Assembly (NCBI GenBank): GCA_024281055.1
Contig: JAMXLF010000042.1
Coordinates: 1 to 41,063, forward strand
Direction: 5' to 3'
From: Geobacteraceae bacterium
Lineage (GTDB): Bacteria > Desulfobacterota > Desulfuromonadia > Geobacterales > Geobacteraceae
DNA length: 41,063 bases
In this document: piece by piece, positions 1 through 41,063 of the stretch
Position numbering within the stretch: the first letter of the stretch is position 1
Layout: each line of letters opens with the position of its first letter
The notes under the pieces: generated by a model
Told to the model about the DNA's origin: nothing
The model's input: only the letters and a program-made list of their open reading frames with translations
The model's database searches: none
Program-made: the position numbers and the translations under genes

Positions 1-291
1 CTTGGGCACGGAGAGGCACCCCTCCTCCTCGTAGGTTTCCCCGGCAGCGTGGATGATTTCCGGGTTGATGGCGACGATGAGGGCCGGCGGCTCATCCTTG
101 GCGGAGACGTCGATGACGATCACCCGCTGGTGAACGCCGATCTGCGGCGCTGCAAGGCCGACCCCGGGGGCGGCGTACATGGTTTCCGCCATGTCCCGGA
201 CCAATTCGCGGGTCCTGTCGGTGATGACCGTCACCGGCGCCGATTTTTTCTTCAGCTCCGGGTCGGGATAGGTAAGGATTCTTTTGATCAT
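1..291 (-). CDS. def: Peptide deformylase, N-terminal part (cut by window edge)
   Basis: Cytoplasmic metalloenzyme that removes the formyl group from the N-terminal Met of new proteins. The 97 codons visible read [20 protein letters not shown] at the start, then the family motif I as [10 protein letters not shown] and motif II as EEGCLSVPK, where the Cys is a metal ligand. Motif III (HExxH) would lie beyond the window edge and cannot be seen. The ATG at 291 is preceded on the minus strand by AGGAAGG, a good ribosome binding site. It is divergent from the tautomerase gene at 536. Family assignment is firm; completeness is unknown. Confidence 0.93.
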
Positions 292-324
292 GACCTTCCT
301 GCAAGGGTTCATTAACTTTACTAC

Positions 325-352
325 TATATAAGATTTGGGGATAAAAATGCAA
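325..352 (-). promoter_or_regulatory. Candidate sigma70 promoter of def
   Basis: On the minus strand TTGCAT (347-352) and TATATA (325-330) are separated by 16 bp, and lie about 35-60 bp upstream of the def start. TATAGT with an 18-bp spacer is an overlapping alternative -10. The rest of the 244-bp gap to the tautomerase holds an inverted repeat with 9-bp arms (365-373 and 401-409) and no convincing gene. Confidence 0.4.
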
Positions 353-535
353 ATCATTCCTTCTACCGGCCACCTCGTCCCGGCGGCGCTCTTAACATAT
401 GTGGCCGGTGGGAAAGTTACCCCTTGACAAAATCCTCCCCATATGCGAAGCGAACAATAAGTAACGCGCCCGGAAACGGTGGCGGCAGGGCGTACGCGGA
501 TTCCCATCGGGCAATAAACCACCAGGAGGTTAACC

Positions 536-739
536 ATGCCGTACGTGAACATCAGGATCACCAGGGAAGGGGCGACCGCGGAGCAGAAGGCGGCGCTGAT
601 CAGGGGGGCGACCCAGCTCCTTGTGGACATCCTCGGCAAGAACCCGGCCACCACGGTGGTAGTTATCGACGAGGTGGAGACCGACAACTGGGGGATCGGC
701 GGTGAGTCGATCACGGTGCGGCGGCAGCAGGGGAAGTAG
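536..739 (+). CDS. 4-oxalocrotonate tautomerase family protein
   Basis: Small tautomerase of 67 residues, the usual size for the 4-OT family, whose members act as hexamers or related oligomers in the cytoplasm and convert enol to keto forms through an N-terminal proline. The sequence starts [14 protein letters not shown], so Pro is exposed after Met removal, and it continues with the family-like core [20 protein letters not shown] and NWGIGG. The ATG at 536 follows an excellent AGGAGG at 522-527. The gene stands alone and ends before a strong bidirectional terminator. The natural substrate cannot be told from sequence; many small members are of unknown physiological role. Confidence 0.9.
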
Positions 740-780
740 GGATACGGCGAAGGTGCCGCGTTCCTGAGAAAAATTCGGCA

Positions 781-813
781 CGAAAAAGGCCCGCATTATG
801 CGGGCCTTTTTCG
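781..813. terminator. Bidirectional intrinsic terminator
   Basis: A 15-bp perfect stem (arms 781-795 and 799-813, TTA loop) flanked by A- and T-runs. It separates the tautomerase (+) from the hemerythrin gene (-) and can terminate both. Confidence 0.85.
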
Positions 814-823
814 TCGCTGCGCC

Positions 824-1390
824 CTAGGCGGCCTGTTGCAAAGCCACTGCCTCGTGGCGGGCGACGAGCGCCGCGTAGCGTTCCTCAAAACCGACCGGAG
901 CGATCTGTTCCGCCCGAGCGTAGCCGGCGAGGATCTCGTCGCGTGCTTCCGCGGGGACGACCCGCTCGGCGAGGGGATAGAGGATCTCGTCCTCCTTGGC
1001 GATGTGCTCCCGCAGGAGTCCAGCGTAGGCGAGGGCATTCTCCGCGATCAGCCCCTCCTGGCCCGGCTGGCCGGCGAGGGCCGCCCGTGCCGCTTCCTCC
1101 ATGCCCCTGACAAAGGCACGCCCCTGGTCATGCTCCATGAGCATGGCAGCCACCGGGCTGTGCTCCCGGGGCATGCCGTTGGCTATGAGCGCCGCGAAGA
1201 GGATATCCTCCTCCTTGGCATGGTGGAAGCGGTCGGCGTAGGTACGGATGAAATCGACCCCGTCCAGGTAGAAGCGGTAGTCGGTATAGCTCCCCTCCGC
1301 GGTGCGCGGAGCGTTCCGCTCAAGGAGGGCGAGCATCCGCTTGATGAGGACGTGCTCGTTTACGAGTACTGCGGTGATGTCCCGTTTCAT
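824..1390 (-). CDS. Hemerythrin-like (HHE) domain protein
   Basis: 188-residue helical protein of the hemerythrin HHE cation-binding family, which uses a His/Glu-ligated di-iron centre to bind O2 or respond to NO and iron stress. Visible candidate ligands, in order, are NEHVLIKRM (His13), RFHHAKEEDILF (His-His and Glu about 56-61), EHSPVAAMLMEHDQGR (two further His) and REHIAKEDEILYPLAE (His and Glu about 129-134), the repeated pattern expected for this family. The start at 1390 lies 2 bp beyond the stop of the upstream Cys-rich protein gene, so the two are very likely cotranscribed. The operon context (DUF1858-like protein, FNR/HcpR-like box) suggests a role in nitrosative or oxidative stress. 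Confidence 0.88.
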   Translation of the reverse strand: MKRDITAVLVNEHVLIKRMLALLERNAPRTAEGSYTDYRFYLDGVDFIRTYADRFHHAKEEDILFAALIANGMPREHSPVAAMLMEHDQGRAFVRGMEEAARAALAGQPGQEGLIAENALAYAGLLREHIAKEDEILYPLAERVVPAEARDEILAGYARAEQIAPVGFEERYAALVARHEAVALQQAA

Positions 1391-1392
1391 GG

Positions 1393-1848
1393 TCAGTTCC
1401 TCCGTTCGCCGTCGATACCGATGATGATCGTTTCCAGGGGAATGTCCTTGCCGGAGAGGCCGAGGGCCTGCTTCACCATGACGTCGAGGCCGCGGCAGCA
1501 GGGGACCTCCATGATCGCCACGGTGATGCTCTTTACCGCGTTCTCCCGGAAGATGGTCGCCAGCTTCTCAGCATAGCCGCCGGTCTCATCCAGCTTCGGG
1601 CAGGCGATGGCGAGCGCCTTTCCCTTCAACAGTTCCCGGTGGAAGCTCCCCAGGGCGAAGGCGACGCAGTCGGCGGAGATGAGGATGTCGCTGTTGGCGA
1701 AATAGGGGGCAGTGGGGGGGACCAGGTGGAGCTGGACCGGCCACTGCCGCAGTTCCGACGGCGTATTCGCAACGGTCCCGCCGGTCGTTTCTTCCCGTTC
1801 GATTACCCGTGCCATGCTGCCGGGGCAGCCGCAACCCAATGTGCTCAT
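1393..1848 (-). CDS. Cys-rich protein of the stress operon, probable Fe-S or redox protein
   Basis: 151 residues. The N-terminus has a closely spaced Cys pair (GCGCPGSMAR), and further Cys occur at SADCVAFA, IACPKLD and EVPCCRG. The segment LHLVPPTAPYFANSDILISA followed by IACPKLDE resembles the C-terminal half of short 4Fe-4S ferredoxin-like proteins common in anaerobes, but the classical CxxCxxC ferredoxin repeat is absent, so cluster binding is uncertain. The ATG at 1846-1848 has a GGAGAA ribosome binding site upstream. It lies between the DUF1858-like gene and hemerythrin on the minus strand and probably shares their promoter. Exact function unknown. Confidence 0.65.
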   Translation of the reverse strand: MSTLGCGCPGSMARVIEREETTGGTVANTPSELRQWPVQLHLVPPTAPYFANSDILISADCVAFALGSFHRELLKGKALAIACPKLDETGGYAEKLATIFRENAVKSITVAIMEVPCCRGLDVMVKQALGLSGKDIPLETIIIGIDGERRN

Positions 1849-1919
1849 GATCTGTTCTCCTTTTCCTCTTTTTGTTGTCGCAAAGCTTCGCTTTAGCTGG
1901 TTACGTTCCCTGGTCCTCG

Positions 1920-2135
1920 TTACCGGCCTGCCAGGTAGTCGTTGATTTCCCGTTCGATCCGTGCCTCGTCCTCTTTGGCAAGACCGTGGATTGCGACCAC
2001 GTCCTTGAGGAGGCAGATACCCACCTTGCAGGTGACGCAGCCGATGTCGTACTTCTGGAGGATTTCGCCGATTCCGGGGTGGGCTGCGATCACCTCCTGG
2101 ATTGCCTGGTTGTCGATGTTGCCGTTCAGTTGCAT
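1920..2135 (-). CDS. DUF1858/DUF542-like small redox-disulfide protein
   Basis: 71-residue protein with the core EVIAAHPGIGEILQKYDIGC, then VTCKVGICLLKDVVAIHGL. A Cys followed by CxxxxxC on a short helical domain is typical of the DUF1858/ScdA N-terminal family, found in hybrid-cluster-protein-associated and iron-cluster repair proteins. The ATG at 2133-2135 is chosen over an in-frame start 10 codons upstream because GGGAGG sits just ahead of it. First gene of the minus-strand stress operon and closest to the FNR/HcpR-like box at 2192-2205. The link to NO or cluster repair is inferred from family and neighbours. Confidence 0.75.
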   Translation of the reverse strand: MQLNGNIDNQAIQEVIAAHPGIGEILQKYDIGCVTCKVGICLLKDVVAIHGLAKEDEARIEREINDYLAGR

Positions 2136-2191
2136 GTAATCCTCCCGTCTTCGTGATGATTCCACATTACCCCTTCCGGCGGTATAACCAT

Positions 2192-2205
2192 ATGACGTGG
2201 GTCAA
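2192..2205 (-). promoter_or_regulatory. FNR/HcpR-like operator upstream of the hemerythrin operon
   Basis: On the minus strand the site reads TTGAC-CCAC-GTCAT, a near-perfect dyad (one mismatch from TTGAC-N4-GTCAA), about 57 bp upstream of the first gene. CRP/FNR-family regulators, including HcpR-type nitrosative stress regulators of delta-proteobacteria, use such sites. Assignment to a specific regulator is inference. Confidence 0.45.
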
Positions 2206-2232
2206 AAAAGCGGGTTTTGCGAGAATGCGTTT

Positions 2233-2260
2233 GTAGGGGCGACCGGCCGGTCGCCCCTAC
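2233..2260. repeat. 28-bp perfect palindromic intergenic repeat
   Basis: GTAGGGGCGACCGG followed directly by its exact reverse complement. It lies between the hemerythrin operon and the endonuclease gene with no terminator-like T-run. Such GTAGGGGCG palindromes resemble dispersed REP-like elements of anaerobic proteobacteria. Confidence 0.7.
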
Positions 2261-3015
2261 TATGATTGACAGGTCGACACGTCCCTCTTTGTCGTTGCAA
2301 AGTTGGTTAGCAGCCGTTACAGTGTGATGGGCAGTCCTCAGAAGAAAGGGGTCGGGGCATGGCTGGAGGGGTGAAAAGGAAGAACGGGAGAGGCGGCATG
2401 GAAAAGCTGCTTCTTGAGATATTCGACCGGCTGTTCCGGCGCTACGGCCCCCGGCGCTGGTGGCCGGCGGAGACCCCCTTCGAGGTCTGCGTCGGGGCGA
2501 TCCTCACCCAGAATACCAGCTGGGGCAACGTGGAAAAGGCTATCGCCAACCTGAAGCGGGCAAAGCTCCTCTCCCCGGAGGCGCTCCGCGACACCCGCGT
2601 CGAGCAACTCGCCGAGGTCATCCGGCCGGCCGGCTTCTTCAACGTCAAGGCGAAGCGGCTCAAAGGTTTCATCGACTGGTTTTTCGCCCGCTACGACGGG
2701 AGCCTGGAACGGCTCTTCGCCGGGGAGTGGCCGATCCTTCGGGAGGAGCTCCTGGCGGTTCCCGGCATCGGTCCGGAGACCTGCGACGCGATCCTCCTCT
2801 ACGCCGGTGGCAAGCCCTCATTCGTGGTGGACGCCTACACGCGGCGGCTTTTTGCCGGCCTCGGCCTGGTGCGGGAAGATATCGGGTACGAGGAACTGCG
2901 CGCCCTCTTCATGGAGAACCTCCCGCCCGATCCTCCCCTTTTCAACGAGTACCATGCTCTCATCGTCGAGCACGGCAAGGAGCACTGTCGCAAGCGGCCC
3001 CGCTGTCCGGGGTGT

Positions 3016-3954
<939 letters not shown>

Positions 3955-3959
3955 GTGGA

Positions 3960-4523
3960 TCATCCCTCCGCGAAGACTAGGTCGAGAAACTGCTTGAGGA
4001 TGGCCGCGGTGAGCCCCCATACCTCGTCGTCGCCGCAGGTGTAGAAATAGACCGGATGGGATCGTCCCTTCCACGTCCAGTCCTCGGCCCGGAATATCTC
4101 CGGCCGCAGGAGGTGGGCGAGGGGAACTTCGATCAGCCGCTCGATCTCCAAGGGGTTGGCCCGGAGCGGGTAGTTGGCGGGGAACTCTCCGACGAAGGGG
4201 GTGACGAGGTAGTTGTGAATGGAGTAGAAGTCGTCGAGGACGCCGAGGACCTCCACGTCGGCCGGGGCGATCCCCACCTCCTCCCAGGTCTCCCTCAGAG
4301 CGGTCTGAAGAGGACCTTCATCCCCGGGCTGACAGACGCCGCCGGGAAACGAGATCTCCCCCCGGTGGTGGTTGAGGTGCTCGGTCCGCTTGGTGAAAAG
4401 GACGTGGTACTCACCTTCCTTGTAGAAGAGGGGCAGGAGGACGGCAGCGGGGACCGGTCCGGGAGCCATCGGCACCCGCGTGTGGGCAGCCAGTGCCTTT
4501 CTGATTCTTGCTTTCAGATCCAT
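3960..4523 (-). CDS. Nudix hydrolase, CoA pyrophosphatase (NudL-like)
   Basis: 187 residues. The Nudix box is complete: GG-x5-GDEGPLQTALRETWEEVG, containing REtwEEvG for metal binding. LNHHRGEISFPGGV just before it is the UPF0035/NudL-type signature of CoA and acyl-CoA pyrophosphatases, so the likely reaction is cleavage of the CoA pyrophosphate. The ATG at 4521-4523 has only a weak GGA ribosome site. It follows rpe by 77 bp that hold an inverted repeat, and precedes the diguanylate cyclase in the same minus-strand operon. Substrate preference is a family inference. Confidence 0.88.
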   Translation of the reverse strand: MDLKARIRKALAAHTRVPMAPGPVPAAVLLPLFYKEGEYHVLFTKRTEHLNHHRGEISFPGGVCQPGDEGPLQTALRETWEEVGIAPADVEVLGVLDDFYSIHNYLVTPFVGEFPANYPLRANPLEIERLIEVPLAHLLRPEIFRAEDWTWKGRSHPVYFYTCGDDEVWGLTAAILKQFLDLVFAEG

Positions 4524-4537
4524 AGAATCCGTTCAAG

Positions 4538-4594
4538 GTTCAAAGTTCAAGGTTCAAGGTTTTAACGTCGAACCTTGAACATTGAACTTTGAAC
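4538..4594. repeat. Large inverted repeat of GTTCAA units between rpe and Nudix genes
   Basis: 24-bp arms (4538-4561 and 4571-4594) differ at one position; each arm is itself built of GTTCAA-type units, and an extra unit lies at 4531. It lies inside an operon, so the transcript carries a long hairpin there; it has no good terminator T-run. Confidence 0.75.
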
Positions 4595-4600
4595 TGTCTT

Positions 4601-5266
4601 TTATAGTATCGGTTCTTTTGCCCGTCGCTTGAGCTCGGCGATGGTGGCGGCGTAGTCGGCGCTGCCGAAGACGGCGCTCCCGGCGACGAAGACGTCCGCG
4701 CCGGCGTGGGCGATCCGGTCGATGTTGGCGATCTTGACGCCGCCGTCCACCTCCAGCTCGGTCTCCAAGCCCCGCTTGTCGAGGATGCCTCGCAGGGCGT
4801 GGATCTTCGGGAGACATGCCTCGATGAACGACTGCCCGCCGAAGCCGGGGTTGACGGTCATGAGGAGCACCAGGTCGAGTTCGTCGAGGATATAGTCGAG
4901 GTGGTGGAGCGGGGTCGCAGGGTTGAGGGAGACTCCGGCTCGCTTGCCGTGCGCCTTGACGAGCTGCACGGTGCGGTGTAGGTGCCGGGTAGCCTCGGCA
5001 TGCACCACGATGATGTCCGCTCCGGCCGCGGCGAAGTCGGGGATGTAGAGGTCGGGGTTCTCGATCATCAGGTGGACGTCGAGGGGAAGATCGGTCACCT
5101 TGCGCACCGCCTCCACCACGAGGGGGCCGATGGTAATGTTCGGCACAAAGTGGCCGTCCATGACGTCCACGTGGATGTAGTCGGCACCCGCCGCCGCCAC
5201 TGCCCGGACCTCGTCGCCGAGTCGGGAGAAGTCGGCGGAGAGGATAGAAGGGGCGATCTTTTTCAT
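4601..5266 (-). CDS. rpe: Ribulose-phosphate 3-epimerase
   Basis: Interconverts ribulose 5-phosphate and xylulose 5-phosphate in the pentose phosphate pathway; cytosolic TIM barrel. 221 residues, the normal size. Visible signatures: [16 protein letters not shown] with the strand-1 Ser/Asp, [16 protein letters not shown] holding metal-binding His and catalytic Asp, [23 protein letters not shown], and EVDGGV with the second catalytic Asp followed by [13 protein letters not shown] for phosphate binding. Start at 5266 is set by an ideal GGAGGT ribosome site; an upstream in-frame ATG at 5278 lacks one. It lies 39 bp after rsmB and is probably cotranscribed with it. Confidence 0.96.
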
Positions 5267-5305
5267 GTTAACCTCCAAGCATAGGTCCGATAGGTCTTAT
5301 TGGAC

Positions 5306-6658
5306 TTATACTGAGCTTTTCTTAAGCCGGGCGGCGAAGAAACCGTCCATCCCGTGCCGGTGCGGCCAGCTGCGGAAGCAGCCCCGCTCGGTGAAGAGTT
5401 CCCCCCACGCAGGGAAGAGCTCCCGTAAATCTTCTAGCACAAAATCGTGTCGCTGAGAAAGAAAATCGTCTACCACCGCCTCGTTCTCCTCCCGGTCCGG
5501 GGAGCAAACCGCATAGAGGAGGGTGCCTCCGGGCGCGACCCGCTCCGCGGCGTTCACCAGGATTTTCTCCTGCATGGCGGCAAGCCGAGGAAGGTCGGTA
5601 GGACTGCGCCACCACTTCCCTTCGGGATGACGCCTGATGACGCCGAGCCCGGAGCAGGGGGCGTCGACCAGGACCCGCTCGTAGCGCCGGTCCTCCAGTT
5701 TTTCCAGCGGTCCCGACGCATCGAGGGGAAGGGTGGTAATGATGGCTACGCCGAGCCGCTCCGCGTTCTCCCGGATGAAGCGGAGCTTCCGCTCGCCGGC
5801 ATCGCAGGCGGTGACCGACCCCCGGTTCTCCATGAGTTGGGCAAGGTGGGTCGCCTTACCGCCGGGGGCGGCGCAAAGGTCAAGTACCGCCGCGCCGGGC
5901 GGAGGAGAGAGGAAACGGGCGGCAAGCTGCGACGACTCGTCCTGGATCATGAAGAGTCCCTCCCGAAAGCTGGGAAGCTGGGCCAGGGAGCCGGCGGCCG
6001 CGAGGTGGAGACCGTCGGGGGAATAGCGGGTGGGGGAGACCGTTCCCCCCTCGGCAACAAGCCTTGCCGCGAGTGTCTCGCGGGAGATGCGCAGGGTGTT
6101 CACCCGGATAGTAAGAGGCGGGGGGGCTGCCATGGTCTCGGCGAGGCGCTCCGCCTCCGCAGAGCCCAGCTGGGCGAGCCAGCGCTCGGCAAGCCAAGCC
6201 GGGTGCGAGTAGCGGGTTGCGAGAAAGGCGGCTGGCTCCTTCTGCCGGTCGGGGTAGGTGATCGCCTCTCGTCCCCGGTCAGCGCTCCGCAGGACCGCGT
6301 TCACGAAGCCCGCAGCCCGCGGCGCCAAGGCCTTGGCCAGGTTAACCGTCTCGTTCACCGCCGCGGAGACCGGCACCCGGTCGAGGAAAAAGGCCTGGTA
6401 GAGGCCGAGCCGCAGCAGCACGAGGACAGCCCTTTCCAGCTTGTTCACCTTCTGCCGGGAGAAACGGTCGATAATAAAATCGAGGGTCCCCTGGCGGCGG
6501 AGCACGCCGTAAACGAGCTCGGTCAGAAGCCCCCGGTCCGGTCCCGCCAGGGTTCCCGTGGAGAGCTCGCGGTCGAGGAGGATGTCGGCGTAGGAGTGTT
6601 CCTTCTCGATGCGCATCAGAATGTCGAAGGCAACGCGGCGGGGATTGGAAGAGGTCAC
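5306..6658 (-). CDS. rsmB: 16S rRNA m5C967 methyltransferase RsmB
   Basis: 450-residue rRNA methyltransferase. The N-terminal NusB-like RNA-binding domain (about 1-140: RRVAFDILMRIE, LLTELVYGVLRR) is followed by a Rossmann SAM domain with motif I VLDLCAAPGGKATHLAQ, motif IV VDAPCSGLGVIRRHPE and motif VI YAVCSPDREENE. The Cys in each of the last two are the conserved catalytic and helper cysteines of RNA m5C methylases. Translation appears to start with GTG (6656-6658), with AGGA eight bases upstream. It leads the run rsmB, rpe, Nudix, REC-GGDEF; htpX lies upstream, beyond a 246-bp gap containing a large palindromic repeat. Confidence 0.94.
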   Translation of the reverse strand: MTSSNPRRVAFDILMRIEKEHSYADILLDRELSTGTLAGPDRGLLTELVYGVLRRQGTLDFIIDRFSRQKVNKLERAVLVLLRLGLYQAFFLDRVPVSAAVNETVNLAKALAPRAAGFVNAVLRSADRGREAITYPDRQKEPAAFLATRYSHPAWLAERWLAQLGSAEAERLAETMAAPPPLTIRVNTLRISRETLAARLVAEGGTVSPTRYSPDGLHLAAAGSLAQLPSFREGLFMIQDESSQLAARFLSPPPGAAVLDLCAAPGGKATHLAQLMENRGSVTACDAGERKLRFIRENAERLGVAIITTLPLDASGPLEKLEDRRYERVLVDAPCSGLGVIRRHPEGKWWRSPTDLPRLAAMQEKILVNAAERVAPGGTLLYAVCSPDREENEAVVDDFLSQRHDFVLEDLRELFPAWGELFTERGCFRSWPHRHGMDGFFAARLKKSSV

Positions 6659-6671
6659 GTGAGTATCCTAA

Positions 6672-6797
6672 GGGGCGGGCGCGGTCTTCCGCCCATCTCG
6701 CCGCCGTGTCCTCGAAACCCTGCCTCAACGTAGCGCTGCTACGCCTCGGCACGGTTTCTGTGGGTTGACGACGAACTGGACGAAATCTCGCGCCCGA
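6672..6797. repeat. Large imperfect palindrome, copy A of a dispersed family
   Basis: Near 126-bp dyad centred on GTAGCGCTGCTAC, with outer arms GGGCGGGCGCGG and CTCGCGCCC and internal matches such as CGAAACC/GGTTTC. It shares the core and long-arm design with the elements at 16195 and 33978. It occupies most of the htpX-rsmB gap, which holds no gene. Confidence 0.7.
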
Positions 6798-6904
6798 TTG
6801 GCAAAACCTACCAAATCCGAAATTATAAAGCAAAAAGCGCGGTAGCGGGAGAAAAAGCATTTCCCCTTTCGTCCTTCCGCGCTTCAGCCTTACGCACTAT
6901 ACTA

Positions 6905-7759
6905 TCAGCTCCGCGGTCCGTAGGCCATCGCCTCAAGTCTCCGCACCCGCTCCTCGATGGGGGGGTGGGTGGAGAAGAGGGACATGAGGCCGCCGCCGGT
7001 GAGGGGGTTCACGATGAACATGTGGGCCGAGGCGGGGTTGGCGTCCATGGGGATCTGGCGGTTGGCCATCTCCAGCTTCCGCAGGGCATTGGCCAGAAAG
7101 AGGGGATTCCCCGAGACGGTCGCGCCGCCCCGGTCGGCCTCGTACTCCCGGGCGCGGGAGATGGCCATCTGGATCAGCATGGCGGCCAGGGGGAGGACGA
7201 TGGCCATGACGATCAGGCCGATGGCCCCTCCTCCCTCCTCATCCCGGTCACGGCCGCCGCCGAAGATGGCGGCCCACTGGGCCATGTGGGCGAGGTAGGC
7301 GATGGCGCCGGCGATGGTGGCGGCAATGGAGGAGATGAGGATGTCGCGGTGCTTCACGTGGGAGAGCTCGTGGGCCATGACCCCCATCAGCTCGTCGCGG
7401 GTTAATATCCGCATGATACCGGTGGTGGCGGCCACGGCGGCGTGCTCGGGGTTCCTCCCGGTGGCGAAGGCGTTGGGAGTTTCCGAGTCGATGATGTAGA
7501 CGCGCGGCATCGGGGTTCCCGCCTGGGCTGCCAGCTGCCGCACGAGCCCGTAGAATTCCGGGTAGTCCGACTCGGTCACCTCGCGGGCGCCGTACATGGC
7601 AAGTACGATCTTGTCGGAAAACCAGTAGGAGACGAAGTTCATCACCCCGGCCATGACCAGAGCGAAGGTCATCCCCGACCGCCCGCCGATGGCGCCGCCG
7701 GCCATGACCAGCAGGACCGTCATGAGGGCCATGAGAAAGGTTGTCTTGAGTGTATTCAT
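6905..7759 (-). CDS. htpX: Membrane zinc metalloprotease HtpX
   Basis: 284-residue M48 peptidase for quality control of inner-membrane proteins. Two N-terminal membrane segments (about 8-24 and 28-46) precede the cytoplasmic catalytic part with the zinc motif HELSH at 130-134, preceded by DELMGVMA; two more hydrophobic stretches follow (about 142-160 and 175-195), and EYEADRGGA supplies the third zinc ligand Glu. Length is typical (280-295). Start at 7759 (MNTLKTTF) chosen with AGGAAAG upstream; a longer reading frame to 7828 would run into the promoter. A near-consensus promoter lies at 7818-7846. Confidence 0.95.
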
Positions 7760-7817
7760 GGTATCTGTCTTTCCTCGTGTTGGTTTGAGTAGTTGCCGGC
7801 ATTCACCGGCAAACTTC

Positions 7818-7846
7818 ATTATAATCACTGGCGGTCAAAAGCGCAA
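7818..7846 (-). promoter_or_regulatory. Sigma70-type promoter of htpX
   Basis: Minus strand TTGCGC (7841-7846), 17-bp spacer, perfect TATAAT (7818-7823), about 60 bp upstream of the htpX start. Confidence 0.6.
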
Positions 7847-7930
7847 GGGGGGGAGCGGTACCTTGACGCGGGCCGAAGATACAGTAAGCTTTTACTGACG
7901 GAGCATATTTTCGGAATGGAGGCGAGATAC

Positions 7931-8497
7931 ATGGCAAACGCGATTACCTGGGAATCCGAACTGAACAAGGCCCTCGCCCGGGGGCAGGCGGAAAAGAAGC
8001 CGATCCTCCTCGACTTTTTCAATCCCGGCTGAATCGGCTGCAAACAGATGGGTGCAGTTACGTACCCCGATGCGAGAGTTGCCGAGTTCGTCGCCAGCCG
8101 GATGGTGCCGCTGCAGGTGCCGGCGGACAGTCCCCTGGCCGGCGACTTCAAGGTGAAATGGACCCCGACCATCGTGATTCTCGACTATTACGGTAAGGAG
8201 CACCAGCGGACCGTCGGCTTCTTCCCTCCCGAGGAGTTCGTACCCAACCTCCTCCTTGGCATGGGAAAGATCGACTTCGACATCGACCAGTTCAATGACG
8301 CCATCCTCAACCTTGACCAACTGCTGGCAAAGTTCCCGAAGAGCGATGCCGCGCCGGAGGCGATCTATCTGCGGGGGGTCGCCCGCTACAAGAGCAGCCG
8401 CAACGCCGCGCCGCTCAAGGAAGCCTATGAGAAGCTCAGGGCTGAGTATCCGGCCAGCGAATGGGCCAAGCGGGCCGAACCGTACGGCCTGCTCTGA
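7931..8497 (+). CDS. Thioredoxin-fold selenoprotein (in-frame UGA read as Sec34)
   Basis: A single 188-residue protein is interrupted by one TGA at 8030-8032. The residues before (KKPILLDFFNPG) and after (IGCKQMGAVTYP) form a continuous thioredoxin-like strand-motif-helix, with the TGA where the first Cys of CxxC belongs, giving U-I-G-C. The usual cis-Pro region follows (KVKWTPTIVILDYYG), then a helical tail of about 85 residues with TPR-like pattern (about 105-188). ATG at 7931 follows GGAGG. A stem-loop just after the UGA and selA at 13259 in the same window support Sec insertion. Read conventionally this would be two hypothetical ORFs, 7931-8032 and 8048-8497. Its reductase partner is unknown. 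Confidence 0.9.
8030..8059 (+). promoter_or_regulatory. Sec UGA codon and candidate bacterial SECIS hairpin
   Basis: UGA at 8030-8032 is followed after 3 nt by GGCTGCA (8036-8042) pairing with TGCAGTT (8053-8059), seven pairs including two G-U, around a 10-nt loop. Bacterial SECIS elements sit just 3' of the UGA inside the coding region and vary widely in sequence; the exact fold here is uncertain. Confidence 0.5.
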
Positions 8498-8522
8498 GAG
8501 CCCTGTTGGGTAGCGTGAACGG

Positions 8523-8557
8523 AAAGGGGTGGCGCGGGATGCCATCCCTTTTTGTTT
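8523..8557 (+). terminator. Intrinsic terminator after the selenoprotein gene
   Basis: 11-bp stem (8523-8533 with 8541-8551, one G-T pair), 7-nt loop, then TTTTTGTTTT. Confidence 0.8.
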
Positions 8558-8605
8558 TGCACCGGCGCCCGCTTTGTGTTATTGGAAATCAATAAGGCAA
8601 ATATC

Positions 8606-10054
8606 ATGTGGGGAGGTCCCGTGGATCAGCTGGTTCTGGGGGTCATCATCGCCGGAGCGGCAGTCGTCTCCCTGGCGTCGGCCGGACACGCGCTCCTCTT
8701 CAAACGCGATCCCCGCTCCGCCCTGGGGTGGATCATGGCCTGCCTGGTCCTCCCTCTCGTCGGCCCCTTCCTCTACTGGAGCATGGGAGTCAACCGGATC
8801 CGCAGCAGGGCGCGCCAGTGGCTGGAGAGCGGCCGGCGCCTGGCTGGCTGGGACACCCTTTCCGAGCCGCGGGCGCCAGATGAGAGACCGCCGCTCTCGC
8901 CGGGGAGCGAGTACCTGACCAAACTCTGCAACCTGACCGACCGGCTGGTCGGTTCCCCCCTCGTCGCCGGCAACCGGGTGGAAGCACTCCACAACGGCGA
9001 GGAGGCCTATCCGGCCATGCTCGCGGCCATCGCCGGAGCCCGCCGGTCCATCAATCTGAGTACGTACATCTTCGACGGCGACCGGTCAGGCGGTCAGTTC
9101 GTGGATGCCTTGCGCACCGCTGCCAGGAGGGGGGTAGACGTGCGGGTGATCGTCGACAGTCTCGGCGAGAAGTACTCGCACCCCTCAGCCCGGAAACTCC
9201 TCCGCGGCTCCCAGGTGCGGGTCGGCCGCTTCCTCCCCCTGCGCCAGGGGGGGTACGTGAACCTGCGCAATCACCGAAAGATTCTCGTGGTAGATGGCGC
9301 CATTGCCTTCACCGGCGGGATGAACATCGGCGACCGGCACCTGGTGGAGCGCAGCGGTCCGCCCCCGGTCGTCAAAGACCTCCACTTCCGGGTGGAGGGA
9401 GCGGTGGTCGCTGAACTCCAGAAGGTCTTCCTCGAGGACTGGTTCTTCGTCACCGGCGAGCTTGTCGAGGACCCGGCGTTTTTCCCCGCACTCTCCCCCG
9501 CGGGAAGGTCACTTGCGCGGACCGTGGCCGACGGCCCGGACAAGGAGTTCCGCACCCTCCATCTCGTCCTCCTCGGCGCTCTGGCGTGCGCCCGGCGCCG
9601 GGTGCTGATCATGACCCCCTATTTCATCCCCGACCGACCGCTCCTCTCCGCCATCGCTACCACGGCCCTGAGAGGCGTCGAGGTCACCCTCATACTCCCG
9701 GCCCAGAATAATCTCCCCTTCGTCCACTGGGCGACCCGCGCCTATCTCTGGGAACTCCTCCAGCTCGGCGTCAGGGTCATGTATCAGCCTCCTCCCTTTG
9801 TGCACACCAAGCTCTTTCTCGTCGACGGCACCTGGAGCCTCATCGGCTCGGCGAATCTCGACCCGCGCAGCCTGCGGCTCAACTTCGAGCTCGACCTCGA
9901 GGTCTACGACCGCGAGTTCACGCAGCTCATGGAGCGGGACCTGGCGCAGACCATCGCCCGGTCGCGGGAGGTGACCCTCGCCGAGATGGACGGCCGTCCC
10001 CTTCCCGAAAGAGTCAGGGATGCCACGGCCAAGCTCTTTTCGCCGTATCTCTGA
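8606..10054 (+). CDS. Cardiolipin synthase-like phospholipase D family protein
   Basis: Membrane enzyme of about 480 residues that probably condenses phosphatidylglycerol to cardiolipin. Two N-terminal membrane segments (about 5-25 and 35-58, with ALGWIMACLVLPLVGPFLYW) are the PLDc_N domain of bacterial cardiolipin synthases. Two catalytic HKD motifs follow: NHRKILVVDG with GGMNIGD, and HTKLFLVDG with GSANLDPRS, each with the His, Lys and Asp intact. ATG at 8606 has a poor ribosome site; GTG at 8621, in the same frame and four bases after GGGGAGG, is an equally plausible start. It follows the selenoprotein terminator, so it has its own promoter. Confidence 0.88.
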   Translation: MWGGPVDQLVLGVIIAGAAVVSLASAGHALLFKRDPRSALGWIMACLVLPLVGPFLYWSMGVNRIRSRARQWLESGRRLAGWDTLSEPRAPDERPPLSPGSEYLTKLCNLTDRLVGSPLVAGNRVEALHNGEEAYPAMLAAIAGARRSINLSTYIFDGDRSGGQFVDALRTAARRGVDVRVIVDSLGEKYSHPSARKLLRGSQVRVGRFLPLRQGGYVNLRNHRKILVVDGAIAFTGGMNIGDRHLVERSGPPPVVKDLHFRVEGAVVAELQKVFLEDWFFVTGELVEDPAFFPALSPAGRSLARTVADGPDKEFRTLHLVLLGALACARRRVLIMTPYFIPDRPLLSAIATTALRGVEVTLILPAQNNLPFVHWATRAYLWELLQLGVRVMYQPPPFVHTKLFLVDGTWSLIGSANLDPRSLRLNFELDLEVYDREFTQLMERDLAQTIARSREVTLAEMDGRPLPERVRDATAKLFSPYL

Positions 10055-10122
10055 AAGGATAACGGTTGAATGAATGGAGAATGAATGAGGCACGGAAAAT
10101 TGGCGGTGGAGTCCATCGGATA

Positions 10123-10131
10123 TGCTATAAT
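10123..10131 (+). promoter_or_regulatory. Extended -10 promoter element
   Basis: TGC-TATAAT (TATAAT at 10126-10131), an extended -10 about 66 bp before the small membrane protein. No good -35 is present at 17 bp. Confidence 0.45.
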
Positions 10132-10197
10132 GAGAACAGGAAGTGAACAGGTTCAGTGCATGAATGCACGGAACGAAATAGAAAGGAGGTTGGCGCC

Positions 10198-10362
10198 ATG
10201 ACAGGCATCGGCTGGGATTTCTGGGATCTCAAGTTCAGCTGGTTTATCGTCCTGTTGATATCATTTGTTCTTTTCGTGTACGTCTGGGCCTTCTCTCACC
10301 GTATCGCGAAAAATACGTATGCACATGTGGACGGCATGGCCGGCGATGAAGGACAAGATTGA
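10198..10362 (+). CDS. Small single-pass membrane protein, unknown function
   Basis: 54 residues starting MTGIGWDFWDLKFSWF, with one hydrophobic helix at about 16-35 (IVLLISFVLFVYVWAF) and a short polar tail ending in Asp/Glu-rich GDEGQD. The ATG at 10198 follows an excellent AAAGGAGG. Own promoter element at 10123 and a strong terminator at 10387, so it is a monocistronic gene. No family recognised. Confidence 0.75.
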   Translation: MTGIGWDFWDLKFSWFIVLLISFVLFVYVWAFSHRIAKNTYAHVDGMAGDEGQD

Positions 10363-10386
10363 CAGAAAGACTATAGTGAGGAAGAA

Positions 10387-10427
10387 GGGGAGAGGTCGCT
10401 GGGGCGACCTCTCCCCTTTCTGTTTTT
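10387..10427 (+). terminator. Intrinsic terminator
   Basis: 13-bp perfect stem GGGGAGAGGTCGC / GCGACCTCTCCCC around TGGG, followed by TTTCTGTTTTT. It ends the small membrane gene and faces the 3' end of the convergent TIM-barrel gene. Confidence 0.9.
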
Positions 10428-10433
10428 ATGCAA

Positions 10434-11201
10434 TTACCGGTACTGCTCGATGGCCACCAGAGCCCGCTCCAGGGCATCCCGGCTGTGGGCCTCGATGGTC
10501 CAGCAGGCTTCAGGTGCGTAGCGCCCCATGAGAGAGAAAAAGAGGTCGAAGTCGATATTCCCCTCGCCGATGACCGCATGGTCATCCCTGCACCCGTGGT
10601 TGTCGTGGATATGGGTTTCGGCGATGTATTTCCCCAGTTCCGCGAACCACTCTTCCATCGTGGTCTTGCCGAACAGGTTCCAGTGCCCTACGTCGAAGCA
10701 GTGACGCAGGAGCGGGGAGTCGATGGCCTCGATGAGCGCCCGGAGGGTGGAGGGTTCCTCCTCGAAGATGTTCTCGACGGCGATAGTGCAGCCGATCTTC
10801 TCGGCCCGGGGGAGCAGGCGCCGCCAGATCTCGACGCTGTGGCCGAGCCACTGGTCCTGGGCTTCTCCGTAACGCCATCGGTCGTAGCCGGGGTGGCAGA
10901 CGATCACCCGCGGTCGCAGGATCTCGGCGGCGTCGAACGCCTGGTTGAGGCGGCGCACGGTAGCCTCGCGCACGAGGGGCTCGGCCGAACCGGGATTCAG
11001 GTCGATGAACGGTGCGTGCATGGTGGTTTGGAGGCCGTTTGCCGCCAGGGCCTCGGCCACCGGGACGAGTTTCTCGGGGATGAAGTGGTCGTACCCCTCG
11101 CCGGTGATGAAAACCTCGGGGTTGATCCGTTTGGCGATGATCGTCTCCAGGTTTTCGTGGAGCCGGGTGTAGGGGATATGGGCGAAGAGAGGGGATATCA
11201 T
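10434..11201 (-). CDS. TIM-barrel sugar phosphate isomerase/AP endonuclease-like protein
   Basis: 255-residue member of the xylose isomerase-like TIM-barrel superfamily (AP endonuclease family 2). Metal-ligand-type positions are visible: TTMHAPFIDL, VIVCHPGYD, IAVENIFEE, RHCFDVGHWNLF and ETHIHDNHG, ending in CWTIEAHS. These His/Glu/Asp at strand ends fit a divalent-metal sugar or sugar-phosphate enzyme. Substrate is unknown. Its ATG overlaps the stop of the upstream potassium channel gene by 4 bp (ATGA), so translation is coupled and the two form an operon. Confidence 0.8.
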   Translation of the reverse strand: MISPLFAHIPYTRLHENLETIIAKRINPEVFITGEGYDHFIPEKLVPVAEALAANGLQTTMHAPFIDLNPGSAEPLVREATVRRLNQAFDAAEILRPRVIVCHPGYDRWRYGEAQDQWLGHSVEIWRRLLPRAEKIGCTIAVENIFEEEPSTLRALIEAIDSPLLRHCFDVGHWNLFGKTTMEEWFAELGKYIAETHIHDNHGCRDDHAVIGEGNIDFDLFFSLMGRYAPEACWTIEAHSRDALERALVAIEQYR

Positions 11202-12247
11202 GGCTTCGGTTTTCTCCAGTTCTTCATGATGATTTCAGCGGCACTCGGAACGCAACCAACGATATTTTCCAGTTTCTGGATGGCCTGTGTTTCACCGAGG
11301 ACTATGAGGGTGTCGTTACGGTCGATCCGGGCCTCCGGATCAGGATTGAAGACCATTTTGCCACTCGCCTTCTTGATGCCGACGATGATGACACCCGTTT
11401 CCCGCCGAAATCCGGAGGTGACCAGGTTCTGTCCGACGAAGCCGGAATCGGGGGGGATGGTGATCTCCTCCATCTGCAGGTCGATGTGTTCGCGACCGGT
11501 GGCAATCTCGATGAAATCCACCACATTGGGGCGCAGTATCGCTTGGGCCATGCGGCTTCCCCCGATGAGGTAGGGGGAGACGACCTTGTTGGCACCGGCG
11601 CGCTTCAGCTTGATCTCGGAACCTTCCTCGCCGGCTCGGGCGAGGATGTAAAGGTCGGGGGTGAGTCCCCGGGCAGTAAGGGTGATGTAAACGTTCTCGG
11701 TGTCGGTGGTGACCACCGAAACGAGCCCCTTGGCACGCTTGATCCCGGCTCTGAGAAGTGTTTCGTCATCGGTGGCGTCGCCATGGAGGTAGGGTAATCC
11801 TTCTTCCTTGAGCTTTTCGATGATGTCGGCTGATTTTTCCACGACGACGAAGGGGAGGGGCTTGGCAGTGAACTCCTTACAGATGAGGGAGCCCATCCTC
11901 CCGAAGCCGCAGATGATGTAGTGGCCCGACATGGCTTCGATGACCTTTTCCACCTTTTTCCTCCCGATGATGCGTTGGAACTGCCCCTCGAACATGATCT
12001 GGGCGAGGCTCCCGACGATGTAGCCGAGAACGCTCACGCCGAAGACAATGAGGAGCATGGTGAAGAGCTTGCCGGGAGCGTCCAGGTCGTGGACTTCCCG
12101 GAAGCCGACCGTGCTGAGGGTGATGACGGTCATGTACAGGGCGTCGAGAAATCCCCACCCCTCAATTCCCATGTAACCGACGGTGCCGAGGGTGACGAGG
12201 AGGGCCAGCACGAAACAGGAAATTTTCAGGTGTCGAACCGGGTCCAT
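11198..12247 (-). CDS. RCK (TrkA-N/TrkA-C) potassium channel protein
   Basis: 349-residue inner-membrane K+ channel subunit, MthK/YugO-like. Two membrane helices (about 8-28 and 60-84) flank a pore loop whose selectivity filter reads TVGF at 46-49. The cytoplasmic RCK domain begins HYIICGFGRMG (Rossmann glycine motif) with an acidic VVEKSADI strand end, and a TrkA-C domain covers about 240-325 (EEITIPPDSGFVGQNL, LIVLGE). Ligand gating by nucleotide or Ca2+ is a family expectation. ATG at 12247 has GAAGGAG upstream. Expressed together with the downstream TIM-barrel gene through an ATGA overlap. Confidence 0.92.
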   Translation of the reverse strand: MDPVRHLKISCFVLALLVTLGTVGYMGIEGWGFLDALYMTVITLSTVGFREVHDLDAPGKLFTMLLIVFGVSVLGYIVGSLAQIMFEGQFQRIIGRKKVEKVIEAMSGHYIICGFGRMGSLICKEFTAKPLPFVVVEKSADIIEKLKEEGLPYLHGDATDDETLLRAGIKRAKGLVSVVTTDTENVYITLTARGLTPDLYILARAGEEGSEIKLKRAGANKVVSPYLIGGSRMAQAILRPNVVDFIEIATGREHIDLQMEEITIPPDSGFVGQNLVTSGFRRETGVIIVGIKKASGKMVFNPDPEARIDRNDTLIVLGETQAIQKLENIVGCVPSAAEIIMKNWRKPKP

Positions 12248-12378
12248 CCGGAACTCCTTCGGCGAATTAGCTTACTCTCCTGAGAGGTAAATTTCAAGCA
12301 GGAATGGCGGCGGTTGCACACGCAGGCAGCTGTGCCATAATTACATGAAATAATGGTAATCTGGTCTGAAATTGCGGC

Positions 12379-12429
12379 GATAGCATGGAAATGCTGATGG
12401 AGTGAAAATGCCGATAGAGTGGAAATGCT
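12379..12429 (+). repeat. Three tandem 17-bp direct repeats abutting a promoter
   Basis: Units at 12379-12395, 12396-12412 and 12413-12429, consensus GATRGAGTGRAAATGCY; unit 3 differs from unit 1 at two positions and from unit 2 at three. The last base of unit 3 is the first base of the -35 TTGACA. Confidence 0.8.
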
Positions 12430-12456
12430 TGACAATTTTTGTATACTGTATACAAT
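12429..12456 (+). promoter_or_regulatory. Strong sigma70 promoter of the GntR-family gene
   Basis: Perfect TTGACA at 12429-12434, 16-bp spacer, TACAAT at 12451-12456; the coding start is 28 bp on. The spacer and -10 are covered by a palindromic operator. Confidence 0.7.
12439..12455. promoter_or_regulatory. Palindromic operator, probable GntR autoregulation site
   Basis: TTGTATAC-T-GTATACAA is a perfect 17-bp dyad. FCD-type GntR regulators often bind GTATAC-containing dyads, and its position over the promoter of a GntR gene predicts autorepression. Confidence 0.6.
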
Positions 12457-12483
12457 TTGCCAAACGCAGCGAGGAGTCTTCCC

Positions 12484-13188
12484 ATGAAGAACATCGAAAA
12501 ACATCTGACGCTCAGGGAGCGGATACTGGAGACCATCCGGGACGCCATCATCTCCGGGGCGCTCAAGCCGGGGGAGAAGGTGGCCGAGCCGGAACTCGCC
12601 GAGCGGTTCGGCATCAGCCGTACGCCGATCAGGGAGGCCTTCCGGCAGCTGGAATCGGAGGGGTACCTGACCGTGATCCCGCGCAAGGGTGCGGTGGTGG
12701 TTTCTTTTACCCAGCGGGATGTGGAGGAGTTCTACGCCATCAAGAGCATCCTTGAGGGGTACGCAGCGCGTAAGGCCTGTGAAAAGCTCACCGACCGGGA
12801 ACTCGTGAAGCTCGAGGCGATCAATGAGAAGCTCCGCACCCTGGCGGAGGATGGGGACATCAAGCATTTCTTCAAGGTGCATAACGACTTTCACGATCTG
12901 TTCATCAAGGCGGCCGACAACAGCAAACTCACCGACCTCATCACCAGCCTGGTAGGAAAGTTCCAGCGCCTGCGGGTTGCATCTCTCAGTCTGCCTGGGC
13001 GGATGCGCGTGTCGGTCGATGAGCACGAAAAAATAATCGGCGCTTTTCGCACCCGAGACGCTGAAAAGGCCGAAAAACTGGTCCGCAAGAATGCCGAGTA
13101 CGGCGGCAAGGTCCTCATGCAGGGGGTGGACGGGGTTCTGCCGCTGAAGCCTGCGGAACGCTCGGCGGCCATGCACCTCGACCTGTAG
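12484..13188 (+). CDS. GntR-family (FadR/FCD) transcriptional regulator
   Basis: 234 residues. The winged helix at about 8-72 shows the GntR signature KPGEKVAEPELAERFGISRT followed by PIREAFRQLESEGYL. The all-helical FCD ligand domain (about 85-225) has candidate metal-binding residues in VHNDFHDLF and DEHEKIIGAF. ATG at 12484 follows GAGGAG; longer frames to 12439 would cover the operator. A palindrome over its own promoter suggests autorepression relieved by a small carboxylate, as in relatives. It is 70 bp upstream of selA, so it may also influence selenocysteine synthesis, but this is not shown. Confidence 0.88.
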   Translation: MKNIEKHLTLRERILETIRDAIISGALKPGEKVAEPELAERFGISRTPIREAFRQLESEGYLTVIPRKGAVVVSFTQRDVEEFYAIKSILEGYAARKACEKLTDRELVKLEAINEKLRTLAEDGDIKHFFKVHNDFHDLFIKAADNSKLTDLITSLVGKFQRLRVASLSLPGRMRVSVDEHEKIIGAFRTRDAEKAEKLVRKNAEYGGKVLMQGVDGVLPLKPAERSAAMHLDL

Positions 13189-13258
13189 CCCAGCCTGCAT
13201 TCCCTGCCGGCCGGATTCCGCTCGGCCTCCCCGTCTCCCTCCCCCGACAGGTGCCCAC

Positions 13259-14671
13259 ATGACGATTATGCAGAACATTCCCAAGGTGGACCGGGTGCTT
13301 GAATGGCCCGCGGTCAGCGCTGCTCTGACCCGCTACCCGCGGCCACTGGTGCTCAAGGCTGTGCGGACCGTGCTTGACGGGCTTCGCCTGGAGGCTTGCG
13401 AGGGCGCTCTCGCGGAGATTCCCCCCGCGGAGGTCATCGCTGAGCATGTTCTGCGGGAGCTGGTACTGCTCTCCACCTCCCGTCTGAAACGGGTGGTGAA
13501 CGGCACCGGGGTGGTCATCCATACCAACCTCGGGCGGTCGCTTCTGGCGGCACCGGTCCAGCAGGCTCTCACTGATGTCGCCTTCAGCTACTCGAACCTG
13601 GAGTTCGACCTGGAACAGGGGGAGCGGGGGAGCCGCTATGCCCACGTGGAGAAGCTCCTCTGCGAGCTGACCGGTGCCGAGGCGGCGCTGGTGGTGAACA
13701 ACAATGCTGCCGCCGTGCTCCTTGCCCTCTCCGCCCTGGCTGCCGGTAAAGAGGTGATCGTTTCCCGCGGCGAACTCGTGGAGATCGGCGGGTCGTTCCG
13801 CATCCCCGACGTGATGCGTCAGAGCGGAGCCCTGCTCAGGGAGGTGGGGACCACGAACCGGACCCACCCCCGTGACTATCGGGAGGCGGTTTCGCCCGAC
13901 ACCGCCCTGCTCCTCAAGGTGCACACGAGCAACTATGCAGTGGTCGGTTTTACCGCCGAGGTGACGGCTGCCGAACTGGTCCGGATCGGCCAGGAGTCCT
14001 CCCTGCCGGTCATGGCGGACGTGGGGAGCGGCAACCTCGTCGATCTCTCCGCCATCGGCCTCGGCAGCGAGCCGCCGGTTCAGGAGTTCGTGCGGGCCGG
14101 GGTGGACGTGGTAACCTTCAGCGGCGATAAGCTTCTCGGAGGGCCGCAGGCGGGGATCATAGTCGGTCGGAAGGCGTTGGTGGCGCCGCTGAAGAAGCAC
14201 CCCCTGCTGCGGGCCTTGCGCGTTGATAAGATGACCATGGCCGCTCTGGAAGGAACGTTGAGGCTCTATCGGGATGAGCGCCAGGCTCTGGTGGAGATTC
14301 CGACGCTCCGGATGCTGGCTCTTTCCGCTGCTGAGCTTGAAGCCCGCGGTAGAAGCCTCCTCAGGCGGCTGCGCCGGGCAGCCCCTGCCTCTGTGACATT
14401 CACAGTGTCGCGCGGCTTTTCCCAGGTGGGGGGAGGGGCCTTCCCTCTGGTACAGCTTCCCACGACGCTCTTGGCAGTCGGCAGCGGACACGCAACCCCT
14501 GAAGCGCTGGAGAAGGCGCTCCGTGCCGCTCCCGTCCCGGTCATCGGCAGAATCTGGCGGGATGCCCTGCTCCTCGACCTCCGCACCATCCAGGACGATG
14601 ACGTTCCCGCGCTGATCGCAGCCCTCCGCGCCCTTCCCGCTGCTCTGGGAGCCGGTGAGGCCGACCGATGA
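13259..14671 (+). CDS. selA: L-seryl-tRNA(Sec) selenium transferase
   Basis: PLP enzyme that converts Ser-tRNA(Sec) to Sec-tRNA(Sec) using selenophosphate, the dedicated step of bacterial Sec synthesis. 470 residues, the normal length. Visible: RLKRVVNGTGVVIHTNLGRS near 80-97, EGERGSRYAH-type loop (QGERGSRYAHVE), NNNAAAVLL, RGELVEIGGSFRIPDVM, and the PLP lysine at residue 291 in TFSGDKLLGGPQAG. Start at 13259 has a weak ribosome site; 13268 is an in-frame alternative. selB and the Sec tRNA are not in this window. The gene explains how the selenoprotein at 7931 can be made. Confidence 0.96.
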   Translation: MTIMQNIPKVDRVLEWPAVSAALTRYPRPLVLKAVRTVLDGLRLEACEGALAEIPPAEVIAEHVLRELVLLSTSRLKRVVNGTGVVIHTNLGRSLLAAPVQQALTDVAFSYSNLEFDLEQGERGSRYAHVEKLLCELTGAEAALVVNNNAAAVLLALSALAAGKEVIVSRGELVEIGGSFRIPDVMRQSGALLREVGTTNRTHPRDYREAVSPDTALLLKVHTSNYAVVGFTAEVTAAELVRIGQESSLPVMADVGSGNLVDLSAIGLGSEPPVQEFVRAGVDVVTFSGDKLLGGPQAGIIVGRKALVAPLKKHPLLRALRVDKMTMAALEGTLRLYRDERQALVEIPTLRMLALSAAELEARGRSLLRRLRRAAPASVTFTVSRGFSQVGGGAFPLVQLPTTLLAVGSGHATPEALEKALRAAPVPVIGRIWRDALLLDLRTIQDDDVPALIAALRALPAALGAGEADR

Positions 14672-14741
14672 TCAGGTAACCCACGGTCCGCCGGCGACTA
14701 GCTTTTCCCCCGTCTCTCGATGCGCGCACAGTGAAGTTTTT

Positions 14742-14773
14742 TTGCTGGTCATTCGCGCAATCTCGTGTATAAT
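14742..14773 (+). promoter_or_regulatory. Possible promoter upstream of ispD
   Basis: Perfect TATAAT at 14768-14773 with TTGCTG at 14742-14747; the 20-bp spacing is long, so the -35 is doubtful. The rest of the 234-bp gap has no recognisable gene. Confidence 0.3.
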
Positions 14774-14905
14774 AAAACAGCATTTGAAATTCTCTGGAAG
14801 TTTTTCATTGACCGCGAGAGGAACGGCCCATTATATTTGCTGTAAGCGGTTCTATTTTTTTTCGGGCGGACGATTGTCCGACCGGGCGATGGAGATGGTG
14901 GCGCC

Positions 14906-15589
14906 ATGAAGATCGTTGCCCTGATCCCGGCGGCGGGCATGGGAAAAAGGATGGGGGCGGGGATCAACAAGCAATACCTGCTCCTCGACGGCAAACCGAT
15001 CGTGGGGCAGACGATCTCGGTCTTTGAGGCGGCACCGTTCATCGACGATATCTACGTCATTACCCCGGAGGCGGAGATCCCTTACTGCCGCGAGGAAGTG
15101 CTGGAGCGTTACGGATTCGCCAAGGTGCGGGCCGTGGTGCCGGGAGGTGCGGAGCGGCAGCACTCGGTCCTCAACGGCCTGCGCGCCATGGATGTCGCCG
15201 ATGACGATGTGGTGTTGATCCATGACGGGGTCCGCCCGTTCATCACTGCGGCTGTCCTGAAGCATGCGGCGGAGGTGGCCGCAGAGAGCGACGGCGCTCT
15301 CGTTGCCGTGCCGGCCAAGGATACCGTCAAAATCGTCGTGGATGGCATCTCCCGCGAAACCCCGCCGCGGGAACAGCTCTGGCTGGCCCAGACGCCCCAG
15401 GCCTTCCGCTATGCCGTGATCCGCGCCGCCCACGAGATCGCCGCGGCGGAGGGGTTTCTCGGGACCGATGACGCCATGCTCGTGGAGCGCCTCGGCAAGG
15501 AAGTCCGCATTGTCATGGGGGATTACCGCAACATTAAGATTACGACGCCGGAGGACCTCATCCTGGCTGAGGCTTTCCTAAACAGATAA
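14906..15589 (+). CDS. ispD: 2-C-methyl-D-erythritol 4-phosphate cytidylyltransferase
   Basis: Transfers CMP from CTP to MEP in the non-mevalonate isoprenoid pathway. 227 residues. The CTP loop is [20 protein letters not shown] with the catalytic Arg and Lys, followed by [35 protein letters not shown] and the C-terminal [11 protein letters not shown]. All core residues of the IspD family are intact. ATG at 14906 with GGAGATGG upstream. It precedes ispF by 124 bp containing an A/T-rich inverted repeat; the two enzymes act two steps apart. Confidence 0.96.
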
Positions 15590-15596
15590 ATACCAA

Positions 15597-15703
15597 ATCC
15601 CAAGCACCAAATAACTAACAATTTCAAAACTCAAAAAAGACGCTTTTTTGCATTTGTCATTCGAATTTGTTTGGGATTTGTGATTTGAAATTTGGAATTT
15701 TAA
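15597..15703. repeat. A+T-rich inverted repeat of CCAAAT-type units between ispD and ispF
   Basis: Left arm contains ACCAAATCCCAAGCACCAAA and the right arm carries imperfect reverse complements (GGGATTTGTGATTTG, TTTGGAATTTT), around AAAAAAGACGCTTTTTT. Such CCAAAT-rich intergenic elements contrast sharply with the GC-rich genes and may end or process the transcript. Confidence 0.6.
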
Positions 15704-15713
15704 AAGGGACAAT

Positions 15714-16187
15714 ATGCGCATCGGTCACGGCTACGACGTTCACCGCCTCGTGGAGGGGCGAAAGCTCATCCTCGGGGGGGTCGACATCCCGTGGGAGAAG
15801 GGGCTTCTCGGCCACTCCGACGCGGATGTGCTCCTCCATGCCATCGCCGACGCGATTCTCGGGGCCATCGCCGAAGGGGATATCGGCAAGCACTTCCCCG
15901 ACATCGACCCCCGTTACAAGGGAGCTGACAGCCTGAAGCTCCTTGCCCACGTCATGCAGCTTGCGGATGGAAAGGGGTATCGGCTCGGCAACCTGGACGC
16001 CACCGTCGTTGCCCAGCGCCCCAAGCTTGCCCCCCATATCCAGCGGATGCGGGAGAATATCGCAGAGGTCCTCGCCGCTGAACCGGACCGGGTAAACGTC
16101 AAAGCGACCACCACCGAGGAGCTCGGTTTCGCCGGCCGGGGTGAAGGGATAGCCGCCTACGCGGTGGTGCTGATGGAGCGGAAGTAG
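15714..16187 (+). CDS. ispF: 2-C-methyl-D-erythritol 2,4-cyclodiphosphate synthase
   Basis: Cyclises CDP-ME 2-phosphate with release of CMP in the MEP pathway; trimeric, zinc-dependent. 157 residues with zinc ligands Asp8, His10 (GYDVH) and His42 (LLHAIAD), [20 protein letters not shown], and the C-terminal [22 protein letters not shown] at 15714 in AAAGGGACAATATG gives a usable ribosome site. A large palindromic repeat follows directly after its stop. Confidence 0.97.
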
Positions 16188-16194
16188 GGGGCGA

Positions 16195-16325
16195 GTGAGC
16201 ATTTTCGGAACCTGGCGGCGTTTCGCTTCCTCCCTCGTTGTGCGGCGTAGCGCTGCTACGCCTCCGCCGGGGTCGTCGCGAAGCCTTGCCAGAACCCGAA
16301 ACTGCTCACCCGCCGGAATTTATAC
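16195..16325. repeat. Large imperfect palindrome, copy B
   Basis: About 130-bp dyad centred on GTAGCGCTGCTAC, outer arms GTGAGCATTTTCGG and CCGAAACTGCTCACC. It shares the 16-base core GTAGCGCTGCTACGCC with copy A and the design of copy C at 33978. It fills most of the ispF-glnS gap. Confidence 0.75.
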
Positions 16326-16430
16326 GAGTGGCGGCGAGCCAACAACTTCGTCTGCAGTTAGCCGGGCAATGAAGAAATAATGTCTGCGTTGCGACTACAA
16401 AATAATTGACCATTACCGAGGGTGATCCCC

Positions 16431-18137
16431 ATGGCTGAACATATCAGTGAGACAGACAGTAAGAACGCCTCTGTGGCGCCGGCCAACTTTCTTCGCGCCA
16501 TCGTTGCCGAAGATTTGAAGAGCGGTAAGCACAAGACGATCGTGACCCGTTTTCCCCCCGAGCCGAACGGCTATCTCCACATCGGCCACGCGAAGTCGAT
16601 CTGTCTCAACTTCGGTCTGGCCCGGGACTTCGGTGGCCGCTGCCATCTCCGCTTCGACGATACCAATCCGGTCAAGGAAGAGGTCGAGTACATAGAGTCG
16701 ATCAAGGAAAGCGTCCACTGGCTCGGCTTCGGCTGGGGAGAGCACCTCTACTACGCCTCCGATTACTTCGACCAGCTGTACGAGTGGGCCGAGTACCTCA
16801 TCCGCGCTGGGAAGGCCTACGTGGACGACCTTACAGCCGCAGATATCCGCGACTATCGCGGCACTCTGACCGAACCGGGCAAGGAAAGCCCGTACCGCGA
16901 CCGCTCCATCGAAGAGAACCTGGAGCTCTTCCGTCGGATGAGGGACGGCGAGTTTCCTGATGGCGCAAAGGTCCTCCGCGCAAAGATCGACATGGCCTCA
17001 CCAAACATGAACCTGCGGGACCCGGTGATGTACCGGATCATCCATGCCCCGCACCCCCATGCCGGAGACAAGTGGCGGATCTACCCCATGTACGATTACG
17101 CCCACGGCCAATCCGATGCCATCGAGGGGATCACCCACTCCATCTGCACCCTAGAGTTCGAGGACCACCGTCCGCTGTACGAGTGGTTCCTGGACAACCT
17201 GCCGGTGCCGAACCGCCCCCGCCAGTACGAGTTCGCACGCCTTAACCTGACCTACACGGTGATGAGCAAGCGCAAACTCCTCCAACTGGTCCAGGACGGG
17301 GACGTGGCCGGCTGGGACGATCCGCGCATGCCGACCCTGATGGGGTTGCGCCGGCGCGGTTATACCCCGGAGTCGATCAGGGGCTTCTGCGAGCGGATCG
17401 GCGTCGGCCGCAGCGACAGCTGGATCGAAATGGGCCTCCTGGAGGAGTGCGTCCGTGAAGACCTGAACGAGCGGGCTCCCCGGGCGATGGCTGTCCTGCG
17501 ACCCCTGAAGCTGGTGATCGAGAATTATCCGACGGACAAGGTCGAAGAGTTCGATGCCGCCAACCACCCGCAAAAGCCGGAGATGGGGAGCAGGAAAATT
17601 CCGTTCTGCCGGGAGCTGTTCATCGAGCGGGACGACTTCATGGAGGAGCCGGTGAAGGGGTTCAAGCGGCTTGCCCCCGGCGGGGAAGTGCGGCTGCGTA
17701 ACGCCTACATCGTGAAGTGCACCGGGATCGAGAAGGACAGCACGGGGCGCGTGACCGAGGTTCGCTGCACCTACGACCATGATTCCCATACGGGTGGGGC
17801 GGCGGCAGGACGGAAGGTGAAGGGAGTGATCCACTGGGTGTCGGCGCGGCACGGGGTAGGGGCCGAGGTGCGGCTCTATGACCGGCTCTGTGTGGTTCCC
17901 AATCCGTCCGGTGACGACTGGAAAAGCTGCCTCAACCCTGCTTCGGCGGAAGTGCTGAAGGAATGCATGGTCGAACCGTCGCTGGCCACAGCCTCTGCGG
18001 AAGAGCGCTTCCAGTTCGAGCGGCAGGGGTATTTCTGCGTTGACCTTGCGGATTCCCGCCCGGGAGTGCCGGTGTTCAACCGGACGGTTACCCTGCGCGA
18101 TTCATGGGGGGGCGGGCAGGAGACGCAGCGCAGCTGA
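16431..18137 (+). CDS. glnS: Glutaminyl-tRNA synthetase
   Basis: Class I aminoacyl-tRNA synthetase charging tRNA-Gln. 568 residues. HIGH appears as [15 protein letters not shown] (HIGH at 50-53), [10 protein letters not shown] follows, and the KMSKS-equivalent is VMSKRKL near 278. The C-terminal anticodon-binding beta barrels (about 340-560) include [20 protein letters not shown] at 16431 follows GAGGGTG; a GTG nine bases upstream is the alternative. A dedicated GlnRS suggests direct glutaminylation in this organism, although GatCAB may coexist. cheR starts 33 bp after its stop. Confidence 0.96.
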
Positions 18138-18170
18138 AGGGATGCAAATACCAGGTGACAGGGAAGCCGG

Positions 18171-20048
18171 ATGGCACTGAAGATCCTGAACATCGTAGAT
18201 AACGAAGCGCTGTGCAAGATGGTGTGCGGCCTGCTGGAGGCAGACGGCCACGCCGTGACCTGCATGGTCGGTCGCAGTGATGCCGTCAAGGTGGCCCTGG
18301 AGACGAAACCGGAACTCATCATCCTTGAGGTCTCAGGGGAGAAAGTCGGTTCTCTGGAGGTGAAACAGCGGCTGCAGCGGCTCGATGACACCCGGCATAT
18401 CCCGGTCATCGTTATTTCCGACCACGTCGAGCTGGAATATGAGCTGCTGAAGGTTTTCGACTTTATTCCCAAGCCGGTGGACCTGGAGCGTCTGCGCGAG
18501 GATGTGGCGATCCTGTCCAGGGGCGAAAAGAAGAAACCCGTCCAGCTGCGCGAACCGCTCAGTGGCAGTGACTATCAGCGGTTTCGCGATTACCTGGTTG
18601 CATTCAGCGGGCTCCATTTCGAGCACCGCAACGTGAAGGTTCTCGAGCGTGGCCTGCAGAGTCGCATGTTGGCCCTGAAGATCAGCACCTTCGGCGATTA
18701 TTACCGGTATCTGCTCCGCTACGGCGAGAAGCGCCATGAACTGCAGAAGCTCCTCCAGTACCTGACGGTCGGGGAGACCTACTTTTTTCGCTATCAGCCC
18801 CATTTCAGCGCCCTGCAAAAGTTTCTCCTGACTGAGGTGGCGACCGACAGAAAGCGGCGACTCCGGCTCTGGTCCGCGGGGTGCTCCACCGGTGAAGAGC
18901 CATATTCACTGGCGATGCTGGTTATGGAGACACTCCCCGACTGGCGGAACCGCGACATCAGGATTCTCGCCACGGACATCAACAACCGGGCTCTGAAGCG
19001 CGCACGGGACGGGGTGTACGGACCCTGGTCGATGCGGACCGCGGATGAGCGCTATCTGAACCGTTTTTTCGAGCGTGTCGGGAAAAGTTACGTCCTGAAC
19101 GAGCAGGTAAAAAGTCTCGTCGAATTCTCCCACCTGAACCTGCAGACGGATGAATTCCCGACTCCCGACAGGCCCTTCCGCGACCTCGATGCCATCTTCT
19201 GCCGCAATGTGATGATTTACTTTACCTTCGCTACGATGAAGAAGGTGGTAGAGAAGTTCGCCGCGAGCCTGATTCCCGGCGGGCATCTCTTTCTGGGGCA
19301 TGCAGAAACCCTCTCCCATATTTCTTCCCAATTCGAGCGGCATTCTCTCGAAGGAGGGTTTTACTACCGGAAGAAGACCGCCGGGGCTGCTCCCAAGCGC
19401 GAAGATGCGGCATCGGCCGGGGCACGGCGGCACGAGCGGACCACGATCCAGCCTGCGCCGGTGAAGCATCCGCCGGTGAAGACGGCGCCAGCGAAGACGG
19501 TGCCGGCCAGTGCCCCGGTAAAGAGCGCCGTCTCCCCTGTCGAGCCGGCACCGGAAGAGCTGTACCAGAGTGCCCTGACTCTGTTCGACGCGGAAAACTT
19601 CACCCAGGCGTCACGGCTGCTGGACGAAGTCCTCAGCCGGCAGCCCGGACACGTGGGCGCCCTGGTGACCAGGGGATTCATCCTTGCCAATAACGGGCGT
19701 TTCGAAGAAGCCCTGGAGGTTTGCCGGCAAGCCCTGGTGATCGATGATCTCTTTCCCGAGACGTACTTCCTGAAGGGACTGATCCTGGACATGAACGACC
19801 GGCTTCCGGAGGCGAAGGAAGAATACCGGAAAGCGATTCTGCTCAAGACGGACTTCGTCATGCCGCACTATAACCTGGGGCGACTGTTTTTCCGCCTGGA
19901 GAAGGTGAAAGAGGGGCTGCGGGAGTTGCGCAACAGCCTGAAGATCCTCGAGAAGGACAACGAGGAAAGCATCATCCCTTATTCCGGCGGCCTGTCCCGG
20001 GAGGTCTTCCTGGAGCAGCTGAGGAACGAACTGGCCAGAGTGGCATAG
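18171..20048 (+). CDS. CheR methyltransferase with N-terminal pseudo-receiver and C-terminal TPRs
   Basis: 625 residues. Residues 1-120 fold as a receiver, but the phosphoacceptor position is Glu53 (LIILEVSG) and only one acid is left in the N-terminal pair (NIVDNEAL), while the Lys of FIPKPVD remains, so it is probably not phosphorylated. The CheR domain (about 128-400) has TVGETYFFR, SAGCSTGEEPYSLAM for SAM, ATDINNRALKRAR and FCRNVMIYF. After a Pro/Lys-rich linker (about 410-460, repeated PVK/PAK) come TPR-like helices (about 468-600). It should methylate Glu side chains of the adjacent MCP. CheR-TPR is typical of Wsp and other alternative-function clusters. AGGGAAG precedes the ATG. Confidence 0.93.
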   Translation: MALKILNIVDNEALCKMVCGLLEADGHAVTCMVGRSDAVKVALETKPELIILEVSGEKVGSLEVKQRLQRLDDTRHIPVIVISDHVELEYELLKVFDFIPKPVDLERLREDVAILSRGEKKKPVQLREPLSGSDYQRFRDYLVAFSGLHFEHRNVKVLERGLQSRMLALKISTFGDYYRYLLRYGEKRHELQKLLQYLTVGETYFFRYQPHFSALQKFLLTEVATDRKRRLRLWSAGCSTGEEPYSLAMLVMETLPDWRNRDIRILATDINNRALKRARDGVYGPWSMRTADERYLNRFFERVGKSYVLNEQVKSLVEFSHLNLQTDEFPTPDRPFRDLDAIFCRNVMIYFTFATMKKVVEKFAASLIPGGHLFLGHAETLSHISSQFERHSLEGGFYYRKKTAGAAPKREDAASAGARRHERTTIQPAPVKHPPVKTAPAKTVPASAPVKSAVSPVEPAPEELYQSALTLFDAENFTQASRLLDEVLSRQPGHVGALVTRGFILANNGRFEEALEVCRQALVIDDLFPETYFLKGLILDMNDRLPEAKEEYRKAILLKTDFVMPHYNLGRLFFRLEKVKEGLRELRNSLKILEKDNEESIIPYSGGLSREVFLEQLRNELARVA

Positions 20049-20066
20049 GAAAGGGGTAGAGAGCAG

Positions 20067-20609
20067 ATGGAAGAGGCAAAGAAGGCAGGGTACGATATCC
20101 ACTCCATCCTCCACGAGATGCGAGAGGAATACTGGCATGGGCTCGCCGAGGTCGACGAGGTCCAGGACGAGTACCTGGAGTGCGTCAGCTTTTCCCTCGG
20201 CGGCGAGATCTATGCCTTTGAAAGCGTCTGCGCCGCCGAGATCGTCAGGATCCCGAAGCTGGTCAAGGTTCCGCGGGTGCCGGAGATTATCGTCGGGGTC
20301 TTCAACCTGCGGGGACAGATCACCGCCGCCATGGACTTTCGCCCGTTCTTCGGGCTGCCCCAGCCGCCGCTCACCTCGGCGGGGAGAATCATCGTCGTGC
20401 GGTCGGAGAAGTTCGCCATGGGCATCCTCACCGAAGCGGTGCACGGGGTCGAGGCCCTCTCCCTCGGCAGCTTTGAGTCAGTCGTGAAATCGCTTCCCGG
20501 TGCGCAACGCGAGTATATCCGGGGTCAGTTGCACCATGGCGGGCGCCTCATCATGCTGCTCGACATCGTGAAGCTGCTCTCCTCCCCGGAACTGGTAGTC
20601 GGCCAGTGA
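20067..20609 (+). CDS. cheW: CheW-like coupling protein
   Basis: 180-residue scaffold that links the MCP to CheA. After about 35 polar residues the CheW fold begins (YLECVSFSLGGEIYAFES) and includes IVRIPKLVKVPRVPEIIVGV and FNLRGQITAAMDFRPFFG, the signature of the family. No catalytic residues are expected. It lies 18 bp after cheR and 47 bp before the MCP gene in one operon. Confidence 0.93.
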   Translation: MEEAKKAGYDIHSILHEMREEYWHGLAEVDEVQDEYLECVSFSLGGEIYAFESVCAAEIVRIPKLVKVPRVPEIIVGVFNLRGQITAAMDFRPFFGLPQPPLTSAGRIIVVRSEKFAMGILTEAVHGVEALSLGSFESVVKSLPGAQREYIRGQLHHGGRLIMLLDIVKLLSSPELVVGQ

Positions 20610-20656
20610 GCAGAGGAGATTTTCAGGCTTCAGCTATTACCCTTTAAGGAGTTTCT

Positions 20657-22393
20657 ATGTTTCAGAAGCTTTCGGTGAAGATCACAGCCATACTCATTCT
20701 CGTGCTGGTCATCATCATGTCACTCTTCACGGTCTATTTCGTCAAGTCGCGAAGCGCCGCCATGGAGGCTGAGCTCCTGTCAAAGGGGCGGATCGAAGCG
20801 CTGGCCGGCGCCAAGATGATGGAGGAGCTTCTCGAGCAGGCCATGGCCACGGGCAGGCTCACTGCTGATGACATCTTCGATACCAATTACGTCCCCATCC
20901 CCAATACCGACCCGCCGAAGTACCATACCCGCTACGACAGCTACCTCGACCAGACAATCCAGCAGCTGGAGGATGAATACCTGAAGGACGACCAGGTGGT
21001 GTTCGCCGTCCTCGTCGACCGCAACGGTTATCTGCCGACGCACAACACGAAGTATTCCCAGCCCCTGACCGGCAACAAGGAACAGGACATGGTCAATAAC
21101 CGGACCAAGCGCCTTTTCAACGACGAGGTGGGGCTTAAGGCCGCCCGGAACCAGCAGGAGCTTCTGAAGCAGGTCTACGCCCGGGATACCGGAGAGCGGA
21201 TGTGGGATATCTCCGCGCCGGTATACGTCAAGGGGAAGCACTGGGGAGGGTTCCGGATCGGTTTCTCCATGGAGAAGACCTACCAGAAGATCGGTGCGCT
21301 GCGTATGCAGATCATCGGCGCCATGCTCGCCATGCTCCTGATTGCGAGCATCACCATTTTCTTCGTGGTCAACCGGTCCATCCGTCCCCTGCAGAAGCTG
21401 ACCCAGGCGGCCCGCCGGATTGCCGGCGGCGACCTGGACGAGGCGGTGCCGATCGAGAGCCGGGATGAAATCGGCACGCTGGCCGAGGCGTTCAACACGA
21501 TGACCACCGTCATCGTCAAGAACCTCAAGGGGGAGATCGAGAAGAGCACGCGGCTCATTGCCTCCATCAAGGAAGCGATCATCCAGCTTTCCAGCTCCGC
21601 CAACGAGATGACGGCCATCAGCGCCCAACAGTCCTCGGGAGCTGCCGAGCAGGCGGCCGCCGTGCAGCAGGTGACAACCACCTCGGAGGAGATTGCCATC
21701 ACCGCCAAGCAGATCACGGACAACGCCAAGTCGGTCGAGACCCTGGCGGAGGCGACCAACCAGAGCTGCACCGGCGGCACCGGGGACGTGACGAATGCCA
21801 TCGAGGGGATGGCGCGACTGCGAAGCCAGGTCCAGAGCATTGCCGAGAGCATGCTCACGCTGGGGGACAACAGCCAGAAGATCGGCGGGATCGTCGAGAT
21901 CATCGATGAGATCAGCGACCAGACGAACCTCCTGGCGCTGAACGCAGCCATCGAAGCGGCCGGGGCCGGCGAGGCGGGAAAACGGTTCGCCATCGTCGCC
22001 CAGGAGGTGAAACGGCTGGCGGAGCGGACGGTGGATGCGACCCGGCAGATCAAGGGGCTGATCGACGAGATCCAGAAGGCCACCAACTCGACCATCATGG
22101 TCACCGAGGAGGGGACCAAGGCGGTGGATACCGCGTCGGGGCTGGTGGACAAGGTGCAGCAGTCGTTCGGCACGATGATCGGCATGGTGGATGAAACGGC
22201 CCGTTCTGCCAAGGAGATATCGTTGTCCACCCAGCAGCAGACATCGGCTTGCGAGCAGATGGCGGAGACCATGGCCGAGGTGCGGGACGTTGCCCGGCAG
22301 GTGGCGGGGAGCGCCAGGGAGACCGAACGGGCCATATCCGAGATCATGGGGCTGGCCGAGAAGCTGAAGGACCTCGTCGAAGAAGAGACCTAG
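20657..22393 (+). CDS. Methyl-accepting chemotaxis protein with Cache-like sensor region
   Basis: 578-residue membrane receptor. TM1 is at about 8-29 ([20 protein letters not shown]), an extracytoplasmic region of about 185 residues with a single-Cache-like end ([18 protein letters not shown]) follows, TM2 is at about 215-238, then HAMP ([20 protein letters not shown]) and the signalling coiled coil whose hairpin tip is [20 protein letters not shown]. No CheR-docking pentapeptide is seen at the C-terminus (ends VEEET). Ligand unknown. cheA starts directly at its stop codon. Confidence 0.93.
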
Positions 22394-24448
22394 ATGCAGA
22401 CCAAATATCTCGACATTTTCATCAAGGAGGCCGAGGAGCATCTGACCTCCCTGCAGAAAGGGTTGCTCCTCCTGGAGAAGGGTACGGGCGATGCCGCACT
22501 GATTCATGAACTGCTGCGCAATGCCCACACCCTCAAGGGCTCTGCCCGGATGCTCGGGATTGACGGCATCAGCGCCATCGCCCACCGGATGGAGGACCTG
22601 CTGAAGGATATTGAGGAGGGGCGCAAGCCGGTGGGGAGCACCTCCGTCGACCTGCTGCTCCAGGGCACCGATGCGATCTCCCGCATGGCCGTTGCGCTGG
22701 CCAAGGGAGAGGAGTCGCCGGTCGATGTGGAAAAGTTCATCGCGGCATTCGACCGGGGAGAATCCACGGCAGAGGCGGTGAAGGAGGCGGGGCAGCCGGA
22801 GGAGGAAGTCCTGGGCGATACGGTCCGGGCCAAGGTGAAGACCCTCGACAGCCTGGTCAACTTCATGGGCGAACTCATCATTAACAAGAAGCGGTTCGAG
22901 GACAAGGCCGCGACCCTGAAGTACCTGTGCCAGGCGGGGGGAGACACCCTTCCCGCAGCACAGATCAGGGAGTTTCAGCGGGGGCTCGAGGAGGATGTCC
23001 TTTATCTCAACTACCTGATCCAGGAGCTGTACGGCGAAACCATGTCGCTCCGCATGCTGCCGCTCAGGACTATTACCGAGGGATTCCGGCGGCTGGTGCG
23101 GGATCTGGCGAAGGCCCAGGGAAAGGAAATCGAGCTGGAGATGAGCGGTGAGGGGATCGAAGTGGACCGGGTGCTCCTGGAAATGCTCAAGCCGATGTTT
23201 CTCCATATCCTCACCAACGCCGTCGACCACGGTGTCGAATCGCCGGCGGAACGGCAGGCAAAGGGGAAACCGGCCAAGGGAACGGTTCGCGTCGTCGCCC
23301 GCCACGAGGGGAGCAGTGTCTGGATCGCGATCAGGGATGACGGTCGGGGCATGGATCCCGGGAAGATAAAGGAGGTGGCGGTGCGCCGCGGGGTGATCAG
23401 CCGGGAGGAGGCTGATCTCCTGACCGAGGAGGATGCGCTCTATCTCACACTCAGGCCCGGTTTTTCCACCAGCGAGATCGTCACCGACATTTCCGGCCGC
23501 GGGGTCGGCATGGATGTGGTGAAGAAAAACGCCGAGAGGGTCAAGGGAAATATTCTGCTGAAGAGCGAACCGGGTGCATTTACCGAGATCACCCTGCAAC
23601 TGCCGCTGACCCTGTCGGTCATCGAGGCCCTGATGGTAACCTGCGGCGGGGAAACTTACGCAATCCCCCTCTCCTACGTCCAGGAAACCATCAAGATCAG
23701 GGCGGAAGACATCAAGACCGTGGGGGGGAAGGAGGCGGTCTCCGTCCGCGGCCTCACGACCCCCCTGGTTTCCCTGGCGAGACTCCTTGGGCTTCCCGAA
23801 CAGAAGACCTTCCTGGAGGCCGGTAAAATCGCGGCGGTCGTCCTCAAGCTGCGCGACCATTGCTTGGCTTGCATGGTGGATGCGACGCTCGACAGCTCGG
23901 AGATTGTCGTGAAGGGGCTTGGCGGCCAGCTCCGGAGCGTGAAGTACATCTTCGGCGCGACCATTCTCGGGGATGGCAATCCGGCCCTCATCCTCAACGT
24001 GCCGGACATTTTCGCCGGTGCCGAAGGGGCCGAAACCGCCGGGCTCCGCAAAGTTTTCGAGGAGAGCCGCGCGGCAAGCCAGCGGGGCTCCATCCTGGTG
24101 GTCGACGACTCCATCACCACCCGCACCATGGAGCGAAGCATCCTGGTTGCGCACGGCTACCGGGTGGAAATCGCCATTTCAGGGGAGGATGCTCTGGAGA
24201 AGGTGGCCGGCGACCGCTTTGACCTGGTCATTACCGATATCGAGATGCCCGGGATCAATGGCTTCGAGCTGACCAAGAAACTGCGCGCCCTGGATGAGTA
24301 CCGGGAGGTACCGGTGATCGTCGTTTCGTCCCTTTCCCGGGACGAGGACAAGCGAAGGGCCATAGATGCGGGGGCGCAGGCGTATATCGTCAAGGGGTCC
24401 TTCGACCAAGGGACACTCCTTGACACCGTGGAGGCGATCATCGGTTAG
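22394..24448 (+). CDS. cheA: Hybrid CheA histidine kinase with C-terminal receiver
   Basis: 684 residues. HPt domain 1-105 with phosphorylatable His45 (RNAHTLKGSARMLG); no obvious CheY-binding P2 domain; dimerisation and ATPase domains with N box HILTNAVDHGVE, G1 DDGRGMD and G2 SGRGVGMDVV; CheW-like domain about 425-550 (ETYAIPLSYVQETI); receiver about 560-684 with DD pair in LVVDDSITTR, acceptor Asp615 (LVITDIEMPGING) and Lys (YIVKGS). The CheA-REC layout is WspE-like. The ATG follows the MCP stop TAG with no gap, indicating coupled translation. Confidence 0.95.
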   Translation: MQTKYLDIFIKEAEEHLTSLQKGLLLLEKGTGDAALIHELLRNAHTLKGSARMLGIDGISAIAHRMEDLLKDIEEGRKPVGSTSVDLLLQGTDAISRMAVALAKGEESPVDVEKFIAAFDRGESTAEAVKEAGQPEEEVLGDTVRAKVKTLDSLVNFMGELIINKKRFEDKAATLKYLCQAGGDTLPAAQIREFQRGLEEDVLYLNYLIQELYGETMSLRMLPLRTITEGFRRLVRDLAKAQGKEIELEMSGEGIEVDRVLLEMLKPMFLHILTNAVDHGVESPAERQAKGKPAKGTVRVVARHEGSSVWIAIRDDGRGMDPGKIKEVAVRRGVISREEADLLTEEDALYLTLRPGFSTSEIVTDISGRGVGMDVVKKNAERVKGNILLKSEPGAFTEITLQLPLTLSVIEALMVTCGGETYAIPLSYVQETIKIRAEDIKTVGGKEAVSVRGLTTPLVSLARLLGLPEQKTFLEAGKIAAVVLKLRDHCLACMVDATLDSSEIVVKGLGGQLRSVKYIFGATILGDGNPALILNVPDIFAGAEGAETAGLRKVFEESRAASQRGSILVVDDSITTRTMERSILVAHGYRVEIAISGEDALEKVAGDRFDLVITDIEMPGINGFELTKKLRALDEYREVPVIVVSSLSRDEDKRRAIDAGAQAYIVKGSFDQGTLLDTVEAIIG

Positions 24449-24592
24449 GGGAACGTCTCCCGGAAAACGGACCGGTTTTGTCTGGGCAACGCAGATGGCC
24501 GGGGCTGTTACGGGATGCGGTGTTTTGCGGCTGCGTGGTGCTGATGGCATGACGTTTTTTCTGCATGGTATCTATTCAGGTGGATTCTTGAT

Positions 24593-25615
24593 ATGATCAA
24601 CGTTCTTGTGGCAGATGATTCACCCCTGACCAGGGTGGTGCTGAGGGATATCTTTCGCGCGGCGGGCGACATAACCGTCGTTGGAGAAGCGGGTAACGGC
24701 AGCGAGGCAGTCGCCATGACCGATCTCCTGAAGCCGGACCTGATCGTCATGGACCTCATGATGCCGGTCATGGACGGCCAGGAGGCGATCGAAGAGATCA
24801 TGGCCAACAGCCCGACCCCCATTCTCGTCCTTTCCGCCACGGTGGACGAGAGGGAGATTAACCATGCCTTCAGCGCCATCAAGAAAGGGGCACTGGATGT
24901 CATGGAGAAGCCGGGGGGAGCGGGGAACGACGCGAACAGGGAGTTTGCGCTGCGACTCGTCGACAAGGTCAGGCTGCTGGCGAGGATCCGGGTCATTCGT
25001 CATCCGCGCCGCCGGGTCCGGGAAGTGACTTCCCCTCGAATCAGTTGCCGGAGCGGGGAGCGGAATATCCTGGCCATTGGTGCCTCCACCGGTGGTCCGA
25101 AGGCGGTGATGAGCATCATGAAGAGCCTGCCGGCGGAGTTCAATGCCGCTACATTCATCGTGCAGCATATTGCACAGGGGTTTACCCGGGGATTTGCCCA
25201 GTGGTTGGGCCAGGAAAGCAGCATCAGGATAAGGCTGGCCACTGATGGTGATGAGGCGGTCGTGGGGACGGCACTGGTTGCCCCCGACGACTGCCACATG
25301 ACCTTCGAGCAGGGAAAAATAAGGCTGGTGCACAGCGAACCCGTTAACTGCTGCCGGCCCTCCATCGATGTCTTTTTCAATTCGCTTGCCGCCGAATTCG
25401 GGGCCGGCGTGGTGGGGGTGCTGCTCACCGGTATGGGCAAGGATGGCGCCCAGGGTCTGCTCCGGATCAAGGAGAAGGGCGGAATGACCCTTGTGCAGGA
25501 CGAACAGAGCTGCTCGGTGTTCGGGATGCCCAAGGCGGCCATATCACTCGACGCGGTGGACGAGGTGCTGCCGCTTGACGGTATACCCGCAGCAATCCGC
25601 CGTATCTTTTCGTAA
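24593..25615 (+). CDS. cheB: CheB methylesterase response regulator
   Basis: 340 residues. Receiver 1-120 with acceptor Asp54 (LIVMDLMMPVMDG) and a linker, then the esterase domain with catalytic Ser in AIGASTGGPKAV, His in FIVQHIAQGFT and Asp in LLTGMGKDGAQG. It removes methyl groups placed by CheR on the MCP once phosphorylated by CheA. AGGTGG precedes the ATG by about 8 bp. A 144-bp gap separates it from cheA; that gap holds only a weak short frame and no clear promoter. Confidence 0.95.
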   Translation: MINVLVADDSPLTRVVLRDIFRAAGDITVVGEAGNGSEAVAMTDLLKPDLIVMDLMMPVMDGQEAIEEIMANSPTPILVLSATVDEREINHAFSAIKKGALDVMEKPGGAGNDANREFALRLVDKVRLLARIRVIRHPRRRVREVTSPRISCRSGERNILAIGASTGGPKAVMSIMKSLPAEFNAATFIVQHIAQGFTRGFAQWLGQESSIRIRLATDGDEAVVGTALVAPDDCHMTFEQGKIRLVHSEPVNCCRPSIDVFFNSLAAEFGAGVVGVLLTGMGKDGAQGLLRIKEKGGMTLVQDEQSCSVFGMPKAAISLDAVDEVLPLDGIPAAIRRIFS

Positions 25616-25643
25616 CAAGCCATTACCGAATGGGGGTAACCAT

Positions 25644-26024
25644 ATGACGAAACACAGGATTCTGATCGTTGACGACAGTGAGCTGGTACTGGCCATGGCC
25701 CGTGATGCGCTGGAAGGGGCGGGGTATGAGGTGTTCACCGCCACCAACGGGATTGAGGCGAACAGCTACATCTTTTCAGTGCACAAACCCGACCTCATCA
25801 TTCTCGATGTCATGTTGCCGATGCTTGATGGAAACAAAAAGGCAAAGCTTCTGCGGGAAAAAGAGTTCAGCAGGGAAATTACGATTCTCCTCCTCTCGTC
25901 CAAGGGGGAAGACGAACTGCAGCGCCTGACCGTCGAGGCGGGAGCGGACGGGTTCATTCGCAAGCCGTTCACCAGCGAAAGGATTGTCGCCAGCGTCAGG
26001 GAATTTCTTGGCGGAGCCCGATAA
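25644..26024 (+). CDS. Single-domain response regulator (CheY-like)
   Basis: 126 residues of receiver only: RILIVDDSELV, acceptor Asp55 in LIILDVMLPMLDG, Ser in LLLSSKGE and Lys in FIRKPF, so it is phosphorylation-competent. It ends the chemosensory operon 28 bp after cheB. In true Wsp systems this output position is taken by a REC-GGDEF protein; here the output is a stand-alone receiver whose target is not evident. Confidence 0.92.
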   Translation: MTKHRILIVDDSELVLAMARDALEGAGYEVFTATNGIEANSYIFSVHKPDLIILDVMLPMLDGNKKAKLLREKEFSREITILLLSSKGEDELQRLTVEAGADGFIRKPFTSERIVASVREFLGGAR

Positions 26025-26081
26025 GTTTTCCCCTGCTGATTCCCCATCTCCGGTCGGCCGACGGGCGCGCGGCCAAAGCCC

Positions 26082-26110
26082 TTCTCAATTCCCCCATGGT
26101 GTGGTATAGT
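26082..26110 (+). promoter_or_regulatory. Candidate promoter of cysS
   Basis: TTCTCA (26082-26087), 17-bp spacer, TATAGT (26105-26110), about 40 bp before the cysS start. Confidence 0.45.
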
Positions 26111-26148
26111 TTTCGGGTTTTGTTCATAATTTCTCTCCTGAGGTTTTC

Positions 26149-27627
<1,479 letters not shown>

Positions 27628-27630
27628 AGA

Positions 27631-27658
27631 GAAAAGGGCCACGGAAGCGGCCCTTTTC
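27631..27658. terminator. Bidirectional intrinsic terminator
   Basis: 10-bp perfect stem GAAAAGGGCC / GGCCCTTTTC with an 8-nt loop between the convergent cysS and ribbon-helix-helix genes. Confidence 0.85.
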
Positions 27659-27670
27659 GGCTCAGATTGA

Positions 27671-27847
27671 TTAAGCAGCCTTCTGCTGGGGTACCAGCTG
27701 GGACTTGAGCAGCTCCATGGCCTCGCGCATGATGTCGGACACGCTCTTGTGGCTGTGCTCCATGATCACCTGGAGCGTTTCCCGCTCCTCATCGCTGATC
27801 CGCATGGATATCACGTTGTACCTCGGGTTTTCCCTCATCCTTCCCAT
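27671..27847 (-). CDS. Small ribbon-helix-helix (CopG-like) DNA-binding protein
   Basis: 58-residue protein. The N-terminal strand RYNVISMRIS, helix SDEERETLQVIMEHS and second helix SVSDIMREAMELLKSQL match the ribbon-helix-helix fold of CopG/Arc-type dimeric regulators. ATG at 27845-27847 is preceded by GAGGAGGA. No toxin gene is adjacent, so an antitoxin role is unlikely; autoregulation or a small regulon is more plausible. Its upstream region carries a sigma54-type promoter and a palindrome shared with the sigma54 activator gene that precedes it on the same strand. Confidence 0.8.
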   Translation of the reverse strand: MGRMRENPRYNVISMRISDEERETLQVIMEHSHKSVSDIMREAMELLKSQLVPQQKAA

Positions 27848-27908
27848 TGTTCATTCCTCCTCGCATTATGGTTATGGTTGTCGTGTTTGTTTTTGATGAA
27901 TACATTGC

Positions 27909-27925
27909 TGCTACAACCATGCCAA
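27909..27925 (-). promoter_or_regulatory. Candidate sigma54 (-24/-12) promoter of the ribbon-helix-helix gene
   Basis: Minus strand TTGGCATGGTTGTAGCA. GG and GC are 10 bp apart as sigma54 requires; it departs from the consensus TTGGCAC-N5-TTGCA at the C of GGCAC and one T of TTGC. It is about 62 bp upstream of the start, with an enhancer-like palindrome about 100 bp further upstream. Confidence 0.5.
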
Positions 27926-28023
27926 AAACATGACGATGAGGGATGTGTGATTTAACGCATTGAAATTACAAAAGATTTACTGGGCGGACGACGTCGGAGC
28001 GGCGAAGTGGTGTATACACTATG

Positions 28024-28041
28024 TGTGTCACAGGTGGCACA
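28024..28041. promoter_or_regulatory. Enhancer-like 18-bp palindrome, copy 1
   Basis: TGTGTC-ACAGGT-GGCACA, the same dyad as at 30536 and 30565. An overlapping dyad GGCAC-AAATA-GTGCC lies at 28036-28050, and a perfect GTGTATACAC at 28010-28019. These fill the 337-bp gap between the activator stop and the small gene; no other gene is seen there. Confidence 0.6.
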
Positions 28042-28184
28042 AATAGTGCCAGATTTACACATGCGCGACCGGCAAAATTCGAACTGTTCCATACTGTGGC
28101 AACAACCAGCGGGCAGGTGAACCACGCAGTGTATAACAGGGGAAGTGGCTGCTGTCGGGCTTTCCTGAAAGCGATACCGGGAAA

Positions 28185-30473
28185 TCAGCCGGCCTCGCCT
28201 GTTGGTCGAGGCTTTCCGGCGCGTCCCTTTAGCCCGTGTCGGTCGAGGATGCGGTAAAAGGTGCGCCGGGGGATGTTGGCGAGTTGAGCCGCTTTTGACA
28301 CATTGCCGCCCGCTTCGACCAGATATCGTTCCAGGAGGCCCTTCTCTACCCGGAGCAGGTGACGTTCCCTCTCTGCCTGGAATGATGCCTTGGTGTCGAC
28401 GGAATCGACGGCTTCCTCGCGATAGTTTTCGGCAATGGTAAGGGGGAGGTTTTCCAGTCTGATGACGTCGTGGGTGAGGACAGCGGCCCGCTCGATGATG
28501 TTCTGCATCTCCCGGATGTTGCCGGACCAGGGATACAGCGTCATCGCCTTGATGGCCCGGTCTTCGATGCCGAGAATCTTCTTGTTCAGCTTGGCACTCG
28601 CCTTTTCGAGGAAATGGTGGGCCAGGAGCGGGATCGATTCCACCCTGCTCCGGAGAGGGGGCATGGTGATGGTAAAAACATTGAGACGGTAGTAGAGATC
28701 CTCCCGGAACCACCCCTCTTTCACCCCCTGCTCCAGGTTCTTGTTGGTGGCGGTGATGAGGCGGACGTCGACCTTTTTGGCGGCAGTTCCCCCCACCGGC
28801 CTGACATCGCCGGTGTCGAGTACCCGAAGGAGTTCTGCCTGGAGCTTCGGCGTGATGTCGCCGATTTCGTCGAGGAAAATGGTGCCTCCGTCGGCGGCTT
28901 CGAACAGCCCCTTCTTGTCGGTGATGGCGCCGGTGAAGGCCCCCTTCTTGTGGCCAAAGAGCTCGCTTTCCAGGAGCGAATCGGTGATGGTCGTGCAGTT
29001 CACGGTCACCAGCGGTTTGTCGTTCCGTTTGCTGTAGCGGTGGATGGCGCGGGCCGTCAGCTCCTTGCCGGTTCCCGATTCGCCGCGGATGAGGACCGTG
29101 GTGGGGGTGGGGCCCACCTGCTTGATCAGGTCGAGCACCTCAAGGGTTTTCCGGTCGGTGCCGACGATGAACTCATCGCCGTACTCCTGCGCCAGCTCCC
29201 GCTGTGCCAGCTCATACTTCTGGATGAGCTGGCCGCGGTCTTCCTCGAGGCGCTGGAGGTTATGGGGGAGGCACATTTCCAGGTCGGCCAGCCCCTGACA
29301 GACGGCGACGGCATATTCGCGGCAGGTGCGGTAGCCGCAGGCCCGGCAATTCAGCTCGTCCTTCTGGGCGAACTTGTTGGTGGCCTGGAGGATTTTCTTG
29401 ATCTCATTCCCTTTCGGGATTTCCAGCCGGGAGTACTTGACCGAAAAGCTCCGGGCGAAGGAGGGGAGCTGTCGGGGGTGGAGGTAGTGGGGTGCGGTCC
29501 GGTAGGGGACGGTGCGCTTGAAATGGGAGATGACGAGGTTACGCTTGTAAAAACCTGTCAGTTCACGGTTCTTGCCGGGGCCGCCGATGCAGCCGTCGTA
29601 ACAGAAGCGGATGTCGGCGATGCGGGGGTTGATTCGCCCCTGAGCCAGGTCCCTGATGACCCCCATGACGTTCACCTCTCCCTCGGCCGTGACGATCTCG
29701 GTGTCGAGGGGGTCGGTGGCGATGGAAAAGGCCTTGAATGTTCCCTCGGCCATGGGGAAGAGTCGCCCGAGGTGCGGGGGGATGCCGTCGAAGGGTTCCT
29801 CCTTGAGCGCTGCGATGCTCATGCCGCGGTTGCGGAAGATTCCTTCCAGCTCCCGGTACGTGAGGACGATGTCGATGGCGCCCCGTGTCTCCTCGGCCTG
29901 GATTTCGAATTTTGCTGCAATGCACGAACTGAGGTAGATCACCTTGACGTCGGGGCCGATAACCTCTTTTAGAAAGCGGCCCATCGCAACCATCGGCGAG
30001 ACGAGCCCCACCAGGTTCTTGATCAGTTTGGGGAAATGACGTTCGATGAGGTCGACCACCGCAGGGCAATGGGAAGAGATCAGGGGCACGGTCGCGCGCT
30101 CGATGGCCTCGGCATAGCTCGCGGCGACCAATTCGGCGCCGTACGCCCCTTCGTGGACCTCGGCAAAACCGAGCTTTTTCAGTGCCGCCACCAGTTGTCC
30201 CGGGGTTACGTAGTGGAAGAAGGCCGGGAAGGAGCTGCCAAGGACCGCGATGACCGGGGTGCCGGAGGCGAGAAGCTCCTCGGTGACCCCCACCTTGTCG
30301 CTGACGATCTTCGCCTTCTGCGGGCAGTTGCTGAGGCAATTGCCGCAGCCGATGCAGCGGTCGAAGATGATCTCCGTGAAGCGTTTGTCGACCTTGATGG
30401 CCTTCACGGGACAACTGCGCACACAGGAATAGCATTTGCGGCACTTGTCCCGCAGTGTTACGATAGGTTCCAT
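28185..30473 (-). CDS. Sigma54-dependent activator with [FeFe]-hydrogenase-like sensor
   Basis: 762 residues. Two 4Fe-4S ferredoxin motifs (Cys 11/14/17/21 and 40/43/46/50) lead into a hydrogenase large-subunit-like domain (about 70-350). There all four H-cluster-ligand-type cysteines are kept: Cys136 (SSHCPAV), Cys184 (SSCIAAKFE), Cys291 and Cys295 (FCYDGCIGG). The proton-relay Cys next to Cys136 is His. A C-x2-C-x4-C-x16-C cluster domain (376-401) follows. The sigma54 AAA+ domain has GESGTGKE (464-471), GAFTGA (511-516) and TIFLDE (531-536); a Fis-type helix-turn-helix ends the protein (AAQLANIPRRTFYRILDRHG). It likely couples H2 or redox sensing to sigma54 transcription. Ligand and targets are unproven. 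Confidence 0.93.
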   Translation of the reverse strand: MEPIVTLRDKCRKCYSCVRSCPVKAIKVDKRFTEIIFDRCIGCGNCLSNCPQKAKIVSDKVGVTEELLASGTPVIAVLGSSFPAFFHYVTPGQLVAALKKLGFAEVHEGAYGAELVAASYAEAIERATVPLISSHCPAVVDLIERHFPKLIKNLVGLVSPMVAMGRFLKEVIGPDVKVIYLSSCIAAKFEIQAEETRGAIDIVLTYRELEGIFRNRGMSIAALKEEPFDGIPPHLGRLFPMAEGTFKAFSIATDPLDTEIVTAEGEVNVMGVIRDLAQGRINPRIADIRFCYDGCIGGPGKNRELTGFYKRNLVISHFKRTVPYRTAPHYLHPRQLPSFARSFSVKYSRLEIPKGNEIKKILQATNKFAQKDELNCRACGYRTCREYAVAVCQGLADLEMCLPHNLQRLEEDRGQLIQKYELAQRELAQEYGDEFIVGTDRKTLEVLDLIKQVGPTPTTVLIRGESGTGKELTARAIHRYSKRNDKPLVTVNCTTITDSLLESELFGHKKGAFTGAITDKKGLFEAADGGTIFLDEIGDITPKLQAELLRVLDTGDVRPVGGTAAKKVDVRLITATNKNLEQGVKEGWFREDLYYRLNVFTITMPPLRSRVESIPLLAHHFLEKASAKLNKKILGIEDRAIKAMTLYPWSGNIREMQNIIERAAVLTHDVIRLENLPLTIAENYREEAVDSVDTKASFQAERERHLLRVEKGLLERYLVEAGGNVSKAAQLANIPRRTFYRILDRHGLKGRAGKPRPTGEAG

Positions 30474-30535
30474 GGGATATCACCGGATAGAGGGCTCATT
30501 GTAAATATTTCTTACCATACCACAAAACAACAAAG

Positions 30536-30582
30536 TGTGCAAGATATGGCACACTTTGCAAAGCTGTGTCATGACTGGCACA
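30536..30582. promoter_or_regulatory. Two enhancer-like palindromes upstream of the sigma54 activator
   Basis: TGTGCAAGATATGGCACA at 30536-30553, inside a longer perfect dyad with 9-bp arms (30532-30557), and TGTGTCATGACTGGCACA at 30565-30582. Starts are 29 bp apart. Both match the site at 28024. On the minus strand a weak sigma70-like promoter (TTGTGG, 16 bp, TACAAT) lies between them and the activator start. Confidence 0.65.
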
Positions 30583-30600
30583 CTGGGAAGCAAAAAAACA

Positions 30601-30656
30601 CCCTAGCGACTAGGAGGGCAAGTCAGCTAGGGCATAATGAGAGTCTCGCGACTCTC
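30601..30656. other. Two adjacent hairpins in the activator upstream region
   Basis: CCCTAGC (30601-30607) pairs with GCTAGGG (30626-30632); GAGAGTC (30639-30645) pairs with GACTCTC (30650-30656) around TCGC. No long T-run follows. The 375-bp intergenic stretch 30474-30848 holds these, the palindromes and an A+T-rich segment, and no gene. Confidence 0.5.
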
Positions 30657-30790
30657 GCAATATGTTCTTTTCTATAATTATTATAATGCCGGGGTATATC
30701 TGGCGCAAGCAAAAAAAAGATTAAAAAAACTGAAGAATACGGGATGGTTTTTAATGTTGCCATGGGTTTCAAGGGGGGAAGCTCTCCGCA

Positions 30791-30820
30791 TTGTCAAGCC
30801 GGGCCGGAGTATGGTATAAC
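30791..30820 (+). promoter_or_regulatory. Candidate promoter of the DUF2281-like gene
   Basis: TTGTCA (30791-30796), 18-bp spacer, TATAAC (30815-30820), ending 29 bp before the start codon. Confidence 0.5.
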
Positions 30821-30848
30821 TGCCACAACTGGAATAAAGGAGATAGTC

Positions 30849-31064
30849 ATGGATCTGAAACTCGATGAACAGACGCTGATCGCCAATTTTCGTCACCTCC
30901 CCGCCGAGGGGAAAAAGGAATTTCTCGACTACGCTGCGTTTCTCGTGAAAAAGTACAGCGGTGAGACCGCTGAACCCGACGCGCAGTCCACTAACCAGTG
31001 CAGTATCGACAAGCAGCCCGAGAAGAGGCCTGAAGCGGCCAAAGAGCCGGTTTTTACCGAATGA
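30849..31064 (+). CDS. DUF2281-like small protein
   Basis: 71 residues. The core IANFRHLPAEGKKEFLDYAAFLVKKY resembles DUF2281/VapB-like small proteins, with the typical pattern LPxEGKxExLDYxxFLxxKY, followed by a charged, probably disordered tail (EPDAQSTNQ to EPVFTE). ATG at 30849 follows AAAGGAG. Its stop overlaps the next start by 4 bp (ATGA), so it is translated together with the transglutaminase-fold protein. Some relatives are antitoxins, but no PIN toxin is adjacent. Confidence 0.7.
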   Translation: MDLKLDEQTLIANFRHLPAEGKKEFLDYAAFLVKKYSGETAEPDAQSTNQCSIDKQPEKRPEAAKEPVFTE

Positions 31065-32641
31065 GCCTGTCACGGCTGCACGCTTCACAACCGCCAACCC
31101 TTTCCCGGGTGAGACACGTTGTCATGGCAGCCTGCCGGTCTTTCTTGCTCCCGCCGGCCTTCCTGTTGTCATGTTCCGCCGTATGCCAGGCTGCAGCGCC
31201 GGCCCTTCCCCAGGTGACCTCCCTCCCCATCGGCGAGCGCTGGTTCGCCGTCAGCCTGAATGATGAACGACGCGGCTTCGGCTACCTGAAGATCGCGGCA
31301 ACTCCGACCGGCTATGAGGTGGTCAGCGAGGGGAGTGTCAGGATGGTGGTGCTCGGCTTCACCCGGCAGGCCGCGTCACGGGAACGCTTCCTGGTCAACC
31401 GGGACCTGTCGCTCAAATCTTTCGTCGCCGAGGAGATAATCGACGGCCGGCCGGTGCGTCTGACCGGGGAAGTAACGGCCAAAGGGGTGCGGGTCGTCAC
31501 GGAGGCGCCGGAGGGGAGCCGAAAGGAAAAGCTCCTCCGGACGAAAGGGGCGATCTTTCCGCCTCCTCTGCTCAATCTCTACCCGCTCGTGAAGGGGGTG
31601 GCACCGGGCCGGCAGTACCGTCTGCATGTGCTGGATGCGGAAGAGGCGAAGGTCAAAGAGGTGAAGATCAGCATCCTGGGCAGGGAGACCCTTCCCGGCG
31701 GTGTGGAGACGGTCCACCTGCGCAACGACCTCTATCCCTTCGTCGATAACGACGTCTGGGTGGATCTGGCAGGAAACACCGTCATGGAATCGGTGCGCGA
31801 CGACCTGGTTGTCACCCGCGTTGAGGACGCGTCAAGCGCTGCCGCATTCATCACCGCTGCAGCACTTGCCAGGAAGGACCTGATCCTCGACTACAGCCTC
31901 GTAAGGGTCATCCCCATTGCACGGCCCCGTGAAACCACGGGAATGACGGTGGAATTGTCCGGGGTGCCGGAGGACTTTCCACTCCCCGAGGAAGCGGGAC
32001 AGAGGGCTGAACGGGTGGCCGGGGGTGAGGTCAGGGTCACGACGCTACGCTGTCTGCCGAAGGAGGGCAATGGTAAGGGCTTGTCGAGCCTGGCGGGGGT
32101 GGAGCGCTATCTGGCGGCAACCCCTCTGCTCCCCGTGGACAAGCCGGCCATCATCGCCCTGCGGGACGAGATTCTCGGGGAAGAGAAGACGCCGGTACGG
32201 GTGGTGGAAAAGCTGGCGCGCTGGACTGCGGCACAGGTGAAAGAGGGTGCGGCCGACAGTCCTTCACCCCTCGACACTCTCGCCAGTCATACAGGTGCTT
32301 CGCTTTCCCATGCCCGGCTCTACGCCACCCTGGCCAGGGCGGCCGGGATTCCCACCCGAGTCGTTGCCGGCCTCGTCTATCTGGAGGGGAAAGGGTTTCT
32401 CTACCATGCCTGGGCTGAGAGCCTCGTGGGAGAGTGGGTGGCGGTCGAGCCCACCTTTGGCACCGTTCCGGCCGATGCCACCCACATCAGGCTCACCGGG
32501 GGGGATGCCTCCGAAGACCTCCTCCCACTGGCCAGGCTTGTTGGCCGTCTCGCGGCAAAGGTGCTGGAAGTGAAATACGGGGACCAGGAATCGGGGGTCA
32601 GGGACCGAGAAAAGACCAGGCCCAACCTTACCGGTTCCTGA
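31061..32641 (+). CDS. Secreted transglutaminase-fold protein lacking the catalytic Cys
   Basis: 526 residues. A signal peptide is visible (about 22-45, MAACRSFLLPPAFLLSCSAVCQA then AAPALP), possibly with a lipobox-like LLSC, and Met22 (31124) may be the true start. The N-terminal half is beta-rich and unassigned. The C-terminal domain (about 385-500) matches the transglutaminase-like fold (RLYATLARAAGIPTRVVAGL, YHAWAE, WVAVEPTFG, ADATHIRL), but the catalytic Cys position reads Ser in GASLSHA and the Asp is Glu, so peptidase or transferase activity is doubtful. It overlaps the small gene upstream by 4 bp and the convergent M16 peptidase by 14 bp. Confidence 0.75.
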   Translation: MSLSRLHASQPPTLSRVRHVVMAACRSFLLPPAFLLSCSAVCQAAAPALPQVTSLPIGERWFAVSLNDERRGFGYLKIAATPTGYEVVSEGSVRMVVLGFTRQAASRERFLVNRDLSLKSFVAEEIIDGRPVRLTGEVTAKGVRVVTEAPEGSRKEKLLRTKGAIFPPPLLNLYPLVKGVAPGRQYRLHVLDAEEAKVKEVKISILGRETLPGGVETVHLRNDLYPFVDNDVWVDLAGNTVMESVRDDLVVTRVEDASSAAAFITAAALARKDLILDYSLVRVIPIARPRETTGMTVELSGVPEDFPLPEEAGQRAERVAGGEVRVTTLRCLPKEGNGKGLSSLAGVERYLAATPLLPVDKPAIIALRDEILGEEKTPVRVVEKLARWTAAQVKEGAADSPSPLDTLASHTGASLSHARLYATLARAAGIPTRVVAGLVYLEGKGFLYHAWAESLVGEWVAVEPTFGTVPADATHIRLTGGDASEDLLPLARLVGRLAAKVLEVKYGDQESGVRDREKTRPNLTGS

Positions 32642-33959
32642 ACCCAGGTTCCCGGTCCCGGAATTGCCGTTGCCAGTCCCGCTCGTACTTCGCCAGCAGT
32701 TTTTCTATCTCTTTGCGGGCTTTGGCCTGCCAGGGGCCGACCGCGACCAGGTTGAGGTTGCATGGGGCAAACAGCTCCCGCGCCGTGGCCTGGAGCGATT
32801 CTGCGCCGATAGCTGCTGCCTCGGCCCGGTCCTCCTCGATATGCCGGACGAGCCCCATCAACTCTCCCCACCCATAGCGCACCTGCATTTCATAGGTAGA
32901 GTCCCTGCTGTACTCCAGGTCAAAAAAATACCCCTGCCCGATCCTTTGCAGTTCTTCTTCACCCACCGGTTCGACCGCCAGTCGCATGGTTTCCCTGAGG
33001 ACTTCGGCGACGGCCCTCGATAGGTTCTCCGGTGCGGTGGAGAGCTCGATGGCGAAGGAACCGGTCTCCTCGTAGGCAGAGATTGAGGCGTCGACCGAAT
33101 AAATGATCCCCAGTTCCTCCCTAAGGAGGAGGTGGAGGCGGGAGCATCCCCCGCCGCACAGTATCCGGCGCAGAAGACGGGTCGCCATGATCCGGCGGTC
33201 CGGCCGGGCAAAACCGCGAAAGGCGACCTGGAGGTGAACCTGGCTGTCCGAGTCCTCCACGAAGAGCGCTTGCGGCTGCCCCTGACGGCTCAGGGCCTTG
33301 GCGCTCTCCGGCGCCTGCGGACCTCCCCATTCGCCGAACGCCTCTGCGCCAGCGGCGAATGTCGTAGCTGCATCCACGTTTCCGGCTGCCACCAGAATGG
33401 CATTGCCCGGCACGTAGTAGTTTGCCAAATGTTCGCGCAGCTCCCTCTCGCCGAGGCTGTCGATGGTCTCCAGGTACCCGATGGTGGGGTGACCGAGGGG
33501 CTGGTCAGGCCACATGAGGCGGCTCGCCAGGTTATGGGGGTTGACCTCTTCCCCCTGCTCGTTGATGTCCTCAAGTGCCTCTTCCGTGATGATCCGCTTC
33601 TCCACGTCGATTCCGGGGAGGGTGGGGCGCAGGAGCATGGACGAGAGAAGCCGTATTCCCTCGGGCACCCGGTCCGGGTGGACCCTTGAAAAGTAGCAGG
33701 TGGTCTCCTCGTCGGTGGCGGCGTTGACTGCACCGCCGATGGCCTCGAAGGCCGTTTCCAGCTCCCGGGTCGTGGGGTGTTCCGTCGTTCCCCGGAAGAG
33801 CATGTGCTCAAGGAAGTGGGACAGTCCAGCCTTGTCCGCCGGGTCGTTACGCCCCCCGACCTTCAGGTAGACGGCAATTTCTGCACTGTGCAGATGGGGC
33901 ATCTCCACAGCCACGAGGCGCAGGCCGTTGGGGAGAGTCTGGGTACGGCAGGTGATCAT
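32628..33959 (-). CDS. M16 family zinc peptidase
   Basis: 443-residue processing-peptidase-like protein of the pitrilysin/M16B family. The inverted zinc motif HFLEHMLF (HxxEH) lies near 48-55, preceded by KAGLSH, and a downstream acidic segment (ITEEALEDINEQ) can supply the third ligand Glu. The two homologous halves expected for M16 are present, the second ending YDVDASISAYEETGSF-like (YSVDASISAYEETGSF). ATG at 33957-33959 with GGAGG is preferred to TTG at 33962. No signal peptide is seen, so it is probably cytoplasmic. Substrate unknown. Confidence 0.88.
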   Translation of the reverse strand: MITCRTQTLPNGLRLVAVEMPHLHSAEIAVYLKVGGRNDPADKAGLSHFLEHMLFRGTTEHPTTRELETAFEAIGGAVNAATDEETTCYFSRVHPDRVPEGIRLLSSMLLRPTLPGIDVEKRIITEEALEDINEQGEEVNPHNLASRLMWPDQPLGHPTIGYLETIDSLGERELREHLANYYVPGNAILVAAGNVDAATTFAAGAEAFGEWGGPQAPESAKALSRQGQPQALFVEDSDSQVHLQVAFRGFARPDRRIMATRLLRRILCGGGCSRLHLLLREELGIIYSVDASISAYEETGSFAIELSTAPENLSRAVAEVLRETMRLAVEPVGEEELQRIGQGYFFDLEYSRDSTYEMQVRYGWGELMGLVRHIEEDRAEAAAIGAESLQATARELFAPCNLNLVAVGPWQAKARKEIEKLLAKYERDWQRQFRDREPGFRNR

Positions 33960-33977
33960 CAAACCTCCGATGGGAAA

Positions 33978-34089
33978 CGCGCCTTTTCCGCAATCTCGGC
34001 GTTGCTCGTCAGGATTCCCTGCTCAACGTACCTACCGGTACGCCTGCGCGGCAATCCTTCGAGCGCCTTGACCTTGCGAAAAAATCGCG
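33978..34089. repeat. Large imperfect palindrome, copy C
   Basis: About 112-bp dyad: CGCGCCTTTTCCGCAATCTC on the left against CTTGCGAAAAAATCGCG on the right, centred on GTACCTACCGGTAC. It shares the core pattern GTA-S-GCCT-type arms with copies A and B. It fills the gap upstream of the M16 gene. Confidence 0.7.
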
Positions 34090-34127
34090 TTTCTTTGGTG
34101 TCGAGTCATTCATTAGTGATATGTCAC

Positions 34128-34583
34128 CTAATTGACAAGGGGCTTGCATTGGAGCGTGAGCCAGGCAACAGCCGTGTAGCGGGCCAATTTTCCGGCGACG
34201 ACCAGCAGGGAAAAACGGCCGAAGCCGACTCGAAGCACGCCGCCGACGAGGCAGAGCGGGTCGCCGACTACCGGCAGCCAGGAAAAAAGGAGCGACCAGG
34301 CACCATAGCGGGTATAGAGCTCTTTCGCCCGATTCTCGGCCTGCTCGTCGATGCGGAGCAGAGTGCGGATCAGCCAGGAGCCCCCGTACATCCCGATCAG
34401 CCACGTAGTGCAGGCTCCAAGGTAGTTCCCCGCCGTGGCGACGGCCACGGACACGACCGGATCACGTCTGTCCAGGAGCAGGGCCACCAGCAGCCACTCC
34501 GATCCGAGGGGGAGGAGGGTGGCGGCAAGGAAGCTGAGGGCGAACAGGGCCGGATAGCCGTGAGCGGCGAGAAACGGTTCCAT
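34128..34583 (-). CDS. VTT/DedA-like (YqaA family) membrane protein
   Basis: 151-residue integral membrane protein with about four hydrophobic segments: YPALFALSFLAATLLPLGSE, LLVALLLDRRDPVVSVAVAT, the loop AGNYLGACTTWLIGMYGG and WSLLFSWLPVVGDPLCLVGG. The last two carry the Gly and SWLP-VGDP signature of the SNARE-associated/VTT family, implicated in lipid scrambling or membrane homeostasis. Start at 34583 (MEPFLAAHGYP) fits homologues; an in-frame ATG at 34652 would add 23 residues. No strong ribosome site at either. Confidence 0.75.
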   Translation of the reverse strand: MEPFLAAHGYPALFALSFLAATLLPLGSEWLLVALLLDRRDPVVSVAVATAGNYLGACTTWLIGMYGGSWLIRTLLRIDEQAENRAKELYTRYGAWSLLFSWLPVVGDPLCLVGGVLRVGFGRFSLLVVAGKLARYTAVAWLTLQCKPLVN

Positions 34584-34731
34584 TGCTTCAAGGTAGCGGA
34601 AAGGGGCGCGGTTGTCAAAGGGTTTGGGGAGCAAACAGCGGATGTTTTCCATAGTAAAAGAGGTGCGAATCTGGTAAAAAGAGGTCTGATTTTTCAATAG
34701 TTGGCGGTGACAAGGAAAGGAACCGCATGTT

Positions 34732-35316
34732 ATGAAATTACATCTTCTTACCCCTGCCAAGTCCCTCAATAAAGCCTATCTAAAGCAAAGCCTCAAGCGC
34801 GATCAAATCGAGCTGTTCAAGACGAATCTCATCCGGTTGTTCGACCGGGTCAATGAAAGGGAGTCGGAAGAGAACCTGAAGAATATCGTCTCCGACTTCC
34901 TCAAGGATACCTGGTACAAAGGTGGCTACGAGATCAACACCAAGGAGCGTGCCGACCTCGTCATCCACAACGGCAAGAGCGCAGCCGACCCGGTCGGGGT
35001 AATCGCCGAGGTAAAGCGGCCGACGAACAGGACGGAGATGATCTCTCCCGAGCGACCGAATGCCAAGGCTCTGCACGAGCTACTTCACTACTATCTGCAG
35101 GAGCGGTACCTCAAGGACAATAAGGAGATCAGGCACCTCGTAATCTGCAACATCTACGAGTGGTATATCTTCGATGCCGCTGATTTCGAGCGGTTCTTCT
35201 TCCACAATCGTAAGCTTGCGGAGGCTTACAAAAAATGGAGTGAAGGGCTGTTTGGCCTCAGCACGACCGACTGGTTCTACCAGGAAATGCCAGGCCACAC
35301 ATCGAGAAGGAACTGA
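34732..35316 (+). CDS. N-terminal nuclease fragment of the type IIG system
   Basis: 194 codons. A PD-(D/E)xK nuclease motif is visible as ADLVIHNG, 16 residues, then IAEVKRP (Asp75, Glu93, Lys95). The helical N-terminus (LKQSLKRDQIELFKTNLIRL) and TKERADLVI match the N-terminal cleavage domain of single-chain restriction-modification enzymes. The last nine residues after the shift point (about residue 185) are out of frame and end at TGA 35314-35316. Ribosome site AAGGAAAGG precedes the ATG. Alone it could not provide sequence-specific cleavage. Confidence 0.75.
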   Translation: MKLHLLTPAKSLNKAYLKQSLKRDQIELFKTNLIRLFDRVNERESEENLKNIVSDFLKDTWYKGGYEINTKERADLVIHNGKSAADPVGVIAEVKRPTNRTEMISPERPNAKALHELLHYYLQERYLKDNKEIRHLVICNIYEWYIFDAADFERFFFHNRKLAEAYKKWSEGLFGLSTTDWFYQEMPGHTSRRN

Positions 35317-38300
35317 CGGAACTCCCCTGCACCTGCTTTGACCTCAGGGATTTCGAGAAGATCATCCGCAATCCCGCCAGGGCAGACGACAAGAAGCTCA
35401 TCGCACTCTACAAGATTCTTTCCCCTTCGCATCTGCTCAAGCAACCCTTTGCCAACGATAGCAACTCCCTCAACAGGGAGTTCTACGGCGAACTCCTCCA
35501 CATTCTCGGCCTGGAGGAGGTGAAGGACAAGGGGAAGAAGCTCATCCGGCGCAAGCCCGAAGGGGCGCGGCACCCCGGCTCCCTCCTGGAGAACGCCATC
35601 AACATCCTCACGGTCCGCCACAAGTTGCCGGCAGCCGGCGCAGATGTAGGTGCGCAGCATGCTGCGCCCGATGACGCCCAGGCGTTCAGCATCGCCCTGG
35701 AGCTCTGCATCACCTGGCTCAACCGGATTCTCTTCCTCAAGCTCCTGGAAGGACAACTCATCGCCTACCAGAAAGGGAACCGCGACTATGCCTTCCTGAA
35801 TGGCGGCCGCATCAGCGACTTCGACGAGCTGGACGAGCTCTTCTTCGAGGTGCTGGCGGTCCGTGTCGCCGACCGTTCCGAGCCGGTCCGGAAGAAGTTC
35901 GGAAACATTCCCTATCTGAACAGCTCCCTCTTTGAGGAGAGTGACCTGGAACAAAAGACCATCCATATGTCCGCGCTCAAGGGGCGCCTGGACGTGCCGC
36001 TTTACAATGCCACGGTGCTGAAGGATGCCGCCGGCAAGCGCCGGACGGGCGACAAGAGCACCCTCCACTACCTGTTCGAGTTCCTCGACGCCTACGACTT
36101 CGGGGCCGAAGGGGGTGCCGAGATCCAGGAGCAGAACAAGACCATCATCAACGCTTCGGTTCTTGGTCTCATCTTCGAAAAGATCAACGGCTACAAGGAC
36201 GGCTCCTTCTTCACTCCGGGCTTCATCACCATGTACATCTGTCGCGAGACCCTGCGGCGAGCCGTGGTGCGGAAATTCAACGAACGTTACGGCTGGGAGT
36301 GCAAAGACCTCACCGAGGTATATAACCGCATCGATCCGGGCAGGTTGAGAGAGGCGAACGAGGTCGTGAACAGCCTGAAAATCTGCGACCCCGCCGTCGG
36401 CTCCGGGCATTTCCTCGTCTCGGCCTTGAACGAGATCATCGCCATCAAGTCTGAGCTGGGCATCCTCATCGACCGGGACGGGAAGCGGCTGCGCGGCTAC
36501 AGCGTCACCATCGAGAACGACGAGCTGATCATCACCGGCGACGATCACTTTTTCGAGTACAACTACCGGGACCCGGAATCGCAGCGGGTGCAGGAAACGC
36601 TCTTTCATGAGAAGGAGTCGCTCATCGAAAACTGCCTCTTCGGCGTCGACATCAACCCCAAGTCGGTCGCCATCTGCCGCCTGCGCCTCTGGATCGAGCT
36701 CCTGAAGAACGCCTACTACACCAAAGAGAGCGGCTACGCCGAGCTGGAGACCCTCCCCAACATAGACATCAACATCAAGTGCGGCAATTCCCTGGTGAGC
36801 CGCTTTGCGATAATCGGCAACCCGAACATCCTTCCCGGCGACCGGAAGAAGCTGAAGGAGCTGACGGAGAGGTACCGTCGCCACGTCTTCGAGTACAAAC
36901 TCTCGCCGGCCAATAGGGCACAGCTGCGCAAGGTGATCGACAATCTCAAGCACGATCTGGAGAACTTCGGTCTTCCCAATGACAGGGATCTGATGGCCCT
37001 CTGGAAGGCGAAGGACGAGCTGGCCCAACTCTCCCTTTTTGGCTTTGACAGGAAGGAACAGGAGCGCAGGCAGAAATTGCACGAGAAGGTTGTCGAGCTT
37101 GAGAGGCGTTTCGAGGAGAAGCAGCGGCTGGTTTACGCCAACGCCTTCGAGTGGCGCTTCGAGTTTCCTGAGGTGCTGGACGAAAACGGCGAATTCATCG
37201 GGTTTGACGCGGTGATCGGCAACCCGCCCTACATCCGCCAGGAAGCGATCAAGGAGCAGAAACCGGCGCTCATGGAGATGTTCGGCACCTTCTACTGCGG
37301 CACCGCCGACATTTACACCTACTTCTACAAGACCGGCATAAACCTCCTCAAGACCGGCGCAACCCTCTGTTACATCGCCCCAAACAAATTCATGCGGGCG
37401 GGCTACGGAAGGAACACGCGCGAGCTGCTGACCACCCAGGCAAAGCCACTTCAGGTGCTTGATTTCGGCGACCTCCCCGTTTTCGACGAGGCGACCACTT
37501 ATCCCTCAATTGTGATGGTGGAGAAGGCAACCCCCCTCAATCCCCCATTATCAGGGGGGAGGCGAAAATCACCCGGGTCTAGCTCCCTCCCTGACAAGGG
37601 AGGGCGGGGGGTGGGTTCATTCCTCGCCGCCACCTTTACCGGCCCCGAACAGCTCACCCGCTTCGCCGAAGCGCTCCCCACCATCGGCTTTACCATGCCG
37701 GTTTCAGCGCTCAAAGCTGAGGGGTGGACGTTGGAGCAACCGGATGTTCATGCGCTACTGGAGAAGCTTCACAGAAAAGGCAAACCCTTGTCGGAATTCA
37801 TCGACCGGCAGATCTATTACGGGATCAAAACGGGATTGAACGAAGCCTTCGTCATCGACGAAGAGACCCGGCAGCGGCTTGTTGCCGAAGACCCCAAAAG
37901 CGAGGAGGTCATCAAACCGTGGTTGCGGGGAAAGGATATCTTTAAGTGGAAGGCAAAATGGGCTGGGCTTTACCTTATCGCTATTGCCAGCAGTGCCAAT
38001 AAGGCGTGGCGTTGGTCAAATGAGGGAAGCGAGGAAGCAGCTCGACGTCTGTTTGAGCTGGAATATCCGGCTATTCACAGGCATATGTCCAGATGGGAAG
38101 AAAAACTGAGGAAACGAGATGACCAAGGACGATTCTGGTGGGAATTACGATCTTGTGCTTATTATGAAGAGTTTGACAAACCGAAAATTCTCTGGCCCGG
38201 CATCAGCGCGGAGCTTACTGTGTTCTCCCTTGACGAGCAAGGGTTTTACGGCAACGACAATAACCAGCTCATCATCTCCGGGGACCGTTGCCTTCTAGCT

Positions 38301-38573
38301 ATCCTCAATTCAAAGCTGGCAAATTTTGTGCTGAGGCATACGTGTGACAAGGTGCAAGGCGGATTTTACCGGCTTAAGATCATCTACATCGAACAACTCC
38401 CCATCCCGAAGGCCACCAACGCCCAGAAAACCCCAATCATCGACCGCGTCGAAAAAATCCTCGCCGATCCCGACAGCCCTGATGTCCCGCTGCTTGAGGC
38501 GGAGATCGACCGGCTGGTGTACGAGTTGTACGGGCTGACGGAGGAAGAGATTACGGTGGTGGAGGGGAAATAA
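35289..38573 (+). CDS. Methyltransferase and target-recognition fragment of the type IIG system
   Basis: Frame open from 35289; the first usable start is GTG 35520, preceded by GGAGGAG, giving 1017 residues. The adenine-N6 methylase has motif I CDPAVGSGHFLVSAL and motif IV FDAVIGNPPYIRQE (NPPY). The target-recognition part follows from about residue 740. Residues 674-700 come from an inserted repeat and are low-complexity; a 16-bp palindrome at 35652 encodes AQHAA. If translated from GTG it may still methylate DNA without the nuclease, which would be safe for the cell. Confidence 0.75.
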   Translation, partial: ARPHIEKELTELPCTCFDLRDFEKIIRNPARADDKKLIALYKILSPSHLLKQPFANDSNSLNREFYGELLHILGLEEVKDKGKKLIRRKPEGARHPGSLLENAINILTVRHKLPAAGADVGAQHAAPDDAQAFSIALELCITWLNRILFLKLLEGQLIAYQKGNRDYAFLNGGRISDFDELDELFFEVLAVRVADRSEPVRKKFGNIPYLNSSLFEESDLEQKTIHMSALKGRLDVPLYNATVLKDAAGKRRTGDKSTLHYLFEFLDAYDFGAEGGAEIQEQNKTIINASVLGLIFEKINGYKDGSFFTPGFITMYICRETLRRAVVRKFNERYGWECKDLTEVYNRIDPGRLREANEVVNSLKICDPAVGSGHFLVSALNEIIAIKSELGILIDRDGKRLRGYSVTIENDELIITGDDHFFEYNYRDPESQRVQETLFHEKESLIENCLFGVDINPKSVAICRLRLWIELLKNAYYTKESGYAELETLPNIDINIKCGNSLVSRFAIIGNPNILPGDRKKLKELTERYRRHVFEYKLSPANRAQLRKVIDNLKHDLENFGLPNDRDLMALWKAKDELAQLSLFGFDRKEQERRQKLHEKVVELERRFEEKQRLVYANAFEWRFEFPEVLDENGEFIGFDAVIGNPPYIRQEAIKEQKPALMEMFGTFYCGTADIYTYFYKTGINLLKTGATLCYIAPNKFMRAGYGRNTRELLTTQAKPLQVLDFGDLPVFDEATTYPSIVMVEKATPLNPPLSGGRRKSPGSSSLPDKGGRGVGSFLAATFTGPEQLTRFAEALPTIGFTMPVSALKAEGWTLEQPDVHALLEKLHRKGKPLSEFIDRQIYYGIKTGLNEAFVIDEETRQRLVAEDPKSEEVIKPWLRGKDIFKWKAKWAGLYLIAIASSANKAWRWSNEGSEEAARRLFELEYPAIHRHMSRWEEKLRKRDDQGRFWWELRSCAYYEEFDKPKILWPGISAELTVFSLDEQGFYGNDNNQLIISGDRCLLAILNSKLANFVLRHTCDKVQGGFYRLKIIYIEQLPIPKATNAQKTPIIDRVEKILADPDSPDVPLLEAEIDRLVYELYGLTEEEITVVEGK
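35652..35667. repeat. 16-bp palindrome inside the methylase frame
   Basis: GCGCAGCATGCTGCGC within GTAGGTGCGC... resembles the GTAGGGGCG palindrome family; it encodes a short Ala/His stretch. Confidence 0.5.
37530..37618. repeat. Palindromic repeat inserted in frame in the methylase gene
   Basis: Contains TCCCCCATTATCAGGGGGGA and a second hairpin CCCTCCCT-GAC-AAGGGAGGG, with outer AACCCCCCTCAATC and GGGGGGTGGGTT arms. It is translated as NPPLSGGRRKSPGS then SSLPDKGGRGVGS, a low-complexity peptide unlike its surroundings, typical of repeat elements that tolerate translation. Confidence 0.75.
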
Positions 38574-38619
38574 CAGAGAAAGCCTCAAATAGGACGGAAT
38601 GGATATAATAACCAATGTG

Positions 38620-38636
38620 TTAACCTTTTACGTTAA
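38620..38636. promoter_or_regulatory. Candidate higBA operator
   Basis: TTAAC-CTTTTAC-GTTAA dyad 24 bp before higB, downstream of a perfect TATAAT at 38604-38609. Confidence 0.4.
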
Positions 38637-38641
38637 TAAAA

Positions 38642-38670
38642 TTGACTTTGGCCTGAAACATGGTTATAGT
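38642..38670 (+). promoter_or_regulatory. Strong promoter-like pair overlapping the higB start
   Basis: TTGACT (38642-38647), 17 bp, TATAGT (38665-38670). Transcripts would begin after the higB ATG, so it could express the antitoxin without the toxin. Confidence 0.4.
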
Positions 38671-38998
38671 ATATAAAACCTCAAAGCTCGAAAAAGAATG
38701 CAACGAAGCGAAACTCATGGTCAAAAAACATGGACCTGTGCGGGCAAAGCTTCTCCAAAAGCGGCTCACTGAACTCCGCGCCGCTGCCGTCCTGGTAGAT
38801 ATCTTCAGACTCCCCCAGGTCCGTTGCCATGAACTGCGCGAAAACCGCAAAGGTGAGCTTGCCGTGGACCTCGACCACCCCTACCGCCTTATCTTCGAAC
38901 CTGCAGACGAACCGATACCAACGAAGCCCGATGGCGGGCTCGACTGGACAAGAGTAACCAGCATCCGGATTATAGAGATAAAGGATTATCATGAGTAA
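38660..38998 (+). CDS. higB: HigB-type RelE-family toxin
   Basis: 112 residues of the killer-protein HigB/RelE family, ribosome-dependent mRNA interferases. Family segments visible: YKTSKLEKECNEAKLMVKKH, KLLQKRLTELRAA, LPQVRCHELRENRKGELAVD, LDHPYRLIFEPA and the C-terminal IRIIEIKDYHE. The start at 38660 has no good ribosome site, though homologues begin here. It overlaps the antitoxin by 8 bp (38991-38998), giving toxin-first order, characteristic of HigBA. Confidence 0.88.
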   Translation: MVIVYKTSKLEKECNEAKLMVKKHGPVRAKLLQKRLTELRAAAVLVDIFRLPQVRCHELRENRKGELAVDLDHPYRLIFEPADEPIPTKPDGGLDWTRVTSIRIIEIKDYHE

Positions 38999-40073
38999 CA
39001 CGACGAATCAGTTTCTCCCCGATTATGCCGTACCTCCCGGCGAGACGCTGCTTGACACCATCGAGGCGCTCGGCATGTCGCAGGCGGAGCTTGCGGAGCG
39101 TACCGGCAGACCGAAAAAAACCATCAACGAAATCATCAAGGGGAAGGCGCCGATCACCCCTGAGACGGCCTTGCAGCTGGAGCGGGTGCTGGGCGTTCCC
39201 GCCCGCTTCTGGAACAACTTGGAAAACAATTACCGTGAGACTGTTGCCAGGCTTGCGGAACAAGAGCGACTGAGTGCCCATGTTGCGTGGCTCAACGAAA
39301 TTCCTGTCAAAGCCCTTGTCAAGCTGGGTTGGATAAAGTCCTTCACCGACAAAGTCCAACAACTTCAGGAAGTGTTGAGTTATTTCGGCGTAGCTTCGCC
39401 CGAACAGTGGCGCGAACTCTGGTCTAGTGAAACCCAAGTCGCCTATCGTGAATCGCCGGTATTCAAACGAGATCCCGGCATTGTGTCGGCTTGGCTTCGG
39501 AAAGGCGAACTTGTTGCAAGGGGGATGGACTGTAGGCCGTTTGATGCAGCGCGGTTCAGGGCTGCCCTACAAGAAGTTCGCAGGCTGACCAACCAGTTGC
39601 CGGAGGTTTTTCAGCCGGAAGTGAAGAGATTATGCGCAGAAGCAGGCGTTGCCGTGGTCTTCGTTCCCGAGTTGCCGAAGATGCATACAAGTGGCGCCAC
39701 ATGGTGGCTGACACCGACTAAGGCGGTCATCCTGCTGAGTCTGCGTTACAAGAGCGACGATCAGCTGTGGTTCAGCTTCTTCCACGAAGCGGGACACATA
39801 CTTCTCCACGGCAAAAAAGACGTTTTTATCGAGGATGATAATAAAGGGGCCAAGGAAGCAGAGGCCAACCGGTTTGCCGCGGATACGCTGGTTCCCGGGA
39901 AAAAACTTCAAATTTTCTTTCAAACGTCGAGACTGAGCAAGCAGGCGATCGCAAAATTTGCCGCGGAAATCGGTGTCGCCCCCGGAATTGTCGTGGGCAG
40001 GTTACAGCATGACGGTCGGTTACCTCACACCCACTGCAACGACCTCAAACGACGCTTGGTGTGGGCAGCTTGA
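38991..40073 (+). CDS. higA: HigA-type antitoxin fused to an ImmA/IrrE-like peptidase domain
   Basis: 360 residues. Helix-turn-helix XRE domain at about 15-75 (PGETLLDTIEALGMSQAELA, TGRPKKTINEIIKG, ERVLGVPARFWNNLE), typical of HigA. The C-terminal half is a zinc peptidase domain with HEAGH at 265-269 (FSFFHEAGHILLHG) and a following Glu in KEAEANRFA, as in ImmA/IrrE. So antitoxin and protease lie on one chain, which could let stress signals cleave it or a partner. Ribosome site AAAGG precedes the ATG. Confidence 0.88.
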   Translation: MSNTTNQFLPDYAVPPGETLLDTIEALGMSQAELAERTGRPKKTINEIIKGKAPITPETALQLERVLGVPARFWNNLENNYRETVARLAEQERLSAHVAWLNEIPVKALVKLGWIKSFTDKVQQLQEVLSYFGVASPEQWRELWSSETQVAYRESPVFKRDPGIVSAWLRKGELVARGMDCRPFDAARFRAALQEVRRLTNQLPEVFQPEVKRLCAEAGVAVVFVPELPKMHTSGATWWLTPTKAVILLSLRYKSDDQLWFSFFHEAGHILLHGKKDVFIEDDNKGAKEAEANRFAADTLVPGKKLQIFFQTSRLSKQAIAKFAAEIGVAPGIVVGRLQHDGRLPHTHCNDLKRRLVWAA

Positions 40074-40116
40074 GAGGTCGAAAGGTAGCCACCTGAAAGT
40101 AAAAGGAAATTTTTTC

Positions 40117-40149
40117 TTGACTTTACCCGGCTAATCCGGCAACTATAGT
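40117..40149 (+). promoter_or_regulatory. Promoter of the DAHP synthase leader
   Basis: TATAGT at 40144-40149 with TTTACC 16 bp upstream (40122-40127); TTGACT at 40117 is 21 bp away and less likely. The expected start of RNA, about 40155, falls at the leader ATG (40154), so the leader mRNA may lack a 5' untranslated region. Confidence 0.5.
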
Positions 40150-40153
40150 TCCC

Positions 40154-40240
40154 ATGATTAACGCCAGCTTCTTCGCCTATTTTAACTTTTACTTTTGGTA
40201 CGGCTTTTATTTTCGGCCGTCTGCCCGGGTAGAGGTTTGA
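40154..40240 (+). CDS. Aromatic-rich leader peptide controlling DAHP synthase
   Basis: 28 codons. Residues 6-20 hold 12 aromatic residues (7 Phe, 4 Tyr, 1 Trp: FFAYFNFYFWYGFYF), then RPSARVEV and TGA. Such runs occur in attenuator leaders where stalled ribosomes at scarce aminoacyl-tRNAs change RNA folding. Downstream lie two hairpins and the DAHP synthase gene, the first enzyme of aromatic amino acid synthesis. There is no ribosome binding site upstream, and the promoter places the RNA start at the ATG, so leaderless translation is likely, as reported for TrpL in alpha-proteobacteria. It can sense all three aromatic amino acids. Confidence 0.85.
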   Translation: MINASFFAYFNFYFWYGFYFRPSARVEV

Positions 40241-40273
40241 TTTAGGGGAAAGCTGAACTAAATTACACGACCG

Positions 40274-40321
40274 AAAGCCGAGGGTGGACAGGAAACCAAA
40301 CCCCCGGCTTTTTCAGTTTTT
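40274..40321 (+). terminator. Attenuator terminator of the DAHP synthase leader
   Basis: AAAGCCG (40274-40280) pairs with CGGCTTT (40305-40311) and adjacent GGG with CCC, followed by TTTTTCAGTTTTT. CGGCTTT at 40201-40207 in the leader reading frame is complementary to the same AAAGCCG arm, and TTTCGG (40211-40216) to CCGAAA (40271-40276), so an alternative antiterminator pairing is possible. Confidence 0.7.
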
Positions 40322-40327
40322 AGAGCA

Positions 40328-40370
40328 CGATGACGGCCGGGGGAAGGAATCCTCCGGCCGTCATCGTTTT
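40328..40370 (+). terminator. Second hairpin terminator-like element upstream of DAHP synthase
   Basis: 13-bp perfect stem CGATGACGGCCGG / CCGGCCGTCATCG with a 13-nt loop that can pair further, followed by TTTT, ending about 25 bp before the DAHP synthase start. Confidence 0.6.
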
Positions 40371-40394
40371 CGGGGAAAAGAAAGGGGAAGGGAG

Positions 40395-41063
40395 ATGATC
40401 ATCGTCATGAAGGCAGGTGCGGCAAAGAAGGACAAGGACGAGGTGCTGAAGCGGATCAAGGAGCTGGGGTACAAGCCCCACGTGATCCACGGCACCACGC
40501 GGGACGTGATCGGTGCGGTGGGGGACGAGCGGGGGAAGCAGGTATTGCAGGGGATCGAGTCGATGCACGGGGTGGAGAGCGTGGTTCCCATCCTTCAGCC
40601 TTACAAGCTCGCGTCCAAGGAGGTGAAGCGGGAGCCGAGCATCATCCCCATCGGCGAGTCGGTCAGTATCGGTGGCCGGGAACTGGTCGTCATGGCCGGT
40701 CCCTGTTCGGTGGAGAGCGAGGAGCAGATCATCGCCACGGCGCAGGCGGTGAAGGAGGCGGGCGCACAGGTGCTCCGTGGCGGGGCATTCAAGCCGCGGA
40801 CTTCCCCGTATTCCTTCCAGGGGCTGGAGGAGGAGGGGCTGAAGCTTCTGGCCAAGGCGCGGGAGCTGACCGGCCTTCCCGTGGTCACCGAGGTAATCAA
40901 CCCTGAGACCGCCGAACTCGTCGCCGCCTATGCCGACATCCTCCAGATTGGGGCGCGCAACGCCCAGAACTTCGCTCTCCTGAAAAAGGTGGGGCAGCTC
41001 CGGAAACCGGTTCTCCTCAAGCGGGGGATGTCCATGACCATCCAGGAGTTCCTCATGAGCGCA
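40395..41063 (+). CDS. aroF: 3-deoxy-7-phosphoheptulonate (DAHP) synthase, N-terminal part
   Basis: First enzyme of the shikimate pathway (PEP plus erythrose 4-phosphate to DAHP). The 223 residues visible include an N-terminal ferredoxin-like (ACT-type) domain ([20 protein letters not shown]) common in the type I-beta subfamily, then the TIM-barrel start with [31 protein letters not shown] and [20 protein letters not shown], then IGARNAQNF and [17 protein letters not shown] at 40395 follows GGGGAAGGGAG. The regulatory leader above predicts control by aromatic supply. The gene continues past the window. Confidence 0.95.

Follow-up and report, generated by a model that had tools for sequence, protein, structure and literature searches.

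An aromatic-rich leader ORF before a DAHP synthase gene of Geobacteraceae is probably part of a ribosome-mediated attenuator

How DAHP synthase, the enzyme at the entry of the common pathway to the aromatic amino acids, is controlled in a Geobacteraceae bacterium is the question raised by the end of the window, the 41,063-nt stretch of DNA analyzed here. The gene (40395..41063, + strand) encodes a type I-beta enzyme recognized by the Pfam domains DAHP_snth_FXD (PF18152; ferredoxin-like, N-terminal) and DAHP_synth_1 (PF00793; catalytic). It is truncated where the contig stops at 41063, and NCBIfam models for 3-deoxy-7-phosphoheptulonate synthase match the truncated product below their whole-protein cut-offs. 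Upstream lies a short ORF (40154..40240, + strand; 28 codons plus TGA, MINASFFAYFNFYFWYGFYFRPSARVEV), conserved among relatives, which the original prediction took for the leader peptide of an attenuator. Its control region (40169..40213, + strand) consists of 15 codons, of which 12, at peptide positions 6–20, specify Phe, Tyr or Trp, with the Trp codon at 40196-40198. None of 5,000 dinucleotide-preserving shuffles of 40074-40394 yielded an ATG-started ORF with 12 aromatics (best 9), and the leader frame is the sole stop-closed frame on both strands of the window with at least eight aromatics in 15. A peptide profile search of the window's genome returned one match, at the leader locus only. 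Translation and the shuffle test therefore bear out the predicted 28-codon ORF with 12 aromatics in 15, as folding and Pfam domains do the terminator hairpin and DAHP synthase gene said to follow it.

To follow the leader across relatives, we sought DAHP synthase in 58 family and order genomes. Orthologues were found in 56, including a stop-codon-broken, 66% identical gene in G028 (L056) that was still counted; G018 and G057 carried only a paralogue (~54%). Of the 57 order loci read, window included, 56 have the peptide ahead of the gene. Upstream regions without an aromatic ORF, against which the original prediction had staked itself, were confined to G128 (L270), where about 40 nt separate the gene from a preceding reading frame and there is no leader region; this is a natural loss of the attenuator and leaves the odds of the attenuation reading unchanged. 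Across a larger order sample, 95 genomes had the gene at E 1e-80 and the peptide profile matched 94 of them, a co-occurrence per genome in which gene and match positions were compared in part; the order genomes G166 and G194 had no gene at this threshold.

The 56 leader ORFs comprise 26–36 codons, share the motif FW[YCFS]G[FY] and in most cases end in a PSAR-like tail. They contain 7–13 aromatic residues (median 11; 56/56 loci with an ORF), with Trp and Phe present in all 56 order peptides and Tyr in 55. Within codons −3 to +3 around Trp, however, Tyr is absent in 12/56, and the proposal that one leader senses all three amino acids thus applies to Phe and Trp at all loci, with Tyr missing from this core in those 12. 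Aromatic identity persists through codon changes, in agreement with the expectation that the aromatic content of the peptide, not just the DNA, is conserved: alignment column 19 holds Tyr in 25 and Phe in 18 of 54 sequences, encoded by TAT, TTC, TAC and TTT, and column 37 holds Phe in 50/54, encoded by TTT and TTC, with Phe column 43 and Trp column 46 invariant. Mismatch frequencies at the three codon positions were 0.39, 0.56 and 0.46 in the N-terminal half of the leader alignment, where no third-position excess was seen, and 0.11, 0.16 and 0.18 in the C-terminal half, where such an excess is slight. Position 2 is where Phe and Tyr codons differ, and in the C-terminal half the RNA itself is under constraint.

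This constraint coincides with the parts of a switch. Region 1 (ACGGC; 40200..40204, + strand) pairs with 40216-40220 in a 1:2 protector hairpin. Region 2 (GUCUGCCCGG; 40219..40228, + strand), which spells the codons P-S-A-R, is the 5′ side of an antiterminator and pairs with region 3 (CC-GA-GGGUGGAC; 40278..40289, + strand). In particular, codons 22–25 (CCG TCT GCC CGG) hold GUCUGCCC, whose partner in the 5′ arm and loop of the terminator is GGGUGGAC. The putative intrinsic terminator (3:4; AAAGCCGAGGG..CCCCCGGCUUU plus U-run; 40274..40313, + strand), identified by folding and by pairing among relatives, comprises a hairpin at 40274-40311 and a U-run at 40309-40313, and the stretch 40241-40324 folds at z −2.6. 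A simple terminator scan of the window did not list the 40274-40313 hairpin, probably because of a stem mismatch and the long loop. Region 3 is common to the antiterminator and the terminator, so the two structures are mutually exclusive. The antiterminator had not been named in the original prediction; it was found here as a covarying helix compatible with stalling at aromatic codons.

Covariation scores come from an alignment in which two identical rows of the 56 were omitted, leaving 54 distinct loci; kinship among loci can by itself raise such scores. In the antiterminator, 91.6% of cells are paired, compared with 33–47% for partners slid by 1–3 columns, and the covariation score of 0.169 exceeds that of shuffled alignments (0.094 ± 0.010) in all cases (0/500 shuffles reach it). 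Its mean duplex energy was −19.0, against −17.6 ± 0.3 with permuted partners (48 distinct pairs). Three 2:3 pairs changed on both sides, a weak measure since 15/500 shuffles reach it. Alignment pair 73-143 occurs as G-U (23), G-C (14), A-U (10) and C-G (5), and an Ala-to-Thr codon change (GCC to ACC) goes with partner U, partner C never occurring with ACC. The protector helix, formed by TACGGC (Tyr/Cys-Gly codons) and GGCCGT, is paired in 93.7% of cells (13–64% in slid controls) and scores 0.183, against 0.145 ± 0.007 in shuffled alignments. Seven loci replace a C-G with a U-A pair here (GGC..GCC to GGT..ACC), and the 1:2 helix is broken in L048; the count of 1:2 pairs changed on both sides is a weak measure, as 408/500 shuffles reach the observed value. 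For the terminator, 89.2% of cells are paired, and a partner slid by +1 scores 0.137, more than the true register (0.121); its helix is therefore less well aligned.

A U-run of at least four follows the first hairpin in 48/56 order loci and is absent from eight (L030, L035, L043, L044, L046, L049, L051 and L052), which keep the leader and the antiterminator pairing. Apart from L030, they belong to one genus, which is probably Geomonas because Geomonas propionica L164 has an identical peptide. RNAalifold on the whole alignment returned the second hairpin described below and a variant of 1:2 in which GG of the Trp codon pairs with CC; it did not return 2:3, 3:4 or the long-range helix P1, of which 2:3 and P1 cross. 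A candidate crossing pair between GGCUUU (codons Gly-Phe) and AAAGCC of the terminator was dropped, its conservation being due to region 1 and the Phe codon.

We then modeled ribosome position in silico for the 56 loci, with the transcript cut after region 3 and the footprint edge set 12 nt past the first A-site base. Pairing 2:3 forms in 56/56 loci when Phe14, Trp15, codon 16 or Phe18 occupies the A site, and in 0/56 when Phe20 or the stop codon does. In a codon-by-codon scan, region 2 was free in 56/56 from Trp−5 to Trp+3, in 54/56 at Trp+4 and in 0/56 at Trp+5, and the aromatic run thus ends where stalling stops freeing region 2. Footprint edges of +9, +12 and +15 move this switch point by one codon per step, and in the window leader region 2 stays free with the A site as far along as Tyr19. 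In these models, the control codons are placed so that a stalled ribosome would free region 2 and a terminating one would cover it. The attenuation reading of the original prediction hence gains support from a covarying antiterminator whose geometry suits stalling at aromatic codons. When no ribosome was placed on the transcript to region 3, 2:3 formed in 23/56 and 1:2 in 49/56. Equilibrium folding of the complete leader gave the terminator despite a ribosome on Trp in 46/56 loci and on Phe18 in 42/56; the decision must consequently be kinetic, made during transcription, as is usual for ribosome-mediated attenuators.

The preferred reading, with a probability of roughly 0.84, is that the DAHP synthase gene is controlled by ribosome-mediated transcription attenuation that senses Phe, Trp and usually Tyr. 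Judged from sequence, the leader very probably serves as a starvation sensor that switches DAHP synthase on when aromatics run short. RNA polymerase would start on or beside the leader AUG, and the ribosome would begin at the 5′ end of the transcript. Were too little aminoacylated tRNA available for Phe, for Trp or, at most loci, for Tyr, the ribosome would halt in the aromatic run, covering region 1 and leaving region 2, with its PSAR codons, free. Free region 2 would pair with region 3, the terminator would be blocked and DAHP synthase would be transcribed. With all aromatics plentiful, the ribosome would pass Phe20 to the stop codon and cover region 2, and terminator 3:4 would form. If the leader were not translated at all, hairpin 1:2 would tend to hold region 2, favoring termination.

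The expected start of transcription follows from the promoter. A −35 box (TTGACT; 40117..40122, + strand), with a TTGAC-to-ATG spacing that is kept in relatives, is followed after a spacer of 18 by a −10 box (AACTAT; 40141..40146, + strand) 7 nt before the ATG, giving a predicted transcription start at ~40153-40155, on the leader ATG. A simple promoter scan of the window gave one overlapping 9/12 match (40122-40149). An in-frame ATG occurs 29–32 nt after TTGAC[AT] in 56/56 order loci; when the best TTGACA match was chosen first, 54/56 had the same spacing, the remaining two being mis-picked boxes. The best −10 lies at a spacer of 17 or 18 in 46/56 loci and 6 or 7 nt before the ATG in 47/56. 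A Shine-Dalgarno run of at least 4 nt was found in 6/53 distinct leader upstreams, compared with 56/56 for DAHP synthase and ~27% of random stretches; within the order, Shine-Dalgarno matches before the leader ATG are accordingly not above background, 47/53 distinct upstreams having no run of at least 4 nt. From the fixed −35/−10/ATG spacing together with this lack of a Shine-Dalgarno signal above background, transcription should therefore begin on the AUG, and the leader mRNA in this order looks leaderless. Outside the order, 25/35 leaders carry a Shine-Dalgarno match of at least 4 nt (background 27%), a count that favors matches because the start codon was picked for the best one. For this reason, the apparently leaderless form seems to be a trait of the order.

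Between the terminator and the DAHP synthase start lies a second, very stable hairpin (40327..40367, + strand; −39.3 kcal/mol, z −7.8). It covaries, consensus pair 226-258 (alignment columns) being changed on both sides in 24/54. Both hairpins are enclosed by a long-range helix, P1, whose 5′ arm (CCGAAAGC; 40271..40278, + strand) finds its best pairing with the 3′ arm (GUUUUCGG; 40366..40373, + strand), which lies just ahead of the ribosome binding site of DAHP synthase, and P1 stops short of that site; orthologous pairs covary. Over 52 distinct loci, the mean P1 score was 17.3, against 14.9 ± 0.3 with permuted partners (0/300 reaching it). Many loci have CCGAAA..UUUCGG, others CCGGAA..UUCCGG, CCAAAAGC..GCUUUUGG or CCACAAA..UUUGUGG, and in a few (for example, L011, L040, L042 and L054) P1 has only 4–5 pairs. 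Its 5′ arm overlaps the terminator base, so P1 and the terminator are not complete simultaneously; being transcribed after the decision, P1 should act on readthrough mRNA. Among class members outside the order (L088-L127), we noted by eye that several have, ~100 nt before DAHP synthase, a helix like GGATCGAT..ATCGATCC that seems to enclose the second hairpin and to end before the ribosome binding site; it seems to be a counterpart of P1.

These downstream structures bear on the first alternative, in which the same leader and the same stalling act through Rho-dependent termination or through translational control by the second hairpin and P1. Both structures are conserved, covary and adjoin the ribosome binding site, and the eight loci without a U-run would also fit a non-intrinsic output. 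Hairpin and U-run are nevertheless kept in the other 48 of 56, and translational control is disfavored by P1 ending before the Shine-Dalgarno stretch in the sequences read. We consider such an output unlikely and retain attenuation at the intrinsic terminator as the preferred reading.

The leader extends beyond the order. The peptide profile matched 133 of 195 genomes of the class. Among 297 genomes of the phylum it gave nine matches, namely eight of the 12 class members shown and one outside the class, which is marginal (E 0.008, internal stop). Outside the order, 39 profile matches were found, of which 36 were examined, without G093, G134 and G207 (the ORF is present in G093); the stretch of L101 lacks DAHP synthase, and L121-L124, being order members, were omitted from the outside-order counts. 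In all 35 outside-order class loci with DAHP synthase in the stretch, each chosen by profile match, the leader stands before the gene. Of the 62 class genomes without a profile match, 20 outside the order were examined, as was G128 within it; of these 20 outside-order loci, 19 reach at least seven aromatics in 15 and 17 at least eight, compared with 3–6 on the reverse strand. The leader lies unusually far from the gene in L130 and L131 (247 and 336 nt). Loci of the 54% paralogue had no leader (0/12), with 2–6 aromatics in 15. One genome, G087, has two leaders on different contigs (L121 and L122), and both loci match DAHP synthase; only one of them reached E 1e-80, which may mean that the second gene is incomplete.

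Outside the order, the terminator stem differs (for example, ACCAUGGG..CCCAUGGU), and many loci keep GGGCAGAC, the perfect partner of GUCUGCCC. Loci with a divergent region 2 keep a matching region 3, as in GGCCTGCCCG/CGGGCAGGCT, CATCGACCCG/CGGGTTGATG and TCTGCCGTGG/CCATGGCAGA. For the 20 class loci L128-L147 (for example, L132, L136, L137, L142 and L143), the helix score was 22.4, against 20.6 ± 0.6 with permuted partners. In the 35 outside-order profile-match loci, the best helix scored 23.9, against 18.8 in shuffled DNA and 23.4 ± 0.26 with permuted partners, which it hardly beats because the motif itself is conserved.

For other classes and phyla, we analyzed 84 upstream regions (400 nt) of related DAHP synthases, omitting L189, L211, L241, L265 and L268. 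An ORF with at least six aromatics in 15 occurs in 36 and one with at least seven in 25, with 16 reaching six on the reverse strand. Within the last 60 nt of the aromatic ORF, GTCYGCCC is found in 15/36, compared with 0/16 on the reverse strand; the 15 (L181-L183, L187, L191, L194, L202, L215, L223, L240, L247, L249, L250, L258 and L269) belong to loci beyond the class, which include Rokubacteria and Syntrophus. Only this placement at the aromatic ORF's end is informative: the bare 8-mer occurs in 16/84 upstreams on the coding and 7/84 on the reverse strand and says little alone, and a loose search for the motif pair in the 84 upstreams (12 coding versus 9 reverse strand) was likewise uninformative by itself. 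In 11 of the 15, the motif takes part in the best helix that joins the ORF end to DNA beyond the stop, the exceptions being L194, L202, L223 and L249. The codon phase of the core beyond the class is 0 in 13 loci (V-C/R-P), 1 in one and 2 in one, giving the peptide readings VCP/VRP, SA and GLP; in the order, phase 2 was found in all 46 of 56 loci in which a looser form of the core was detected.

Either the loci share an ancestor whose RNA core was retained while the reading frame slid across it, or GTCYGCCC recurs by convergence. We tentatively entertain, at clearly less than even odds, an ancient switch in which GUCYGCCC and its partner GGGCRGAC were kept in primary sequence across several classes of the phylum and in Rokubacteria as the ORF slid over them in three frames (PSA, VCP/VRP and GLP), and to which the order of Geobacter added a leaderless start and P1, maybe linked to translation or mRNA stability. 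Under such an ancient switch, the frame slides over the kept core, so the RNA sequence rather than the peptide would be inherited, possibly owing to some reader of the core besides its self-pairing.

The shifting frame also weighs on a second alternative, an arrest peptide, in which free aromatic amino acids would cause the nascent chain, with its conserved WxGFxFRPSAR, to stall the ribosome. TnaC is such a peptide, its nascent chain stalling the ribosome. The leader has invariant M, F, W, G and F residues and a C terminus more conserved than control codons require, as an arrest sequence might. That C terminus, however, coincides with regions 1 and 2, and the same RNA core appears beyond the class in other codon phases (VCP, SA and GLP), which peptide sensing does not favor. 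Stalling in excess would moreover have the wrong sign for a biosynthetic gene, and we find an arrest peptide very improbable beside stalling at control codons.

Equally doubtful is a non-coding riboswitch or protein-binding RNA in which the T-rich stretch is an untranslated spacer: it would agree with the earlier description as a ‘predicted short RNA element’ (in the relevant part of PMC2700814) and with Shine-Dalgarno matches not above background in the order, but the ORF is open with an aligned ATG in 56/56, Phe/Tyr is kept through codon changes, 25/35 outside-order leaders have a Shine-Dalgarno match of at least 4 nt (starts chosen for the best match; background 27%) and no Rfam family matches. 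In the leader region, Rfam models for amino acid leaders, T-boxes and riboswitches gave no match at the gathering cut-off; permissive matches were to microRNA and unrelated sRNA models, and Rfam on 15 related loci returned one tRNA only.

The element appears to have been printed before. For G. metallireducens and G. sulfurreducens, a 2009 publication lists a predicted short RNA element upstream of the gene for one of two Thermotoga-type DAHP synthase isoenzymes; in the pertinent passages, this element (Gmet_R0069 = GSUR082) is treated among possible promoters and riboswitches with no mechanism and no mention of a peptide, and the strings ‘attenuat’ and ‘leader’ have no occurrence in the main text (PMC2700814). 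As far as that description goes, it resembles the window leader in that it is conserved in several Geobacteraceae and precedes a gene for DAHP synthase of the Thermotoga type. By position and paralogue exclusion, rather than by coordinates, it is very probably the same element. Among the matches listed in a search of open-licence titles and abstracts, no other account of a leader peptide or attenuator for a DAHP synthase gene in Geobacter was found.

In the classical E. coli pheL-pheA and trpL-trp systems, a stalled ribosome reads 1:2, 2:3 and 3:4 alternatives, and the leaders have a Shine-Dalgarno start. The window leader shares these alternatives, whereas the E. coli leaders sense one amino acid each and control different genes. 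For the C. glutamicum aroR-aroF attenuator, Neshat 2014 is said to be the source, and the ilvBNC leader peptide of that species reportedly lacks a ribosome binding site, going by the title of a reference. PMC11802643, which in the part concerned mentions the two E. coli attenuators, and PMC4046766 place a leader peptide before the C. glutamicum DAHP synthase gene; as there described, it resembles the window leader in its position and in a Phe-Tyr-Phe stretch and differs in having fewer control codons, no reported Trp and another phylum as host. Four of eight small mRNAs were leaderless in the C. glutamicum study, aroR-aroF not being specified in the portions concerned (PMC4046766, PMC11802643). 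In Acholeplasma, attenuation was proposed for the uORFC-13-1 motif before aroF (PMC8632094), which by its description there has a short Phe-containing ORF beside a terminator before DAHP synthase, as in the window, and differs by its ribosome binding site, by Phe being the only amino acid named and by its range (Acholeplasma and environmental sequences). Merino's database predicts putative attenuators before operons of the same enzyme type, I-beta DAHP synthase, for example in Thermus thermophilus; its Table 7 covers tyrA operons only, and in the rows shown Geobacter is absent and no leader peptide is described (PMC1173090). For trpL of Sinorhizobium meliloti, the section concerned describes a leader-peptide mRNA that begins at the ATG (PMC7298713); such a start is what is predicted for the window leader, from which trpL differs in sensing Trp only and preceding trpE(G).

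Attenuators before DAHP synthase are thus already known from C. glutamicum, proposed in Acholeplasma and predicted for this enzyme type. New are the proposed mechanism, its spread and the observation that the RNA core GUCYGCCC turns up outside the class as well, there in each of the three codon phases. A regulatory element of model metal-reducing bacteria whose earlier printed description gave no mechanism is now provided with a proposed one, and a single leader would gauge the availability of two or three amino acids where the pathway that they share begins. The loci also offer a natural series for attenuator studies, with an apparent change from Shine-Dalgarno-led to leaderless starts, a genus seemingly without a U-run, a genome that lost the leader and an RNA core constant under a changing reading frame.

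Several further features of the contig were recorded. Directly before the leader promoter, 35520-40073 is possibly a defence or toxin-antitoxin patch. It holds an Eco57I-type methyltransferase (35520-38573; PglX models match far below cut-off), a small ORF with no Pfam match (38660-38998) and a protein with a HigA-like HTH and an IrrE-type peptidase (38991-40073). The contig end within the DAHP synthase gene is overlapped by a second contig end of the same assembly (G000:C35:203397-203831) over 435 nt at 91.5% DNA identity, which suggests two strains or alleles in the assembly. Lastly, an Rfam atoC RNA lies at 30594-30684 on the − strand (84.5 bits).
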